Positions 1-58,866 of a stretch of DNA of 58,866 nucleotides are shown here, piece after piece. The stretch spans positions 1-58,866 of the forward strand of contig CAKZKT010000071.1 of NCBI GenBank assembly GCA_937124585.1, given 5' to 3'. Within the stretch, counting starts at the first letter, position 1. Each line of letters begins with the position of its first letter. This DNA is from an uncultured Anaerolineae bacterium. GTDB lineage: Bacteria > Chloroflexota > Anaerolineae > CG2-30-64-16. A program made the position numbers and the translations under genes. The notes under the pieces were generated by a model. It was not told the DNA's origin. It did no database searches and saw only the letters and a program-made list of their open reading frames with translations.

Positions 1-1
1 G

Positions 2-694
2 GCCATCGTCATGGGCATCGGCCTGGTCGGTGCGGGGATGGGACGCTATGTGCTGGCGATCGGCATGGACACGGCCCAGGGCCGGCCCGGCGATGCGCTG
101 GAATACACGGCGGCTTCCGGGGGCGCCGCGTTCATCATCGGGCCGGCCGAAGAGAGCCTGGCCGTCTACGAGGCGACCCTGTCGCATGTCACCGACACGC
201 CCGATTTCTGGCGCCGTGCCTATGCCCACTATCCTAGCCACGGTCACCGCTTCACCGGCGAGCCGGCCTACTTCGAGCACATCACCAGCGCGGCGCGCGC
301 CCTGATGGAAGAGATGGGCACCCGGCCGGAAGACTACAACTACGCCATCTTCCATCAGCCGAACACCAAATTCCCGCAGCGCGCGGCCGAGATCCTGGGC
401 TTCACGCCGGAGCAGATCAAGACCGGCCTGCTGGTGCCCGTCATCGGCAATACCTACGCCGGCTCCTCCTTGATCGGCCTGACCGCAGTGCTCGACGAGG
501 CAAAGCCCGGCGATCGCATCCTGATGGTGTCCTTCGGCTCGGGGGCCGGGTCCGACGTGTTCTCGCTCCGCGTGACAGAGCGGATTGCCGAACGTCGCAC
601 GCGGGCACCGTTGACCCGCGACTACATCGCGCGGCGCGTTGAGATAGACTACGCCACCTACGCGCGCTTCAGGCACAAGTTGCAGATGAAATAG
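2..694 (+). CDS. Hydroxymethylglutaryl-CoA synthase, archaeal type (5' end cut off by window)
   Basis: C-terminal two thirds of a thiolase-fold condensing enzyme that would join acetyl-CoA and acetoacetyl-CoA to HMG-CoA, the step before mevalonate. The frame is open to the left edge with no stop, so the ATG at 11 is probably internal and the true start lies upstream. Visible signatures are [18 protein letters not shown], which carries the catalytic His of the family, and [12 protein letters not shown] followed by SFGSGAGSD near the C-terminus, typical of archaeal-type HMGCS (about 350 residues in full). The thiolase gene starts 13 bp downstream and a DUF35 protein follows, the same trio that forms a channelling complex in archaea. 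Function is firm from the family; the pathway assignment is inferred from the trio. Confidence 0.88.
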
Positions 695-707
695 GTAGAA
701 GGGTACC

Positions 708-1856
708 ATGAGAGAAGTCGCTATCATCGGCATCGGCCAGACCCCCGTGGGCGAGCATTGGGAGAAGTCGTTGCGCCATCTGGCCCACGACGCGATCGGG
801 GCCGCCATGCGAGATGCGGGCATCGAGACGGCCGATGCGCTCTATGTCGGAAATATGCTGTCCGGCGAGCTGAACGGCCAGGAGCACCTGGGCGCGTTGA
901 TCGCGGATTTCAGCGGGTTGCGCGGCATCGAGGCGATGAAGGTCGAGGCCGCGTGCGGGTCGGGCGCAGCGGCCCTGCGCGTCGGCATCATGTCCGTCGC
1001 CAGCGGCCTGAACGATATCGTGCTGGTGTGCGGCATCGAAAAAATGACCGATGCGCCGGGCCACGTCACCACGAGCGCGCTCGCCACCGCGGCCGATCAG
1101 GAGTACGAGGTGAGCCAGGGCATCAGCTTCGTCGGGCTGAACGCGCTGTTGATGCGGCGCTACATGCACGAGTACGGCGTCTCCAAAGAGGCCTTTGCCG
1201 GTTTCACCGTGAACGCCCACCGCAACGCGCTGACCAACCCGAACGCCATGTTCCACAGCGCGGTGAGCGAGGCCGCCTACGCCCGGGCCGGCATGATCGC
1301 CGATCCGATCAACCTGCTCGACTCGAGCCCGGTGTGCGATGGCGCGGCGTGCGTCGTGCTGGCACCCGCCGACCGCTATCGCAGCCGCACGCAGGCGCGC
1401 ATCCTGGCTTCGGCCGTGGCCATTGACAGCCTCGCGGTCCACGACCGCCGTGATCCGCTGGTGTTGGACGCGGCCGTCATCTCCAGCCAGAAAGCATATG
1501 CGCAGGCGCGGCTGACACCGGTCGACATCCATCTGTTCGAGCTGCACGATGCATTCAGTATCATGTCGGCGTTGTCGCTCGAGGCTGCCGGCTTCGCGCC
1601 GCGCGGGGCCGGTGTGCAGCTGGCGCAGCACGGTGAGATCTCGCTCACCGGCCGCATCCCGATCAGCACCATGGGCGGGCTGAAGGCACGCGGCCATCCC
1701 GTCGGCGCGACGGGCGTCTATCAGGTCGTCGAGGCGGTGATGCAGTTGACCGGCCGGGCCGGGCCGAACCAGGTGGGTGGCGCCACGGTCGCCATGACGC
1801 AGAATATCGGCGGCAGCGGCGCGACCGTGATCACCCACATCCTTGGCGCGGTCTGA
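708..1856 (+). CDS. Thiolase (acetyl-CoA C-acetyltransferase-like), archaeal mevalonate type
   Basis: 382-residue thiolase that would condense two acetyl-CoA to acetoacetyl-CoA. The nucleophilic Cys lies in VEAACGSGAAALR (about residue 83), a second active-site segment is FELHDAFS, and the C-terminal GGLKARGHPVGATG carries the catalytic His. The length matches the short archaeal thiolases rather than canonical biosynthetic AtoB. The ATG follows GGTAGAAGGG. It lies 13 bp after the HMG-CoA synthase gene and upstream of the DUF35 gene, so the acetoacetyl-CoA is probably handed directly to the synthase. A 265-bp gap separates it from the DUF35 gene, which is wider than the tight coupling of the first two genes. 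Confidence 0.9.
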   Translation: MREVAIIGIGQTPVGEHWEKSLRHLAHDAIGAAMRDAGIETADALYVGNMLSGELNGQEHLGALIADFSGLRGIEAMKVEAACGSGAAALRVGIMSVASGLNDIVLVCGIEKMTDAPGHVTTSALATAADQEYEVSQGISFVGLNALLMRRYMHEYGVSKEAFAGFTVNAHRNALTNPNAMFHSAVSEAAYARAGMIADPINLLDSSPVCDGAACVVLAPADRYRSRTQARILASAVAIDSLAVHDRRDPLVLDAAVISSQKAYAQARLTPVDIHLFELHDAFSIMSALSLEAAGFAPRGAGVQLAQHGEISLTGRIPISTMGGLKARGHPVGATGVYQVVEAVMQLTGRAGPNQVGGATVAMTQNIGGSGATVITHILGAV

Positions 1857-2121
1857 GCCGCGGCGGATCTGACGGCCTGCAGGGCTATCAAAACCTATCA
1901 GATTTTGCCCTGGCGGCGGCGACGGGCGGTTCTGGTAGCTTTTGGCGGTTACATTTCATTACAATCGGCATCAAATTCTATGGATGTGGCAGGCGTTCGG
2001 GCCGGCCGGCTGCCGTTTCCGAATGAGACGCCGTCAGGCCGACCGACTCCATCTTGGCGGAGCGGCGGCACAAACAACATGAGATCAACGTGCAGAATTT
2101 TGTGATCGGGAGATTTCAAGT
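1857..2121. other. Intergenic region between thiolase and DUF35 gene
   Basis: 265 bp with locally lower GC. It contains ATTTCATTACAATCGG near 1953-1968, where TACAAT (1960-1965) could act as a -10 box, but no convincing -35 accompanies it. A short frame at 1905-2105 has no ribosome binding site and no recognisable sequence and is not called. The ribosome binding site for the next gene (GGGAGA, 2108-2113) lies at the right end. Confidence 0.5.
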
Positions 2122-2529
2122 ATGTCTATTCCTCGGAACTGGCGCACGCGTCAACAGCGTTATAGCTTGAAAGCCGAAGTTTGCGATAATTGTGGCAAGA
2201 CCATATTCCCGCCGCGCGATGTGTGTCCGCACTGCGCGCGGGAACGCCAGCATTGGACGACACTCAGCGGTCTGGGCGAGGTGTACTCGTTCACGACGAT
2301 GTACAACGCGCCGACCGGCTTTGAGGAATATGCTCCCTACACCATGGCGCTGGTCAAACTGAACGAAGGGCCGCTGGTCACCGCGCAGCTGACCGATGTG
2401 GACGCCGGCGAGGTTCGCATCGGCATGCCCGTCGAGATGGTGACCCGCAAACTGATGCAGGACGGCGATGAGGGGCAGATCCTCTACGGCTACAAGTTCC
2501 GCCCCGTGCTGCAGCGGACGTCGGCCTGA
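2122..2529 (+). CDS. DUF35 zinc-ribbon/OB-fold protein, HMG-CoA synthase partner
   Basis: 135-residue protein with an N-terminal rubredoxin-like zinc ribbon (CDNCGK at about residue 22 and CPHCARE at about 37) followed by an OB-fold of the DUF35 family (GEVYSFTTMYNAP, VTAQLTDVDAG, GMPVEMV). In archaea the homologous protein bridges thiolase and HMG-CoA synthase in one complex and provides the shared CoA-binding site; the gene order here supports the same role. The ATG is preceded by GGGAGATTTCAAGT. It is the last gene of the operon, with an intrinsic terminator 27 bp after the stop. Confidence 0.85.
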   Translation: MSIPRNWRTRQQRYSLKAEVCDNCGKTIFPPRDVCPHCARERQHWTTLSGLGEVYSFTTMYNAPTGFEEYAPYTMALVKLNEGPLVTAQLTDVDAGEVRIGMPVEMVTRKLMQDGDEGQILYGYKFRPVLQRTSA

Positions 2530-2555
2530 GCTGACCGCTGCCGCAACACATGCGC

Positions 2556-2596
2556 AGACCTCCCGGGCTGGACAAGACCCGCGGAGGTCTTTTTTT
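2556..2596 (+). terminator. Intrinsic terminator after mevalonate operon
   Basis: Perfect 8-bp stem AGACCTCC (2556-2563) / GGAGGTCT (2583-2590) followed by a run of seven T (2590-2596). This is a classical Rho-independent terminator closing the HMGCS-thiolase-DUF35 operon. Confidence 0.9.
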
Positions 2597-2636
2597 GCCC
2601 GGAAGCAGCGAATTTGGCTATGTCCGGCCCGGGGTA

Positions 2637-2645
2637 TGGTATAAT
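2637..2645 (+). promoter_or_regulatory. Extended -10 promoter of ROK kinase gene
   Basis: TGGTATAAT: a consensus TATAAT (2640-2645) with the TGn extension. The -35 is weak (TTGGCT at 2614-2619 with a long 20-bp spacer), as expected for an extended -10 promoter. A leader of about 25 nt and the site AGGGAGG (2661-2667) then lead to the ATG at 2677. Confidence 0.75.
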
Positions 2646-2676
2646 AGCGCCGATAATGCAAGGGAGGCGCCGATTT

Positions 2677-3669
2677 ATGGGCAAAGAAGAAAAAGAGAAG
2701 CCGGTCGTCGGCATAGACCTCGGCGGCACGAAGATCCTGGCGGGCGTTGTGGATGGCCGGGGCAAGATCCTGGGCCAGGCCAAGCGGGCCACCAAGCCGG
2801 AAGGCGGCGTCGAGACGGTTGTGGAGCGCATGGCGAAGACCGTACGCGAGGCCGTCAAGGGGGCGGGGCTGGACGCGGGCGATATCGCCGCGGTCTGTTC
2901 GTGCGCGCCGGGCACGATAGACGCCGAACGGGGCATCGTGCAGTTCGCGCCCAATCTCCAGAACTGGGAAAATGTGCCGCTGGCCAGGCTTTTGAGTGAA
3001 GCGCTCAAGCTGCCGGCCTTCATCGAGAACGACGTCAACCTCGGCACGCTGGGCGAGTATGTCCTGGGCGCCGGGCAGGGCATGTCCAGCCTGGTCGGCA
3101 TTTTTGTGGGCACGGGGATCGGCGGAGGGTTGATTCTCGACGGCGAACTGTGGAGCGGCTGGCGCGGCAGCGCCGGCGAGGTGGGCCACACTGTCGTGCT
3201 GGCCGAGGGGCCGGTGTGCGGCTGCGGCAGCCGTGGCTGCGTCGAGGCATTGGCCAGCCGCACGGCAATTGAACGGGACATCTGGGCTGGCATCAAGGCG
3301 GGCCGCGCCAGCATCATCCCGGAGATCATCCAGCGCAACGGCCGCCAGCGTCTGACCAGCAGCGCCCTGGCCGAGGCATATGCCCAGGGCGATCCTCTCG
3401 TGCGCGAGGTGATCGGTCGGGCGCAGTTCTATCTGGGCGTACTGGTCGGCAATCTCATTAATATCATTGACCCGCAGATGGTGGTCATCGGCGGCGGGGT
3501 GACGGAGGCGCTGGGCGACGCCTATCTCGATCCGATCCGGCCTGTGGCCTATCAGTATTGCATCAACAAACGCGGCGCCCGCGATGTGGCGATCGTGCCG
3601 GCCAGGCTCGGTGACCATGCGGCATTGCTGGGCGCGGCGGTGTACGCTCGCCGGCGGCTTGCCGGATAG
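2677..3669 (+). CDS. ROK family sugar kinase (glucokinase-like)
   Basis: 330-residue kinase expected to phosphorylate glucose or a related hexose with ATP. The N-terminal phosphate loop is GIDLGGTKILAGVVD; the ROK zinc site is visible as CGCGSRGCVEALAS (about residues 189-201), with the upstream GEVGHTVV segment; the catalytic Asp is in ENDVNLGTLGEY. I chose ATG 2677 because AGGGAGG sits 9 nt upstream and the protein then begins 12 residues before the P-loop. The longer frame from 2614 runs through the promoter. It is monocistronic, with its own promoter. Substrate specificity cannot be read from the sequence; repressor-type ROK proteins are excluded because there is no N-terminal helix-turn-helix. 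Confidence 0.88.
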   Translation: MGKEEKEKPVVGIDLGGTKILAGVVDGRGKILGQAKRATKPEGGVETVVERMAKTVREAVKGAGLDAGDIAAVCSCAPGTIDAERGIVQFAPNLQNWENVPLARLLSEALKLPAFIENDVNLGTLGEYVLGAGQGMSSLVGIFVGTGIGGGLILDGELWSGWRGSAGEVGHTVVLAEGPVCGCGSRGCVEALASRTAIERDIWAGIKAGRASIIPEIIQRNGRQRLTSSALAEAYAQGDPLVREVIGRAQFYLGVLVGNLINIIDPQMVVIGGGVTEALGDAYLDPIRPVAYQYCINKRGARDVAIVPARLGDHAALLGAAVYARRRLAG

Positions 3670-3786
3670 ACGTCGGGGGCGGGGTCTCTTCGTCCGTGTG
3701 GCCTCGGCCGCGCGATCTTCGCGGCCTGTCGTGGGAAGAAATCCCGCCCCTTCGTGATCAATGGGCAATCTCGATCTGACGCGAGT

Positions 3787-4158
3787 CTATTCCACGAAGA
3801 TCTCTACTCGCTCGTTGTCTTTGTCGTCATCCACCTCGATGATGCGGCCTTGCAGCCCGCCCTTGATAGCCGCTTGAATCGCGTTCAGATCCATGCCGTT
3901 CAAGTCTGGAGCGAACCGCGCGCCCATCTTCAGCCCCACATCAATCAGGCCGACCGGGATGTTGACATTGACTTTGAGCCGGCCGGTGGCCCGGTCGGTG
4001 ACGCGCACGCGCAGCCAGCGCGCCTTCGGTGTCTCGCTGCCCTGTGTCGCATCGCGGCCGGCGCGCAGGGCCTCGAGCAGCCGCGCGCCCTCTTCGGCTG
4101 TGATCTGTTTCTCCTCGATCATCTTCAAAATGCGCATTCGTTCTTCTGAGTTGACCAT
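3787..4158 (-). CDS. SHOCT-like/YvlB N-terminal-domain protein
   Basis: 123-residue cytoplasmic protein. The N-terminal 40 residues (EERMRILKMIEEKQITAEEGARLLEAL) are the SHOCT-like helical hairpin found at the ends of LiaX/YvlB-type proteins. The rest (LRVRVTDRATGRLKVNVNIPVGL) is a strand-rich segment seen in the same families. Start at ATG 4158 has AGGAAA upstream; a longer start at 4191 overlaps the preceding gene end and lacks a site. It lies 19 bp after the GNAT gene. The same hairpin motif recurs at the C-terminus of the toastrack protein at 5371-6606, so the two probably interact or work in the same envelope-stress-type circuit. The exact function is unknown. Confidence 0.75.
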   Translation of the reverse strand: MVNSEERMRILKMIEEKQITAEEGARLLEALRAGRDATQGSETPKARWLRVRVTDRATGRLKVNVNIPVGLIDVGLKMGARFAPDLNGMDLNAIQAAIKGGLQGRIIEVDDDKDNERVEIFVE

Positions 4159-4177
4159 CGTATCGTTTCCTGTTTTT

Positions 4178-5218
4178 TTAGAGCAAGGCATCGGCCGGCG
4201 TGATCGGCCGACGCATGGTCAGCAGCATTCGTTGCGGCCGAAAGCCCGCCCATTCCAGCGCGGCGACGGCTTCGGCGTGATCGCCGCTGTGTTCGATTAC
4301 CACTGCCGCACTCGGCGCCTCGGCGAGAGCACACAAGCCCTGGTTCAACAAAGCCCGTTCGAGCTGGCCGCGCGCCTGAGGTCGCACCGCCAGCCGCAGC
4401 CGGTGTGCCTCGCCGAAGGCATGGGCCCGCACTTCGATCAGCCCATCCAGCCGGCCTGCGGACTTGGGCGATGGCCACGCCGATTTGGCCGGCACGCCCC
4501 AACGCTGGATCCGATAAAGCCCCAGCCGGTCGGCGATCAGGTCGGCCCAGGCCTGCCACAGGCCGATTCGATATGCGTCTGGCGTCACCGGGCTGACCCA
4601 GCTGGCCGATTGCGTCTGCGCGGCCTGGGCCAGGTCGAAGCGCGGTTGCCAGTCCAGGGCCGACAGGCGCTGCAGTGCGATCTCCGGTTGCGGCGGGTTG
4701 ATGGGCCGGACCGGCAGTCGCCAAAGGCCGTCCTGGCAGACATCGGTGAAGCCCAGCGATTGGTAGAGTCGGCGGGCGGGCAGGTTGTCGGTGCGCACCT
4801 GCAACAGCGCCCACGATCCGCCCCGCTGGGCGATCTCGCTCAGGCCGGCCAGCATCAGCGAGCGACCGATGCCCCGGCCGCGGTGCTCGGGGGCCACCGC
4901 CACATTGCTGATGCGCCAGCGCGTTCCGCTGAGATCGTATTGTTGCAATGTGAGATTGCCGAGGACACGGCCATTTTCGATCCAAACGAAACCGCTGACG
5001 AACTCGCCGAGAAACGTGGCGCTGAGCAGGCGGCCCAGCACCGGGCTGAGCCAGCCGATCGTCCGCACCTCGCGCAGCGCACCTCTGCTTTCGGCGTCCA
5101 GGTCGGCGGCAAAGACGGCACCGACCAGCTCGGCCACCTGGCGCAGGTGTTTGTAGGGGTTGAACGGATAAACCCCCGGCTTGAGCGTCTCCCGTCGGTT
5201 GAGTGCGAAGACGGCCAT
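4178..5218 (-). CDS. GNAT family N-acetyltransferase
   Basis: 346-residue protein with a clear acetyl-CoA binding motif A, VAVAPEHRGRGIGRSLM (about residues 108-124), and motif B, NLPARRLYQSLGF (about 145-157). The C-terminal half (residues 180-346) looks like a second, degenerate GNAT fold, a two-domain layout common in this family. The acceptor substrate is unknown. It is on the minus strand with the SHOCT-like gene 19 bp downstream, between two genes of the toastrack/SHOCT set, so co-regulation is likely but a role in that set is only inferred. Confidence 0.8.
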   Translation of the reverse strand: MAVFALNRRETLKPGVYPFNPYKHLRQVAELVGAVFAADLDAESRGALREVRTIGWLSPVLGRLLSATFLGEFVSGFVWIENGRVLGNLTLQQYDLSGTRWRISNVAVAPEHRGRGIGRSLMLAGLSEIAQRGGSWALLQVRTDNLPARRLYQSLGFTDVCQDGLWRLPVRPINPPQPEIALQRLSALDWQPRFDLAQAAQTQSASWVSPVTPDAYRIGLWQAWADLIADRLGLYRIQRWGVPAKSAWPSPKSAGRLDGLIEVRAHAFGEAHRLRLAVRPQARGQLERALLNQGLCALAEAPSAAVVIEHSGDHAEAVAALEWAGFRPQRMLLTMRRPITPADALL

Positions 5219-5337
5219 AATCCGGTTCTCGTGGTTGTTTTCTTGGTCTCAGGATGACACGCCTATCATACCACGCGATGCCGGAGGATGCACAAGTGCT
5301 GCCGGCGCGATTGGCCCGTCCTGTCGCCGATCGAGGC

Positions 5338-5366
5338 GTTCGGCCGGGCGGATAGCCCGGCCGAAC
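5338..5366. terminator. Strong hairpin after toastrack gene
   Basis: Perfect 12-bp inverted repeat GTTCGGCCGGGC / GCCCGGCCGAAC around a 5-nt loop, 4 bp beyond the stop of the minus-strand toastrack gene. No T-run follows on either strand, so it is a terminator-like or mRNA-stabilising hairpin rather than a classical intrinsic terminator. Confidence 0.6.
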
Positions 5367-5370
5367 GTGC

Positions 5371-6606
5371 TCAGCCCTCGATCGCTTTCAGGAGCAGCTC
5401 GGCCTGCGCCGCGGTGATCGTGCCGTTTTCGACCATCTTGAGGATGCGCAATTCCTCCTCGCTGATCGTTTTGAGCGCGGCGGCCGGTCGTGGCGGTGCA
5501 GGCGGAACGGGCGGAGGCGGCGCCGCTCGCGGCGGTCGGCCCGGCCGCGCGCCGCGTCCCCCTTCGATCGGGATGCCGGCCGCGGCCAGCGAGGCAATCA
5601 CCTGCTGGCGGATGCGCTCGCCCAGGGTGCGCAGGTCCTCGGCCGGCGGCCCGGCATGGATCTCCGCGGCGACGCGGGCAGTGCCGGCTCCGGCCTGGGC
5701 AATGCGAATGTCGCCGGAGCTGGTCAGGTTGATCCGGCTGCTGCCCTGGCCGAGGGTGGCGCTGAAGGTCGGCGCGCCGTCGGCGGCCGGCGTCAGTTGT
5801 ACGTCCGAGCGGATGCGGCCGTTGGCATGGACGACAAGGCGGGCGTCGGCCTCTCCTGTCAGCAGCAGGGTGATGTCGCCGTCGGCGTTCACGGTAAAGG
5901 CGGCCCCGCCGGCAAACGCGCCCTGCAGGACGGCATCTCCCTGTACCTGAGGCGCGGCCAGGCCGCCCGTCAGGTTGAGGCCGCGCAGGTCGCCGTACAG
6001 CACGCGCAGGTTGACCGGGCCGGAGATCTCGTTCAGGCGGGCGTCGCCGCTGACGCGTTCGCATTGCAGCTCGCCCCGCAGCAATTCGGCCCACAGGTCG
6101 CCGTGGACGCGGCCCAGGCGCACCGCTGCCGCGCGCGAGATGCGCACATCGCCGGCGACGGATTCTGCCTCCAGGTTGCCGCTGTTCTCGAAGCGCAGGT
6201 CGCCGGCGCAGTTGCCCAGCAGCAGGTCAGCGATGCCCTCCGCGCGCAGTGTCCCATCCACGCGCGCCACCTGGCAGGCGCCGCCGAGATCGCTGAGTCG
6301 CAGGTCGCCGTGCGCCGTTTCGATGTTGACCGCGCCGACCAGGCCGTGCACGTGCAGGTCGCCGGCCGCCCGCTTGATGGTGAGGGCCAGAGTGGCCGGT
6401 AGGGTGATGCGCTGCGCCGTGGCCGCAGTCATGCGCAGCGTGTTGCCCTCCACGGCGACGACAGGCGCGCGCCGGGTGTCGTGGGGCTGATAGACGACTT
6501 CGATCCGGGATGTCTCGGCCGTGCCCCACACCTGGACGTCGCGTGCCAGTTCCTCGATCACGATTTGCGTTGCGGTCTGCACGGGAAAAGTGATTTGTTC
6601 GCTCAC
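5371..6606 (-). CDS. Toastrack (DUF4097-like) beta-helix protein with C-terminal SHOCT-like hairpin
   Basis: 411-residue protein built of short beta-strand repeats rich in GDLR, GDVRIS, GDARLN and GDITL turns (residues 40-300), the pattern of DUF4097/toastrack adhesin-like solenoids. A Pro/Arg-rich linker (about 345-370) leads to a C-terminal helical hairpin (SEEELRILKMVENGTITAAQAELLLKAIEG region) matching the SHOCT-like domain of the 3787-4158 protein. No signal peptide or membrane segment is seen, so it is probably cytoplasmic, as in LiaX-like or YvlB-like proteins. GTG start at 6606 is supported by AAGGAG. It follows the DUF2089 gene by 12 bp and is therefore cotranscribed with it. Confidence 0.8.
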   Translation of the reverse strand: MSEQITFPVQTATQIVIEELARDVQVWGTAETSRIEVVYQPHDTRRAPVVAVEGNTLRMTAATAQRITLPATLALTIKRAAGDLHVHGLVGAVNIETAHGDLRLSDLGGACQVARVDGTLRAEGIADLLLGNCAGDLRFENSGNLEAESVAGDVRISRAAAVRLGRVHGDLWAELLRGELQCERVSGDARLNEISGPVNLRVLYGDLRGLNLTGGLAAPQVQGDAVLQGAFAGGAAFTVNADGDITLLLTGEADARLVVHANGRIRSDVQLTPAADGAPTFSATLGQGSSRINLTSSGDIRIAQAGAGTARVAAEIHAGPPAEDLRTLGERIRQQVIASLAAAGIPIEGGRGARPGRPPRAAPPPPVPPAPPRPAAALKTISEEELRILKMVENGTITAAQAELLLKAIEG

Positions 6607-6618
6607 GGCATCGCTCCT

Positions 6619-7005
6619 TCACATCTCCTGAAGCCGTCGGATCGCTTCTTCCGAGGTGATCTGGCCGGCCGCCAGCTCATCCAGGATCGCCTGGCGCTGG
6701 GCGGCCAGGCGTTGTTTTTCCTCGCCCGGCGGCGCTTCGCGCACCTCGTAGCCCATAGCCCGAATCACCTCATCGAGTCGGGAGCGCACGCTAGGATACG
6801 ATAGCTTCAGCTCCTGCGCCACCCAGTTGAGCTTGCCGTCGCAGCGGACGAACAGTTCGACGAAGGCGCGTTGCTCCGGGTTGAGCTGTTCCAGGCGACT
6901 GAACTGGTAGCGGCCTTCCAGCGTGGTGTCGCACGAGGGACAATTCAGCCGGACGATCGTCAACTTGTCCCCGCAAATCGGGCAGGTGCTCGGCGTCAGA
7001 TACAT
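6619..7005 (-). CDS. DUF2089 family regulator (zinc ribbon + HTH-like)
   Basis: 128-residue protein. Residues 1-35 form a zinc ribbon (CPICGDKL, CPSCDTTLEG). Residues 40-90 contain a helix-turn-helix-like segment, FVRCDGKLNWVAQELKLSYP followed by SVRSRLDEVI. Residues 100-128 are another SHOCT-like hairpin (ILDELAAGQITSEEAIRRLQ). This is the DUF2089 architecture, whose members sit next to toastrack and LiaF-like genes in many bacteria and are thought to be transcription regulators of that set. ATG 7005 follows AAGGAGACGCT. A TTGACA-17-TACAGT promoter lies just upstream, facing this gene, back to back with the promoter of the LiaF-like gene. Confidence 0.85.
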   Translation of the reverse strand: MYLTPSTCPICGDKLTIVRLNCPSCDTTLEGRYQFSRLEQLNPEQRAFVELFVRCDGKLNWVAQELKLSYPSVRSRLDEVIRAMGYEVREAPPGEEKQRLAAQRQAILDELAAGQITSEEAIRRLQEM

Positions 7006-7041
7006 AGCGTCTCCTTGTCTGGTGAGATCAGTTCATGGCTT

Positions 7042-7070
7042 ACTGTACCACGGATTTGAATTTTTGTCAA
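7042..7070 (-). promoter_or_regulatory. Promoter of DUF2089-toastrack operon
   Basis: On the minus strand TTGACA (7070-7065), 17-bp spacer, TACAGT (7047-7042). It overlaps the -35 of the divergent promoter at 7064-7093, so the two promoters probably compete or share one regulator-binding site. Confidence 0.65.
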
Positions 7071-7093
7071 TAGACTTCAATGAGATTTATAAT
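7064..7093 (+). promoter_or_regulatory. Promoter of LiaF-like gene
   Basis: TTGTCA (7064-7069), 18-bp spacer, TATAAT (7088-7093) within an AT-rich stretch unlike the surrounding DNA. Transcription would begin near 7100, giving a leader of about 100 nt before the ATG at 7200. Confidence 0.65.
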
Positions 7094-7199
7094 GAGATAA
7101 ATAAAATTTAGTTCCCTGAACATGCAACCTGATCGTCACGACATGCGTAATGAGATGAGAAAGTTCAGATCGGCGCGCGACGCCGGGGGAGAAGCAAAG

Positions 7200-8249
7200 A
7201 TGCGTGTGAGACATGAACGACCTGGTCTTGTCTGGCCGGTCTTTTTGATCGGGATCGGCGTGGTGTTTCTGCTCAATAACCTGGGCGTCTTGCCCTGGGG
7301 CGTCTGGCAGACATTGCTCGGGCTGTGGCCTGTTTTGTTGATCGCTGCCGGCCTTGACCTGATGTTGGGCCGGCGCTCGGCGCGGGGCGCGCTTCTGGCG
7401 GCCATTCTGGTGTTGGCCGTGCTGGCCGGCGCGGTATGGGCGGCGGTGGCGCGCAGCGGATCGGCTGAGTTTCGCAGCGAGACAATCAGCCAGGCGCTGG
7501 AGGGCGCCCGCCGCGGCGAGGTGGAGATCGCCTCCGGCGTCGGCAACCTGGTGATCGAGGCGCAGCCCGAAGCCACCGGCAATCTGATCGAGGGGGTGGT
7601 AGCGCTGGCGCCCTCCGAGACAATCGCGACCGACGTGCGTCGCACAGGCGATACCCTTCGTTACGAGATAAAGAGCCGCAACGCCTGGCACACGCCGATC
7701 CTGCCGACCGGCGCTGTGTGGCCGGTCGAAAAGGTCTGGCGGCTGGCGCTCAGCCGCGACGTGCCGCTCGACCTGCGCGTGCAGCCGGGCGTGGGCCACA
7801 GCACCCTTGATCTGGCCGAGCTGACCGTGGCGAAGCTCACCGTCGCCGGCAACGTCGGCCGGGTCACGCTGACCCTGCCGCGGCGAGGCCCCAGCCAGGT
7901 CACCCTCGACGGCGGCGTCGGCGAGCTGGTCATCATCGTGCCGGCAGGCGCGGCCGCGCGCATCGAGGCGGCCGGCGGCCTGGGCGGCGTGGTCACCGAG
8001 GGGCGTTTCAGTCGCGTTGGCCGCACCTACACCACGTCAACCTACAGCGCATCGGCAGAGCGCATCGAGGTGCGCGTGAAGGGCGGCATCGGCCGCTTGC
8101 TCCTGCGCGAAGAACACGCCCTCACTTTTGGCTTGCGGGGACACGTCCCCGCTTTTGGTTTGCTGGGACGTGTCCCCGCTTTGGATCACCAAAGCGGCGC
8201 CATAGCGCCGCAAGCCAAAGCGATTGCATCTGTAGGCGTGCTCGAATAA
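7200..8249 (+). CDS. LiaF-like/DUF5668 membrane protein with toastrack-like domain; C-terminus overlaps repeats
   Basis: 349 residues from ATG 7200, which has GGGGGAG 8 nt upstream; the frame could also open at 7122. N-terminal hydrophobic segments GLVWPVFLIGIGVVFLL, LLGLWPVLLIAAGL and ALLAAILVLAVLAGAVWAAV are the LiaI/LiaF-like DUF5668 region (residues 8-85). Residues 95-310 form strand repeats (VGNLVIEAQ, GHSTLDLAELTVAKL, GVGELVIIV), as in cell-wall-active-antibiotic-response (LiaF) domains. The last 40 residues or so are translated from a palindromic repeat cluster at 8126-8219 and have no family counterpart, so the natural C-terminus has probably been replaced. It is divergent from DUF2089-toastrack and likely a membrane sensor or effector of the same envelope response. 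Confidence 0.78.
   Translation: MRVRHERPGLVWPVFLIGIGVVFLLNNLGVLPWGVWQTLLGLWPVLLIAAGLDLMLGRRSARGALLAAILVLAVLAGAVWAAVARSGSAEFRSETISQALEGARRGEVEIASGVGNLVIEAQPEATGNLIEGVVALAPSETIATDVRRTGDTLRYEIKSRNAWHTPILPTGAVWPVEKVWRLALSRDVPLDLRVQPGVGHSTLDLAELTVAKLTVAGNVGRVTLTLPRRGPSQVTLDGGVGELVIIVPAGAAARIEAAGGLGGVVTEGRFSRVGRTYTTSTYSASAERIEVRVKGGIGRLLLREEHALTFGLRGHVPAFGLLGRVPALDHQSGAIAPQAKAIASVGVLE
8126..8219. repeat. Three palindromic repeat units (AAAGC-stem-GCAAGCCAAA family)
   Basis: Two units in minus orientation (8126-8155 and 8153-8182) and one in plus orientation (8191-8219). Read in the same sense they are AAAGC, then a hairpin stem, then GCAAGCCAAA. Stems are GGGGAC/GTCCCC in the first two (one with a mismatch) and GGCGC/GCGCC in the third. 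The same frame (AAAGC...GCAAGCCAAA) with stem GGCGTC/GACGCC occurs five times at 42469-42637. The units lie inside the 3' end of the LiaF-like reading frame. Confidence 0.85.
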
Positions 8250-8257
8250 CCAAAGCA

Positions 8258-8266
8258 TGGTATAAT
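8258..8266 (+). promoter_or_regulatory. Extended -10 promoter of histidine kinase gene
   Basis: TGGTATAAT, identical to the box before the ROK kinase gene. TATAAT is at 8261-8266. No good -35 is visible. The leader would be about 70 nt, to the GTG at 8341. Confidence 0.7.
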
Positions 8267-8340
8267 TCCTCCGTAAAGCCCGGCTTCCCGGTCATGGTCG
8301 ACCGGCAGGTTGAGCGGGCCATCAGCGGAGGAATAATCCG

Positions 8341-9435
8341 GTGTCGTCACCATCTGCTTCGCCCGACATGCCGATCGCAACAGAACGGCCGCAGTGGTTT
8401 TTTGGGGCCGTTCTGCCCTGGGATGCCATCTGTGCCGTCGTCACGGAAGCCATTGCCCTGTATGATGCTGCAGGCCGACCGGTGTGGGCCAATCCGGCTG
8501 CCGTCGCCCTGTACGGCTGCGATCTGGTGGCAGTGCCGTCTGCGGCCCTGGCGGTGCGGACACGCGATGGCCATGCTCTGGCGTTCGAGGAGACGCCCGT
8601 TGGCCGTGCGCTGCGCGGCGAGCACGTGGTCGCAGAGCCTCTGATCGTCGTGCCGGCCGCCGGTGATGCATTGCCCGTGTTGGCGACGGCCGCGCCGATT
8701 ATGGCCGGCGGCAGGATCGTCGGTGCGGCCGTTGTCTGGCGCGAGGATGTGGCGGCCGACACCCATGTGTCCCAGGCACGACTGCAGAAGATCTCCCGGC
8801 GACTGGTTGAGGTGCAAGAGGTCGAGCGTCGCCGCGTTGCGCGCGAGCTCCATGACGAGGTCGGCCAGGCGCTGACCGCGGTCAAGATCAACCTGCAGGC
8901 GATCCAGCAAAACCCCGACGCGCCGGTGGCCGCTCTGCGACTACAGGACAGCATTGCGGTGGTCGAACGCGCCCTGCAGCAGGTGCGCAACATCTCCCTC
9001 GATCTGCGACCCTCGTTGCTCGATGACCTGGGCCTGGTCGCCGCGCTGCGCTGGTATGTGGACAATCAGGCCCAACGCGCCGGGCTGACATCCTATTTCA
9101 GCGCGACGCCGTCGGATTTGCGGCTGCCGACCGACGTGGAGACGGCCTGTTTTCGCGTCGCGCAGGAGGCGATCACCAACATCATCCGTCACGCGCGCGC
9201 CACGATCGTCGAGGTCGGTCTTCGGAGCACCGGTCACGGTGTACGGCTGGTGATTCGCGATGACGGCGTCGGCTTCGACGTGGCGGCCGCGCTGGAGCGC
9301 GCCGGTCGCGGCGAGAGCCTGGGCCTGCTGGGCCTGCACGAGCGCGTGACCATGGCAGGCGGCCGCGTGGATATCCATTCGATCCCCAGCAAAGGGACCG
9401 AGGTCCGCGCCTGGTTCCCGACTGCGACGGGCTGA
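8341..9435 (+). CDS. PAS-containing sensor histidine kinase, NarL/DegS type
   Basis: 364-residue cytoplasmic kinase with no transmembrane segment. Residues 28-138 form a PAS-like domain (ALYDAAGRPVWANPAAVALYG, ending IVGAAVVWRED). Residues 150-215 are the HisKA_3 dimerisation domain with the phospho-accepting His171 in RRVARELHDEVGQ, and 250-360 the ATPase (N box EAITNIIRHA, G1 box DDGVGFD, G2 GLLGLHERV). The GTG start is set by GGAGGA 8 nt upstream (8327-8332). A NarL-type response regulator begins 15 bp downstream, and they should form a cognate pair. The PAS ligand is unknown. Confidence 0.88.
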   Translation: MSSPSASPDMPIATERPQWFFGAVLPWDAICAVVTEAIALYDAAGRPVWANPAAVALYGCDLVAVPSAALAVRTRDGHALAFEETPVGRALRGEHVVAEPLIVVPAAGDALPVLATAAPIMAGGRIVGAAVVWREDVAADTHVSQARLQKISRRLVEVQEVERRRVARELHDEVGQALTAVKINLQAIQQNPDAPVAALRLQDSIAVVERALQQVRNISLDLRPSLLDDLGLVAALRWYVDNQAQRAGLTSYFSATPSDLRLPTDVETACFRVAQEAITNIIRHARATIVEVGLRSTGHGVRLVIRDDGVGFDVAAALERAGRGESLGLLGLHERVTMAGGRVDIHSIPSKGTEVRAWFPTATG

Positions 9436-9450
9436 TCTCGGAGCGACCGA

Positions 9451-10107
9451 ATGTGCGCAATTCGCGTCCTGTTGGCCGAGGATCACGCATTGGTGCGGGC
9501 GGGGTTTCGCGCCCTGCTGGCCGGTCTGCCCGACATCGAGGTGGTGGCCGAGGCCGTCGATGGCCGCCAGGCGCTCGAGCTGGTCGCGGCGCAGCGCCCT
9601 GACATCGTGCTGATGGACATCGCCATGAGCGGCGTGAACGGCCTGGAAGCGACCGAGCGCATCGCCCGGGAATGGCCCGACGTGCGGGTGGTGATCCTCT
9701 CGATGCATGCCAATGAGGAATACGTGTTGCGGGCGCTGCGTGCCGGTGCGCGTGGCTATCTGCTGAAAGATGCCGGCATCAGCGAGCTGGAGCTGGCCGT
9801 GCGCGCGGTAGCAGCCGGTGACACCTACCTGAGCCCGCCGATCTCCAAACAGGTCATCGAGGGGTATGTCCGGCGTGCCAGCCTGCCTCTGGCCGACGCC
9901 CAGGGCCGGGCGACGCAGTTGACCCCGCGCCAGCGCGAGGTCTTGCAGCTGCTGGTCGCCGGCTGCACTGTCAAGGAGATCGGCCGGCGGCTGGGCATCA
10001 GCGAGAAGACGGTCGAGACCCACCGCAGCCAGATCATGGAACGCCTGCAGATCTACGATCTGCCTGGCCTCGTGCGCTATGCACTCCGCCAGGGGCTGGC
10101 AGAGTGA
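9451..10107 (+). CDS. NarL/FixJ-family response regulator
   Basis: 218 residues. The receiver domain covers 1-122 with acceptor Asp56 (VLMDIAMSG), acidic pocket EDH and the conserved Lys in GYLLKDAG. The LuxR-type helix-turn-helix is at 150-212 (LTPRQREVLQLLVAGCTVKE, KTVETHRSQIMERL). It is the partner of the kinase immediately upstream. A weak hairpin with a T-run follows the stop. Confidence 0.92.
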   Translation: MCAIRVLLAEDHALVRAGFRALLAGLPDIEVVAEAVDGRQALELVAAQRPDIVLMDIAMSGVNGLEATERIAREWPDVRVVILSMHANEEYVLRALRAGARGYLLKDAGISELELAVRAVAAGDTYLSPPISKQVIEGYVRRASLPLADAQGRATQLTPRQREVLQLLVAGCTVKEIGRRLGISEKTVETHRSQIMERLQIYDLPGLVRYALRQGLAE

Positions 10108-10122
10108 TGCCCTCCGTGATTT

Positions 10123-10144
10123 CCTGATCTCACCTCAGGTTTTT
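10123..10144 (+). terminator. Weak intrinsic terminator after NarL pair
   Basis: CCTGA (10123-10127) / TCAGG (10135-10139), 7-nt loop, then five T. The stem is short, so termination is probably partial. Confidence 0.45.
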
Positions 10145-10149
10145 CCCGA

Positions 10150-10177
10150 TAGACACCCCCGCCGCCGAGTTTACAAT
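10150..10177 (+). promoter_or_regulatory. Promoter of chemosensory operon, leaderless start
   Basis: TAGACA (10150-10155), 16-bp spacer, TACAAT (10172-10177). Transcription starting about 7 nt after the -10 would begin at the A of the ATG at 10184. No Shine-Dalgarno sequence precedes that ATG, so the first message may be leaderless. Confidence 0.5.
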
Positions 10178-10183
10178 GGTGGC

Positions 10184-10951
10184 ATGTCACCGATTCGCAT
10201 TCTGCTCGTAGATGATAGCGTCGCCTTTCTGGATTCGGCAGCCGCATATCTGGCCGGCCAGCCCGACCTGCGCGTCATTGGCCGGGCACTTTCTGGGCGG
10301 ACTGCCATCGAACAGATCGCGGCCCTGCGGCCCGATCTGGTGCTGATGGACATCGCCATGCCTGATCTGAACGGGTTGGAGGCCACCCGGCAGATCAAGG
10401 CGCTACCGAACGCGCCGCGGGTCATCATCCTGACGCTGCACGACAACCCCGAATATTGCCGCGCGGCCGTCGCCGTGCAGGCAGATGGCTTTGTCGCCAA
10501 ATCCGACTTCGGCGTCCAGTTGTTGGCCGCCATCCGTTCCTTATTTGCTCAAGAGCCGGGCCAGCCATCGGAGCAACTTCCCATGAAAAACATCCTCGTT
10601 GTGGACGATTCGCAGACGATGCGTCGCATGATCATCGCCTCACTGCGCGGCTTGCCAGGCACCTCCTTCATCGAAGCCAGCACGGGCCTGGAGGCCATCG
10701 AGCGGCTGGCCCTGGGCCCGGTCGACCTGGTCACCCTGGACCTCAACATGCCGGACATATACGGCCTCGAAGTGCTCGAGTTCATGCGCCGCCATCACGC
10801 TTATCGCGCCATCCCGGTTGTCGTCGTGACGACCAAAGGCGAAGAGGCTGCGCGCGCAGCGGTGCTGGCCGCTGGCGCCACGCGGTACGTTACCAAGCCT
10901 TTCAACCCGACGGCGCTGGCCGCGCTGGTCGGCGAGCTGTTGCAGCCGTAG
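10184..10951 (+). CDS. Tandem receiver (REC-REC) response regulator
   Basis: 255 residues with two CheY-like receivers and no output domain. The first (about 3-125) has acceptor Asp56 (VLMDIAMPDLNG) and looks like a NarL-family receiver whose DNA-binding part is missing. The second (134-255) has Asp186 (VTLDLNMPDIYG) and is closest to CheY. The join SLFAQEPGQPSEQLPMKN has an internal ATG at 10583, but no ribosome site precedes it and the frame is continuous, so I call one fused protein; two overlapping products cannot be excluded. It opens the chemosensory operon and should be a phosphoryl target of the CheA 24 bp downstream. Confidence 0.82.
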   Translation: MSPIRILLVDDSVAFLDSAAAYLAGQPDLRVIGRALSGRTAIEQIAALRPDLVLMDIAMPDLNGLEATRQIKALPNAPRVIILTLHDNPEYCRAAVAVQADGFVAKSDFGVQLLAAIRSLFAQEPGQPSEQLPMKNILVVDDSQTMRRMIIASLRGLPGTSFIEASTGLEAIERLALGPVDLVTLDLNMPDIYGLEVLEFMRRHHAYRAIPVVVVTTKGEEAARAAVLAAGATRYVTKPFNPTALAALVGELLQP

Positions 10952-10975
10952 GGCATCCAGGCAAAAGGAGGACCT

Positions 10976-13147
10976 GTGGACAACGCGATCGGGGGAGCTG
11001 AGGAGCCGTTCCTGGCCGAGTTCCTCGATGACTACTTCGCCGAGTGCGAGGAGCATCTGGTCACGATACGTCGCGGTCTGCTGGCATTGGAATCGTTCGT
11101 GGACAAGCCGCGGGTAGATCAGAGCCTGCTGGAAGAGCTGTTTCGCGCATTCCATTCCCTTAAGGGTATGTCGGGCATGGTGGGCGTGCGGTCGGCCGAG
11201 CAGCTCGCCCACCAGGTTGAGAGCTACATGCGCCTGTTGCGCACAGGCAAGACCGCGTTGAGCGCAGCCGCGCTCGATACGCTGGTTGAGGCGACCAAAC
11301 TGCTGGAGCAGATCATCGCCGCGCGGCGGCACAACAAGCCGGAGCCGGCGATTGCCGAGGGAATGGCCCGGCTCACCGCGCTGGCCGACGCCGGCCCGCC
11401 CGCTCCGGCTGTGCCCGCGCTGACCGACTTCGGCCCGCCCGTTCCGGCTGTGTCCGCGCCACCGGTCACTCCGCTGCCGGCTCCCACGCCGGCCTCAGCG
11501 CCGATCGCGTTGACGCCGGAGGAACGCAGCCAACTGAGCGCTGCACTGGCCAGAGGCGAGCAAGCCTGGTGGGTTGAGTTCACGCCGGCGCCGGCCCTGG
11601 CACAGCGCGGGGTCAATGTCAACGAGATTCGTTCGCGCCTGCAACGCCTCGGCGAGCTGATTCGCGCCACGCCGAACATCACCCTGCAGGGCGGCATCTC
11701 CTTCATCTTCTTGTTCACGAGCGCGGCCCCGGAGGCAACGTTTGCAGCCTGGGCGAACGATGGGGTGCGCTACAGTGCCTATCATGAAGCGGAACCGGTC
11801 GGCACAGCGGCCCACGGGATGCCGATGCCCGCCATTGAGCCCGCGGTGGTAAGCTCGGAGAAGCCTGCCTCCGAACCGACCGTGGCCTCGCCGACGGCCG
11901 CTGAGCCGGCTGCAGCGCCCCCGACCGCGGTAAAGCCTGCTCGCTCCGCCGAAACCATCGCCCAGCCCGCCATCGTGGTGCGCGTTGATCTGGCCCGGCT
12001 CGACAGCCTGATGCAGATGGTGGGCGAACTGGTCATCAGCCGCGCCCGGCTGGAGGATGCTCTGCGGCGCATGGCCGCGACCACAACCCTCACACCGCAG
12101 TGGCATGCGCTGCAAGAGATCAACCTGGCAATGGAGCGCCAGATACGCGACCTGCGCGAGGGCGTAATGCGCCTGCGTCTGGTGCCGATCGGCGAGGCGT
12201 TCGAGCGGATGCAGTTCGCAGTGCGCGATGTGGCACGGGAAAACGGCAAGTCGGTGACGCTGACGTTGAGCGGCCAGACGACCGAGATTGACAAATACGT
12301 CGTAGAGCGGATGCTCGACCCGTTGCTCCATCTGGTGCGCAACGCGGTGAGTCATGGGATCGAGGCGCCGGCCGAGCGGACGGCTGCCGGCAAGCCCGCG
12401 CAGGGGCGCATTGCATTGCGTGCGGCCACGGCCGGCGACGCAGTAATCATCGAAGTGGAGGATGACGGCCGCGGGATGGACAGCGCCCGGATCGGCCAGC
12501 AGGCGCGCGCGGCCGGGCTGATCAGCGGCGATGCCGAACTGGATATGGCCGGCCTGCTCGATGTGATCTGTGCGCCCGGTTTCTCGACGCGCGCAGAGGC
12601 CGATCTCACCAGTGGCCGGGGAATCGGCATGGCTGTCGTTCGCAGCACGGTCCTGGAGCTAGGCGGCAGTCTGTCGCTGTGGACCGAGCCGGGCCGCGGC
12701 AGCCGCTTCACCATCGAGCTGCCGCTGACACTGGCGATCGTGGACGCATTGATCGTCTCGGCCGGCGGCCAGACCTTTGCCATGCCGCAGCCGTCGGTAC
12801 GCGAGGTGATCGAGGTCAAACCCTCGGAGGTGACCGTGTTGGAGCGCAACGAGTTGGTCGCCCATCGCGGGAGTGTGCTACCGGTAGTGCGGCTGGCGCG
12901 GCTGTTCGGCCTGCCCGAGGAGGATGCTCAATCTTTCAACCTGCTTATCGTCGGTTCCGGGTTGAACGCGGTGGGCATAGCGGTCGGCCGCGTTCACGGC
13001 CTGCGCGAGATCGTCGTGCGCGCGATCGCCGACCCGCTGGTGCGCGTGCCCGGCATCGCCGGCGCCACTGAGCTGGGCGACGGCCAGGTCGTCCTCATCC
13101 TCGACGCGGCGGGCCTGGCGCGTCTTCATCGGGAACGAATCCGCTAG
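10976..13147 (+). CDS. cheA: Chemotaxis histidine kinase CheA
   Basis: 723 residues, cytoplasmic. The Hpt domain is at 10-115 with phospho-accepting His60 in FRAFHSLKGMSGMVG. After a Pro/Ala-rich linker comes a domain at about 175-270 (WWVEFTPAPALAQRGVNVNE) that takes the P2 position; a second Ala/Pro linker leads to the dimerisation helices (RLDSLMQMVGELVISRARLE), the ATPase (LLHLVRNAVSHGIEAP, VEDDGRGMD, GRGIGMAVV) and a CheW-like regulatory domain (580-723). The GTG start follows AAAGGAGGACCT. It would phosphorylate the CheB, CheY and receiver-CheC proteins of this cluster under control of the soluble receptor at 13685. Confidence 0.95.
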   Translation: MDNAIGGAEEPFLAEFLDDYFAECEEHLVTIRRGLLALESFVDKPRVDQSLLEELFRAFHSLKGMSGMVGVRSAEQLAHQVESYMRLLRTGKTALSAAALDTLVEATKLLEQIIAARRHNKPEPAIAEGMARLTALADAGPPAPAVPALTDFGPPVPAVSAPPVTPLPAPTPASAPIALTPEERSQLSAALARGEQAWWVEFTPAPALAQRGVNVNEIRSRLQRLGELIRATPNITLQGGISFIFLFTSAAPEATFAAWANDGVRYSAYHEAEPVGTAAHGMPMPAIEPAVVSSEKPASEPTVASPTAAEPAAAPPTAVKPARSAETIAQPAIVVRVDLARLDSLMQMVGELVISRARLEDALRRMAATTTLTPQWHALQEINLAMERQIRDLREGVMRLRLVPIGEAFERMQFAVRDVARENGKSVTLTLSGQTTEIDKYVVERMLDPLLHLVRNAVSHGIEAPAERTAAGKPAQGRIALRAATAGDAVIIEVEDDGRGMDSARIGQQARAAGLISGDAELDMAGLLDVICAPGFSTRAEADLTSGRGIGMAVVRSTVLELGGSLSLWTEPGRGSRFTIELPLTLAIVDALIVSAGGQTFAMPQPSVREVIEVKPSEVTVLERNELVAHRGSVLPVVRLARLFGLPEEDAQSFNLLIVGSGLNAVGIAVGRVHGLREIVVRAIADPLVRVPGIAGATELGDGQVVLILDAAGLARLHRERIR

Positions 13148-13157
13148 CCGATTGTCC

Positions 13158-13177
13158 GGGCGCACGGCAGTGCGCCC
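13158..13177. repeat. Short palindromic repeat between cheA and cheW
   Basis: Perfect 8-bp stem GGGCGCAC / GTGCGCCC with loop GGCA, flanked by CC and CTAC. Sequences of this form are dispersed intergenic hairpins in many genomes. Its place 11 bp after the cheA stop could moderate expression of downstream genes. Confidence 0.7.
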
Positions 13178-13198
13178 CTACTTGTGGGAGGTTTTTAT

Positions 13199-13660
13199 AT
13201 GCCTGATCCTGTTGCCCGCTCTGAACCATACATCTTGTTCGAGCTGGCCGGCACGAGCTACGGAATACCCAGCCGGGTCGTGCAGCAGATGGAGATGGTC
13301 GAGCACATAACGCCGGTGCCGAACGCGCCGCCTTTCGTGGAAGGGGTGGTCTTCCTGCGCGGCCAGGTGATTCCGGCCATCAATCTGCGCGAGCGCTTTG
13401 GCTTCCCCAAAGCGCCCTATAACCTGCGCACCCGGCTGATCGTGGTGCGCGCGGCGGGCCGCACCGTGGGCTTCATCGTGGATAGCGCGCGCGAATTCGT
13501 GCCGATCAGCACCGAAACGATCCAGCCGCCGCCGGAGGGGATCGCCGGCCTCAGCGGCCACTATCTTGCCGGCATCGCCACCCTGGGCCAACGCCTGGTG
13601 TTGATCCTCGACGTCGAGGCGGTCATCGGCCAGGGCGAAGCCATCCCGACCCCAATCTGA
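13199..13660 (+). CDS. cheW: Chemotaxis coupling protein CheW
   Basis: 153-residue single CheW domain that couples receptor to CheA. Conserved features are YILFELAGTSYGIPS, the turn VVFLRGQVIPAINLRERFG and TVGFIVDSAREFV. ATG 13199 has GTGGGAGG 7 nt upstream; the in-frame GTG at 13184 is part of that ribosome site. The receptor gene follows 24 bp later. Confidence 0.93.
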   Translation: MPDPVARSEPYILFELAGTSYGIPSRVVQQMEMVEHITPVPNAPPFVEGVVFLRGQVIPAINLRERFGFPKAPYNLRTRLIVVRAAGRTVGFIVDSAREFVPISTETIQPPPEGIAGLSGHYLAGIATLGQRLVLILDVEAVIGQGEAIPTPI

Positions 13661-13684
13661 TGTTTTCCAGAGGAGGATATACTT

Positions 13685-15757
13685 ATGCCGCTCTTTTCTC
13701 GTAGATCCGATAATGCACTGGCCACAGAGATCGCACAGATGCGTGCCCAAATGGCACAAATCGTGCATAGTGCCGACGAGGTGAACCGCATCGCCGATCA
13801 GGTGACGGAGGGCGCGGCCGCGCAGAGCCGTTCGCTCGACGACATGGTCAGCGGCGTCAATCAGATGGCTGCTTCGCTCAAGGAGACCGCCGGCCAGGCC
13901 GAATCGGTGGCGACCTCTACCGAGGAACTCGTCTCTTCCATCAACGAGATGGCCGCATCCACGGAACAGGTAGCCGGCAATGCAACGGCGCTGGCGACCG
14001 CCGTCAGTCAGACGGCTGCCTCCATTCAGCAGATCACGGCCTCGATCCAGAGCATCACCCAGGCCGCCCAGGAGATGGCCGCTTCGGCGACCGAGGTCAA
14101 CGGCGCCATGACCGAGATGGCTTCTTCGGTAAAGGGTGTTGCCGAGGACACCGAGACACTCCGTGGCTCAATCAACGAGACGGCCACGGCGATCGAGGAG
14201 ATGTCCCGTTCGGTGCAGGGGGTGGCAGCCAACGCGGATGAACTGGCCAGCGCGGCCGAAGAAACATCATCGGCCATCAACGAGATGGCCGCGTCCATCG
14301 AAGAGGTCTCAGCGACGGCCGAAAACCTGGCGGCTTCGGTCGAAGAGACCTCGACCACCATCGAGCAGATGGCGCGTTCGATTCAGGGAGTGGCGCAGAA
14401 CGCCAATCGCATCAACGAGGCGGCTGCCACCAGCGCCACCAGTGCCACCCAATTGGACCGTTCGATCCGGTCGGTAGCGGCGCTCGCCAAACAGGCCGAC
14501 GAGACCACGCGTCGCGTGGCGCGCGATGCTGTGGAAGGCGGCAGCACGACAGAGAAATCCATCCAGGGCATGGGGCGGGTGCGCGATGCGATGAGCCAAT
14601 CGGCGTCAGTCATCCGCGAGATGGGCCGCCGTTCCGCCGAGATCGGCAGCATTGTGGACACCATCAACCTGCTGGCCGAGCGCACCAACTTGCTGTCGCT
14701 GAACGCGTCCATCGAGGCGGCGCGCGCCGGTGAGGCCGGCCGTGGCTTCGCGGTGGTGGCCGAAGAAATCCGCAACCTGGCGGACCGTTCGGCCAAGGCG
14801 ACAGCCGACATCAGCGCGATCATCAAGGCGCTGCAAGAGGTGGCGAACGAGGCGGTGGCCTCCTCCAACGAGGGGCTGCGCGTGGCCGAAGAAGGCACTC
14901 GCCTGGCCGAAGGCGGGCTGGAGGCATTGCACAAGATCCTGAACGGAGTTCAGGAAACCTCGCAGTTGATGGCACAAATCTCGCGCGCCACCGAAGAGCA
15001 GCTGGTCGCCAGCCAGAGTGTGGTCTCGGCGGTGAACACCACGGCCGAACAGGCACGGCAGGCCACGGTGGCCACGGCCGAGCAGGCCAAATCCGCTGCC
15101 AACATCGTCCAGGCTGTGAACCAGATGCGCAAGATCAGCCAGCAGGTGGCACAGGCGATGGGCGAGCAGGGCCGGGCTGCGCGCGACATCATCAAGGCGG
15201 CGCAGAGCACCATGAACCTGGCGGCGCAGGTGCGCAAAGCAACGATCGAGCAGGCCAAGAGCACGACCCAGGTGATGCAAGCAGTCGAGCTGATGCGCCG
15301 CAGCGCCGCAAACACCACGCGCGCGATGAGCGAGCAGGCCACAGCCGCCGATCAGGTGGCCAAAGAGTCCGATCGGCTGATGCGCGTCATCGCCGGTGTG
15401 ACGAAAGCGCTCAACGAGCAATCTGCGGGCGCCAACCAGGTCACCAGCGCGGTCGAAAGCATGCGTCGCCAGGCCGATCAGGTGGCGAAGGCCATGGCAG
15501 AACAGGCGCGCGCCGGCAAAGATATGCACACGGCGACAGCGGTCATCACCAGGCAGATCGGTCTGATCAGCCGCGCCAACCGCGAACATTCGACCGTGGC
15601 CGGCCAGCTCCTCAACGGCCTCGCCGATGTGCGGCGTGTGGCCGACCGCAATGCCCAAAGCGCCCGCGAGGTGCGCCGCGCGCTGGCCGATCTCCTGGCG
15701 CAAGCGCAAACGTTCACGGGCGTTATGGACAGATTGGGCGGAAATAAGGTAAAATAA
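13685..15757 (+). CDS. Soluble methyl-accepting chemotaxis protein, entirely coiled coil
   Basis: 690 residues with no transmembrane segment and no recognisable ligand-binding domain. Almost the whole chain is heptad-repeat helix rich in Ala, Glu, Gln and Ser. The invariant signalling tip is at about 335-385 ([20 protein letters not shown] followed by [21 protein letters not shown]), which binds CheA and CheW. Long stretches of repeats on both sides ([20 protein letters not shown] type) form an unusually long hairpin. It probably senses through a partner; the PAS-HEAT protein encoded next is a candidate. It has GGAGGATATACTT before the ATG and lies 24 bp after cheW. Glu/Gln pairs suited to methylation by the local CheR are present throughout. 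Confidence 0.9.
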
Positions 15758-15846
15758 TCATATTCCCTCGCGCGGAGGACACAAGCCGCCGGCCTGTGTT
15801 TGCTGTGTAGCAACGAACGATTGTCGGGGCGGGGTAAAACGAGGCT

Positions 15847-18573
15847 ATGTCGCCATCTGATCGCAATCTCGGCATCTTCACGACCGATGAACACCTGGTC
15901 ATCCGTTCCTGGGATGCCTGGATGACGGCAGCAACAGGCATCCCGGCAGCGACCGCGATCGGTCAGCCGCTGACCGTAATGGTGCCTGACCTGGAGGCGC
16001 GGCATCTGTTCGGCCGTTTTCAGAACGTGGTCGCCCACGGTGCAGTCGAAGTATTGGCGCCGGCCTTTCATCATTACCTGATCCCTTGCTCGTCGTCTGC
16101 GCCGTCTCGCCATTTCACCCACATGCAGCAGCGCGTGACGATCGCGCCGCTGCGCGAGGACATGCGCATCGTCGGCGTGATCGTCACCATCGAGGATGTA
16201 ACCGCGCGGCTCGACCGCGAACGGGAGCTCGCGGCGGCGTTGAACAGTCCCGATGAGCAGACACGACTCGCCGCCGCGCAGGCGCTGGCGGCGGAGGGAC
16301 ACAGGCCGGACGCGCTGATCGCTGTGTTGGGCGACAACAGCTGGCGCGTCCGGCGCGCGGCCGCCGATGGCCTGGCGGCCCATGCCGGCGAGGAGACCGT
16401 CGCCGAACTGCTGCGCACCCTGCGCAATCAGTACGATAACCTGAGCGTCCTCAACAGCGCGTTGCAGGTGTTGGCGATGAGCGATGTGGACACCACCGCG
16501 CCCCTCATCGCGCTGCTCGCAGACCGGGACGTGAACCTGCGCATGTACGCGGCGCTGGCGCTCGGCCAGCAGCGCGAACGCCGTGCCATCCCTGCGCTGA
16601 TCGCTGCGCTGGCCGACCCCGATGTCAACGTGCGCTATCACGCGATCGAGGCACTGGGCTTGCTGCATGCGACCGAGGCGCTGCCGGCGCTGATCGCCAT
16701 TCTCGAAACCGGCGACTTTTTCCTGGCCTTTCCGGCGCTGGACGCGCTCGTGCAGATCGGTGACCGGGCGGCTGCGCCGGCCATCGTCCCGCTGCTGGCC
16801 GACGAATTGCTGGCCGCGCCGGCGGCCGAAGCCCTCGGACAGCTCGGCGACGAGGAAGCGGTGACACCGCTGGCCCAAAGCCTGAACGCAGGAGCTGCGC
16901 CGGCGAGTGTGGTGGCGCGCGCATTGGCCAGCCTCTACGGCCGCTACCAGGCCACTTACGGCGAGGGCGCCCATATCGCCGATCTGTCCCGACGCGCACT
17001 TCAGCCCGCGGGCATCAAGGCGCTGCTCGACGCACTGCCCCAGGTCAGTGACGACGACCTGCGCTCCCTGGCTCTCGTGCTCGGTTGGCTGGAAGGCCCG
17101 GCGATCGAACGCGCGCTCACCCGGCTGCTGGGCCAGCCAAGCGCGCGGCGAGAGGTGGTCGAGGCGCTGGTGCGCTACGGTTCGCGCGTGGTCGGCCTGC
17201 TCATCGAGCAGCTGGACGCCGTCGAGATCGAGACCCGCCAGGCCGCGATCATTGCCCTGGGCCGGATCGGCGACGCCTCGGCCGTGCCCGCGCTGATGCG
17301 CATGTTGACCGCCAGCCCCGAGCTGGCGGTCGTCACGGCCGGCGCGCTGGCGAAGATCGGCGATCGCCGCGCGTTCGGCGCCCTGTTGTCGCTGATGGGC
17401 CATGAGGATGCGTCGGTGCGCCAGGCCATCGTCTCCGCGCTTAATTCCCTCGGCCATCCGGACATGGCCGGCCACATGGTCCGTTGCCTCCAGGATCCCA
17501 ACCCGCTGGTGCGCGAATCCGCGGTCAAGGTTGCCGGCTACTTCGGCTATCCGGAGTGCGTCGAGCTGCTGCTGGCCGCCTGCGCCGATCACGACCTCAA
17601 CGTGCGCCGCGCGGCGCTCGAGCACATCCCCTATCTGGACGATGATCGTGTGCTGGGCGTCCTGGTTGCTGCGCTGCAAGAGCCGCAGGCCGCGGTGCGC
17701 GCGGCCGCCGCGCGCGGCCTGGCCCAGGTGGAGGGGACGGCTGCACTCCAGCCCCTGCTCGCCGCGCTGACCGATCGCGATGCATGGGTGCGCTACTACG
17801 CGGCGCGTTCGCTGGGCCGTCATGCCTTCCCCGATGCGCTGCCGGCGCTGGCCGGGCTGGCTCGGGAGGATCCGGCCATTCACGTGCGCGCGGCCGCCAT
17901 CGAGGCCCTGGGCCGCATCGGCGGCGCGCGCGTCGTCTCGATTCTGGCGCCGCTCGCCGAGGCGGAAGACCGCGATCTGGCGCGCGCTGCGCTGAGCGCC
18001 CTGGGCATGGTGAGCCACCCCGACGCGTTGCCACCGCTGCTGAGCGCGCTCCGCTCAGCGCAGCCCAGCCGGCAGCTAGACGCGATTCGCGCGCTTGCCG
18101 AGCGCGGCGGCGCGGGCGCGGCGGGCGCGCTGCAATGGGCGGCGACCACAACCGGCGATGCGGCTGTGGCGCAGGCCGCCATCGAGGCCCTGGCGCGGCT
18201 GGCGACTCCCGAAGCACTGGCCGCGCTCGTGGCATTGACCGCCGATAGCCAGCACCGCAACGCGTGCATTGCCGCGCTGGCGCAGACCGGCGAAGCCCAC
18301 GCCGACCAGATCGCGGCCGGCCTGACACACGCGCAGGCGAGCGTGCGCTGTGCTGTGGTCGAGGCGCTGGCGCGCATGAAGCGACCGCGCGCTTCTGAAC
18401 TGCTGATAATCGCCCTGGATGACCCCGAGGCCACGGTGCGTCTGGCTGCAGTGCGGGCGCTGGAGGAACTGGGCAGCCGTCGCGCCGAACGTCAACTGGC
18501 ACGGCTGGCGCGCAGCGATCGAGATCTCGAGGTGCGCCGCGTGGCTCAGAGCGCACTGCAACGCAAAACGTGA
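15847..18573 (+). CDS. PAS domain fused to long HEAT-repeat array
   Basis: 908 residues. Residues 1-125 form a PAS-like sensor (IRSWDAWMTAATGIPAATAI, HMQQRVTIAPLRED, IVGVIVTIEDVTARLDRE). Residues 130-908 are roughly 25 HEAT/PBS-lyase-type repeats of about 31 residues, each a variation of VRRAAADGLAAHAGEETVAEL. HEAT solenoids are scaffolds for protein binding. The same PAS variant begins the histidine kinase at 22577, so both may read the same cue. Its position between the receptor and cheR suggests a receptor-associated scaffold or adaptor; that role is inferred. ATG 15847 has GAGG close by and GGGGCGGGG further upstream; the start is moderately certain. Confidence 0.85.
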   Translation: MSPSDRNLGIFTTDEHLVIRSWDAWMTAATGIPAATAIGQPLTVMVPDLEARHLFGRFQNVVAHGAVEVLAPAFHHYLIPCSSSAPSRHFTHMQQRVTIAPLREDMRIVGVIVTIEDVTARLDRERELAAALNSPDEQTRLAAAQALAAEGHRPDALIAVLGDNSWRVRRAAADGLAAHAGEETVAELLRTLRNQYDNLSVLNSALQVLAMSDVDTTAPLIALLADRDVNLRMYAALALGQQRERRAIPALIAALADPDVNVRYHAIEALGLLHATEALPALIAILETGDFFLAFPALDALVQIGDRAAAPAIVPLLADELLAAPAAEALGQLGDEEAVTPLAQSLNAGAAPASVVARALASLYGRYQATYGEGAHIADLSRRALQPAGIKALLDALPQVSDDDLRSLALVLGWLEGPAIERALTRLLGQPSARREVVEALVRYGSRVVGLLIEQLDAVEIETRQAAIIALGRIGDASAVPALMRMLTASPELAVVTAGALAKIGDRRAFGALLSLMGHEDASVRQAIVSALNSLGHPDMAGHMVRCLQDPNPLVRESAVKVAGYFGYPECVELLLAACADHDLNVRRAALEHIPYLDDDRVLGVLVAALQEPQAAVRAAAARGLAQVEGTAALQPLLAALTDRDAWVRYYAARSLGRHAFPDALPALAGLAREDPAIHVRAAAIEALGRIGGARVVSILAPLAEAEDRDLARAALSALGMVSHPDALPPLLSALRSAQPSRQLDAIRALAERGGAGAAGALQWAATTTGDAAVAQAAIEALARLATPEALAALVALTADSQHRNACIAALAQTGEAHADQIAAGLTHAQASVRCAVVEALARMKRPRASELLIIALDDPEATVRLAAVRALEELGSRRAERQLARLARSDRDLEVRRVAQSALQRKT

Positions 18574-18586
18574 GAGCGTTTCTGCC

Positions 18587-19456
18587 ATGCGTTTTTACAC
18601 CGAAAGCCTGGGCCTCTCGCAGAATGCTTTCATCTTATTGCGAGACCTGATCCACGAGCGATTGGGCCTCTTCTACGACAACAGCAAACAAGATTTGCTG
18701 TCAGACAAGCTTTCGCCGTTGGTGGTGGCCCGCGGCTTTGATTCTTTCCTTGACTATTATTATCTCCTCAAGTATGATGAGGATGCCGCCGCCGAGTGGC
18801 GCCGAGTGATGGATGTGCTCTCCGTGCAGGAAACCTATTTCTGGCGCGAGATAGACCAGGTACGGGCCCTGGTCGAGGTGATCGTGCCACGCTATTTCGC
18901 CGAACATTCCACCACTCCGCTGCGCATCTGGAGCACCGCCTGCGCCACCGGTGAGGAGCCATTGACCATTGCCATGATGCTCAACGAGGCGGGCTGGCTG
19001 GCGCGCGCGCCGATCGAGATCTATGCCAGCGACGCCAGCCCGGCCGCGATCGCCAAGGCGCAGGCCGGCATCTACCGGGAGCGGTCATTTCGCAGCCTGC
19101 CGCAGGCTTTGCGCGATCGTTACTTCACTGTCATTCGCCGGCCGACCAATCCCGAATTCGAGTCAGCGCAATGGCAGGTGGTACCCTGGCTACATGCAGC
19201 CATCCGCTGGGATGTGATTAACCTGGTCTCGGAAAGCGACATGCGCCGGGTGGCACCGGTTAATGTGATCTTTTGTCGTAACGTCTTCATTTATTTTTCG
19301 GACAATGCCATTCGCAGGTCGGTGCATCTGTTTGCTCAACGTTTGTTGCCGCCGGGCTGTCTTTTTGTCGGCGCGTCCGAATCGCTGTTGCGCATCGCCA
19401 GCGATTTCGACCTGCAGGATATCGGCGGTGCATTCGTGTATGTGAAGCGCAGCTGA
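18587..19456 (+). CDS. cheR: Chemoreceptor methyltransferase CheR
   Basis: 289 residues. It methylates receptor glutamates using S-adenosylmethionine. The N-terminal all-helical domain is at 8-80, and the SAM-binding motif IWSTACATGEEPLTIAMM at about 112-129, followed by IEIYASDASPAAIAKA and NVIFCRNVFIYF, all typical of CheR. I set the start at ATG 18587, 14 bp after the PAS-HEAT stop; the longer frame overlaps that gene. The C-terminal region is short, without TPR repeats. Confidence 0.93.
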   Translation: MRFYTESLGLSQNAFILLRDLIHERLGLFYDNSKQDLLSDKLSPLVVARGFDSFLDYYYLLKYDEDAAAEWRRVMDVLSVQETYFWREIDQVRALVEVIVPRYFAEHSTTPLRIWSTACATGEEPLTIAMMLNEAGWLARAPIEIYASDASPAAIAKAQAGIYRERSFRSLPQALRDRYFTVIRRPTNPEFESAQWQVVPWLHAAIRWDVINLVSESDMRRVAPVNVIFCRNVFIYFSDNAIRRSVHLFAQRLLPPGCLFVGASESLLRIASDFDLQDIGGAFVYVKRS

Positions 19457-19534
19457 ACCCTGAACGCATCAGAGTATACCAGGCGCCAGACCCTGTGGAG
19501 TTTGGCGTCGCCGTTGAAGGGATGTGAGGGGGCC

Positions 19535-20581
19535 ATGAATCGCATTATCCGGGTTCTGGTCGTGGACGACTCAGCCTACGTGCGCAAGGTGGTGCGGCAA
19601 ATGCTGTCGCGCAGTCCCTTCATCGAGGTGGTGGGAGTCGCGCGGGACGGCCTCGAGGCGCTGGAGCTGGTCGAAGAGCTCAAGCCGGATGTGGTGACGC
19701 TCGACCTGATCATGCCGCGGCTGGACGGCATCGGCTTCTTACAGGAACAGATGGCGCGGCGGCCGCTGCCGGTCGTCGTGTGCAGCATCGCCAGCGAGAG
19801 CGGCGAGATGGCCCTGAAGGCGCTGGAGCTGGGCGCGATTGACTTCGTCCAAAAACCGACCGCACTGGCCACCGAGCGCATCTTCGAGATCAGCGACGAT
19901 CTGATCGAGAAGGTCAAGGCGGCCGCGCAGGTCTTGCCGCAGAGCTTGGCGCCGGTGGCCGCGTGGCCCGCGCCGGCGAAGCCCTCCCCGGTTCTGGCCG
20001 GCCGCGAGCGCGTTGTGGATGCGGTGGTGATCGGCATCTCCACCGGCGGACCACAGGCGCTGCGCTACCTCATTCCCCAGTTTCCGGCCGATTTTCCTGT
20101 GCCGATCGCCTTGGTGTTGCATATGCCGGTGGGCTACACGGAGATGTATGCGGCCAAGCTCAATGATGTCTCACAGCTCCGCGTCTCCGAAGCCCGCGAA
20201 GGAGACGAGATGCGGCCGGGCGTTGTGCTGTTGGCGCCAGCCGGCCGCCATTTGATCCTGATGCGCGAGGCGGATGGCCGGGTCGTCGCTCATCTCGACG
20301 CGCGGCCGTTCGACACGCCGCATCGCCCCTCGGTGGATGTCCTCTTTCGCTCGGCCGCCGAAGTATACCGGAATCGCGTGCTGGGCGTGGTGATGACCGG
20401 CATGGGCAACGACGGCCTCCAGGGCGCGGCCTGGATCAAGGCGCAGGGCGGCACCATCATCACCGAGGCGGAGGAATCGTGCATCGTCTACGGCATGCCC
20501 CGCTCGGTCGCCGAAGCCGGGTTGAGCGACCGCGTCGTGCCGCTGGAGCACATGGCCGAAGCGATCATGGAGATGATCTGA
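19535..20581 (+). CDS. cheB: Chemotaxis methylesterase/deamidase CheB
   Basis: 348 residues. Receiver domain at 5-122 with acceptor Asp57 (VVTLDLIMPRLDG), then a linker and the methylesterase domain from about 162. The catalytic triad is visible: Ser in GISTGGPQAL, His in LVLHMPVGYT and Asp in VVMTGMGNDGLQGA. It removes the methyl groups set by CheR and is activated by phosphorylation from CheA. Start ATG 19535 follows GAGGGG. It is separated from cheR by 78 bp, the widest gap between neighbours in the second half of the cluster. Confidence 0.94.
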   Translation: MNRIIRVLVVDDSAYVRKVVRQMLSRSPFIEVVGVARDGLEALELVEELKPDVVTLDLIMPRLDGIGFLQEQMARRPLPVVVCSIASESGEMALKALELGAIDFVQKPTALATERIFEISDDLIEKVKAAAQVLPQSLAPVAAWPAPAKPSPVLAGRERVVDAVVIGISTGGPQALRYLIPQFPADFPVPIALVLHMPVGYTEMYAAKLNDVSQLRVSEAREGDEMRPGVVLLAPAGRHLILMREADGRVVAHLDARPFDTPHRPSVDVLFRSAAEVYRNRVLGVVMTGMGNDGLQGAAWIKAQGGTIITEAEESCIVYGMPRSVAEAGLSDRVVPLEHMAEAIMEMI

Positions 20582-20601
20582 AGGGGAGAGGAGCTGAAGC
20601 G

Positions 20602-20979
20602 ATGGCAAAGATCCTCATCGTGGACGATTCGGCGCTGTCGCGACGCTTGTTGCGCCGCATCGTGGAGTCGGCCGGCCATCAGGTGATCGAAGCGGCAGAT
20701 GGGGTTGCCGGGCTGGAGAGTTATTTTCTGGAACGGCCCGATCTGGTGTTGCTCGACCTCACCATGGCCGGCATGTATGGGCTGGATGTCCTGGTCAGGT
20801 TGCGCGAGCTGGATCCCGCCGCGCGGGTGGTGATTGCTTCCGCCGATATTCAATCGTCCACGCGTGAGATGACCATGCAGGCCGGTGCGCGCGGCTTCAT
20901 TCATAAACCGTTTGTGGCCGACCAGGTGTTGTCGGCCATTGCATCGGTGTTGCCGCTCGCTGCAGGAGGGGAACCATGA
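20602..20979 (+). CDS. cheY: CheY-like single-domain response regulator
   Basis: 125 residues, one receiver with acceptor Asp52 (LVLLDLTMAGMYG), acidic pair VDDS and Lys in GFIHKPF. There is no output domain. ATG 20602 is preceded by GGGGAGAGGAG. Its stop overlaps the start of cheC by 4 bp, the usual pairing of CheY with its phosphatase. No flagellar motor gene is visible, so its target may be type IV pili or another system. Confidence 0.92.
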   Translation: MAKILIVDDSALSRRLLRRIVESAGHQVIEAADGVAGLESYFLERPDLVLLDLTMAGMYGLDVLVRLRELDPAARVVIASADIQSSTREMTMQAGARGFIHKPFVADQVLSAIASVLPLAAGGEP

Positions 20980-21581
20980 ACCTGTCGCCCCAACAACAGG
21001 ATGCGCTCACCGAGCTGATCAACATCGCGTTTTCCCGCACCGCCGCTGCGTTGTCGGAAATGACCAATTTGCGCGTGCTGCTGGACGTGCCTCGGATCAC
21101 GCTCTGTCCCATCGCCGAGCTCGCCAAACAGCTCGACGGTTTCGTGGTCGGCGAGGTCGCCACCGTCCACCAGATCTTCACCGGCCCGGTGTCGGGCGAT
21201 GCGCTGCTGATGCTGAATTACGAGGGCGCGCTGATGCTCTCCGACATGCTCACGGGCGGCCGCGTGCCGTCGCCCCGCCTGGATGCGTCGGACCGCGAGG
21301 TGCTCACCGAGGTCGGCAATATCCTGTTGAACGCCTGCCTGGGCATGTTCGGCAACTTGCTGAAGGTACACGTGACTTTTTCGGTGCCCCGGCTCCAGTT
21401 GGCCGAGATCCATGCGCTGCTCAATTCGTTGATGATCGGTTCGGACGAGCTGCGCCATGCGCTGGTGGTCTATACCAATTTCCGCATGCGCGACAACGCG
21501 GTGACTGGCTACCTGGTGATCGTGCTGGGGGTGGCTTCGCTCGACTGGCTGTTGACCGCGCTCGATCAATTAGGGGCATAA
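20976..21581 (+). CDS. cheC: CheY-P phosphatase CheC
   Basis: 201 residues with two CheC half-sites. The second, EVLTEVGNILLNACLG (about 110-125), has the full Glu-x2-Asn-x3-Asn pattern needed for dephosphorylating CheY. The first, DALTELINIAFSRTAAALS (about 9-27), keeps Glu and Asn but has Ser where the second Asn is expected, so it is probably weaker. Translationally coupled to cheY by an ATGA overlap. Confidence 0.88.
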   Translation: MNLSPQQQDALTELINIAFSRTAAALSEMTNLRVLLDVPRITLCPIAELAKQLDGFVVGEVATVHQIFTGPVSGDALLMLNYEGALMLSDMLTGGRVPSPRLDASDREVLTEVGNILLNACLGMFGNLLKVHVTFSVPRLQLAEIHALLNSLMIGSDELRHALVVYTNFRMRDNAVTGYLVIVLGVASLDWLLTALDQLGA

Positions 21582-21597
21582 CGATTGGAGGAAAACC

Positions 21598-22560
21598 GTG
21601 CACATCCTGGTCGTAGACGACTCGGCCTTTGCCCGCCTGCGCATCCGGCGGCTATTGACTATGGCCGGGCATACGGTGAGCGAGGCGAGCAACGGTCACC
21701 AGGCTTTGCAGCTGGCTGCAGAGAACCGGTTCGATGCAGTCACTTTGGACCTGCTCATGCCCGAGATGGACGGGATGGAATTGCTCGGCCGGATGCGCGC
21801 GGCGCATCCACAGCTCCCCATGATCGTGGTGTCGGCCGATATCCAAGAAGAGACGCAGCGTCAAGCGTTGGCCGCCGGCGCAACAGCGTTCGTCCCCAAG
21901 TCGGGCCAGATGACGGCGTTGCTGAACGTGCTGACATCTCTGCCGGGCAGAGGGGTGGAAGAATTCGTCTGGACGTTGCTCCAGCAGGATGCATTCACCG
22001 AGATGATGAATGAGGCCATGGGGCAGGCCGCCAACGCCCTGGCTTCGTTGCTCGAACGTCGTGTGCTCCTCACCGCGCCTAAGACCGAGATTATGCCGGT
22101 GGCCATGCTGCACGAATTTCTGGAGCGCCGCCTGTCGGGAGTGAGCGCGTGCATTCGAGAGCATTTTCTGGGAGAGATCACCGGCAATGCTGCACTGATC
22201 TTTCCGGCCGGACACGCCGAGATCTTGCTGCATGCGGTACTGGATCAGACGGAAGTGCCGGGTCTATCCGAGATCGAGCGGGCCACGCTGGCCGAGATCG
22301 GCAATGTGGTGTTAAACGCAGCCATCGCGCGGCTGGGAGATCAGCTGCACGTGCGCCTGACGATGGGTCTGCCCACGGTGAACACGAACCAGGCCGTGAT
22401 GCCGCTGACCAATCTGCTGCGCGCCGGCCCGACGACCATGAATCACGCCATCGTGTTGCTTAGCCGGCTGGCCGTCGGCGAGGTGCATCTCATCGTTTAT
22501 CTGATCATTCTGCTTCCGGAGACGGATATCCGACGTCTATTGGCGAGTCTTGAGGCTTGA
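21598..22560 (+). CDS. Receiver-CheC fusion protein
   Basis: 320 residues. Receiver at 1-118 with Asp51 (VTLDLLMPEMDG). The C-terminal CheC-like domain is at 125-320. Its second half-site ERATLAEIGNVVLNAAIARL is complete, whereas the first (MMNEAMGQAANALAS) has Gly instead of the first Asn. A phosphatase whose activity is gated by its own receiver is a plausible role, inferred from the architecture. The GTG start at 21598 is preceded by GGAGG. It lies 16 bp after cheC. Confidence 0.85.
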   Translation: MHILVVDDSAFARLRIRRLLTMAGHTVSEASNGHQALQLAAENRFDAVTLDLLMPEMDGMELLGRMRAAHPQLPMIVVSADIQEETQRQALAAGATAFVPKSGQMTALLNVLTSLPGRGVEEFVWTLLQQDAFTEMMNEAMGQAANALASLLERRVLLTAPKTEIMPVAMLHEFLERRLSGVSACIREHFLGEITGNAALIFPAGHAEILLHAVLDQTEVPGLSEIERATLAEIGNVVLNAAIARLGDQLHVRLTMGLPTVNTNQAVMPLTNLLRAGPTTMNHAIVLLSRLAVGEVHLIVYLIILLPETDIRRLLASLEA

Positions 22561-22576
22561 GAAAAGCGTGTTTTCG

Positions 22577-25378
22577 ATGGAATTAGATCGCGCCACATCG
22601 TTGTGGTTCACCGAACAGGCCCAACAGGGCATCTTCATCTGCGACCAGGCGCTACACATCCTCAGCTGGAACCGCTGGCTGGAAATCGCTTCTGGTCGCC
22701 CTGCAGATGAGGTCTTGGGCCGGCCCCTTTTTGAGCTCTACCCCGACATCCTCGAACGTGGGCTGGATCGCTTTTTCGCGCGGGCGCTGCGCGGAGAGTC
22801 GGTCGTGCTCTCGCAGCGGTTCCACAAGTACCTGTTGCCTCTACCGGTACAGGCCTCTTACAAAGGCTTCCGCTGGATGCAACAGAGCGCTCGCCTGGCG
22901 CCCCTGGTGGGCGATGGCCAGGTCATCGGCGTCATCGCCATCGTCGAGGATGTGACCGAGCGCGTGGCCCGCGAAGAAGAGCTGCGCCGCCAGATCGCGC
23001 TTCATCAGGCCCTCCACGAGATGGATCAGGCAATCCTGAACCTCGACCCGGAGGAATGCATGCGGCTGGCGGTGTCTCGCGCCGGCGCACTGGTCGGCGC
23101 GGCGCTGACCGTCATCGCGCTGGCCGAGGGAGACGACTGGCGCGTGGCGGCCTGTGCGGGCTGCGCCGGGCCGGCCGATCTCTTCCCCGATCTGTCTGTC
23201 ACACACATCGCCCAGGCCGCGCGCTCCCGACAGCCGATCCTGATCGCCGAGCGGCAGAGCACGGCCGATTCGCCGGCCATGTTGTTGGCCGAAAACCGCA
23301 GCGCGATCGCCATGCCGCTGCTTGTCGGCGAGGAGGTGTTCGGCGCGTTGGCCGTAGAATCACCGCAGCCATCCGCCTTCGGCACGGTCGAGTACAACAT
23401 GCTCATGTCTCTGGCGACGCAAGTCGCGGTGGCTATTCAGCATGCCGGGCTCTACAGCTCGCTGCGCGAGCGTGAGGCGCAATACCGGCTGCTGGCCGAT
23501 ACTGCGCGCGACATCATCGTCACGCACGACATGACCGGCCGCATCACCTACATCAACCCGAGCGGGTTGGCGTCCATCGGTTACAGCGCAGCCGATGCTT
23601 CTCGTCTGAACATTCAGGACTTTTTGCCGGCCGATCAAAGAGCGACTTTACAGGCGCGGGCGGCCGTGTGTAGGGCAGAAGACCTGCGGCCATATTTGTA
23701 CGAAACAGAATTCATCAATGCAGAAGGCGCACGCGTGCCGGTCGAGGTCAATTCGGCGCCGATCCTCCGGAACGGCCAGGCGATCGGTATGCTGATCGTG
23801 GCGCGCGACATCACCCAGCGCCGCCAGGCCGAAGAACAGATCCGCTTTCAGGCGCATCTGCTCAACGCGGTCGGCCAGGCGGTGATCGCCACCGACCTGG
23901 ACGGCAAGATCGTCTTCTGGAATCGCTTCGCGGAACAGCTCTACGGCTGGCGCGCCGACGAGGCGATAGGCCGCAACGTCGTGGACGTTATCGTGCCGCA
24001 GATGACTCGGGCGCAGGCGCAGGAGATCATGGAGGCTTTGCGACGCGGCGCGAGCTGGGCGGGCGAGTTCCTCGTGCAGCGCCGCGATGGGACGGTTTTC
24101 CCGGCCATGGTGACAGACGCGCCGATCCACGCCCCTGATGGCCGGCTGATCGGCATCGTCGGCGTCTCGCACGATATCAGCGAGCGCAAACGCGCCGAAG
24201 CCGAACTGCGCGCCAGCGAGGCGCGGTTCCGCATCCTGGCCGAGATCTCGCCAGTGGGCATCTTCATGGCCGACCGGCAAAGGCAGCCGCTGTATCTGAA
24301 CCGGCGCGGCGCGGAGATTCTGGGGCTACCCGACAACATGGCAGTGGATTCACGCTGGCTACAGGCGATCCACGACGACAATTTGGCCAGGCTGATCGCC
24401 GAATGGGAGCGGGCTGCCACGTCCGAAATGCCACTGGAGACCGAGCTTTGCCTGCGCCGGCCCGATGGCGAGGTGGGCTGGGCGCAGATGATCGTCGCTC
24501 CCTACCGGCCCGCAGGGGACGAGATCGTCTACATCGGCGTGCTCAACGACATCACCGAGCGCAAACGGGTCGAAGCACAGCTCAGACGCACCGTAGCCGA
24601 GCTGGCCCGCTCGAACGCTGACCTGCAGCAATTCGCTTACGTGGCGTCACATGATCTGCAGGAGCCGCTACGCATGGTCGCCTCCTACGTACAGTTGCTT
24701 GCCATGCGTTATCAGGGTCAGCTCGACGCGGACGCCGATGAGTTCATCGGCTATGCCGTCGAGGGCGCGAAGCGGATGCAGCAGCTGATCCTGGACCTGC
24801 TGGAATACTCGCGCGTGGACACGCGCGGCCAGCCGCCGCAGCCGACCCCCATGGAGGAGGTGTGTCGGCTCGTGATGGAGAACCTGCAGCTCGCCATCGC
24901 CGAAACCGGCGCGCAGGTGACATGGGACCCGTTGCCGGTGGTGATGGGAGATCCGATTCAGATCGGCATGGTCATGCAGAACCTGATCGGCAACGCGATC
25001 AAATTCCACGGCGCCGAGCCGCCACGGGTGCATATCTCGGCTCGCAAAATGACGACGGCGGGCGCCGCGCAGAATGCAATGTCTGATCCGCAGCTCGCAC
25101 CCCTGGCAGAGCCGCAGGTCTTTTGGGAGTTTGCGGTGCGCGACAACGGCATCGGCATTGATCCGCAGTGCTTCGATCGCATCTTCGTCATCTTCCAACG
25201 ATTGCACACGCGGCGGGAATATCCCGGCACCGGCATCGGCCTGGCGATCGCCAAGAAGATCGTGGAACGTCACGGTGGCCGCATCTGGGTCGAATCGGCG
25301 CCGGGCCAGGGCGCCACTTTTTACTTCACGCTGCCGGCAGCGGAGAGGGCCGAGCCACAGAGCGGAGATAGTTCATGA
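22577..25378 (+). CDS. Multi-PAS/GAF hybrid-free sensor histidine kinase
   Basis: 933 residues, cytoplasmic. Order: PAS variant shared with the PAS-HEAT protein (5-140), GAF (150-295), three further PAS/PAC domains (300-680, each ending in DITQRRQ, DISERKR or DITERKR), HisKA with His in FAYVASHDLQEPLRM (about 690) and an ATPase (VMQNLIGNAIKFHG, VRDNGIGID, GTGIGLAIAKKI). The kinase core resembles bacteriophytochrome-type kinases. Start ATG 22577 aligns with the PAS-HEAT start; GTG 22568 and TTG 22550 are alternatives that would overlap the previous gene. No receiver or DNA-binding partner lies next to it; its likely partners are the receivers of the chemosensory cluster. Confidence 0.88.
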   Translation: MELDRATSLWFTEQAQQGIFICDQALHILSWNRWLEIASGRPADEVLGRPLFELYPDILERGLDRFFARALRGESVVLSQRFHKYLLPLPVQASYKGFRWMQQSARLAPLVGDGQVIGVIAIVEDVTERVAREEELRRQIALHQALHEMDQAILNLDPEECMRLAVSRAGALVGAALTVIALAEGDDWRVAACAGCAGPADLFPDLSVTHIAQAARSRQPILIAERQSTADSPAMLLAENRSAIAMPLLVGEEVFGALAVESPQPSAFGTVEYNMLMSLATQVAVAIQHAGLYSSLREREAQYRLLADTARDIIVTHDMTGRITYINPSGLASIGYSAADASRLNIQDFLPADQRATLQARAAVCRAEDLRPYLYETEFINAEGARVPVEVNSAPILRNGQAIGMLIVARDITQRRQAEEQIRFQAHLLNAVGQAVIATDLDGKIVFWNRFAEQLYGWRADEAIGRNVVDVIVPQMTRAQAQEIMEALRRGASWAGEFLVQRRDGTVFPAMVTDAPIHAPDGRLIGIVGVSHDISERKRAEAELRASEARFRILAEISPVGIFMADRQRQPLYLNRRGAEILGLPDNMAVDSRWLQAIHDDNLARLIAEWERAATSEMPLETELCLRRPDGEVGWAQMIVAPYRPAGDEIVYIGVLNDITERKRVEAQLRRTVAELARSNADLQQFAYVASHDLQEPLRMVASYVQLLAMRYQGQLDADADEFIGYAVEGAKRMQQLILDLLEYSRVDTRGQPPQPTPMEEVCRLVMENLQLAIAETGAQVTWDPLPVVMGDPIQIGMVMQNLIGNAIKFHGAEPPRVHISARKMTTAGAAQNAMSDPQLAPLAEPQVFWEFAVRDNGIGIDPQCFDRIFVIFQRLHTRREYPGTGIGLAIAKKIVERHGGRIWVESAPGQGATFYFTLPAAERAEPQSGDSS

Positions 25379-26397
25379 GAATACTGATTCTGGGCGGCAC
25401 GGGACTCATCAGTACGGCCATCACCCGTGAGCTATTGGCGCGCGGCGATGACGTGACCCTGTTCAACCGTGGGCAGACGCCGCCTCGTTTCGGTGCGGGC
25501 GCGGTCACCCTCCGCGGCGATCGCAACGATTTCCTCGCATTCGAGCAACAGATGGCTGCTGCCGGGCCATTCGACTGCGTGATTGACATGATCTGCTACA
25601 CGCCGGAGCAGGCGCAGAGCGCCATTCGTGCCTTCCGCGGCCGGATCGGCCACTTCATCTTCTGCAGCACGGTCAACGTCTACACCAAACCGGCCGCGAC
25701 CTATCCCATCACCGAAGACTGCGAGCGCAAGCCGATCAACGACGACTACGGCGCGAAAAAAGCACTGTGCGAGGATCTCTTTAACCAGGCCGCAGCCCGC
25801 GGCGATTTCCCGGTGACGCACATCCGGCCCGCGGCCACCTACGGTGAGGGCGGCCGGCTCATCCACACCTTCGGCTGGACGACGACCTACATTGACCGCA
25901 TCCGCCGCGGCAAGCCGATCGTCGTCCACGGCGACGGGTCATCGCTGTGGGTGATGTGTCACGTGGACGATGTGGCCCACGCGTTCGTGACCGCTGCAGG
26001 CAACCCGAAGGCATTCGGTCGGGCCTATCATGTCACCGGCGAGGAATGGATGACCTGGAACCAGTATCACCGGCGCGTGGCGCAGGCGCTCGCCGCGCCG
26101 GAGCCGTGGCTGGTGCACATCCCGACCGATCTGCTGTATCGCATTGCGCCGAAACGGGCTTTTTGGACCTGGAATAATTTTTCAGGCAACAACATCTTCG
26201 ACAACTCGGCGGCCAAAGCCGACCTCGACTTCCGCTACACGGTCAAATGGATGGACGGCGTGCGGCGCACTGTGGCCTGGCTGGATGCCAATGGCAGGAT
26301 CGAGGACAGCGACGCCGATCCGTTCGATGATCGAGTGATTGCGGCGTGGGAGCGGTTGACCGCGCGGATGGAGGAAGAGCTGGCCGGAGTAGAGTAA
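25375..26397 (+). CDS. NAD-dependent epimerase/dehydratase (extended SDR)
   Basis: 340 residues. The nucleotide-binding loop is ILGGTGLIS near residue 5 (the last Gly of the GxxGxxG motif is Ser), and the catalytic YxxxK is in DDYGAKKALCE (about 123). The C-terminal substrate domain includes VHGDGSSLWVMCHVDDVAHA. It resembles the CSP41-like/UDP-glucose 4-epimerase-like subgroup often named NAD-dependent epimerase; the substrate is unknown. It overlaps the kinase by 4 bp (ATGA) and ends 3 bp before the giant secreted protein, so it may supply sugar nucleotides for surface glycosylation, which is an inference. Confidence 0.82.
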   Translation: MRILILGGTGLISTAITRELLARGDDVTLFNRGQTPPRFGAGAVTLRGDRNDFLAFEQQMAAAGPFDCVIDMICYTPEQAQSAIRAFRGRIGHFIFCSTVNVYTKPAATYPITEDCERKPINDDYGAKKALCEDLFNQAAARGDFPVTHIRPAATYGEGGRLIHTFGWTTTYIDRIRRGKPIVVHGDGSSLWVMCHVDDVAHAFVTAAGNPKAFGRAYHVTGEEWMTWNQYHRRVAQALAAPEPWLVHIPTDLLYRIAPKRAFWTWNNFSGNNIFDNSAAKADLDFRYTVKWMDGVRRTVAWLDANGRIEDSDADPFDDRVIAAWERLTARMEEELAGVE

Positions 26398-26400
26398 CAC

Positions 26401-29400
26401 ATGGCCGTCTTCTGCCGCAGAAAATTGTTTGATGGCGGGGGTGGCGCCGGGAATTGGCCGCCGCTGGCTCTGGCCGGCCTCTTTGCGGCGCTGCTGGTGC
26501 TCGCCGGTTTGCGTTTCCCGGCTTTGCCGGTCGCCCAGGCGCTGGACGCGCCGACGCCGCTCTCGCCGCTGAACGCCGCGACGGCCACGGTCGCCAACTA
26601 TCCGCCCCTCGGCATCCCTGAATTCGCGTGGCAGGTTGTGCCAGGCGCCACGCAGTATCGCTTGCAGCTCAGCCAGGATGTGGGCTTTTCCAGCAAGCAG
26701 GAATGGACCACCGCCAACTCGCGCTTCACCCCGCTTGACGCGACCCTGGCCGACGGCGTCTGGTACTGGCGCGTGCGCGTGGAGCAGCCCGCGCCGGTCA
26801 GCGCGTGGAGCGATGTCTGGAGTTTCACCAAGCAGTGGGCCGCGGCCGACAACGCGCCGGCACTCATCGCGCCGGCCGACGGCGCCACCCTCGATTTCTA
26901 TGCCTGGCCGTTCTTCTCCTGGGCGCCGGTGATGGGCGCGGCCTCCTATCGCTTCCAGATCGCGACCAGTGCCGACGGTTTCGCCACACCGCGCTATAGC
27001 CAGGTGACGTTGGCTCCGGCGCATCAGCCGGCCGCCAAGCTGCCGAACGGCCTCTACTACTGGCGGGTCGTTCCGCTCGATGCCGGGGGCCGCGACGGCA
27101 CGCCCAGCGCGGTACGCAGCTTCACCGCCGATTACAATCACGTCCCCGACCTGCTGGCCCCGGCCAACGAGGCCGTGCCCGCATTCACGCCCACTTTTCG
27201 CTGGAAAGCGGTCGTCGGCGCGCAGCTCTATCGCCTGCAATACACCACAGATCCGGCCTTCCACGCCAATATCACCACCATTGAAACGCGCAATACCGAG
27301 TACACGCCGTCCAGCGAGATGCCGAACGACGTCAACTACTACTGGCGCGTCCAGGCGCAAGCCGGCGCGTCGGTCACGGCGTGGAGCGAGATCCGCCAGT
27401 TCCGCAAGCAGTGGTATTTTCAGCCGGAGTTGCTGACGCCGGTCAACAACTATCAGACGGTCACCGAGCTGTTTTTCAACTGGTCGCCGGTGCCGGGGGC
27501 CGGCGGCTATCGTTTTGAGCTGCATTGCTTCAACAGCTTTCCGGCGAACAGCTCGTGCGGCTGGATCGTGGATATGGGCAACCCCTATTTCGCATTGCGA
27601 TCCCCGGGCACACGGTGGCCGACGCCCGGCATCTGGTACTGGCGCGTGACGCCGCTGGACGGCAGCGGTGGCCAGGGCAAGCCGAGCCTGGTCTCCTCCT
27701 TCGTCTATAGCCCTACCGTGGCTGCACCGCAGCTTGTCGCGCCGCTCTACTACTATGCGCCGTCTGACCTGCACGCGCCGCGCGAGGATCGTACTGTCGG
27801 CCTGCCGGTCTTCGTCTGGCATCGCGCGTTCACCGATACGTTATCGCCGGTGGCCGCATATCGTCTCCAGGTGGATGACGATCCGCTCTTCGGCTCGGTG
27901 GATTGGACATGGGACACCGAAAACCTGAGCGCCGTGCCGACCGTCGGCCGGCCCTTCACGCCCACAGCGGGGACGGATTACTACTGGCGCGTCGGCGCGC
28001 TGGACGGTCTGGGCGGCGCGCTGCTGAACGATTGGAGCTGGAGCCAGCGCTGGCGGGCGCGCATTGACCTGACGCGCGGACTGACGCCGACCATGGACGC
28101 GCAGCCGACCTTGTTGCGGCCGCTGCATGCCGCAGAATCGGTCGAGGCCGCGCCACTGCTCGAGTGGCAGCCTCTGGCCGGCGCGACCGTCTATCGAGTG
28201 CAGATCAGTCGCAACGACGAGGCGCACGGCTTCGCCGATGACATCGTCGTAGACGAGATGGTGCCCTACCCGGCCTTCACGCCGGCCCATCGCTTGCCGC
28301 CCGGCACATACTACTGGCGCGTGGCCGCGGACGACGGCGACTGGAGCGCCATCTGGCGTTTCCAGGTGGCCACCAAGAGCCGTTGGCGCTATAGCCGCAT
28401 CCTGGGCGACGCAGCCAACCGCAACCCCATCGCGACCGATCCCGCAGGCGACATGACCGACCCCACCCTCGACCTGACCGACCTGCAGGTCAGCCAGGAT
28501 CGCAATTACTGGTACTTCGGTTTCCATCCCGCGCAGGGGATCACGGGCACGGTCTATGGCCTCTACCTTGACCTGGATCACGTGGACGGCCCCGGCGCGG
28601 ACACCGATGCACGGGGTTACGCTGTGGCGGCCATCCCGGCCCATCGGCCGGAGTATGCGGTCTATGTGCTGGGGACAAGCGGCGTCTTCACGACGAGCAA
28701 TGTGTTCATCTACCGCTGGACGGGCGGCGCATGGGCGCCGCCACAACGCCTGTTCGACATTGACGTTCATAGTCGTATCTACTACAGCGATACCGAACGC
28801 TACCTGGAGTTCCGCATCCCCAATACCGCCATCGGCATGGAAGAGACCACCGGCAGTGCGGCCATCAGCCTCTTCACCGTGCGGCCGGCCGGCGGCCATG
28901 CTCAGGACACCGTGCCGTCCGATCCGGCCGTGGCCTACACCGAGCCCGACGACGGGGACGAGACCACCGTCCTCAGTCGCTTCGCCAGCGTCTCGGAGCG
29001 GTTGACGCCGGTCATGCCGCCCACCAATATCGCCGGCGATCCGACCATTTTCCCCAGCGTTCCGCCCTTCTTCTGGCAGTGGCCGGTCGAGGTCTTCGGG
29101 ACTTTCTATCACGGCTATCAGTTCCAGGCCGCGCTGGATGCGCAGTTCACGACGGTCCCCCATGATTATATCATGGCTGTTGCAGCCCCCAGGCTGGCGC
29201 CGGCCGCCCACACCACTCTCGACGACATCCTGGGCGATAACAGCTACTACTGGCGTGTCCGGCCTGTATATGATCCCTTGATGGTCCAACGTGGGGCCTG
29301 GAGCGCCGGCAGCCGCTTTGAACGCGCCGGCTTCATCGCGCAGAACCTGCGCACCTCGGTGACGTTCGCCACGCCTACCTTCTCGTGGGACATGGTCGAG

Positions 29401-30891
29401 GGCGCCACCGGCTACGACCTGCAGGTGGACAACGATCCCGGTTTCGGCTCGCCCGAAATCTCGGTGAAGACCACGCGTAACTCGTACACCCCGACACGGA
29501 CGCTGGAGCAGGGCACGTACTATTGGCGCGTGCGGGTGCGCCGGCGCAACAACGTCGCCAACGATTGGACTGCCACGCAAACCCTCAACCTGGCGCTGCC
29601 GACCGTCGCCGGCCTGACGACTGTTCCTGGCGACGAGACGCGCCGCGCGCCCACTTTCTGCTGGATGCCCCTGCTGGCGACTTCTGAGGGGATCCCGGTG
29701 CTGGCCGCATACAAATATCGCCTGCAAACCAGCCTCGATCCGACCTTCTCTACGGCCTACGAGACCGCAGATACCGAGCAGCCGTGCTGGACGCCCACCA
29801 AAGGCTACGTAGACGGCGTCTATCACTGGCGCGTGGCGCTGATAGACGGCGACGGCCGGCTCGGCCCGTACAGCCCGGCGATCACCGCCACCAAACAATA
29901 CACCATCCCGACGCTCCTCGAACCGGCGCAGGGCAGCGTCCTGGCCGAGACGCCGGGCTTCGTCTGGGAACCCGTGTTGGGCGCGGCCAAATACAAGCTA
30001 GAGGTCTCTCTTTACCCGACCTTTTCGCCCACCTACGAATCGGTGACCACGGTCAATGCGCGCTACACCCCCACGCGACGCTATGACATGGACAAGACCT
30101 ATTACTGGCGCGTGGCGATGGTGGACAAAGACGGCCGGCAAGGGCCGTTCGCCGAACGCAGCGTCATGGTCGCCTATTCCGACCTGCGGGTGGAAAAGAG
30201 CGGGCCGGCCGTGGCCCGGCCCGGGCAGACGATCTCCTACACGCTGACCTATCGCAACCAGGGCCAGGGTCCGGCCGAGGGCGCGCAGCTGCGCGACATC
30301 CTGCCCGCCGGCCTGATCGCGCTCGGCCCGACGGCCTGGGAGCTGGGCCGCGTCGAACCCGGCGTGGTCGGCAGCCGCGTCGTGACCGCCACCGTGGCCA
30401 TGACGCTGCCCTGCAACGCGCGGCTGATCAACGTGGCGCGCATCAGCGCGGCCAGTCCCGAATCGAACACCGGCAACAACGAGGGACAGGCCAGCACCAC
30501 CGTCGCCTGTCCCGATCTGTCGCTCGTCAAAACCGGCCCCTACACCGTCCAGGCCGGCGAACCGATCACCTACACGCTGACCTATCGAAACCGGGGCATG
30601 GTGGCCGCCGAGGGGGTGCAGATCACCGACACGTTGCCCGCCGGCCTGACGGCCACCGGGCCGCTGGCCTGGCAGATCGGCGCGCTGGCAGCCTCGGCGA
30701 CCGGCCAGGTGACCGTGACGGCCATAGCCGACGCCGGCCTGGCGTGCGGCACCGCCCTGGTCAATCGCGCGCGCATCTGGGGCGAGGGCGCGGAGAGTGA
30801 CCTCTCCAACAACGCCAGCCAGAGCACGACCGTCGTTGCCTGTCCGCCGCGGCGCATCTACTTGCCGCTCGTCCTGCGTTCTGATTCATGA
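26401..30891 (+). CDS. Giant secreted protein with ten Fn3-like YYWRV modules and two DUF11 domains
   Basis: 1496 residues. An N-terminal signal segment (LALAGLFAALLVLAGL, about 21-36, with likely cleavage after AQA near 47) sends it out of the cell. Ten modules of about 90-110 residues each carry a motif of the form YYWRV (WYWRV, YYWRV, YHWRV), as in Fn3-like beta-sandwiches. A central module at about 660-863 (NYWYFGFHP, LYLDLDHVDGPGADTDARGY) differs and may bind metal through its Asp-rich loop. Two DUF11 repeats are at about 1260-1475 (YTLTYRNQGQGPAEGAQL). The chain ends RRIYLPLVLRSDS. It starts 3 bp after the SDR gene. Probable surface or matrix protein; ligand unknown. Confidence 0.85.
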   Translation: MAVFCRRKLFDGGGGAGNWPPLALAGLFAALLVLAGLRFPALPVAQALDAPTPLSPLNAATATVANYPPLGIPEFAWQVVPGATQYRLQLSQDVGFSSKQEWTTANSRFTPLDATLADGVWYWRVRVEQPAPVSAWSDVWSFTKQWAAADNAPALIAPADGATLDFYAWPFFSWAPVMGAASYRFQIATSADGFATPRYSQVTLAPAHQPAAKLPNGLYYWRVVPLDAGGRDGTPSAVRSFTADYNHVPDLLAPANEAVPAFTPTFRWKAVVGAQLYRLQYTTDPAFHANITTIETRNTEYTPSSEMPNDVNYYWRVQAQAGASVTAWSEIRQFRKQWYFQPELLTPVNNYQTVTELFFNWSPVPGAGGYRFELHCFNSFPANSSCGWIVDMGNPYFALRSPGTRWPTPGIWYWRVTPLDGSGGQGKPSLVSSFVYSPTVAAPQLVAPLYYYAPSDLHAPREDRTVGLPVFVWHRAFTDTLSPVAAYRLQVDDDPLFGSVDWTWDTENLSAVPTVGRPFTPTAGTDYYWRVGALDGLGGALLNDWSWSQRWRARIDLTRGLTPTMDAQPTLLRPLHAAESVEAAPLLEWQPLAGATVYRVQISRNDEAHGFADDIVVDEMVPYPAFTPAHRLPPGTYYWRVAADDGDWSAIWRFQVATKSRWRYSRILGDAANRNPIATDPAGDMTDPTLDLTDLQVSQDRNYWYFGFHPAQGITGTVYGLYLDLDHVDGPGADTDARGYAVAAIPAHRPEYAVYVLGTSGVFTTSNVFIYRWTGGAWAPPQRLFDIDVHSRIYYSDTERYLEFRIPNTAIGMEETTGSAAISLFTVRPAGGHAQDTVPSDPAVAYTEPDDGDETTVLSRFASVSERLTPVMPPTNIAGDPTIFPSVPPFFWQWPVEVFGTFYHGYQFQAALDAQFTTVPHDYIMAVAAPRLAPAAHTTLDDILGDNSYYWRVRPVYDPLMVQRGAWSAGSRFERAGFIAQNLRTSVTFATPTFSWDMVEGATGYDLQVDNDPGFGSPEISVKTTRNSYTPTRTLEQGTYYWRVRVRRRNNVANDWTATQTLNLALPTVAGLTTVPGDETRRAPTFCWMPLLATSEGIPVLAAYKYRLQTSLDPTFSTAYETADTEQPCWTPTKGYVDGVYHWRVALIDGDGRLGPYSPAITATKQYTIPTLLEPAQGSVLAETPGFVWEPVLGAAKYKLEVSLYPTFSPTYESVTTVNARYTPTRRYDMDKTYYWRVAMVDKDGRQGPFAERSVMVAYSDLRVEKSGPAVARPGQTISYTLTYRNQGQGPAEGAQLRDILPAGLIALGPTAWELGRVEPGVVGSRVVTATVAMTLPCNARLINVARISAASPESNTGNNEGQASTTVACPDLSLVKTGPYTVQAGEPITYTLTYRNRGMVAAEGVQITDTLPAGLTATGPLAWQIGALAASATGQVTVTAIADAGLACGTALVNRARIWGEGAESDLSNNASQSTTVVACPPRRIYLPLVLRSDS

Positions 30892-30900
30892 GGTGTTGCG

Positions 30901-30977
30901 CGTTTCGCGTTGCCCGTTTGACGTTTCGCGTTGCATGTTTCACGTTGCACGTTTCACGTTTGACATTTCACGTTTCA
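30901..30977 (+). repeat. Eleven tandem 7-bp repeats (CGTTTCA-type)
   Basis: A run of exactly eleven heptanucleotide units, consensus CGTTTCA with variants CGTTTCG, CGTTGCA, CGTTTGA, CGTTGCC, TGTTTCA and CATTTCA, directly after the stop of the first giant protein and ending 17 bp before the start of the second. It resembles the short tandemly repeated heptamers known from cyanobacteria. Confidence 0.9.
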
Positions 30978-30994
30978 CTTTTTACGGAACAACC

Positions 30995-33900
30995 ATGCGC
31001 ATCCAACTTCACATCCTCCTGCTTTCGATCGTGCTGGCGATCGGGCTGCCGGCATATGGTCGCGCGCCGGCCATCGCCGCTGCGTTCCCGCCGCCCGAAC
31101 TGCTCGCGCCGGCCGATGGCGCCATCACAACGGCCGCCAGCCACCCGCCGCTGGGCATCCCCGAGTTCGCCTGGAGCGCGGTGCCGGCCGCCACGTCCTA
31201 TCGCATCCAGTTCAGCCAGGACATCGCTTTCACGACCAAAGTCGAAGTGACCACGCCCAACCTGGCGCACACCCCCACCGATGCCAGCAAATTCGGCGAT
31301 GGGACCTGGTACTGGCGCGTGCGGGTGGACGGCCCACAGGCGAGCGAATGGAGCGAAATTCGCGCCTTCGCGAAGCGCTGGGCCAGCCCGGACAATGTGG
31401 CGGAGCTGCTTTCTCCGGCCGACGGCGCGGCCATCGCATTCTACGACGCGCCGATCTTCTCGTGGCAGCCGGTGATGGGTGCGGCCTCCTATCGCTTCCA
31501 GATCGCGGCCAGCCCCGACGGCTTTGCCGCGCCCACCTACCAGGCGACGACGTTGGCGCCCACTCACCAGCCGCCAGCCAAGCTGGCCAACGGTTCCTAC
31601 TACTGGCGCGTGATCCCGCTCGACGGCGCCGGCCGCGAGGGCGTGGCGAGCGCAGTGCGGGCCTTCACCGCCGCCTATCTGGCCCCGCCGCAGCTGCTGG
31701 AGCCGGCCGCCGGCGCCACACCGACCTTCACCCCCTCGTTTCGCTGGGCGGCCAGCCGCGGCGCGCAGTTCTATCGCCTGCAATACGCCACCGACAGCAG
31801 TTTCACCGTAAATGTGAAGACCGTGGACACCCGCAACACGGCCTTCACCCTGACGGACGACCTGCCGAACGACGTCAACATCTACTGGCGCGTGCGCAGC
31901 CATTCCGGCAATTCGGTGTCCGACTGGAGCGAGACACGTTCCTTCGTCAAACGCTGGTATTTGCCGCCGACGTTGCTGGCGCCCACGAACAACTACCAGC
32001 ACGTGAAGCAGCCGGTCCTCTTCAGCTGGACGCCGGTGGCCGGCGCCAGCTACTACAAGCTCGAAGTCAACAACGCGAACAGCTTTCCGCCCGGCTGGTA
32101 TGGCTGGACGGCAACCACGGCCAACCCGTTTTGGATTCATGCGGCTTTCGACAGACTGCGCAATTTTTCCACCTGGTACTGGCGGGTGACCCCCTACGAC
32201 CGCAGCAACAATGCCGGCCTGCCCTCCGAGGTTTTTTCGTTCGTGTATAACGGCACAGCTCGGGTGCCCGAGCTGATCGCGCCGCTGCCGTATTACACGC
32301 CCTCGGCGCTGGCGCGGCCGGCCGAGGATCGCACCGCGACCTGGCCCATCTTCGCGTGGCAGCACACCGGCGACTCCGCGTATCAGCTCCAGGTCTCGCG
32401 CGACTCGCTGTTCGACGAGCTGGACTGGGAGATCGACACCCAAAACCCTGGCGCCGTCCCCACGGATGCGCAACCTTTCCGGCCGCAACCCAATACCGAT
32501 TACTACTGGCGCGTGCGCGGCCTGGATGCGTTCAACAATCCGGTCGGGCCGTGGAGCCAGGTCTGGCGCGCGCGCTTCAGCCTGGGGCAGACGGCCGCCG
32601 CGCAGGCGGTCCCGGCGACCGGCGCGCCTGTCCTTTGGCGGCCCGCACACGGAGCCGAGACGGTGGAAACCGGACCCCTGCTCGAATGGCAGCCCGTGAG
32701 CGAGGCAGATCGCTACGATGTGGAGATCAGCACGGCGGCTGATTTCGATCCGGCCGACATCGTGCGCGCGGCGTCGGTCCCCTACCCGACCTATCTGCCG
32801 ACCGTGAAACTCCCCGCCGGGACCTATTATTGGCGGGTGATGGCGCGACGCGGCGGCGTGCCTCTGGCCGGCTGGAGCAACGTCTGGCGCTTTCAGGTCG
32901 CCGCGCCGAGTCGCTGGCGCGACACGCGCGCACTCCTGGCCGTCGCCAACCGCAACCTGATCGGCTTCGATCCGCCCGGCGACATGGGCGATCCCAACTA
33001 CGACGTGACGACCCTCTACGTCGTGCAGGACAAGGACGATTGGTTCTTCGGCTTCGACGCCATGACCGGTGCCGAAGACATGGTCTACGTCCTCTACCTC
33101 GACCTGGATCACGTGGACGGCTCCGGCGCGGACACCGATGCGCGCGGCTACAGCATCACGACGGACTGGGCCCATCTCCCGGAATACGCGATCTACGTGC
33201 GGCAGGTCGGCGGTGCGTTCTCCGCGAACCAGACGCTCATCTATCGCTGGACCCCGAGCGGCTGGGCCGCGCCGCAGCGACTGAGCGACCTGGGCGCAAA
33301 TCGGCTGGCGCACGATGCCGGCGGGGGCTACGTGGAGCTGCGCGTGCCCAGCACGGCCATCGGCATGCAGGAGGCCACCGGCAGCGCCGCGCTCATGCTC
33401 TTCACAGCGCGCAGCAATGGCGGCCCCGCACAGGACACCGTGCCGTCCGATCCGGGCGTGGCCTTTGCCTGGCCGAATCCGGGCTTTACATCCGTCGTGC
33501 TGAGCCGTTTCACCAGCGCTTCCGGCCGCGCCAACCTCGTCTGGCCGCCTTCGGTCGCCACGGGCGATCCGGCCACGGTGCCCACCGTGCTGCCGTTCGC
33601 ATTCCAGAGGCCGCCTGATGCGCCGTGGTACGGTTACAACTTGCAGGCGGCTCGGGACGCAGGGTTCACCACACCGGTGCTCGACACCACGGTCCGGCTG
33701 GCGATCACCAACTATGTGCCGGGCTTCTATACCAATTCCAAGGACCTCGAGGGCGACAACACCTACTTCTGGCGGATGCGGCCGATCTACGATACCGGGG
33801 GAACCGAGCGCGGGCCGTGGAGCGAAGCGGCCGCCTTCGAGCGCCTCGGCTTCGTGCCGTGGAATCTCCAGACCTCCATCGCCTTCGCCACGCCGACCTT

Positions 33901-34738
33901 CACGTGGGAACGCGTCGAAGGCGCCGAAGCCTATGATCTGCAGGTGGATGAAGACCCCAACTTCGGCTCGCCCGCGTTCTCGCCGACCACCTCGGCGACA
34001 TCCTACACCTGGACCTCGACTTTGGCGCAGGGGACATACTTCTGGCGAGTGCGCGGCCGGCGCAACGGCCCGATCACGAACGGCTGGACTGCAACCATCT
34101 CCTTCACCCTCAGCCTGGCCGAGCCGACCGGCCTGACCGTTCAGCCGGCCAGCCCGGCGCCGCGCGCGCCCAGCCTGTGCTGGACGCCGGTCGTCACACC
34201 GACGTGGCCGGCAGCGCAGTTCGCCGCATGGAAATACCGCATCCAGGTGAGCCGCGACCCCACCTTCTCTATCTCTATGGAATACGACAAGGCCGACACC
34301 GAGCAGGCCTGCTGGACGCCGACGAGGGGATATCGCGATGGCACCTACTACTGGCGCGTGGCGGCCATAGACGGCGACAGCAAGGTCGGCAACTACAGTC
34401 CGGCCGCCTCCTTCCTGAAGCAGTATCCTGTGCCCACGCTGCTGGCGCCTGCCAGCGGCGCGCCTTCGCCGACCACGCCGACTTTCGTGTGGACGCCCGT
34501 GCCGGGCGCGGCCTCCTACCGGCTCGAAGTGGCGCTCAACGAAACGTTTGCGAACCTCTACGACTTGGTCATCACATCCAACACGCGCTTCACGCCCACG
34601 AAGAGATATGATCAGGACAAAACATACTACTGGCGTGTCGCAATGCGGGACAAAGACGATAATCGCGGGCCGTTCACCGGTGATCGCGTGATCGTGAAGC
34701 CGGCCGCGGTCTATCTGCCGCTGATCATCGGCCCCTGA
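30995..34738 (+). CDS. Second giant secreted Fn3-like protein, paralogue of the preceding one
   Basis: 1247 residues. Signal peptide LHILLLSIVLAIGLPAYGRA (about 5-24) with cleavage near AIAAA. It has ten YYWRV-type modules aligned one to one with those of the upstream protein, and the same central module at about 632-842 (DWFFGFDAMTG, LYLDLDHVDGSGADTDARGY). It lacks the DUF11 domains and instead ends after the tenth module with AAVYLPLIIGP. The ATG at 30995 is chosen because the signal peptide begins there; the longer frame runs back through the heptamer repeats. There is no clear ribosome binding site. The pair arose by tandem duplication. Surface or extracellular matrix role inferred. Confidence 0.85.
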   Translation: MRIQLHILLLSIVLAIGLPAYGRAPAIAAAFPPPELLAPADGAITTAASHPPLGIPEFAWSAVPAATSYRIQFSQDIAFTTKVEVTTPNLAHTPTDASKFGDGTWYWRVRVDGPQASEWSEIRAFAKRWASPDNVAELLSPADGAAIAFYDAPIFSWQPVMGAASYRFQIAASPDGFAAPTYQATTLAPTHQPPAKLANGSYYWRVIPLDGAGREGVASAVRAFTAAYLAPPQLLEPAAGATPTFTPSFRWAASRGAQFYRLQYATDSSFTVNVKTVDTRNTAFTLTDDLPNDVNIYWRVRSHSGNSVSDWSETRSFVKRWYLPPTLLAPTNNYQHVKQPVLFSWTPVAGASYYKLEVNNANSFPPGWYGWTATTANPFWIHAAFDRLRNFSTWYWRVTPYDRSNNAGLPSEVFSFVYNGTARVPELIAPLPYYTPSALARPAEDRTATWPIFAWQHTGDSAYQLQVSRDSLFDELDWEIDTQNPGAVPTDAQPFRPQPNTDYYWRVRGLDAFNNPVGPWSQVWRARFSLGQTAAAQAVPATGAPVLWRPAHGAETVETGPLLEWQPVSEADRYDVEISTAADFDPADIVRAASVPYPTYLPTVKLPAGTYYWRVMARRGGVPLAGWSNVWRFQVAAPSRWRDTRALLAVANRNLIGFDPPGDMGDPNYDVTTLYVVQDKDDWFFGFDAMTGAEDMVYVLYLDLDHVDGSGADTDARGYSITTDWAHLPEYAIYVRQVGGAFSANQTLIYRWTPSGWAAPQRLSDLGANRLAHDAGGGYVELRVPSTAIGMQEATGSAALMLFTARSNGGPAQDTVPSDPGVAFAWPNPGFTSVVLSRFTSASGRANLVWPPSVATGDPATVPTVLPFAFQRPPDAPWYGYNLQAARDAGFTTPVLDTTVRLAITNYVPGFYTNSKDLEGDNTYFWRMRPIYDTGGTERGPWSEAAAFERLGFVPWNLQTSIAFATPTFTWERVEGAEAYDLQVDEDPNFGSPAFSPTTSATSYTWTSTLAQGTYFWRVRGRRNGPITNGWTATISFTLSLAEPTGLTVQPASPAPRAPSLCWTPVVTPTWPAAQFAAWKYRIQVSRDPTFSISMEYDKADTEQACWTPTRGYRDGTYYWRVAAIDGDSKVGNYSPAASFLKQYPVPTLLAPASGAPSPTTPTFVWTPVPGAASYRLEVALNETFANLYDLVITSNTRFTPTKRYDQDKTYYWRVAMRDKDDNRGPFTGDRVIVKPAAVYLPLIIGP

Positions 34739-34890
34739 CCGGCCCCGACATGCCCGACAGCGATGACAGGCGATGGTCTCCTCGCCCCGCCGCCCACACC
34801 CGCAGGGACGGGGAGCCCTTCGCGTCTGTTTCCCTGTAGCGGCCCTGCTATTTTGATTTGTTCGGCGTAAATGCTATAATAGTTTTATCT
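34739..34890. other. Intergenic region upstream of the repeat leader
   Basis: 152 bp between the second giant protein and the palindromic repeats. Apart from the promoter at 34853-34880 I see no gene and no convincing terminator; the first 100 bp are GC-rich and uninformative. Confidence 0.5.
34853..34880 (+). promoter_or_regulatory. Promoter of GAF kinase operon
   Basis: TTGATT (34853-34858), 16-bp spacer, TATAAT (34875-34880) with TG at 34872-34873, an extended -10. Transcription from about 34887 would place all six 46-bp repeats in a leader of nearly 285 nt. Confidence 0.75.
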
Positions 34891-35165
34891 ACGTGCCAGG
34901 CATCTTGCAGAGTGCCTGGCACGTTGGGGCGAGGTTACGTGCCAGGCATCTTGCAGAGTGCCTGGCACGTCGGGGCGAGGTTACGTGCCAGGCATCTTGC
35001 AGAGTGCCTGGCACGTTGGGGCGAGGCTACGTGCCAGGCATCTCGCAAAGTGCCTGGCACGTTGGGGCGAGGTTACGTGCCAGGCATCTTGCAAAGTGCC
35101 TGGCACGTTGGGGCGAGGTTACGTGCCAGGCATCTCGCAGAGTGCCTGGCACGTTGGGGCAGGTT
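34891..35165. repeat. Six tandem 46-bp palindromic repeats in leader of GAF kinase
   Basis: Units start at 34891, 34937, 34983, 35029, 35075 and 35121. Each holds a perfect 12-bp inverted repeat ACGTGCCAGGCA / TGCCTGGCACGT around a 10-nt loop (TCTTGCAGAG, TCTCGCAAAG, TCTTGCAAAG or TCTCGCAGAG), then a 12-nt linker such as TGGGGCGAGGTT (GAGGCT in one unit, CGGGG start in another; the last unit's linker is incomplete). The array sits between the promoter and the kinase start codon; every variation falls in loops or linkers, never in the stems. Confidence 0.95.
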
Positions 35166-35171
35166 CGACCG

Positions 35172-36443
35172 ATGGCGCATCTTCAGCCTCAGACAAACCA
35201 TCATCACCTGATGGCCCTCTGTGCCATCAACGAGGCGGTGAACCGCTCGTTGGACGTGGATGCCGTGATGCAGCAGGCGCTGGAGCGGGTGCTGGACGTC
35301 CTGCAGCTCGACGCGGGGGATGTCCGGCTGATCGAGGACGGCAGGCTGGTGCTGAAGGCGGCGCGCGCCATCTCCCCGCAGTTCATCGCTGCCGAGCACG
35401 CCGTGCCCCTGGGCAGCTGTCAGTGTGGCCGGGCCGCGCAGTGCGGCGAGGTGATGCTGGTCGAAAATCTGAGCCGACACGCGCTGCCGCGCCACGCCTG
35501 CGCGCGCGAAGGCTTTGCCGCGGTGATCAGCGTGCCCGTGCAGACCACCGAGCGGGTGGTCGGCCTGATCCACGTCGGCAGCCGCACCCCGCGCACGTTC
35601 GATGCGGCCGACCGCGAGCTGCTGAAGGCGATCGGCCACCAGATCGGCGTGGCCATCGAGCGGGCCCAGCTGCACGAACAGCTGCGGGCCTTGAACGCCG
35701 CCCTGGAGGCGCGAGTGGCCGAGCGCACGGCCGAGCTGTTGGCAGCCAAGGCCGCGCTGGCGCAAAAGGCCGATGCCCTGCACCAGATGCTGTTGGAAGA
35801 GCGGCGCATCGAAGAGCGCACGCGCGCCCGCATCGCGCACGACCTGCACGACGGCGTGCAGCAGCTGATCGTCGCCGCGCTGTTCGAGACCCAGGCCGCG
35901 CGCGAGGTCCTGGCGACGCATCATGAGATCGCCGACCAACGGCTCGCGGCAGCCCAGGCGCTGCTGCGCCGCATCGAGGCCGAGATGCGCGATGCCATCT
36001 ACAGCCTGCGGCCGGTGGCGCTGGACGTGCATGGCCTGGTGCCTGCGTTGCGGGAGTGCGCGGCCGGCTTTAGCCGGGCCAGCGGCATCCCGTGCGACCT
36101 GCATGTCTCCGGCGCGCCGCGGCGTTTCGACCCCGATGCCGAGGTGGTGGCGTTTCGCATCGTCCAGGAAGCCCTCAACAACCTGAGCACCCACGCCCGC
36201 GCCGACCGGGCGGCAGTGACGGTCCATTTCGACGAACGGCAGGTGCGGGTGGAAGTGCGCGACAACGGCGTGGGCTTCCACCTGGCCGCGGTGGAGCAGC
36301 AGCCGCGCTCGCACCTGGGCCTGATCGGCATGCGCGAGCGGGCGGAAAGCGTGGGCGGCACGTTGGACATCTGGTCGCGGCCCGGGGGCGGTACGCGGGT
36401 GACCCTTCGCCTGCCCCTGCTGCCGGCGGAGGTGGGCAAATGA
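35172..36443 (+). CDS. GAF-domain sensor histidine kinase, NarL/DegS type
   Basis: 423 residues, cytoplasmic. GAF domain at 15-170 (DVDAVMQQALERVLDVLQL, CQCGRAAQCGEVMLVENL, VPVQTTERVVGLIHVG), with several Cys (residues about 79-88) that could bind a cofactor, then a coiled coil (LEARVAERTAELLAAKAAL), HisKA_3 with His in RARIAHDLHDGVQQL and an ATPase (EALNNLSTHARA, VRDNGVGF, GLIGMRERAESVGG). I start it at ATG 35172, just after the repeat array; the frame runs open through the repeats because their 46-bp units happen to lack stops in it. ATG 35211 is an alternative. It overlaps the regulator gene by 4 bp. Confidence 0.88.
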   Translation: MAHLQPQTNHHHLMALCAINEAVNRSLDVDAVMQQALERVLDVLQLDAGDVRLIEDGRLVLKAARAISPQFIAAEHAVPLGSCQCGRAAQCGEVMLVENLSRHALPRHACAREGFAAVISVPVQTTERVVGLIHVGSRTPRTFDAADRELLKAIGHQIGVAIERAQLHEQLRALNAALEARVAERTAELLAAKAALAQKADALHQMLLEERRIEERTRARIAHDLHDGVQQLIVAALFETQAAREVLATHHEIADQRLAAAQALLRRIEAEMRDAIYSLRPVALDVHGLVPALRECAAGFSRASGIPCDLHVSGAPRRFDPDAEVVAFRIVQEALNNLSTHARADRAAVTVHFDERQVRVEVRDNGVGFHLAAVEQQPRSHLGLIGMRERAESVGGTLDIWSRPGGGTRVTLRLPLLPAEVGK

Positions 36444-37084
36444 CGGACCGGCTTCGGGTGTTCCTGGTGGATGACCACCCCATCGTGCGTCAGGGCGTGC
36501 GCAGCGTGTTGGCCAACCACCCTGACATCGAGATCGTCGGCGAGGCCGACAGCGCGGCCACACTCTTTGCCCTGCTCCCCGAGCGCCAGCCGGACGTGCT
36601 CCTGCTGGACATCCGGATGCCGCGACAGAACGGCATCGAGATCACGCAGCGGGTGAAGCGGGAATGGCCGGCCGTCAAGGTCATCATCCTGACCACCTAC
36701 GAGGACGACGAGTACCTTTTCGGCGCGCTGCGCGCCGGCGCAGAGGGGTATCTGCTCAAGAGCGCTTCGCCGGAAGTGCTGGCCTCAGCCATCCGGCAGG
36801 TGGCCGCGGGGGAGCGGCTGCTCAGCCCGGCGCTGGTAGGCAAGTTGATGCGGGAGTTCGGCGAGCTTGCCAGGCACCAGGCGCAGATCGCGTTGGGCTT
36901 GAGCGAGCAGGAAATCGAGGTCCTGCGGCTGATCGCGGCCGGCGCGACCAACCGTGAGATCGCCGATCGGCTCTATTGGAGCGAAGCCACCGTGAAACGC
37001 AAGATCCAGGACATCCTGGAAAAGATGGGCGTTGCCAATCGCCCCCAGGCGGTTGCCGAAGCCGCCAAACGCGGGCTGCTCTAG
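36440..37084 (+). CDS. NarL/FixJ-family response regulator
   Basis: 214 residues. Receiver at 5-122 with Asp57 (VLLLDIRMPRQNG) and Lys in GYLLKSAS. The LuxR-type helix-turn-helix is at 150-210 (LSEQEIEVLRLIAAGATNRE, ATVKRKIQDILEKMG). Coupled to the GAF kinase by an ATGA overlap. The hydrogenase operon follows 407 bp later, so it is a candidate regulator of that operon, by position only. Confidence 0.92.
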   Translation: MTDRLRVFLVDDHPIVRQGVRSVLANHPDIEIVGEADSAATLFALLPERQPDVLLLDIRMPRQNGIEITQRVKREWPAVKVIILTTYEDDEYLFGALRAGAEGYLLKSASPEVLASAIRQVAAGERLLSPALVGKLMREFGELARHQAQIALGLSEQEIEVLRLIAAGATNREIADRLYWSEATVKRKIQDILEKMGVANRPQAVAEAAKRGLL

Positions 37085-37246
37085 CCTGCGTTGAGTAACA
37101 TTTGATACCTTTTCCCCGCAAATTGATCCCTTTGCACGTTTCTTTCCCGCGCCGTCTTTACTAGAATCTTCATAGCTCGGCGTATTGGGTCGAGCCAGCC
37201 GGCCCGACTTTGACCGCGATCTCGACGAGCATCGAGGGTCCCTCCG

Positions 37247-37441
37247 GTGATTTCTCAACCTCCTGGAGATCTTGCCTTGCGCCTGTTGCGGCTCGAGCAG
37301 CAGCTCGAGTCGTATCAACGCTTGCACGCCGAAGAGCTGGCTGCGCTGCGGCAGGCGCTGGCGCAGATGAAGGACGAAGTCCTGGCCTTGGTCTCACCGC
37401 CTGTCTCCCCGCAGCAAGGAGGTGAAACGTCCCCGAAATAG
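37247..37441 (+). CDS. Small coiled-coil protein, uncertain
   Basis: 64-residue frame from GTG 37247. Residues 10-45 form a heptad-patterned helix (LRLLRLEQQLESYQRLHAEE), which is unlike random translation. There is no good ribosome site. It ends 50 bp before the hydrogenase small subunit and could be a small accessory protein of that operon, or noise. No family recognised. The preceding 162 bp (37085-37246) hold no gene; CTAGAAT near 37161 might be a -10 box. Confidence 0.35.
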   Translation: MISQPPGDLALRLLRLEQQLESYQRLHAEELAALRQALAQMKDEVLALVSPPVSPQQGGETSPK

Positions 37442-37491
37442 CTTCGTCTCTCGCTTTGGCCCGGCCGTTTCGATTCGATGAGGAGGTGTTC

Positions 37492-38607
37492 ATGTTCGGT
37501 TCTCAATTGACCATCCAACAGCGCATGGCGCAGCGGGGGGTGTCACGTCGGGAATTCCTGAAGTTCTGCAGCGCCGTGGCCGCGACCCTGGCGCTGCCCA
37601 AAGCGATGGCCCCTCAAGTCGTCTATGCGCTGGAGCAGGCGGCCAGGCGGCCCCCGGTCGTCTGGCTGGAGTTCCAGGATTGCGCCGGCGACACCGAGTC
37701 CTTCCTGCGCGCCTCTCGGCCCACTGCAGCCGACGTCATCCTCGATACCATCTCGCTGGACTATCACGAGACGGTGATGGCGCCGTCGGGCAAACAGGCC
37801 GAGCGGTCGCTGCGGTCCACCGTTGACGCCGGCGGTCACATCGTGGTGGTCGAAGGCTCCATCCCCACCAAAGACGGCGGCGTCTACTGCACCATTGCCG
37901 GCCGCACGGCGCTGGACATCCTGGCCGATGCCACCCGCAAGGCGGTCGCGGTCATCGCAGTGGGCAGTTGCGCGACCTTCGGCGGCCTGCCGAAGGTGAC
38001 CCCGAACCCCACCGGCGCGGTGGGCGTGATGGATCTGGTCAAGCACATCCCGGTGGTCAACCTGTCGGGCTGCCCCATGAACGTGGTGAACTTCACCGCA
38101 CTGGTGGTGCACTATCTGACCTTCGGCACCTTCCCGGCCCTGGACCGCCTCAACCGGCCGCTGTTCGCGCACGGCCAGATCATCCACAACAACTGCGAGC
38201 GCCGCGCCCACTTCGACGCCGGCGAGTTCGTGCTGGCGTGGGGGGATGAGGGGCATCGCAAGGGCTGGTGCCTGTACAAGATGGGCTGCAAAGGGCCGGT
38301 GGCCACCTTCAACTGTCCGTCGGTGCGCTGGAACGACGGCGTGAACTGGCCCATCGGCGCCGGCCATCCGTGCATTGCCTGCGCCGCGCCCGACTTCTTC
38401 GAGCGCGAAGCGTATGCCGTGGTGGACATCCATGAGACCAATCCGCCTGCCTTCTATCCCTCGGTGGAGAAGCCGGCCGAACCGATCTCGGCCGGCGGCG
38501 CGGCGACCCTGGGCGCCGTGGGCGGGCTGATCGTGGGCGCCGGGATTGCCGCTGCGGTGGCCACGGCGCGGGGCAGCGGGAAGGCCCCGGCCGAATCGGC
38601 CGAGTAG
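37492..38607 (+). CDS. hybO: [NiFe] hydrogenase small subunit, Tat-exported, with Asp in proximal cluster motif
   Basis: 371 residues. Tat signal with SRREFLK at about 18-24, so the folded dimer is exported; a C-terminal hydrophobic helix (GAVGGLIVGAGIAAAVATA, about 343-361) anchors it. It carries the iron-sulfur relay. For the proximal cluster the usual CxGC is here DCAGDTES, Cys64 and Asp67, with the other ligands in VGSCATFG and NLSGCPMN. The distal cluster ligands are in HNNCERR, GWCLYKMGC, and the medial ones in TFNCPS and HPCIACAAP. ATG 37492 follows AGGAGG. It is first in an operon with the order small subunit, FeS protein, NrfD-like, large subunit, protease, as in E. coli hybOABCD. 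The Asp is discussed as a finding. Confidence 0.92.
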   Translation: MFGSQLTIQQRMAQRGVSRREFLKFCSAVAATLALPKAMAPQVVYALEQAARRPPVVWLEFQDCAGDTESFLRASRPTAADVILDTISLDYHETVMAPSGKQAERSLRSTVDAGGHIVVVEGSIPTKDGGVYCTIAGRTALDILADATRKAVAVIAVGSCATFGGLPKVTPNPTGAVGVMDLVKHIPVVNLSGCPMNVVNFTALVVHYLTFGTFPALDRLNRPLFAHGQIIHNNCERRAHFDAGEFVLAWGDEGHRKGWCLYKMGCKGPVATFNCPSVRWNDGVNWPIGAGHPCIACAAPDFFEREAYAVVDIHETNPPAFYPSVEKPAEPISAGGAATLGAVGGLIVGAGIAAAVATARGSGKAPAESAE

Positions 38608-38623
38608 GCCAGGGAGGCGCACC

Positions 38624-39574
38624 ATGTCCCTCAGCCGTAGAAGCTTTTTGAAACTGGCCGGGGTCGGCGCCGCCGGCCTGGCCGCTGCGTCGGCCGGCTC
38701 CCGCCCCGCGTCCGCCGCGTCGTCCATCGCCGACGCCGCCGGCCATCCATCCATGCTCTACGACACCACCCTTTGCGTCGGGTGCCGCGCCTGCCAGACC
38801 GCGTGCCGCTCCTGGAACGAGACGAAGCCCGAACGGGACCCGGCCGGCCTCTACGATGCGCCCACCGATCTGTCCGCCGATACGTGGACCGTGATCCAGT
38901 TGTACATTGACGAGAATCGGCCCAAGCCGGCCCCTGACCGCTCCAACTGGTCCTTCATCAAGCGCAACTGCATGCACTGCCTGGATCCGGCCTGCGTCTC
39001 GGCGTGCACGGTCGGCGCGCTGGAGAAGGACCCGGCCGGCCCCGTGACCTACAACCTGGACAAGTGCTTCGGCTGCCGCTACTGCATGGTGGCCTGCCCC
39101 TACCACGTCCCGCGCTACCAGTGGTGGACCACCGTGCCGCTGGTCCAGAAGTGCACCTTCTGCTTCGGCTACACCACCCTGGCCGGCGGGACGCATCCCA
39201 AGAACCGGCTGGCGCAGGGGAAGGGGCCGAACTGCGTGGAGGCATGTCCCACCGGCGCGCTGGTGTGGGGCACCCGGCAGCAGATGCTGGATGAGGCGCA
39301 CCGGCGCATCGCCGCGCATCCCGGCAAGTACCACGAGAACCGGGTGTACGGCGAGTTCGAAGGGGGCGGGACGTTGCAGCTTATCCTTTCGCACCTGCCG
39401 TTCGACAAGCTCGGCCTGCCGAGGCTGGATCCTCATCCCCTGCCCGAGCGCACGGCGCCCGCCAACCGGGCTGTGCCGTTCGTGGTCGTCGGCGTCAGCG
39501 CGCTGGCCACCGTCATCTACAACATCCGGAGTCGCTCCGAGCGCAGCGCGGATGCGCAGGAGGGTGACAGATGA
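38624..39574 (+). CDS. hybA: Tat-exported 4x[4Fe-4S] ferredoxin-like hydrogenase subunit (HybA-like)
   Basis: 316 residues. Tat signal SRRSFLK at 4-10, then four cysteine clusters: CVGCRACQTAC, CMHCLDPACVSAC, CFGCRYCMVACP and CTFCFGY with a later CVEACPTG. A hydrophobic helix near the C-terminus (AVPFVVVGVSALATVIYNI) anchors it. It would carry electrons from the hydrogenase dimer to the membrane subunit. AGGGAGG precedes the ATG, 16 bp after the small subunit stop, and its end overlaps the next start by 4 bp. Confidence 0.9.
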   Translation: MSLSRRSFLKLAGVGAAGLAAASAGSRPASAASSIADAAGHPSMLYDTTLCVGCRACQTACRSWNETKPERDPAGLYDAPTDLSADTWTVIQLYIDENRPKPAPDRSNWSFIKRNCMHCLDPACVSACTVGALEKDPAGPVTYNLDKCFGCRYCMVACPYHVPRYQWWTTVPLVQKCTFCFGYTTLAGGTHPKNRLAQGKGPNCVEACPTGALVWGTRQQMLDEAHRRIAAHPGKYHENRVYGEFEGGGTLQLILSHLPFDKLGLPRLDPHPLPERTAPANRAVPFVVVGVSALATVIYNIRSRSERSADAQEGDR

Positions 39575-40713
39575 ATGCCTCAACGTTGCAGCGCAGGTCC
39601 ACGGGACGGGCCATCAGCACGGCCATCCCGTTGGGCACCCTGATCCTGTTCGGCCTGGTGGCGCTGGGGGTGGTCGCCGCGGTGCTGCGCTACTCCCAGG
39701 GGCTGGGCGCGACCACCAATTTGAGAGATGACGTCTCCTGGGGCCTGTGGATCGGCCTGGACGTGATGGGCGGCGTGGCGCTGGCCGGCGGCGGCTTCAC
39801 CATGGCCGCCATCGTCTACATCTTCCGGGTCAAGCGCTTCTATCCCCTGGCGCGGCCGGCCATCCTCACCGCGTACGTGGGTTACATCCTGGCCGCGGGC
39901 TCCATCCTCTTCGACCTGGGCCGGCCGGAGCGGTTCTACCACTTTCTGATCTTCCGCAACGTGCACTCCATCATGTTCGAGGTCGCGATGAGCGTCTTCA
40001 GCTACCTCATCGTGCTGACCATCGAGAACAGCCAGTGGGTGGCCGAGCGCATCCGCTGGAAGTGGTGGCTGGGGGTCCTCCGCCGCGTGTTGCTGGTGTT
40101 CATCGTGCTGGGGATCATCATCTCCACCTTGCATCAATCCTCGCTGGGCGCGCTGTTTCTGATGTCGCCGCACCGGCTGCCCGCGGTGTGGTACACGCCC
40201 CTGCTGCCGGTGCTCTTCTACGTCTCGGCCATCATGGTGGGCATGGCCATGGTGATCGTCGAGTCGCTGCTCAGCGCGAGCGCGTTCCGCCGCAAGCCGG
40301 AGCTGCATCTGCTCGGCGAGCTGGGCGGGTGGCTGCGCTACGCCCTGGCGTTCTATCTGCTGCTGAAGGCGGCCGACATCGTGATCGGCGGGGATGTGGC
40401 CCGGCTAGTCACCAGCGGCACGGCCAGCCTCTTCTTTTGGCTGGAGGTGGGCTTCGGGGTGATCCTGCCGCTGATCCTGCTGAGCAGCTCGCGCATCCGA
40501 CGGAATCGCGTGACGCTGTTCCGCAGCGCGTTGCTGGTGGTGCTGGGCGTGCTGCTCAACCGCTTCAACGTGCTGTTCTTCGGCATGGGCGGCGTGATCT
40601 ACGCGCCCACCTGGATCGAGTTCGCCATCAGCGCCGGACTGACCTCGTTCGGCATCCTGATGTACATGTTCGCTGCCAAATACTTCCCGGTGCTGGATCA
40701 GCACCCGCATTGA
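39571..40713 (+). CDS. hybB: NrfD/HybB-like membrane subunit of hydrogenase
   Basis: 380 residues, about nine or ten hydrophobic helices (for example [54 protein letters not shown] and [15 protein letters not shown]). The pattern and the [15 protein letters not shown] segment are typical of NrfD/PsrC/HybB quinone-interacting proteins without haem. It would pass electrons from H2 oxidation to quinone, or in reverse. Coupled to hybA by an ATGA overlap; the large subunit follows after 17 bp. Confidence 0.92.
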
Positions 40714-40730
40714 ACGGAGGAGAACTTGCT

Positions 40731-42467
40731 ATGGCAAAGATCGCGATAGATCCCGTGACCCGCATCGAAGGGCACCTCCGCATCGAGGTGGAGGTCAAGG
40801 ACGGCAAGGTGACCGACGCCTGGGCCTCCAGCACCATGTTCCGGGGGATCGAGACGATCCTGAAGGGCCGCGATCCGCGCGGGGCCTGGATGTTGACCCA
40901 GCGCATCTGCGGCGTCTGAACGTCGGTGCACGCCATCAGCTCCGTGCGAGCTGTCGAGAATGCCCTAGGGATCACGGTGCCGCCCAATGCCCGCATCCTG
41001 CGCAACCTGATCGGCGGCATCCAATACGTGCAGGATCACGTCATCCACTTCTATCACCTCCACGCGTTAGATTGGGTGGATATCGTCAGCGCCCTGGACG
41101 CCGACCCGGTGGCCACGGCCAGGCTGGCGCAATCCATCTCTGACTGGCCCACCAACAGCCCCGGCCACTTCAAGGCGGTCAAAGAACGGCTGGCTGCGTT
41201 CGTGCAGACGGGACAGCTCGGCCCCTTTGCCAACGCGTACTGGGGGCATCCCGCCTATAAGCTGCCGCCCGAGGCCAACCTGATGGCGGTGGCGCATTAC
41301 CTGGAGGCGCTGGACTGGCAGCGCGAGGTCATCAAGGCGCACGCCATCCTGGGCGCCAAAAACCCCCATTTGCAGACCTACCTGGTGGGCGGGATGTCCA
41401 CCGCCATTGATCCCGACAGCCAGTCGGCGCTGAACGCGGACAAGATCGCCCAGCTGAAGGGCTACTTCGCCAGGGCGCGTGCCTTTGTCGAGAACGTCTA
41501 TCTGCCCGATGTGCTGGCGGTGGCGCCGTTCTACCTGGATTGGGCCGGGCTCGGCGAGGGGATCGGCAACTTCCTGTCCTACGGCGAGTTCCCGCAGGCC
41601 GACGGCACGGATTTCCTGCCCGCAGGGGTCATCGTGAACCGCGACCTGGCGAACGTGCTCCCTGTGGATCACAAGAAGATCTCCGAGTACGTGTCGCACT
41701 CCTGGTATCAGTATGCCGCGGGCGACGTGGGCCTGCATCCGTGGGACGGCGAGACGACGCCCACCTACACCGGGCCGCAGCCACCCTACGAGTTCCTGAA
41801 CACCGGCCCCAACGACAAGTACTCGTGGATGAAGGCCCCGCGGCTGGACGACAAGCCCATGGAGGTGGGCCCGCTGGCCCGGATGCTGGTGGCCTATGCC
41901 AGGGGCCATCAGCAGGTGCAGGCGCTGGTGAACACGGCCCTGGACAGGCTCAGCGCGGCGGCCGGGGCGCGGCTCGGCCCCGAGGTGCTTTTCTCGACCC
42001 TGGGCCGCATCGCTGCCCGCTGCGTGGAGACGGTGGTGGTGGCCGGCCAGCTCGAAGCGTGGGTGGACGAGATGTCGGCCAACATCAAGGCGGGCGACAT
42101 CCGCATCCACGAGGGGAGCAAGTGGGATCCGGCCACGTGGCCTGCGGAGGCCAGGGGGTTCGGCTTTCACGAGGCCCCGCGCGGCGCGCTGGGACACTGG
42201 GTGCACATCAAGAACGGCAAGATCGCGAATTACCAGTGCGTGGTGCCCAGCACGTGGAACTGCTCCCCGCGCGATAACAAGGGCCAGCGCGGCCCCTACG
42301 AGGCCTCGCTGATCGGCACGCCCATCGCTGACCCGGAGATGCCGCTGGAGGTCCTGCGCACCATCCACTCGTTCGATCCGTGCATGGCGTGCGGCGTGCA
42401 CGTGGTGGATGCGATGGGCCGCGAGATCACGAGCATTATGGTCAATACGGCTCAGGCGTGTGGGTGA
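40731..42467 (+). CDS. hybC: [NiFe] hydrogenase large subunit with in-frame UGA in the L1 motif (possible selenoprotein)
   Basis: 578 codons if codon 63 (UGA, 40917-40919) is read through. Before it: [19 protein letters not shown] and TQRIC60GV. After it: [18 protein letters not shown] and an undisturbed frame to the end, including the L2 motif [10 protein letters not shown] (Cys551, Cys554) and a 21-residue C-terminal tail that the protease at 42651 would remove. The canonical L1 motif is RxCGxCxxxH, so UGA replaces exactly the second Cys, the one that bridges Ni and Fe. Either it encodes selenocysteine, or a one-base change (TGC or TGT to TGA) inactivated the gene or arose in sequencing. 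ATG 40731 has ACGGAGGAG upstream. If not read through, the product is a 62-residue fragment. Confidence 0.85.
40917..40919 (+). other. In-frame UGA at the position of L1 cysteine
   Basis: TGA between GGC-GTC and ACG-TCG-GTG-CAC. Translation on both sides aligns with RICGVxTSVHA of group 1 hydrogenases without a shift. It is the only stop in 579 codons of this frame. Confidence 0.95.
40937..40953 (+). promoter_or_regulatory. SECIS-like hairpin after UGA
   Basis: Stem CAGCTC (40937-40942) / GAGCTG (40948-40953), perfect 6 bp, loop CGTGC with G as second loop base. The loop begins 24 nt after the UGA. As I recall the bacterial SECIS rules (stem 4-16 bp, loop 3-14 nt, 16-37 nt from the UGA, early G in loop), it fits them. 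An alternative stem GCACG/CGTGC (40928-40932/40943-40947) competes. No folding calculation was done. Confidence 0.5.
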
Positions 42468-42468
42468 G

Positions 42469-42637
42469 GGGAAAGCGGCGTCACGACGCCGCAAGCCAAA
42501 ACGGGAAAGCGGCGTCACGACGCCGCAAGCCAAAACGGGAAAGCGGCGTCACGACGCCGCAAGCCAAAACGAGAAAGCGGCGTCACGACGCCGCAAGCCA
42601 AAACGAGAAAGCGGCGTCACGACGCCGCAAGCCAAAA
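42469..42637 (+). repeat. Five tandem 34-bp palindromic repeats between large subunit and protease genes
   Basis: Units start at 42469, 42503, 42537, 42571 and 42605 and are nearly identical: GGGAAAGC (GAGAAAGC in the last two), stem GGCGTC-AC-GACGCC, then GCAAGCCAAAAC. The array begins 1 bp after the large subunit stop and ends 3 bp before the ribosome binding site of the protease gene (GGAGG, 42640-42644). The same repeat frame occurs at 8126-8219. No spacers, so it is not a CRISPR array. Confidence 0.95.
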
Positions 42638-42650
42638 GATTGGAGGTTGG

Positions 42651-43235
42651 ATGCCAAGAGCGTTGATCCTGGGCGTCGGTAACTTGCTCCTGTCGGACGA
42701 GGGGGTCGGCGTCCAGGTGATTCAGCGGCTGCAGGAGCGCTACCGGTTGCCGGAGGACGTCCAGGTGCTGGACGGCGGCACCCTGGGCATGGACCTGCTG
42801 TACTACCTGGAGGGGGTGGAGACCCTGTTGATCGTGGATGCCGTGGAGACCGCAGGGCCGCCGGGCACGCTGATCCGCCTGGCGGGCAATGAGGTGCCGG
42901 CGTTCCTGTCGGTCAAGCTGTCGCCCCATCAGGTGGGGGTGCCCGATATGCTGTTTGCGGCCCGGCTCAAAGGCATCGAGCCGCCGGACATCGTGCTGTG
43001 GGGCGTGCAGCCGGGCTCGCTGGAGGTCGGCCTGGAGCTGTCGCCCCCGGTCGCCAGGCAGGTGGACGTGTTGGTGGAACGGCTGGCCGACGAGCTGGCA
43101 CAGCGCGGGATAGCGCCCGCTGCCCTGAAAATCATCGGGGAGGACGCCGAGGGCGCGGAGAACCTGAGAGTCTCCGCGATCTCTGCGCCCTCTGTGGTAA
43201 GATTCTCATCCGCCGTGGCACTGGCCGCGACATGA
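42651..43235 (+). CDS. hybD: Hydrogenase maturation protease (HybD/HyaD family)
   Basis: 194 residues. It would clip the C-terminal tail of the large subunit after nickel insertion. Family marks are ILGVGNLLLSDEGVGVQVI with the nickel-sensing Glu17, the Asp in VDAVETAGPPGT (about 62), and SPHQVGVPDMLF with the His ligand at about 89. The final 40 residues (IIGEDAEGAENLRVSAISAP onward) exceed the usual length; they are encoded by a stretch (CTCCGCGATCTCTGCGCCC, about 43174-43192) that looks like a dispersed low-complexity repeat, so the tail is probably not functional. The ATG follows GGAGG. Confidence 0.9.
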   Translation: MPRALILGVGNLLLSDEGVGVQVIQRLQERYRLPEDVQVLDGGTLGMDLLYYLEGVETLLIVDAVETAGPPGTLIRLAGNEVPAFLSVKLSPHQVGVPDMLFAARLKGIEPPDIVLWGVQPGSLEVGLELSPPVARQVDVLVERLADELAQRGIAPAALKIIGEDAEGAENLRVSAISAPSVVRFSSAVALAAT

Positions 43236-43288
43236 GCAACTGTACCGGAGTCTGCGCGAAGATGAGCCGGGAGGCGTCCTGAGCAGTC

Positions 43289-43843
43289 ATGCCGGCCAAT
43301 GTCCTTTCCAACGCCCTGGTGGGCCCTTTCCACGACCTGCGGCGTTTCGTGGTGGGCGCGCTGGCCGCGCCACCTCCCACCCGGCGCACCGGCGCTGCGG
43401 AGGTGGCCGCGGCGCGCGCGATCCTGGCCGCGGCAGGCTGTGACCTCTCCGGCTGCACCGAGGAGAACCTGCACACGGCCGTCGTGCCCCTGGCGCCCGC
43501 AGCGGCCTACGATCGCTTCGCTGCCTGGCAGGCCTGGCCGTGCTCCGCGTTTTTCGCATGCTCCCAGACCGAGGGGGGCGTGGCGCGCTTCTCTTATCGT
43601 TTCTACGGGCTGATCCCGGTGGTGCGCATGCAGCTTGCCAGCGCCGTGCGGCCGGCGCACATCATCCACCGGGTGCTGTGGGGGTTCGGCGCGGGCGGCT
43701 ATCACTGCTTCCTCTTCGCGCCGGCAGACGATGCCGGCTCAACCGTCGTCTCGATCTTCACGGTGTACCCGCCCCAGCCGTTCCTGACCGGCCTGCACGA
43801 CCAGACCAACCGGGATATCTTCCGGCTGTTGGGCGGCGCGTGA
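43289..43843 (+). CDS. Hypothetical protein, unknown
   Basis: 184 residues; no family recognised. Codon use matches the neighbours. It has five Cys (CDLSGC, WPCSAFFAC, YHC), aromatic-rich strands (FSYRFYGLIPVVRMQL, GGYHCFLFAP, STVVSIFTVYPPQPFL) and helix-like N-terminal half, giving an alpha/beta fold resembling a small SRPBCC or heme-binding protein only in outline. GGAGG is present at 43270, somewhat far from the ATG. It lies between hybD and an SDR gene on the same strand with short gaps, so it may belong to the hydrogenase operon. Confidence 0.6.
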   Translation: MPANVLSNALVGPFHDLRRFVVGALAAPPPTRRTGAAEVAAARAILAAAGCDLSGCTEENLHTAVVPLAPAAAYDRFAAWQAWPCSAFFACSQTEGGVARFSYRFYGLIPVVRMQLASAVRPAHIIHRVLWGFGAGGYHCFLFAPADDAGSTVVSIFTVYPPQPFLTGLHDQTNRDIFRLLGGA

Positions 43844-43874
43844 GATCGTCGGCGTGAACGAGGGCAGACGGCGT

Positions 43875-44987
43875 ATGATGACCAAACCGGGGATGATCAT
43901 CACAGGGGGCACCGGCTTCCTGGGCGCGCGGCTGACCGAGATCTGTTCCGAGAAGTTCACCGTCTACTCGATCTCCCGGCGGGCACACCAGAAGCCGAAC
44001 CTGCCGCATGGGCCGGACATCCACTATTTCGACGCCGATGTCGGCAACTTCGAGGCCCTGCGCGCTGCCTTCGAGCGCATCCGCGAGTTGGGCGGCGCGA
44101 CCATCCTGTTGCACCTGGCGGGCTACTACGATTTCACCGGCGAGGACCACCCCGAATACACCACCACCAACGTCATCGGCACGCGCAACGTCCTGGAACT
44201 GGCCGTGCCCCTGCGTTTGAAGCGCCTCTTCTTCACCAGCTCCATTGCGGCCTGTCCTTTCCCTCCGCCCGGCGGGGCAGTGACCGAGGAGACCCCGCCC
44301 ACCGCGCCGCCCCCCTACTCCCGTTCGAAGCGGGCCGGCGAGGAGCTGCTGCAACGTTACCGCGATCAGGTGCCGTCGTGCATCCTGCGCCTGGCGGCCA
44401 TCTTCAGCGAATGGTGCGAATACGAGCCGTTGTACAACTTCCTGGAGACGTGGCTGGGGGGCGGCTGGAACGCGCGCATCCTGGGCGGCTGCGGGAAGTG
44501 GGCCGTGCCCTATCTGCACGTGCGCGACCTGGTCGCGTTCTTCCTGACCGTCATCGAGAAGTGCGACCAGACCCAGCCGCAGCAGGTGCTTCAGGCCTCG
44601 CCCAACGGCTGCACCACCGTGCGCGAGCTGTACGAGCGGGCAACCCTCCATCATTTCGGCGCGCCGCGGCGCTGGATCTACGTCCCCAAGCCGCTGGCCC
44701 GCCTGGGCATCGGCATGCGGGAGCGGTGGGGCCGCCTGACCGGGGTCATGCCGTTCGAGCGTTCGTGGATGGGGGAGTACATTGACATGAAGCTGAACGT
44801 GGACGCGACTTACACCCATCGGCGCCTGGGGTGGCGGCCCAGCCCGGAGCTCAGCATCCTGAACTGCATCCCCGCCATGATCCACAACCGCCGGGCGCAC
44901 TTCGCGGAGTGGTGTCGGCGCTACGAGCGCTCGCGTAAGGGCGGACACCGAAACCCGAAGTTGCGCTGCAATCCGGTCCTGTGTTGA
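43875..44987 (+). CDS. NAD-dependent epimerase/dehydratase (extended SDR)
   Basis: 370 residues. ITGGTGFLGARL (about 8-19) is the complete GxxGxxG NAD-binding loop; HLAGYYDFTG and the YSRSKRAGEELL segment with the YxxxK pair are the active site. The C-terminal part (KWAVPYLHVRDLVAFFLTVI) resembles sterol/dihydroflavonol-type dehydrogenases more than sugar epimerases. The substrate is unknown. ATG 43875 has GAGGGC 10 nt upstream; GTG 43854 is an alternative. It follows the unknown protein by 31 bp. Confidence 0.8.
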   Translation: MMTKPGMIITGGTGFLGARLTEICSEKFTVYSISRRAHQKPNLPHGPDIHYFDADVGNFEALRAAFERIRELGGATILLHLAGYYDFTGEDHPEYTTTNVIGTRNVLELAVPLRLKRLFFTSSIAACPFPPPGGAVTEETPPTAPPPYSRSKRAGEELLQRYRDQVPSCILRLAAIFSEWCEYEPLYNFLETWLGGGWNARILGGCGKWAVPYLHVRDLVAFFLTVIEKCDQTQPQQVLQASPNGCTTVRELYERATLHHFGAPRRWIYVPKPLARLGIGMRERWGRLTGVMPFERSWMGEYIDMKLNVDATYTHRRLGWRPSPELSILNCIPAMIHNRRAHFAEWCRRYERSRKGGHRNPKLRCNPVLC

Positions 44988-45174
44988 CCTGCCGGACAAA
45001 GACAACGTGACCGGGTCGCGTTGCCGCGTTTTCGCCGGGAACCGGCTGCCCCCATTTGCAACGCACGCAGCTGCTTTCTTTCATCCGAAAGCGCGTCGCC
45101 CCTGTGCCGCCTCCACCCCATTGTTCTCTCCATCTGCCTGTTTCCCCGCCGCGCTCTGCGCATGATATTTGTCA
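44988..45174. other. Intergenic region upstream of fur
   Basis: 187 bp with no gene. Base composition drifts to T-rich toward the fur promoter. I see no strong terminator for the preceding gene. Confidence 0.45.
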
Positions 45175-45203
45175 TAGACAGACCGACTGCTGTCGGCTAT
45201 ACT
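45175..45203 (+). promoter_or_regulatory. Promoter of fur-feoAB operon
   Basis: TAGACA (45175-45180), 17-bp spacer, TATACT (45198-45203); each box matches the consensus at 5 of 6 positions. The operator-like dyad begins immediately at the -10 end. Confidence 0.75.
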
Positions 45204-45223
45204 ATTTGCAAATCAATTGCAAT
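45204..45223 (+). promoter_or_regulatory. Putative Fur-family operator (TTGCAA dyad)
   Basis: Perfect 10-bp palindrome ATTTGCAAAT (45204-45213), then C, then AATTGCAAT; together an 8-1-8 dyad TTGCAAAT-C-AATTGCAA. It covers the expected transcription start just after the -10 box, an ideal place for repression. Binding by the Fur-family protein encoded next is inferred. Confidence 0.6.
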
Positions 45224-45235
45224 AAGGATGATTTT

Positions 45236-45709
45236 ATGAGAGATTTGATTCCGTGCGCGATGGCCCTGTTGCGCGCCCAGGGCGGACGCATGACCGAACA
45301 GCGGCGGATCATCCTGGAGGCGCTTAACGCTCTGAACGAACACCCGACGGCCGATGAGGTCTACGCGTTTGCCCGCGCGCGCAATCCGCGGCTGAATCCG
45401 TCCACGGTCTATCGCACGCTGGCCTGGCTGGAGAACGCCGGCCTGGTGAGCCATTGTCACCTGGACTCCGGGCCTGACGGCGAGCATTCCGAGCGGTACG
45501 ATCCGGTGACACCGGTCGAGCATCACCATTTCATCTGCACGGCTTGCGGCGCGGTGACGGAGTTCACCGCGGCGCCAATCGAAGCGATCAAAGCCGAGTT
45601 CGCAGCGCAACATGCGGTCGTGGTAGAGCGCGCCGCATTGACGCTCTACGGTCTGTGCGCCCGCTGTCAGGCCCGCGCACAACGAGTTGGAGGCAGCCAG
45701 AATGATTGA
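45236..45709 (+). CDS. fur: Fur-family metal-dependent repressor
   Basis: 157 residues. N-terminal winged helix at 10-80 (MTEQRRIILEALNALNEHPTA, STVYRTLAWLENAGLV), then the metal/dimerisation half with the regulatory HHHF motif (VEHHHFICTACGAV) and structural zinc pairs CTAC and CARC. Start ATG 45236 follows AAGGATG. Coupled to feoA by a short overlap, so it very likely controls ferrous iron uptake and itself through the dyad upstream. Zur or PerR specificity cannot be excluded from sequence, but the feo context favours iron. Confidence 0.9.
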   Translation: MRDLIPCAMALLRAQGGRMTEQRRIILEALNALNEHPTADEVYAFARARNPRLNPSTVYRTLAWLENAGLVSHCHLDSGPDGEHSERYDPVTPVEHHHFICTACGAVTEFTAAPIEAIKAEFAAQHAVVVERAALTLYGLCARCQARAQRVGGSQND

Positions 45710-45968
45710 GCACAATGGCATCAGGCCGTTGAGCGAGCTGGCGGTGGGCAGCGAGGGGAGCATCCGTGCGTTGTTGGGCGGCCGAGAGTTCCGCAGCCGC
45801 GTTGCGAACCTGGGTTTCACCGCCGGCGCTACGGTTAAGGTCATCCAGAATTACGGTCACGGCCCGATGCTCGTTTCGATTCGCGGCACTCTGGTGGCGT
45901 TGGGCCGACATGAAGCTCAGAAAGTGTTGGTGGCCATCGCTGAGCACCACCCGGTGAGCGTCAAATGA
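45702..45968 (+). CDS. feoA: Ferrous iron transport protein FeoA
   Basis: 88 residues, SH3-like fold (PLSELAVGSEGSIRAL, RVANLGFTAGATVKVI, PMLVSIRGTLVALGRHEA). It is the small cytoplasmic partner of FeoB. ATG 45702, with TTGGAGG upstream, overlaps the fur stop by 8 bp and its own stop overlaps feoB by 4 bp. Confidence 0.92.
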   Translation: MIEHNGIRPLSELAVGSEGSIRALLGGREFRSRVANLGFTAGATVKVIQNYGHGPMLVSIRGTLVALGRHEAQKVLVAIAEHHPVSVK

Positions 45969-47998
45969 TGCACAGCCATGATACAGCGCCGACCGTGACG
46001 GTCGCGCCCGGCGCGGCCACGATCGCGTTGATCGGCCAGCCCAACGTGGGCAAGTCCACCGTATTCAACATGCTCACCGGCCTGAACCAACATGTGGGGA
46101 ACTGGCCGGGCAAGACGGTGGAGCGCAAAACGGGCATCTTCCGCTCGCAGAACGGCATTGCCCTCAACCTGGTAGACCTCCCCGGCACCTACAGCCTGAG
46201 CGCCAATTCGGAAGAAGAGCGGATCGCGCGCGACTATCTGATCCGCGAGCGGCCTGACGCCGCGATTGCCGTGGTGAACGCGGCCGCGTTGGAGCGCAAT
46301 CTCTATCTGGTGGCCGAGTTGCTGGCATTGGGCCAACCACTGGTGGTGGGCCTGAATATGATTGACGTGGCCGCGCAGCATGGCATCCACGTTGAGCCGC
46401 ACGTCCTTCAGGCCGCGCTCGGCATCCCGGTCATCCCCATCATCGCATCCAAAAACCAGGGCGTGAAGGAATTGATCGAGGCCGCGGCCGAGATGGCCAG
46501 GCGGCCGCAGGATTGGACGCCGGTGCGGCCGACCATTCGGCCCGAGCACGAGCCGGTGCTGGCAGCCGTGCGCGACCTCATCGCCGGGCACACGCCTGCT
46601 CCCTATCCCGAGGACTGGATTGCCCTGAAACTGCTGGAAGGCGATGCGGAGATCACCGCGCTGATGCAATCGGCCCTGCCGGAAGACAGGTGGCAGCAGC
46701 TGCACGCGCTGCTGCGCCAGCACGAAGATGCCTACCTCGACATCGCAGGCGGCCGCTACGAGTGGATCGGCCGCATGGTGCGCGCTGCGGTCACTCAGCC
46801 CAAAGCCGGCGCGATCACGCTGACGGAACGGCTCGACCACATCGCCACGCATCCGCTGGCGGGGCTGGTGCTGCTGCTGATGGTGCTCGGCCTCGCATTC
46901 TGGCTCACCTACACAGTCGCCACGCCCATCGCCGAGTGGTTGTCCACCCAGGTCCTGGATGCGCTGGCGGCGCTGGCGGCTGCGGCGCTCGGTTGGGCGC
47001 CGGCGTGGCTTTACAGCCTGGTCACCGATGGCCTGATCAACGGCGTGGGCACGGTGTTCGCGTTTCTGCCGATCCTGGTGGTCTTCTTTGCTGTCCTGGC
47101 CGTGCTGGAGGATGTCGGCTATCTGGCACGCGGGGCCTATGTGATGGATCGCTTCATGCACCTGATGGGATTGCACGGCAAGTCGTTCCTGCCGCTCTTC
47201 CTGGGCTTCGGCTGCAACGTGCCGGCCGTGCTGGGCGCGCGCATCATCGAGGAGCGTCGCGCGCGCTGGCTGACTATCTTGCTGGCGCCATTGGTGCCGT
47301 GTACTGCCCGTCTGGCCGTGATCGCGTTTCTCGCACCTGCCTTTTTCGCCACCGCGGCGGCCACGGTCTCGCTCGGCCTGGTCGGGCTGAACCTGCTCGT
47401 GCTGGCGGCAGTCGGCATCGCGGTCAATAAGCTGGCTTTTCGGGGCGAACAATCGGCCTTCATCATGGAGCTGCCGCTCTACCATGTGCCGAATCCGCGC
47501 ACGGTCGGGCTCTACATCTGGAACAACACCATCAGCTTCGTCAAGAAGGCCGGCACGTTGATCACGCTCGCCTCGGTCGCGGTGTGGGCGCTGTCGGCCT
47601 TTCCCGGCCCGGACATCAATGACAGCTTGCTGGCGACCTTTGGCCGCAGCCTGGCCCCGCTGGGCCACTTGATGGGGCTGGATGACTGGCGCGTGATCGT
47701 GGCGCTGCTGACCAGTTTCTTCGCCAAGGAGAACACCATCGCCACCCTCGGCATCCTCTACAACCTGGAAGCGGAGAGCGCCAGCCTGGCTGCAGCCATG
47801 GCGACGGCGTTGGCGCCGGCCGCGCGGCTCGCCTTCCTGGTTATCGTGATGCTCTTCATTCCCTGTCTGGCGACCACGGCGACGATTCAGCAGGAAACTC
47901 GCTCCTGGCGCTGGACGGCCGCGGCCATCGGCCTGACGTTGGTGCTTTCGATAGCGGCCGGGATCGCCGTTTATCAGATCGGCGCACGGATCGTGTAG
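45965..47998 (+). CDS. feoB: Ferrous iron transporter FeoB
   Basis: 677 residues. N-terminal GTPase with G1 GQPNVGKST (24-32), G3 DLPGTYSL and G4 GLNMIDVA, then the helical insertion domain, and a membrane part of about eight helices with two Gate motifs (VLLLLMVLGLAFWLTYTV, FVKKAGTLITLASVAVWALS). It contains GFGCNVPAVLGARIIE, the conserved Cys motif. It drives Fe2+ import. It ends 7 bp before the FeoC-like gene. Confidence 0.95.
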   Translation: MMHSHDTAPTVTVAPGAATIALIGQPNVGKSTVFNMLTGLNQHVGNWPGKTVERKTGIFRSQNGIALNLVDLPGTYSLSANSEEERIARDYLIRERPDAAIAVVNAAALERNLYLVAELLALGQPLVVGLNMIDVAAQHGIHVEPHVLQAALGIPVIPIIASKNQGVKELIEAAAEMARRPQDWTPVRPTIRPEHEPVLAAVRDLIAGHTPAPYPEDWIALKLLEGDAEITALMQSALPEDRWQQLHALLRQHEDAYLDIAGGRYEWIGRMVRAAVTQPKAGAITLTERLDHIATHPLAGLVLLLMVLGLAFWLTYTVATPIAEWLSTQVLDALAALAAAALGWAPAWLYSLVTDGLINGVGTVFAFLPILVVFFAVLAVLEDVGYLARGAYVMDRFMHLMGLHGKSFLPLFLGFGCNVPAVLGARIIEERRARWLTILLAPLVPCTARLAVIAFLAPAFFATAAATVSLGLVGLNLLVLAAVGIAVNKLAFRGEQSAFIMELPLYHVPNPRTVGLYIWNNTISFVKKAGTLITLASVAVWALSAFPGPDINDSLLATFGRSLAPLGHLMGLDDWRVIVALLTSFFAKENTIATLGILYNLEAESASLAAAMATALAPAARLAFLVIVMLFIPCLATTATIQQETRSWRWTAAAIGLTLVLSIAAGIAVYQIGARIV

Positions 47999-48005
47999 GA
48001 GGCGC

Positions 48006-48290
48006 ATGGAATCACCGATCGCATCGTCGCCGATGACCGCCCTGTTGCGCCTGTTGAGCGATGGCGCGCTCCATGCGCCTGCGGATCTGGCGCCGCAATT
48101 GGGCCTGAGCGAGCCGCTTGTCATGGCCATGATCGAGGACCTGACCCATCGCGGCTATCTGGCCCCGATACCGCAGGGATGCCCGATCTGCTGCGCCGGC
48201 TGCGGCCGCAAGCAGGCATGTCATGTCACCTCTCCGCTGCTGGCTTTGACGCCGAAAGGCCTGCGCGCAGTCAAAGCCGGCCGTGCGTAG
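48006..48290 (+). CDS. FeoC-like winged-helix protein with Cys cluster
   Basis: 94 residues. Winged-helix part at 8-52 (LLSDGALHAPADLAPQLGLS), then CPICCAGCGRKQAC, five Cys (about 59-72), able to bind an iron-sulfur cluster or zinc, as in FeoC, where such Cys adjust FeoB activity or stability. TAGGAGGCGC precedes the ATG. Last gene of the iron operon. Confidence 0.78.
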   Translation: MESPIASSPMTALLRLLSDGALHAPADLAPQLGLSEPLVMAMIEDLTHRGYLAPIPQGCPICCAGCGRKQACHVTSPLLALTPKGLRAVKAGRA

Positions 48291-48372
48291 ACGGCAGAGG
48301 GCACGTGTGGGGCCGCCTCCGGGATTGATGCCTCTCCATTTACCATCGTTTTAGGTCTAATCCTGCGTTTTG

Positions 48373-48381
48373 TGTTACAAT
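48373..48381 (+). promoter_or_regulatory. Putative extended -10 promoter of ABC exporter
   Basis: TGTTACAAT with TACAAT at 48376-48381. No good -35. The leader would be about 60 nt. The rest of 48291-48450 holds no gene. Confidence 0.5.
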
Positions 48382-48450
48382 ACATAACATAGTGGCTTCG
48401 GGCACTGGCCGCCCCGGCTGATACCAATACTGTTCTACAAGGTTTTCGTC

Positions 48451-50238
48451 ATGCGGACCCTGAAATTCCTTCTGCCCTATACACGTCGCTATCTCGTCCC
48501 CCTGAGCCTGACCGTGGTCAGCATGTTCGCCCTCGTCGGCGTACAACTTCTCGTCCCGTGGATCATTCGCGCCCTGATCGGCGCGGTGACCGATCAGGCC
48601 GCCTGGAATCCGGAGAACATGGCCTTCGTCACCCGCCTGGCCCTGGCGTTGCTCGGCGTCTTCGTGGCGCGGGCGGTGTTACAGTTCGTCCGCTCCTATA
48701 TGGCACATGTCGCCGGATGGGGCGTCGTCGCAGATGCGCGGCGCCATATCTACGAGCATATGCAGCGGCTTTCGCTGCGTTTCTACGAGGACAAACAGAC
48801 CGGCCAGCTCATGTCGCGCATGGTCAATGACTCGGATATGTTCGAGCGGTTGATCTCGCATGCGTTGCCCGATGCGCTGGTGAACGTGCTGACCCTCGTC
48901 GGCGTCAGCATCGTGATGGTTTCGATGAGCTGGCCCCTGACGCTGCTCAGCCTGGTGCCGATTCCGGTGATCGTGTTGGCGATGCGCAGCTATGCGCGCT
49001 ACGTTCGGCCGGCGTTTCGGCAGCGCCAGCAGGAGCTGGGCCAGCTCAACGCGACCCTCAACGACAATCTTTCCGGTATCCGCGAGATCAAGGCGTTCAC
49101 GCAGGAGGAGCGAGAGGCACTGCGCATTACCACGCAGATCCATCGTTATCGCGATTCGTTGTTGCGCGCGCTGCGGCTGATGGCGACCTTCGGGCCGTTC
49201 ATTGACTTCGCCTCCTCGCTGGGCACCGTCATCGTGATCTACTTCGGCGGTCGGCTGGCTTTCCAGCAGACGCTGCCCGTCGCCGATCTGGTTGCATTCT
49301 TTCTCTATCTCGATCTGTTCTACCAGCCGGTGCGCGCGTTGAATGGCGCGTGGGAGAGCATCCAGGAGGCGCTGGCAGGGGGCGATCGCGTCGCGGAGCT
49401 GCTGGAGGAGGAGCCGGAAATCGCGGAGACGCCGCATTCCATCACGCTGCCCGGCCGGGCAGCCGGCCACCTGGCTTTCCGCGATGTGAGTTTCGGCTAC
49501 AACGCCGGGGAGACAGTGCTCGAGCACATTGACCTCGAGATCCCGGCGCACTCGGTGGTGGCGCTGGTAGGGCCGACCGGCGTGGGCAAGACGACGTTAG
49601 CGAGCCTGATCCCGCGCTTTTACGATGTGACCGAGGGTGCCATCACCCTGGACGGATACGATATTCGCGATCTCAAGCTCAAGAGCCTGCGCCAGCAGAT
49701 CAGCATCGTGCTCCAGGATGTCTTCCTGTTCCACGGCACGGTGCGCGAGAATATCCTGTTCGGCAATCCCGACGCTACCGAGGAGGAGATGATCCGGGCC
49801 GCGCAGATTGCCAACGCGGAGGAGTTCATCGCGCGACTACCTAACGGTTATGATACGTTGATCGGCGAGCGTGGGGTCAAGCTGTCGGGCGGGCAGAAGC
49901 AGCGGTTGGCCATCGCGCGGGCGGTGCTGAAAGACGCGCCGATCCTGATCCTGGACGAGGCGACTTCCGCAGTGGATACCGAGACGGAGATGCTGATCCA
50001 ACAGGCGCTGGAGCGGCTGATGGCGGGCCGCACCACCATCATCATCGCCCATCGCCTTTCGACCATCCGCAACGCCGACATGATCGTAGTGCTGGATGGC
50101 AAGCATATCGTCGAGCGCGGCACGCACCGCGAGCTGATGGCCCGCGATGGCCTGTATCGTCACCTGAACATGATCCAGACGGAGGTCGAACGCCAGTGGG
50201 CAGCCACTCACGCCGATCCGCTGGTGGCGACGAACTGA
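48451..50238 (+). CDS. ABC exporter half-transporter (membrane domain fused to ATPase)
   Basis: 595 residues. Six helices at 1-310 (LVPLSLTVVSMFALVGVQLL and others), then the ATPase at 335-585 with Walker A GPTGVGKTTL, Q loop, signature LSGGQKQRLAIARAV, Walker B ILILDEATSAVD and the switch His in IIIAHRLST. It is an MsbA/multidrug-type half exporter that works as a dimer; since no second half gene is adjacent, a homodimer is likely. The substrate is unknown. Confidence 0.92.
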   Translation: MRTLKFLLPYTRRYLVPLSLTVVSMFALVGVQLLVPWIIRALIGAVTDQAAWNPENMAFVTRLALALLGVFVARAVLQFVRSYMAHVAGWGVVADARRHIYEHMQRLSLRFYEDKQTGQLMSRMVNDSDMFERLISHALPDALVNVLTLVGVSIVMVSMSWPLTLLSLVPIPVIVLAMRSYARYVRPAFRQRQQELGQLNATLNDNLSGIREIKAFTQEEREALRITTQIHRYRDSLLRALRLMATFGPFIDFASSLGTVIVIYFGGRLAFQQTLPVADLVAFFLYLDLFYQPVRALNGAWESIQEALAGGDRVAELLEEEPEIAETPHSITLPGRAAGHLAFRDVSFGYNAGETVLEHIDLEIPAHSVVALVGPTGVGKTTLASLIPRFYDVTEGAITLDGYDIRDLKLKSLRQQISIVLQDVFLFHGTVRENILFGNPDATEEEMIRAAQIANAEEFIARLPNGYDTLIGERGVKLSGGQKQRLAIARAVLKDAPILILDEATSAVDTETEMLIQQALERLMAGRTTIIIAHRLSTIRNADMIVVLDGKHIVERGTHRELMARDGLYRHLNMIQTEVERQWAATHADPLVATN

Positions 50239-50249
50239 ATCCGCTCGCG

Positions 50250-50456
50250 TTATTTTTTGATCCGTTCGCTGGCGGGCGTGTTCATCAGCTGCGGATCGGG
50301 GGTCCCTGGGCCGCACTCCGGCGCGTAGCAGGTGACGTCCACGAAGACGCACTTTTGCTGGCAGCCCGGGCACGTGTCTGGAGGCGGCGGCTTGGCCTGG
50401 AAGGTGTAGCCGCACTCCGAACATTTCCACCAGGGATGGGGTTTCTTGGCCGGCAT
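50250..50456 (-). CDS. Rubredoxin-like small metal protein
   Basis: 68 residues. CSECGYTFQAK and DTCPGCQQKC form the two knuckles of a rubredoxin-like iron or zinc site; a second pair is CVFVDVTCYAPEC. The Pro-rich 23-27 segment shortens the usual rubredoxin loop. Likely electron carrier or zinc ribbon in an anaerobe. It is convergent with the ABC exporter, 11 bp apart. Confidence 0.75.
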   Translation of the reverse strand: MPAKKPHPWWKCSECGYTFQAKPPPPDTCPGCQQKCVFVDVTCYAPECGPGTPDPQLMNTPASERIKK

Positions 50457-50505
50457 AGGTTTGCTCCTTATCTCTTCTGGCGTGTGTTCCGTGTTTGTGC
50501 GTGTG

Positions 50506-50745
50506 TTATCGTGCTCCTGGTAGAACCCTCTCGCGGAGAATCAAGTCGGCGACAGGTAATGCCCTCAATTCTAACTGTGACAGCTTAATGAATTTGCTGG
50601 CGTCTTCAATCTCAACGCCAATAACTCGATTGCTTGCGTCAAAATCCAGCACAACCCCCGGCGCGGTCTCTTCGGATTCTGTACTTGTTCCTTCGGCAAG
50701 TTTGATATAGAGCATGTCGCTATCGCGATAGTATTCAACCGGCAT
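50506..50745 (-). CDS. DUF2283 family protein
   Basis: 79 residues. MPVEYYRDSDMLYIKLAEGT followed by GVVLDFDASNRVIGVEIEDA is the DUF2283 signature. Start 50745 is supported by AGGGGAG. It lies 13 bp after the end of the frameshifted gene at 50759-50990. Pairs of this type are common and have been suggested to be toxin-antitoxin-like, which is unproven. Confidence 0.8.
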   Translation of the reverse strand: MPVEYYRDSDMLYIKLAEGTSTESEETAPGVVLDFDASNRVIGVEIEDASKFIKLSQLELRALPVADLILRERVLPGAR

Positions 50746-50758
50746 AGTTCTATCTCCC

Positions 50759-50990
50759 CTAAGCTTTGAAACGACGGTCGAAAAAGGCATTATGCACCGT
50801 CTCTCCGTGCAGACTCGGTCACAACCCGCAAGTATTTTCCCACTTCTGAGATAAGTGCCCAGCGACGAATACGTCCATTTGCTTGAACCACCGTGCAAAT
50901 CGGATTATTCAGCACATGTTCAATCCATTCTGTCTTGATGTCAGGACGACGTGCCACGACGCTAGCCCTGAAATAGTTCGTTGTTTTCAT
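50759..50990 (-). pseudogene. Frameshifted partner of DUF2283 protein
   Basis: Reading from ATG 50990 (AAGGG upstream) gives MKTTNYFRASVVARRPDIK and GRIRRWALISEVGKYLRVVTE, then a premature end at 50790. Skipping one base (near 50813, GAGTCTG read as GAGCTG) restores LHGETVHNAFFDRRFKA, ending at TAG 50759-50761. That ending is the one I know from intact family members (ETVHNAFFDR), so one extra base has broken the gene or it is a sequencing error. The function of the family is uncertain (DUF4258-like or toxin-like). Confidence 0.7.
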
Positions 50991-51080
50991 GCTCACCCTT
51001 TGCCAACACTATCAGAGGCGACACATATTGTACGATGCTTTCAGCTCGAAGTCAACCGCCGCAAAAGAGCGCAAAGTAGA

Positions 51081-51122
51081 CGGCCCAGGCCGCCGAGATT
51101 CGCGAACGGGCAGCCTGGGCCG
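51081..51122. terminator. Terminator-like hairpin downstream of Mvh-Nuo operon
   Basis: Perfect 10-bp inverted repeat CGGCCCAGGC / GCCTGGGCCG with a 22-nt loop, 114 bp beyond the mvhA stop (minus strand). No T-run follows. Confidence 0.45.
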
Positions 51123-51188
51123 AGATACTACCGAATGCGCAGCCATGGCGAGCGATATGTGCGAAACGATCTCTCCCGAACATGAAGA

Positions 51189-51227
51189 GGATTGCTTCGA
51201 CGCACCCAACGCTCCTCGCCATGACAG
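51189..51227. repeat. Remnant of a dispersed intergenic repeat
   Basis: GGATTGCTTCGACGCACC...CGCTCCTCGCCATGACA resembles the widespread hairpin element of the form ATTGCTTCGTCGC...CGCTCCTCGCAATGACA seen between genes in many bacteria. The stem is imperfect here. Confidence 0.5.
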
Positions 51228-51235
51228 CAGAATGG

Positions 51236-52696
51236 TTACTCGCGCTTCAGCACGTCCTTCAGGTTCCCCGCCGCGTCGAAGATGCGCACCTCCAGTGGCA
51301 TCTGGCCCGTCAGCGTGTGCGTGGCGCAGCCAAAACACGGGTCGTAGGCGCGGAAGGCCATCTCTACCCGGTTCAAGATGCCCTCGGTGATTACGCCCTT
51401 CTGGATGACTGCCTGGGCGGCTTTGCGCACCGAGATGGCGATGGGCGCGTAGTTGTTGGTCGTGCCGACGATCAGGTTGGCCCGCTTGACGATGCCGCGC
51501 TCATCGGTGACGTAGTGGTGCGTCAGGGTGCCGCGCGGGGCCTCGACGATGCCCACCCCCTCGGTCGGCTTTTCGGTGGGCAGGTTGCGCACGTGCGGGT
51601 TGGTGATGTCGGGGTCGGTGCACAGCTCCAGCAGCCGCTCGGCCGCGTAGAGCAGCTCCACCAGCCGCGCCCAGTGCGTCGCCAGGGTGTGGTGCACCGG
51701 CTTGCCGCCCAACGTGGCGTAGAACTCCTCGTAGGCCTCCTGCGCCCGCGGTGTCGCCATGCCGTCGGCCGCGTTGAGCCGAGAGAGCGGGGTGGCCTGG
51801 TAGACGCCGCTGTCCTTGCCGGGCACCAATCCCTTCCAGCCCACCTTCTTCAGGTAGGGGAACTTGAGGTAGGTCCACGGCTCGACCCGCTCGGCCACCA
51901 CGTCCAGGTATTCGTTCGGGCTGTACTTGAGCAGCTCTTTGCCATCTGGCCCGACCACGCGCACCTTGCCATCATAGAAGTTGGTCTTGTTGTTGGCGTC
52001 CACCATGCCCATGTAGTAGGTCGGCAGGGTGAAGGCCTCCGACAGGATCAGGTCCACGTAGCCCTGGTTCTTCAGCACCACGTCCTTGAAGAGCTGGATG
52101 CTGAACAGGCCGAAGTCCACCAGCTCGCGCGCGGTCTTCTCGAACCCGGCGCGCTCCTCCTCGGTGATGCGCTTGGCCACGCCGCCCGGCACGCCGAAGG
52201 TGGGGTGCACCTTGCGGCCGCCCAGCGCGCCCACGATGTCCATCGCCTTGCCGCGCGCCTGGATCACGGCCGTGCCGGTCTCCACGCCGACTTTGTGGAT
52301 CAACCCCAGGATGTTCCGCTCGGCCGGCGGTGCATCTGGCCCCAGCACGTAGTCAGGCGCGGCCAGGATGTAGAAGTGCACCGTGTGATCGGCGACGTAG
52401 AACGCGGAGTAGAAGAGCTCGCGCAGCTTCTTGGCCGTGGGCGGCGGATCCAGGTGGTAGACCGCATCGGCGGCCTTGGTGGCGGCCATGTGGTGCGCTT
52501 CGGGGCAGACGCCGCAGATGCGCGGGGTGATGTCGTTCATCTCCTCCACGCGGCGGCCCTCCGCAAACTTCTCGAAGCCGCGCAGCTCCGGGATCACCAG
52601 ATACGCGTTGGCCACATCGCCCGCGTCGTTCAGGAAGATATCAATCCGGCCGTGGCCCTCCAGCCGGGTGATGGGGTCAATGCTGATCTTTTGCAT
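51236..52696 (-). CDS. mvhA: [NiFe] hydrogenase large subunit, MvhA type (group 3)
   Basis: 486 residues. L1 motif RICGVCPEAHH (Cys61, Cys64) and L2 motif DPCFGCATH (Cys454, Cys457) hold the NiFe site, with all four Cys present. A C-terminal tail of 26 residues follows the L2 His and may need processing. It is cytoplasmic, with no export signal on either subunit. The sequence fits Mvh-type hydrogenases that feed HdrA-like flavoproteins. GAGGAGG precedes the ATG, 3 bp after mvhG. Last gene of the operon. Confidence 0.93.
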   Translation of the reverse strand: MQKISIDPITRLEGHGRIDIFLNDAGDVANAYLVIPELRGFEKFAEGRRVEEMNDITPRICGVCPEAHHMAATKAADAVYHLDPPPTAKKLRELFYSAFYVADHTVHFYILAAPDYVLGPDAPPAERNILGLIHKVGVETGTAVIQARGKAMDIVGALGGRKVHPTFGVPGGVAKRITEEERAGFEKTARELVDFGLFSIQLFKDVVLKNQGYVDLILSEAFTLPTYYMGMVDANNKTNFYDGKVRVVGPDGKELLKYSPNEYLDVVAERVEPWTYLKFPYLKKVGWKGLVPGKDSGVYQATPLSRLNAADGMATPRAQEAYEEFYATLGGKPVHHTLATHWARLVELLYAAERLLELCTDPDITNPHVRNLPTEKPTEGVGIVEAPRGTLTHHYVTDERGIVKRANLIVGTTNNYAPIAISVRKAAQAVIQKGVITEGILNRVEMAFRAYDPCFGCATHTLTGQMPLEVRIFDAAGNLKDVLKRE

Positions 52697-52699
52697 GGA

Positions 52700-53665
52700 T
52701 TACCTCCTCGCCCGATGCAGCAACGACGCCGGCAGGCTGAAGCGGTAGAAGGTGCCGATGGGATCGGGGATCTCGCTGACGATGCGGCGGGCTTCCTCCT
52801 CGGTGTCGGCATCTACTACCGATGCCACCGCGGCTAGAAGGGACGCGCCCTGATCCACGACGTTGGGCGGCGGGCCATAGCAGCCGCGGCACGGGATGTC
52901 CACCTTGGTGCACAGCGCGCCGCAGCCTCCGCGCGTCGCCGGCCCCGCGCAGATGATCCCCTGGTCGAACAGGCACCTGGTCGAGTCGGCGATGATCTCG
53001 TGGTAGCGGTAGAACTTCTTGATCTTCTTCTCTTCCCGCACGTGCTTGCACTCGTCGCACACCGTCTTCTCGTTGGCGCCCACCACGCTGCCCTTGGGCG
53101 GCAGGTTGCCCGACACGATGGCCTCGATCACGGCCCAGATCTGCGGATCCTGCGGCGGGCAGCCGGGCAGGAAGTAGTCCACATCCGTCACCTGGCCCAG
53201 GGTCTTGACCGTGTTGTAGAACTTGGGGATCTCGATCTCGCCCTCGGGCATGTGGTAGGCCGTCTGAGGGACGACCTTGTTCGGGTTGTCGGCCGACTCT
53301 GACTCCAGGTAGACCCGCCGGAAGATGGACTCGCGGTCGAAGAGGTTCGCCAGGCCGGGGATGCAGCCCTCGTAGGCGCAGGAGCCGAACGCCACCAGCA
53401 CCTTCGATTTCTTGCGCAACAGGTGCGCCAGGTGCTCGTTTTCGCTGGTGCGGATGGCCCCGTTGAACAGGCAGACATCCATGTAGCCGTCGGGGTAAGC
53501 CTCGACGTCCTTGTACTTGAAGTCGGTAGCGCAGGGCCAGAAGACGATATCGGCCACCTGGTCTACGATCAGCAATTTCTCGCGCAGCTCGACGACCGCG
53601 ATCTCACAGCCGCCGCAGGAGGCCGCCCAGTAGAGGCCTAGTTTCAGCTTTCCATTACCTGGCAT
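52700..53665 (-). CDS. mvhG: [NiFe] hydrogenase small subunit, MvhG type
   Basis: 321 residues. Proximal cluster ligands WAASCGGCEIAV (both Cys present, unlike the exported hydrogenase), FGSCAYEGC and LPGCPPQDP; the C-terminal clusters are CDECKH, CLFDQGIICAGPATRGGCGALC and CRGCYGP. No signal peptide. It passes electrons from the NiFe site to MvhD. AGGAGG precedes the ATG, 3 bp after mvhD. Confidence 0.92.
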   Translation of the reverse strand: MPGNGKLKLGLYWAASCGGCEIAVVELREKLLIVDQVADIVFWPCATDFKYKDVEAYPDGYMDVCLFNGAIRTSENEHLAHLLRKKSKVLVAFGSCAYEGCIPGLANLFDRESIFRRVYLESESADNPNKVVPQTAYHMPEGEIEIPKFYNTVKTLGQVTDVDYFLPGCPPQDPQIWAVIEAIVSGNLPPKGSVVGANEKTVCDECKHVREEKKIKKFYRYHEIIADSTRCLFDQGIICAGPATRGGCGALCTKVDIPCRGCYGPPPNVVDQGASLLAAVASVVDADTEEEARRIVSEIPDPIGTFYRFSLPASLLHRARR

Positions 53666-53668
53666 GGC

Positions 53669-54112
53669 TCAATCCTCCTTGCTGGCAAACTGCTTCTTCC
53701 AGTTGAGGGGGCCCAGTTTGCGCACCTGTTCGGTGAACTCGCGCGTCAGCTCGGCCCATTTGGGTGCCTCCGCGCCGGAGATCCAGCCCCAGTGGAAACG
53801 GCCCGGCTCGATGCCGTACTGCTGGAGCAGCATCTCGACCAGCGGCATGCGGCGGAAAGTCTTGTAGTTGCCGTTGGTGTAGTGGCAGTCCCCTGGAGGA
53901 TGGCAGCCGGAGATAATTACACCGTCGGCGCCTTCGGCAAAGGCCTTGAGGACGAAGACCGGATCAATGCGACCGGTGCACATCACGCGGATGATGTCCA
54001 CGTTGGGCGGCTGCTTCATGCGCGAGACGCCCGCCGTGTCGGCCGCGGTGTAGGTGCACCAGTTGCAGAGAAAGGCAACGATTCGGGGTTCGAATTTGCC
54101 GTTATTGCTCAT
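53669..54112 (-). CDS. mvhD: MvhD-type [2Fe-2S] electron transfer subunit
   Basis: 147 residues. FLCNWCTYTAAD, RVMCTGRIDP and ISGCHPPGDCHYTNGN carry the five Cys of the MvhD/FlpD family, which links hydrogenase or formate dehydrogenase to HdrA. Start ATG 54112 follows GGAGGCGTGAG, only 1 bp after the HdrA-like stop. The longer frame reading back into that gene is not used. Confidence 0.92.
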   Translation of the reverse strand: MSNNGKFEPRIVAFLCNWCTYTAADTAGVSRMKQPPNVDIIRVMCTGRIDPVFVLKAFAEGADGVIISGCHPPGDCHYTNGNYKTFRRMPLVEMLLQQYGIEPGRFHWGWISGAEAPKWAELTREFTEQVRKLGPLNWKKQFASKED

Positions 54113-54113
54113 C

Positions 54114-55907
54114 TCACGCCTCCACCAGCTCCGGCACTCGGAACAGCCCCTCGATCTGGGCCATGATCTGATCGTCGGTGAAGTGCTTGCCCGTGATCGC
54201 GCCGGCCGGGCAGGTGGCCACGCAGGTGCCGCAGCCTTTGCACAGCGCCTCGTTGACCCGCGCCACGTTGTCCTCGACGATGAAGCTGATCGCCGCATAC
54301 GGACAGATGTTCAGGCAGGTCTTGCAGGCCGAGCAGAACTTCTCGTCCACCACCGCCACCTGCGGCGAGATGGTGACCTCGCCCCGGTTCAGCAGCGCGA
54401 CGGCCATCGAAGCGGCTGCGCCGGCGTGGGCGACCGTGTCGGGCACGTCCTTCGGCCCCTGCGCCGCGCCGGCCAGGAACACGCCGTCGGTGTTGGTCTC
54501 CACCGGCTTCAGCTTGGGATGGGCCTCCGCGAACCAGCCATCGGGCGTGCGGGAGAGGCCGAAGAGCTGCGCGATCTTCTGCGCGTCGGCGGGCGGCTCG
54601 ATGGCCGAGCTGAGCACGACCATATCCACGTCCACGGCCACCAGCTTGCCCAGGTTGGCGTCTTCGCCGGTCACGCGCAGCTTGCCAGACGGCAGCACCT
54701 GCACCTCGGCCCCGCGGCCGCGCACCATCACCACACCCTCTTCCTGGACGCGCTCGTAGAACTCCTCGTAGCCCTTGCCGAACGCGCGCATGTCCATGTA
54801 GAACTCGTACACTTCGGCGTGCGTCTTGTCCCGCACCAGATGTGCCTGTTTCAGCGAGTACATGCAGCAGATGCGCGAGCAGTACTCGTGCGCGTTGGGG
54901 TTCTTATCGCGCGAGCCGACGCAGTGGATGATCGCCACCCGCTCCGGCTTCACCCCGTCGGCAGTCAAGATCTGGCCGCCGGTGGGGCCGGCTGCGTTGG
55001 ACAGCCGCTCGAACTCCAGGGCGGTGATGATGTTGGGCGACTTGCCGTAGGAGTACTGGCTCAACTTCGTCGAGTCCCACATCTGGAAGCCGGTCGCCAC
55101 GACGATCGCGCCCACGTTCAGCTCCAGGATTTCGTCCTGCTGAGTGAAGTCAATCGCGTTGGCCTCGCAGAGCATCTGGCAGGCGCCGCAGGCATCCTCG
55201 ATCTCGCCGTTGGAGCGATCGCGCTGGCGGAAACGGATGCACGAGTCGGTGTCAATCACCGGCACGCGCGGCACAGCCTGCAGCGACGGCACGTAGATGG
55301 CCGCCGTCGGTCCCAGCGGCTTGGCCGCGTAGATCGCGTTCTTCTGGAGCACGATCTCGATGGCGCCGGTGGGGCAGACGATGGTGCACGCGCCGCAGCC
55401 GATGCACTCGCGCGTCTTTTCCATGAAGGGCGGGCCGACCTTGCGATCCACGCCCCGACTGGAGAAGTTGAGGACATGGGCCTTGACCATGTCGTTGCAC
55501 ACGCGCACGCACAAGCCGCAGAGGATACACTTCTCGTTCGGGTCCTCCACCGGATAGGACGGCTCAGTGACGCCATACTCGGCCGCCATTTCCTGGATCA
55601 ACGGCACGTTGGGGGTGCGCGAGAGGAACAGCTCCATCAGGGTCTTGCGAACTGCGCGCACCTCCGCTGTATTGGTGCGTACTACCAACCCATCCCATGC
55701 CGGGTGCGTGCACGCGGTATGTAAGCTCGGCCAGCCATGCCGGGTGACCTCCACGGTGCAGAGGCGGCACGCGCCGTACGGCTCCAGCACGGGGTGATAG
55801 CAGAGGGTCGGGATGTAGATGTTGTTCTTGCGGCAAACTTCCAGAATGGTCTGGCCTTCTTCGGTCTGGATGGGCTTGCCGTCAATCGTGATCGTGATCT
55901 TCGCCAT
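54114..55907 (-). CDS. NuoG/HoxU-like and HdrA-like hybrid iron-sulfur protein
   Basis: 597 residues. N-terminal [2Fe-2S] ferredoxin (Cys36, Cys47, Cys50, Cys66); the His-Cys cluster of NuoG is missing. Next are two [4Fe-4S] sites (CILCGLCVRVC, CIGCGACTIVCP), then an HdrA-like body from about 205: QAVPRVPVIDTDSC, VGAIVVATGFQMWD, VAIIHCVGSRDKN, YCSRICCMYSLKQA, FYMDMRAFGKGYEE and GVFLAGAAQGPKDVPD. Two C-terminal [4Fe-4S] sites follow (CSACKTCLNICP, CKGCGTCVATCP). The usual N-terminal HdrA part with the FAD-binding GxGxAG is absent; the NuoG-like part replaces it. It would be the hub between NuoF (NAD) and MvhD (hydrogenase). AGGAGAGG precedes the ATG. Confidence 0.88.
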   Translation of the reverse strand: MAKITITIDGKPIQTEEGQTILEVCRKNNIYIPTLCYHPVLEPYGACRLCTVEVTRHGWPSLHTACTHPAWDGLVVRTNTAEVRAVRKTLMELFLSRTPNVPLIQEMAAEYGVTEPSYPVEDPNEKCILCGLCVRVCNDMVKAHVLNFSSRGVDRKVGPPFMEKTRECIGCGACTIVCPTGAIEIVLQKNAIYAAKPLGPTAAIYVPSLQAVPRVPVIDTDSCIRFRQRDRSNGEIEDACGACQMLCEANAIDFTQQDEILELNVGAIVVATGFQMWDSTKLSQYSYGKSPNIITALEFERLSNAAGPTGGQILTADGVKPERVAIIHCVGSRDKNPNAHEYCSRICCMYSLKQAHLVRDKTHAEVYEFYMDMRAFGKGYEEFYERVQEEGVVMVRGRGAEVQVLPSGKLRVTGEDANLGKLVAVDVDMVVLSSAIEPPADAQKIAQLFGLSRTPDGWFAEAHPKLKPVETNTDGVFLAGAAQGPKDVPDTVAHAGAAASMAVALLNRGEVTISPQVAVVDEKFCSACKTCLNICPYAAISFIVEDNVARVNEALCKGCGTCVATCPAGAITGKHFTDDQIMAQIEGLFRVPELVEA

Positions 55908-55918
55908 ACGGTCCTCTC

Positions 55919-57805
55919 CTAAGCCTTCCCCTTCGCCGCACCCGGCTTGTCCTTCGCTGGCGTCGCAGCGGGCGTTCCGTGCCCATTGCCGCCGTTACCG
56001 CCAAGCGAGACGGCCGCTTTTGGCACGATCTTGATGGCGTCGAGGCGGCAGACATCGTAGCACGCGCCGCACTTGATACACACGGCCTGGTCAATGTAAT
56101 GAGGCTGCTTCTGCTCGCCGCTGATGCCCTCCTGGGGGCAGACCTTGATGCACAGGCCGCAGCCCTTGCACTTCTCGTCCACGATCACGTAGGCAGTGAG
56201 CTCGCGGCAGGCGCCGGATGCGCAATAACCGTCCTTGATGTGCTGCTCGTACTCTTCTCGGAAGTATCGGATGGTGCTGAGTACCGGGTTGGGCGCGGAT
56301 TTGCCCAGGCCGCACAGCGAAGCGGTCTGCACGGTCTTCGCCAGCGTTTCCAGCCGTTCCAGGTCGCCGGCTTTGGCGGTGCCATTGGTCATCGCCACCA
56401 GGATCTCCAGCATCCGCTTGATCCCCTCGCGACATGGCGCGCACTTGCCGCACGACTCTTCCTTGAGGAACTCCAGGAAGTAGCGAGAGATGTCCACCAT
56501 GCAAGTGCGGTCATCAAGCACGATCATGCCGCCGGAGCCCATCATGGAACCCGCTTCCGTCAGGCTTTCGTAGTCCACCGGGATGTCCAGCATGCTGGCT
56601 GGGATGCAGCCGCCAGAGGGACCGCCGGTCTGCACGGCCTTGACTTTGCGGAACTTGGGCGGGCCGCCGCCGATATCGTTCACGATCTGCTTGAGCGTCA
56701 TGCCCATGGGGACTTCGATCAGGCCGGGGTTGCGCACCTTGCCCACCAGGCAGAACGCCTTGGTGCCCTTGCTGCGTTCGGTGCCGATGGAAGCAAACCA
56801 GTCCGCGCCGTTGAGGATGATCTGCGGCACGTTGGCCAGCGTCTCTACGTTGTTCAGGCACGACGGCCGGTCGAACAGGCCGCGATCGGTGGCATGGACG
56901 TGCTTGGCCCGCGGCTCGCCGACCTTGCCCTCCAGCGATTGCATGAGCGCCGATGACTCGCCGCACACGAACGCACCCGCGCCGCGCACGATCCTAATGT
57001 CGAAGCTGTGCCCCGAGCCCAGGATGTCCTCCCCCAGCAAGCCGTATTCGCGAGCCGCCTGGATGGCCAGGGTCAGGTTCTCGACGGCCAGGGGATATTC
57101 GTCGCGGACATAGATGTAGCCCTGGTGGCTGCCGACCGCATACGAGGCGATGATCATGCCCTCGATGATCGCGTGCGGGTCGCCTTCCATCAAGGCGCGA
57201 TCCATGAACGCACCCGGATCCCCCTCGTCGCCGTTGGCGATGACATACTTGATGTCGCCTTTGGCCCGTCGAGTGGCCTCCCACTTTCGCCCCGCGTGAA
57301 AGCCCGCGCCCCCGCGGCCGCGTAGCCCAGACTTCTTGATTTCGGCGATCACTTCGTCGGGCGTCATCGAGGTCAGGACCTTGCCCAACGCCTCGTAGCC
57401 GCCGACTGCAATGTACTCGTCGATGGATCTGGGGTCAATCATGCCGCAGTTGCGCAGCACAATGCGCATCTGCTTGGCGTAGAACGGCAAGTCTTCATAT
57501 CGGGTGATCGCCTTGCGGCCCGCTGCTTCCTTGTAAGCCAACCGCTGGACGAAGCGGCCCTTGACCAGGGTCTCTTCGACCAATTCCGGCACATCGGCGG
57601 GCTGGACGCTGGCGTAGAAGTGGCCCTCCGGTCGCACGGTGATCACCGGTCCTACCGAGCAGAAGCCGCTGCAGCCGGTTTCTACGACACGTATCTCTTC
57701 GGCCAGGCCGCGACGCTCGATCTCGTCGCGCAGCGCCGTCACCAGCTCCGGCGTCCGGCCGTGGCGGCAGCTCACCAATACGTCAGCACGATGTAAATCG
57801 GCCAT
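55919..57805 (-). CDS. nuoF: NuoF/HydB-like NAD-binding flavoprotein with extra ferredoxin domains
   Basis: 628 residues. Residues 5-95: thioredoxin-like [2Fe-2S] fold, with only Cys13, Cys45 and Cys49 (VSCRHGRTPE lacks the second Cys). Residues 120-540: FMN/NADH module with SGLRGRGGAGF, GDEGDPGAFMDR and CGESSALMQSLEG, and the [4Fe-4S] site SCGKCAPCREG...CGLG. Residues 565-605: two [4Fe-4S] sites (CKGCGLCIKVCP, CIKCGACYDVC), then a Gly/Pro/Ala tail. This is the build of HydB or HndC subunits of NAD(P)-linked hydrogenases. It would exchange electrons with NAD(H). AAGGAGG precedes the ATG. Confidence 0.93.
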   Translation of the reverse strand: MADLHRADVLVSCRHGRTPELVTALRDEIERRGLAEEIRVVETGCSGFCSVGPVITVRPEGHFYASVQPADVPELVEETLVKGRFVQRLAYKEAAGRKAITRYEDLPFYAKQMRIVLRNCGMIDPRSIDEYIAVGGYEALGKVLTSMTPDEVIAEIKKSGLRGRGGAGFHAGRKWEATRRAKGDIKYVIANGDEGDPGAFMDRALMEGDPHAIIEGMIIASYAVGSHQGYIYVRDEYPLAVENLTLAIQAAREYGLLGEDILGSGHSFDIRIVRGAGAFVCGESSALMQSLEGKVGEPRAKHVHATDRGLFDRPSCLNNVETLANVPQIILNGADWFASIGTERSKGTKAFCLVGKVRNPGLIEVPMGMTLKQIVNDIGGGPPKFRKVKAVQTGGPSGGCIPASMLDIPVDYESLTEAGSMMGSGGMIVLDDRTCMVDISRYFLEFLKEESCGKCAPCREGIKRMLEILVAMTNGTAKAGDLERLETLAKTVQTASLCGLGKSAPNPVLSTIRYFREEYEQHIKDGYCASGACRELTAYVIVDEKCKGCGLCIKVCPQEGISGEQKQPHYIDQAVCIKCGACYDVCRLDAIKIVPKAAVSLGGNGGNGHGTPAATPAKDKPGAAKGKA

Positions 57806-57806
57806 G

Positions 57807-58184
57807 CTATGCCTCCTTGACCAACCGGCCTACGGCCCACTCCTGCACCACTTTGCCGCCGATCAGATGTTCTTCGATGATCCGGGGCACCATCGCCGGG
57901 GAAACGTTGCCGTAGGTGATGCGCGGTTCGTTTCCCTGCTGGATGTCTACCAGGGGCTCCTTGGAGCACATGCCGATACAGCCAGTAGTCACCACATGGG
58001 CGTCAATCTGCCGCGCGCTCAGTTCATCCAGAAACGCCTGCATCACCTCACGGGCGCCCGCAGCGATGCCGCAAGTACCCATGCCGACGGTGATGGTGGT
58101 GGCCGTTTCCGTGCGCGCTTTGATCTCATGCTTGAGCCGTGAGCGGAGTTCACGCAGCTCGTCGAGGCTTTTTAGCTTGGGCAT
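57807..58184 (-). CDS. Thioredoxin-like [2Fe-2S] ferredoxin (HndB/NuoE C-domain type)
   Basis: 125 residues. A helix-rich start (LDELRELRSRLKHEIKA) is followed by VGMGTCGIAAGAREVM and TTGCIGMCSKEPLVDI, the cysteine segments of the thioredoxin-like ferredoxin family. In Hnd-type hydrogenases a protein like this sits between the NuoE- and NuoF-like subunits, as here. AAGGAG precedes the ATG; 1 bp separates it from nuoF. Confidence 0.88.
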   Translation of the reverse strand: MPKLKSLDELRELRSRLKHEIKARTETATTITVGMGTCGIAAGAREVMQAFLDELSARQIDAHVVTTGCIGMCSKEPLVDIQQGNEPRITYGNVSPAMVPRIIEEHLIGGKVVQEWAVGRLVKEA

Positions 58185-58196
58185 TGGTACATCTCC

Positions 58197-58754
58197 TTAC
58201 CTCGGTGGCACGGCCGACATATCCACCCCGCGCTTGGGCACGGCAGCGGCGGGCTTCGACGCAGGCGCTGGGGCCGGGGCAGGTGATGGCGCCGTCTTGG
58301 GCGCAGCCAGCTCCCTGATCTTCTGGACTGCGGCGTCGGCGGTAATCTGGCCTAACGGCTGGTTGTCAATCACGATGATCGGCGCGAGCGCACATGCGCC
58401 GAGGCAGCGCACCCCCTCAATCGAGAACTTGCCGTCGGCTGTGGTGGCGCCTGCTTTGACCTTCAGTTCCTTCTCCAGCGTTTCCAGGATCAGCGCGCCG
58501 CCTTTGACGTGGCATGCGGTGCCCAGGCAGACTTTGCACTGATGCTCACCCTTTGGGGAGAGGGTGAAAGCCTTGAAGAAGGTGGCGAGCTGATAAACGT
58601 GCCCCTGAGGCATCCCCAGCCGCTTGGCGACCAGCTCCAACGCCTGGCGAGGCAGGTAATTGAATTCGCGCTGGATGTCCTCCAGGATCGGCAGGCTGTT
58701 CATGCGGTCTCGGCCATAGGTCTCGATGATTTGTTCGACGCGCTCGAGATTCAT
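58197..58754 (-). CDS. nuoE: NuoE-like [2Fe-2S] subunit
   Basis: 185 residues. A helical N-terminal part (LPILEDIQREFNYLPRQALE, VYQLATFFKAF) leads to the [2Fe-2S] domain, with all four Cys: KVCLGTACHVKGG and VRCLGACALAP. An unusual Pro/Ala-rich tail of about 40 residues follows (APSPAPAPAPASKPAAA). The start at ATG 58754 is set by AGGAGG and by the 4-bp overlap with the upstream gene; the longer frame is a shadow of that gene. Confidence 0.9.
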   Translation of the reverse strand: MNLERVEQIIETYGRDRMNSLPILEDIQREFNYLPRQALELVAKRLGMPQGHVYQLATFFKAFTLSPKGEHQCKVCLGTACHVKGGALILETLEKELKVKAGATTADGKFSIEGVRCLGACALAPIIVIDNQPLGQITADAAVQKIRELAAPKTAPSPAPAPAPASKPAAAVPKRGVDMSAVPPR

Positions 58755-58866
58755 CGGTCTCCGGGCCTCCTTTCGCCGATGCTCATCTTGCCCATCTTGA
58801 TGAGCTTGAGTTGTGGAATGCGCACGGTGAAGCACTCGGACCAGCACAGGCCGCAGCCGGTGCATT
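58751..58866 (-). CDS. 4Fe-4S protein, C-terminal end only (continues beyond window)
   Basis: Last 37 residues of a protein whose start lies to the right of the window. It begins CTGCGLCWSECFTVRIPQLK, a CxxCxxCxxxC [4Fe-4S] motif, then a basic tail MGKMSIGERRPGDR. It ends in TGA overlapping the nuoE ATG (ATGA), so it is the preceding gene of the same operon. Possibly a small ferredoxin or part of a larger iron-sulfur subunit. Confidence 0.7.
   Translation of the reverse strand, partial: CTGCGLCWSECFTVRIPQLKLIKMGKMSIGERRPGDR

What the first reader, a model, noticed from the sequence alone, without database searches (positions are those of the whole stretch)
37675..37704. Asp replaces a proximal-cluster Cys in the exported hydrogenase small subunit
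The motif DCAGDTES has Cys64 and Asp67 where CxGC is usual. Other cluster ligands are intact. Asp ligation of the proximal [4Fe-4S] cluster is known from the actinobacterial-type (group 1h) hydrogenase of Ralstonia, linked with oxygen insensitivity. Here it appears in a Hyb-type operon with HybA and NrfD-like subunits and with the UGA in the partner subunit, so both metal sites next to each other are atypical.
Basis: partly seen in the sequence, partly recalled or inferred. Interest (0 to 1): 0.68.

Follow-up and report, generated by a model that had tools for sequence, protein, structure and literature searches.

The report
Asp-type hydrogenase with selenocysteine partner subunit
The unusual aspartate beside an iron-sulfur cluster of this hydrogen-using enzyme is real but known for its enzyme group, where that one position switches between cysteine, asparagine and aspartate; the bigger surprise is its partner subunit, where selenocysteine takes the place of one nickel-binding cysteine here and of two in many relatives.

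Summary
The hydrogenase small subunit (37492-38607) reads C64-A-G-D67, and its other 11 Fe-S ligand positions are standard. The reading as something exceptional is only partly right.

In a 101-sequence clade that also holds Geobacteraceae, Frankia and Chloroflexaceae enzymes (the lineages published as group 1f), those 11 positions never vary, while position 67 is Asn (46), Cys (37) or Asp (18). It changed at least 14 times, and a single Asp clade is rejected (p-AU 1e-38). Asp/Asn in group 1f was already reported. The window's Asp is a late change inside a mostly Cys subclade. It is neither inherited from group 1h nor universal in its group, and it is not tied to the HybA/NrfD operon. Asp67 probably ligates a [4Fe-4S] cluster as in Ralstonia HofK; a Huc-like [3Fe-4S] cluster is the main rival.

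The striking part lies next door. The large subunit's second L1 cysteine is UGA. A hairpin with covarying base pairs follows UGA in 34 of 35 UGA-type genes and in 0 of 86 Cys-type genes. The genome carries selA, selB, two selD and tRNA-Sec. Twenty-nine of the 35 have UGA at both L1 cysteines. Known [NiFeSe] hydrogenases carry Sec in L2, so this looks like an undescribed selenohydrogenase variant.

The parts
37492..38607 (+). [NiFe] hydrogenase small subunit, Tat signal SRREFLKF, C-terminal membrane-anchor-like helix
37681..37692 (+). Proximal-cluster motif C64-A-G-D67 (Asp codon GAC 37690-37692)
38624..39574 (+). HybA-like ferredoxin subunit with Tat signal
   Evidence: Fer4_11 62.7 bits
39571..40713 (+). 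NrfD/HybB-like membrane quinone-reactive subunit
   Evidence: PF03916 87.5 bits
40731..42467 (+). [NiFe] hydrogenase large subunit read through one in-frame TGA (RICGV-Sec-TSVHA); L2 motif FDPCMACG intact
40917..40919 (+). TGA codon 63 at the second (bridging) cysteine position of the L1 motif
40937..40953 (+). SECIS-like hairpin CAGCTC-CGTGC-GAGCTG, stem starting 18 nt after the TGA
42651..43235 (+). HycI/HybD-type large-subunit maturation protease
   Evidence: PF01750 107 bits

Best explanation
This is a periplasmic, membrane-coupled uptake [NiFe] hydrogenase, related to the group 1f enzymes and to their Anaerolineae sister clade. H2 is split at a Ni-Fe site in the large subunit; electrons pass through the proximal, medial and distal clusters of the small subunit to HybA and then through the NrfD-like membrane subunit to quinone. 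In this enzyme clade the second proximal ligand is an evolutionary switch between Cys, Asn and Asp. In the window it is Asp, derived from a Cys-bearing ancestor, and most likely binds the fourth iron of a [4Fe-4S] cluster through its carboxylate, as in Ralstonia HofK. That would tune the cluster potential and its behaviour under O2. Independently, the bridging L1 cysteine of the nickel site is replaced by selenocysteine, inserted at UGA by an in-gene SECIS. Shown: the motif, lability limited to C/N/D, polyphyly of Asp, UGA with a covarying hairpin, and the Sec machinery. Inferred: cluster type, potential, O2 effect, electron route, and that Sec is incorporated in vivo.
For: Window Asp and 18 of 101 relatives, all other ligands invariant. 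Same alignment column is Asp in HofK 5AA5 and Asn in Huc 7UUR. Careful tree: 101-row clade 97/87, 29-row subclade 99/95 with 22 C, 5 N, 2 D; at least 16 C/N/D changes over 105 rows; Asp monophyly rejected p-AU 9.8e-39. Clade holds Geomonas, Geobacteraceae and Frankia, lineages whose group 1f enzymes were reported with Asn or Asp (PMC5364354; PMC4070099). UGA: all L1 stops are TGA; 6-bp hairpin in 34/35 UGA genes and 0/86 Cys genes; 35 cells with compensatory change, none one-sided, 0/500 shuffles. Own genome has selA (576.9 bits), selB (350.5), two selD each with one in-frame TGA, tRNA-Sec (74.8 bits) and hypD (467.9).
Against: No structure or spectroscopy for any group 1f enzyme was found here; Asp could stay unligated and leave a [3Fe-4S] cluster. 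The mixing of C, N and D could mean near-neutral drift rather than tuning. HydDB was not run. No protein-level proof of Sec.
Confidence: 0.68

Rival explanations
1. Asp67 does not ligate; the proximal site holds a [3Fe-4S] cluster as in Huc, raising its potential and favouring H2 uptake at low H2 in air.
For: Asn in the same column of Huc, whose three clusters are all [3Fe-4S] with high onset potential (PMC10017518); Asn and Asp interchange repeatedly in this clade by single-base changes (codons AAC/GAC; changes), as if functionally similar.
Against: In HofK (5AA5), which shares Asp in this column, the cluster is a [4Fe-4S] with Asp ligation (PMC7174314 describes a specific aspartate coordinating the proximal [4Fe4S] in group 1h); carboxylate is a better iron ligand than carboxamide (general chemistry, not tested here).
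Confidence: 0.25
2. The residue was inherited from, or acquired with, a group 1h (actinobacterial-type) hydrogenase.
For: Same residue in the same column as HofK.
Against: HofK and its kin lie far outside the 101-row clade and within their own branch some have Cys (L174, L180, L181); nearest relatives of the window at 61-65% identity have Cys.
Confidence: 0.02
3. Asp67 and the L1 selenocysteine are a co-adapted pair, both needed for O2 tolerance.
For: Both occur in the window and in L023, L154, L026, L039 and L044.
Against: UGA occurs with Cys in 19, Asn in 10 and Asp in 6 rows; 10 Asp rows have no UGA. Independent pairs show no positive association and lean the other way (too few pairs to decide).
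Confidence: 0.06
4. Artefact: sequencing error or decaying operon.
For: Stop codon in the large subunit; draft genome of 164 contigs.
Against: Asp shared with an independent MAG; the frame beyond UGA is intact to L2 and the stop; the hairpin covaries across 35 genes; Sec machinery present.
Confidence: 0.02

Closest known systems
Group 1f [NiFe] hydrogenases (Geobacter, Frankia, Roseiflexus, Acidobacteria)
   Same: Clade membership or sister position; Asn or Asp at the second proximal ligand; Tat-exported small subunit (PMC5364354)
   Different: The window sits in an Anaerolineae sister subclade, mostly Cys at this position, with Hyb-like gene order and UGA in L1
Ralstonia eutropha HofK / group 1h
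   Same: Asp in the same column, CxGD
   Different: Distant small subunit with no clade relation to the window's
Huc / group 2a
   Same: Non-Cys residue (Asn) in the same column
   Different: Asn not Asp; distal and medial ligands differ (Q, L, K in Huc-type rows)
E. coli Hyd-2 (group 1c)
   Same: Gene order small-HybA-NrfD/HybB-large; nearest outside clade in the quick tree
   Different: Hyd-2 has four Cys at the proximal site and lies outside the 101-row clade
[NiFeSe] hydrogenases
   Same: Selenocysteine replaces a nickel-ligating cysteine
   Different: Known ones carry Sec in L2 (UxxC); here L2 is all Cys and Sec is in L1 (CxxU, or UxxU in relatives) (PMC13188914)

Membership tests
Group 1f [NiFe] hydrogenase | Phylogenetic position with Geobacteraceae/Frankia/Acidobacteria/Chloroflexales enzymes | tested here: met
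   101-row clade, support 97/87, excludes Hyd-2, A. vinosum and other references; the window's 29-row subclade is on the other side of the first split from the named references
Group 1f [NiFe] hydrogenase | Assignment by the HydDB classifier | not testable with these tools
   HydDB not available
Group 1f [NiFe] hydrogenase | Cys, Asn or Asp at the second proximal ligand, all other ligands standard | tested here: met
   PMC5364354
Group 1h (actinobacterial-type) | Small subunit groups with HofK 5AA5 | tested here: not met
   95.0 bits to 5AA5 against 336 to DvMF; separate branch
Group 1c (Hyb) | Gene order small subunit-HybA-HybB/NrfD-large subunit | tested here: met
Group 1c (Hyb) | Sequence clade with Hyd-2 | tested here: not met
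   NF007779 355 bits against a cut-off of 659; outside clade
Group 1d O2-tolerant (6-Cys [4Fe-3S]) | Extra proximal Cys in CTCC motif | tested here: not met
   Position 66 is Gly in 101/101; HyaA/HoxK have CTCC
[NiFeSe] hydrogenase (HysA type) | Sec at the first L2 position (DPUxxC) | tested here: not met
   [10 protein letters not shown]045518 433 bits against a cut-off of 780
Selenoprotein gene (bacterial) | In-frame UGA aligned with Cys homologues, SECIS hairpin just downstream, selA/B/C/D in the genome | tested here: met
Selenoprotein gene (bacterial) | Sec found in the protein | not testable with these tools
   needs mass spectrometry

The most novel reading that the evidence does not exclude
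A widespread selenohydrogenase variant in Chloroflexota and Nitrospirota, in which the L1 nickel ligands themselves are selenocysteine: the bridging one in the window, both L1 ligands in 29 relatives. It sits in enzymes whose neighbouring proximal Fe-S ligand also switches between Cys, Asn and Asp, giving natural double variants of both metal sites.
Probability: 0.8. Interest if true: 0.8.

Novelty: new variant of a known kind. Interest (0 to 1): 0.52.

Why it matters
Asp at the proximal cluster is already known, so alone it is a further example. What is new is that one ligand position toggles repeatedly between Cys, Asn and Asp while eleven others never move: a natural mutant series for asking how proximal-cluster type sets potential and O2 response. 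The UGA evidence points to natural hydrogenases with selenium as a Ni-Fe bridging ligand, and in many relatives two selenium ligands. The cases found here of Sec at each of the four nickel cysteines are engineered ones, in E. coli Hyd-1 and Hyd-2 (PMC11212049). A 2026 review lists hydrogenase Sec only as UxxC for the alpha subunits and calls such enzymes exclusive to sulfate reducers and methanogens (PMC13188914).

Tried and rejected
Group 1h origin: rejected by the tree. Asp universal in its group: rejected by counts. Asp tied to Hyb gene order: rejected, as the order occurs with C, N and D. Asp tied to UGA: no positive association. Sequencing error or pseudogene: rejected. Rfam SECIS_1 gave no hit in the own genome, but it also rang in no control genome, so it says nothing. 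Rfam scan of the window at gathering thresholds found nothing. No structure prediction was run: sequence homology already fixes the fold, and the tool returns no cofactor geometry. Evans 2021 (PNAS) is not held in the library; its content is cited only through PMC9961374 and PMC11212049. The AU tests were made on groups named after the states were seen, so the p values are nominal. Sampling favoured near relatives. A synonymous shuffle of the UGA genes gave a 6/6 stem in 6.6% of draws (1.2% for the window alone), so no single gene proves the hairpin; the 34/35 against 0/86 contrast and the covariation do. The stem position was chosen after looking at the UGA genes.

Full report
Observation. 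At 37675-37704 the small subunit reads QDCAGDTESF, with Cys64 and Asp67 where CxGC is usual. The protein is complete, has a Tat signal and scores 399 bits as a [NiFe] hydrogenase small subunit.

Surroundings. The order is small subunit 37492-38607, HybA-like 38624-39574, NrfD-like 39571-40713, large subunit 40731-42467 with TGA at codon 63, and HycI-type protease 42651-43235. This is the only group-1-type small subunit C-terminal domain found in the genome, and hypD is present elsewhere.

Is the Asp unusual? In 111 near loci (a few of them duplicates of one gene), position 67 is Asn, Cys or Asp. After removing duplicates and adding references, the window falls in a 101-row clade with 46 Asn, 37 Cys and 18 Asp, while the other 11 cluster ligands are identical in all 101. 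The clade holds Geomonas, other Geobacteraceae, Frankia, Acidobacteria and Chloroflexaceae. Published text says that group 1f hydrogenases of Roseiflexus, Geobacter and Frankia have this cysteine replaced by asparagine or aspartate (PMC5364354), and a 2014 survey lists G. metalloreducens Cys to Asp at proximal position 2 (PMC4070099). So Asp here is a known trait of the group. The window's own 29-row subclade (support 99/95) is 22 Cys, 5 Asn and 2 Asp, the two Asp being the window and its 75% neighbour L002, joined at 100/100. The careful tree needs 16 changes between C, N and D over 105 rows, and holding all 18 Asp rows together is rejected (p-AU 9.8e-39). The Asp was therefore gained several times and is neither universal nor inherited from group 1h.

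What the column does in solved enzymes. Aligning group 1h and group 2a relatives to their structures shows the same column as Asp in HofK 5AA5 (GLGCDGDSV) and as Asn in Huc 7UUR (GACSGNTM). Huc carries three [3Fe-4S] clusters (PMC10017518), while the group 1h cluster is described as a [4Fe4S] coordinated by a specific aspartate (PMC7174314). By analogy, the Asp form most likely keeps a [4Fe-4S] cluster and the Asn form may hold [3Fe-4S]. This step is inference.

Links to gene order and UGA. The order S-hybA-nrfD-L is found in an 18-row subclade with C, N and D alike. UGA in L1 occurs with C, N and D, and independent pairs show no positive association with a non-Cys proximal ligand.

The nickel site. 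Every stop in L1 is TGA. Among distinct genes, 29 have TGA at both L1 cysteines, 6 (the window among them) at the second only, and none at the first only. In 34 of 35 TGA genes a 6-bp stem with loop CGTGC or CGTGA starts 18 nt downstream; in none of 86 Cys genes is the stem complete. The stem shows 35 cells changed on both sides and none on one side, against 12.6 on average in shuffles (0/500 reach it). The flanking residues change with it (A..G, C..A, S..A, A..S), as expected if RNA pairing is selected within the catalytic subunit. The genome has selA, selB, tRNA-Sec and two selD genes that themselves hold an in-frame TGA. Selenocysteine is the well-supported reading. That the second L1 cysteine is a bridging Ni-Fe ligand and the first a terminal Ni ligand is established knowledge of [NiFe] hydrogenases, not tested here. 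A 2026 review lists alpha-subunit hydrogenase Sec as UxxC only and limits such enzymes to sulfate reducers and methanogens (PMC13188914). Here L2 is DPCxxC and Sec lies in L1, in Chloroflexota and Nitrospirota. I found no description of this in the library searched, which does not prove there is none.

Verdict. The Asp finding is true but mostly explained: a further case of a known, labile ligand position. The selenocysteine-bearing L1 motif, single in the window and double in many relatives, is the part that would surprise a specialist and can be tested directly.

Noticed in passing
L003 7260-7271, L029, L019 and 26 other distinct genes: Large subunits with both L1 cysteines encoded by TGA (RI-Sec-GV-Sec-TTVHA), in Chloroflexota and Nitrospirota, each with a downstream hairpin.
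   Followed up: yes
G000 contigs C137:32079-33008 and C89:3094-4026 (L121, L122): Two selD genes in the window's genome, each with one in-frame TGA, so both selenophosphate synthetases look like selenoproteins.
   Followed up: partly
window 42469-42637: Five near-identical 34-bp tandem repeats (99% match) fill the gap between the large-subunit stop and the hycI start.
   Followed up: no
window 34890-35165: Six copies of a 46-bp tandem repeat (95% match) just upstream of a sensor kinase gene.
   Followed up: no
own family: None of the nine other sampled genomes of the same family has a close copy of this small subunit; only two have a 46% one. The closest copy is in another family, which suggests transfer or patchy loss.
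   Followed up: partly
L182 (G268:C217): A divergent small subunit with GGCGGDTMS, another Asp in the same column, on a long branch near the Huc type.
   Followed up: no
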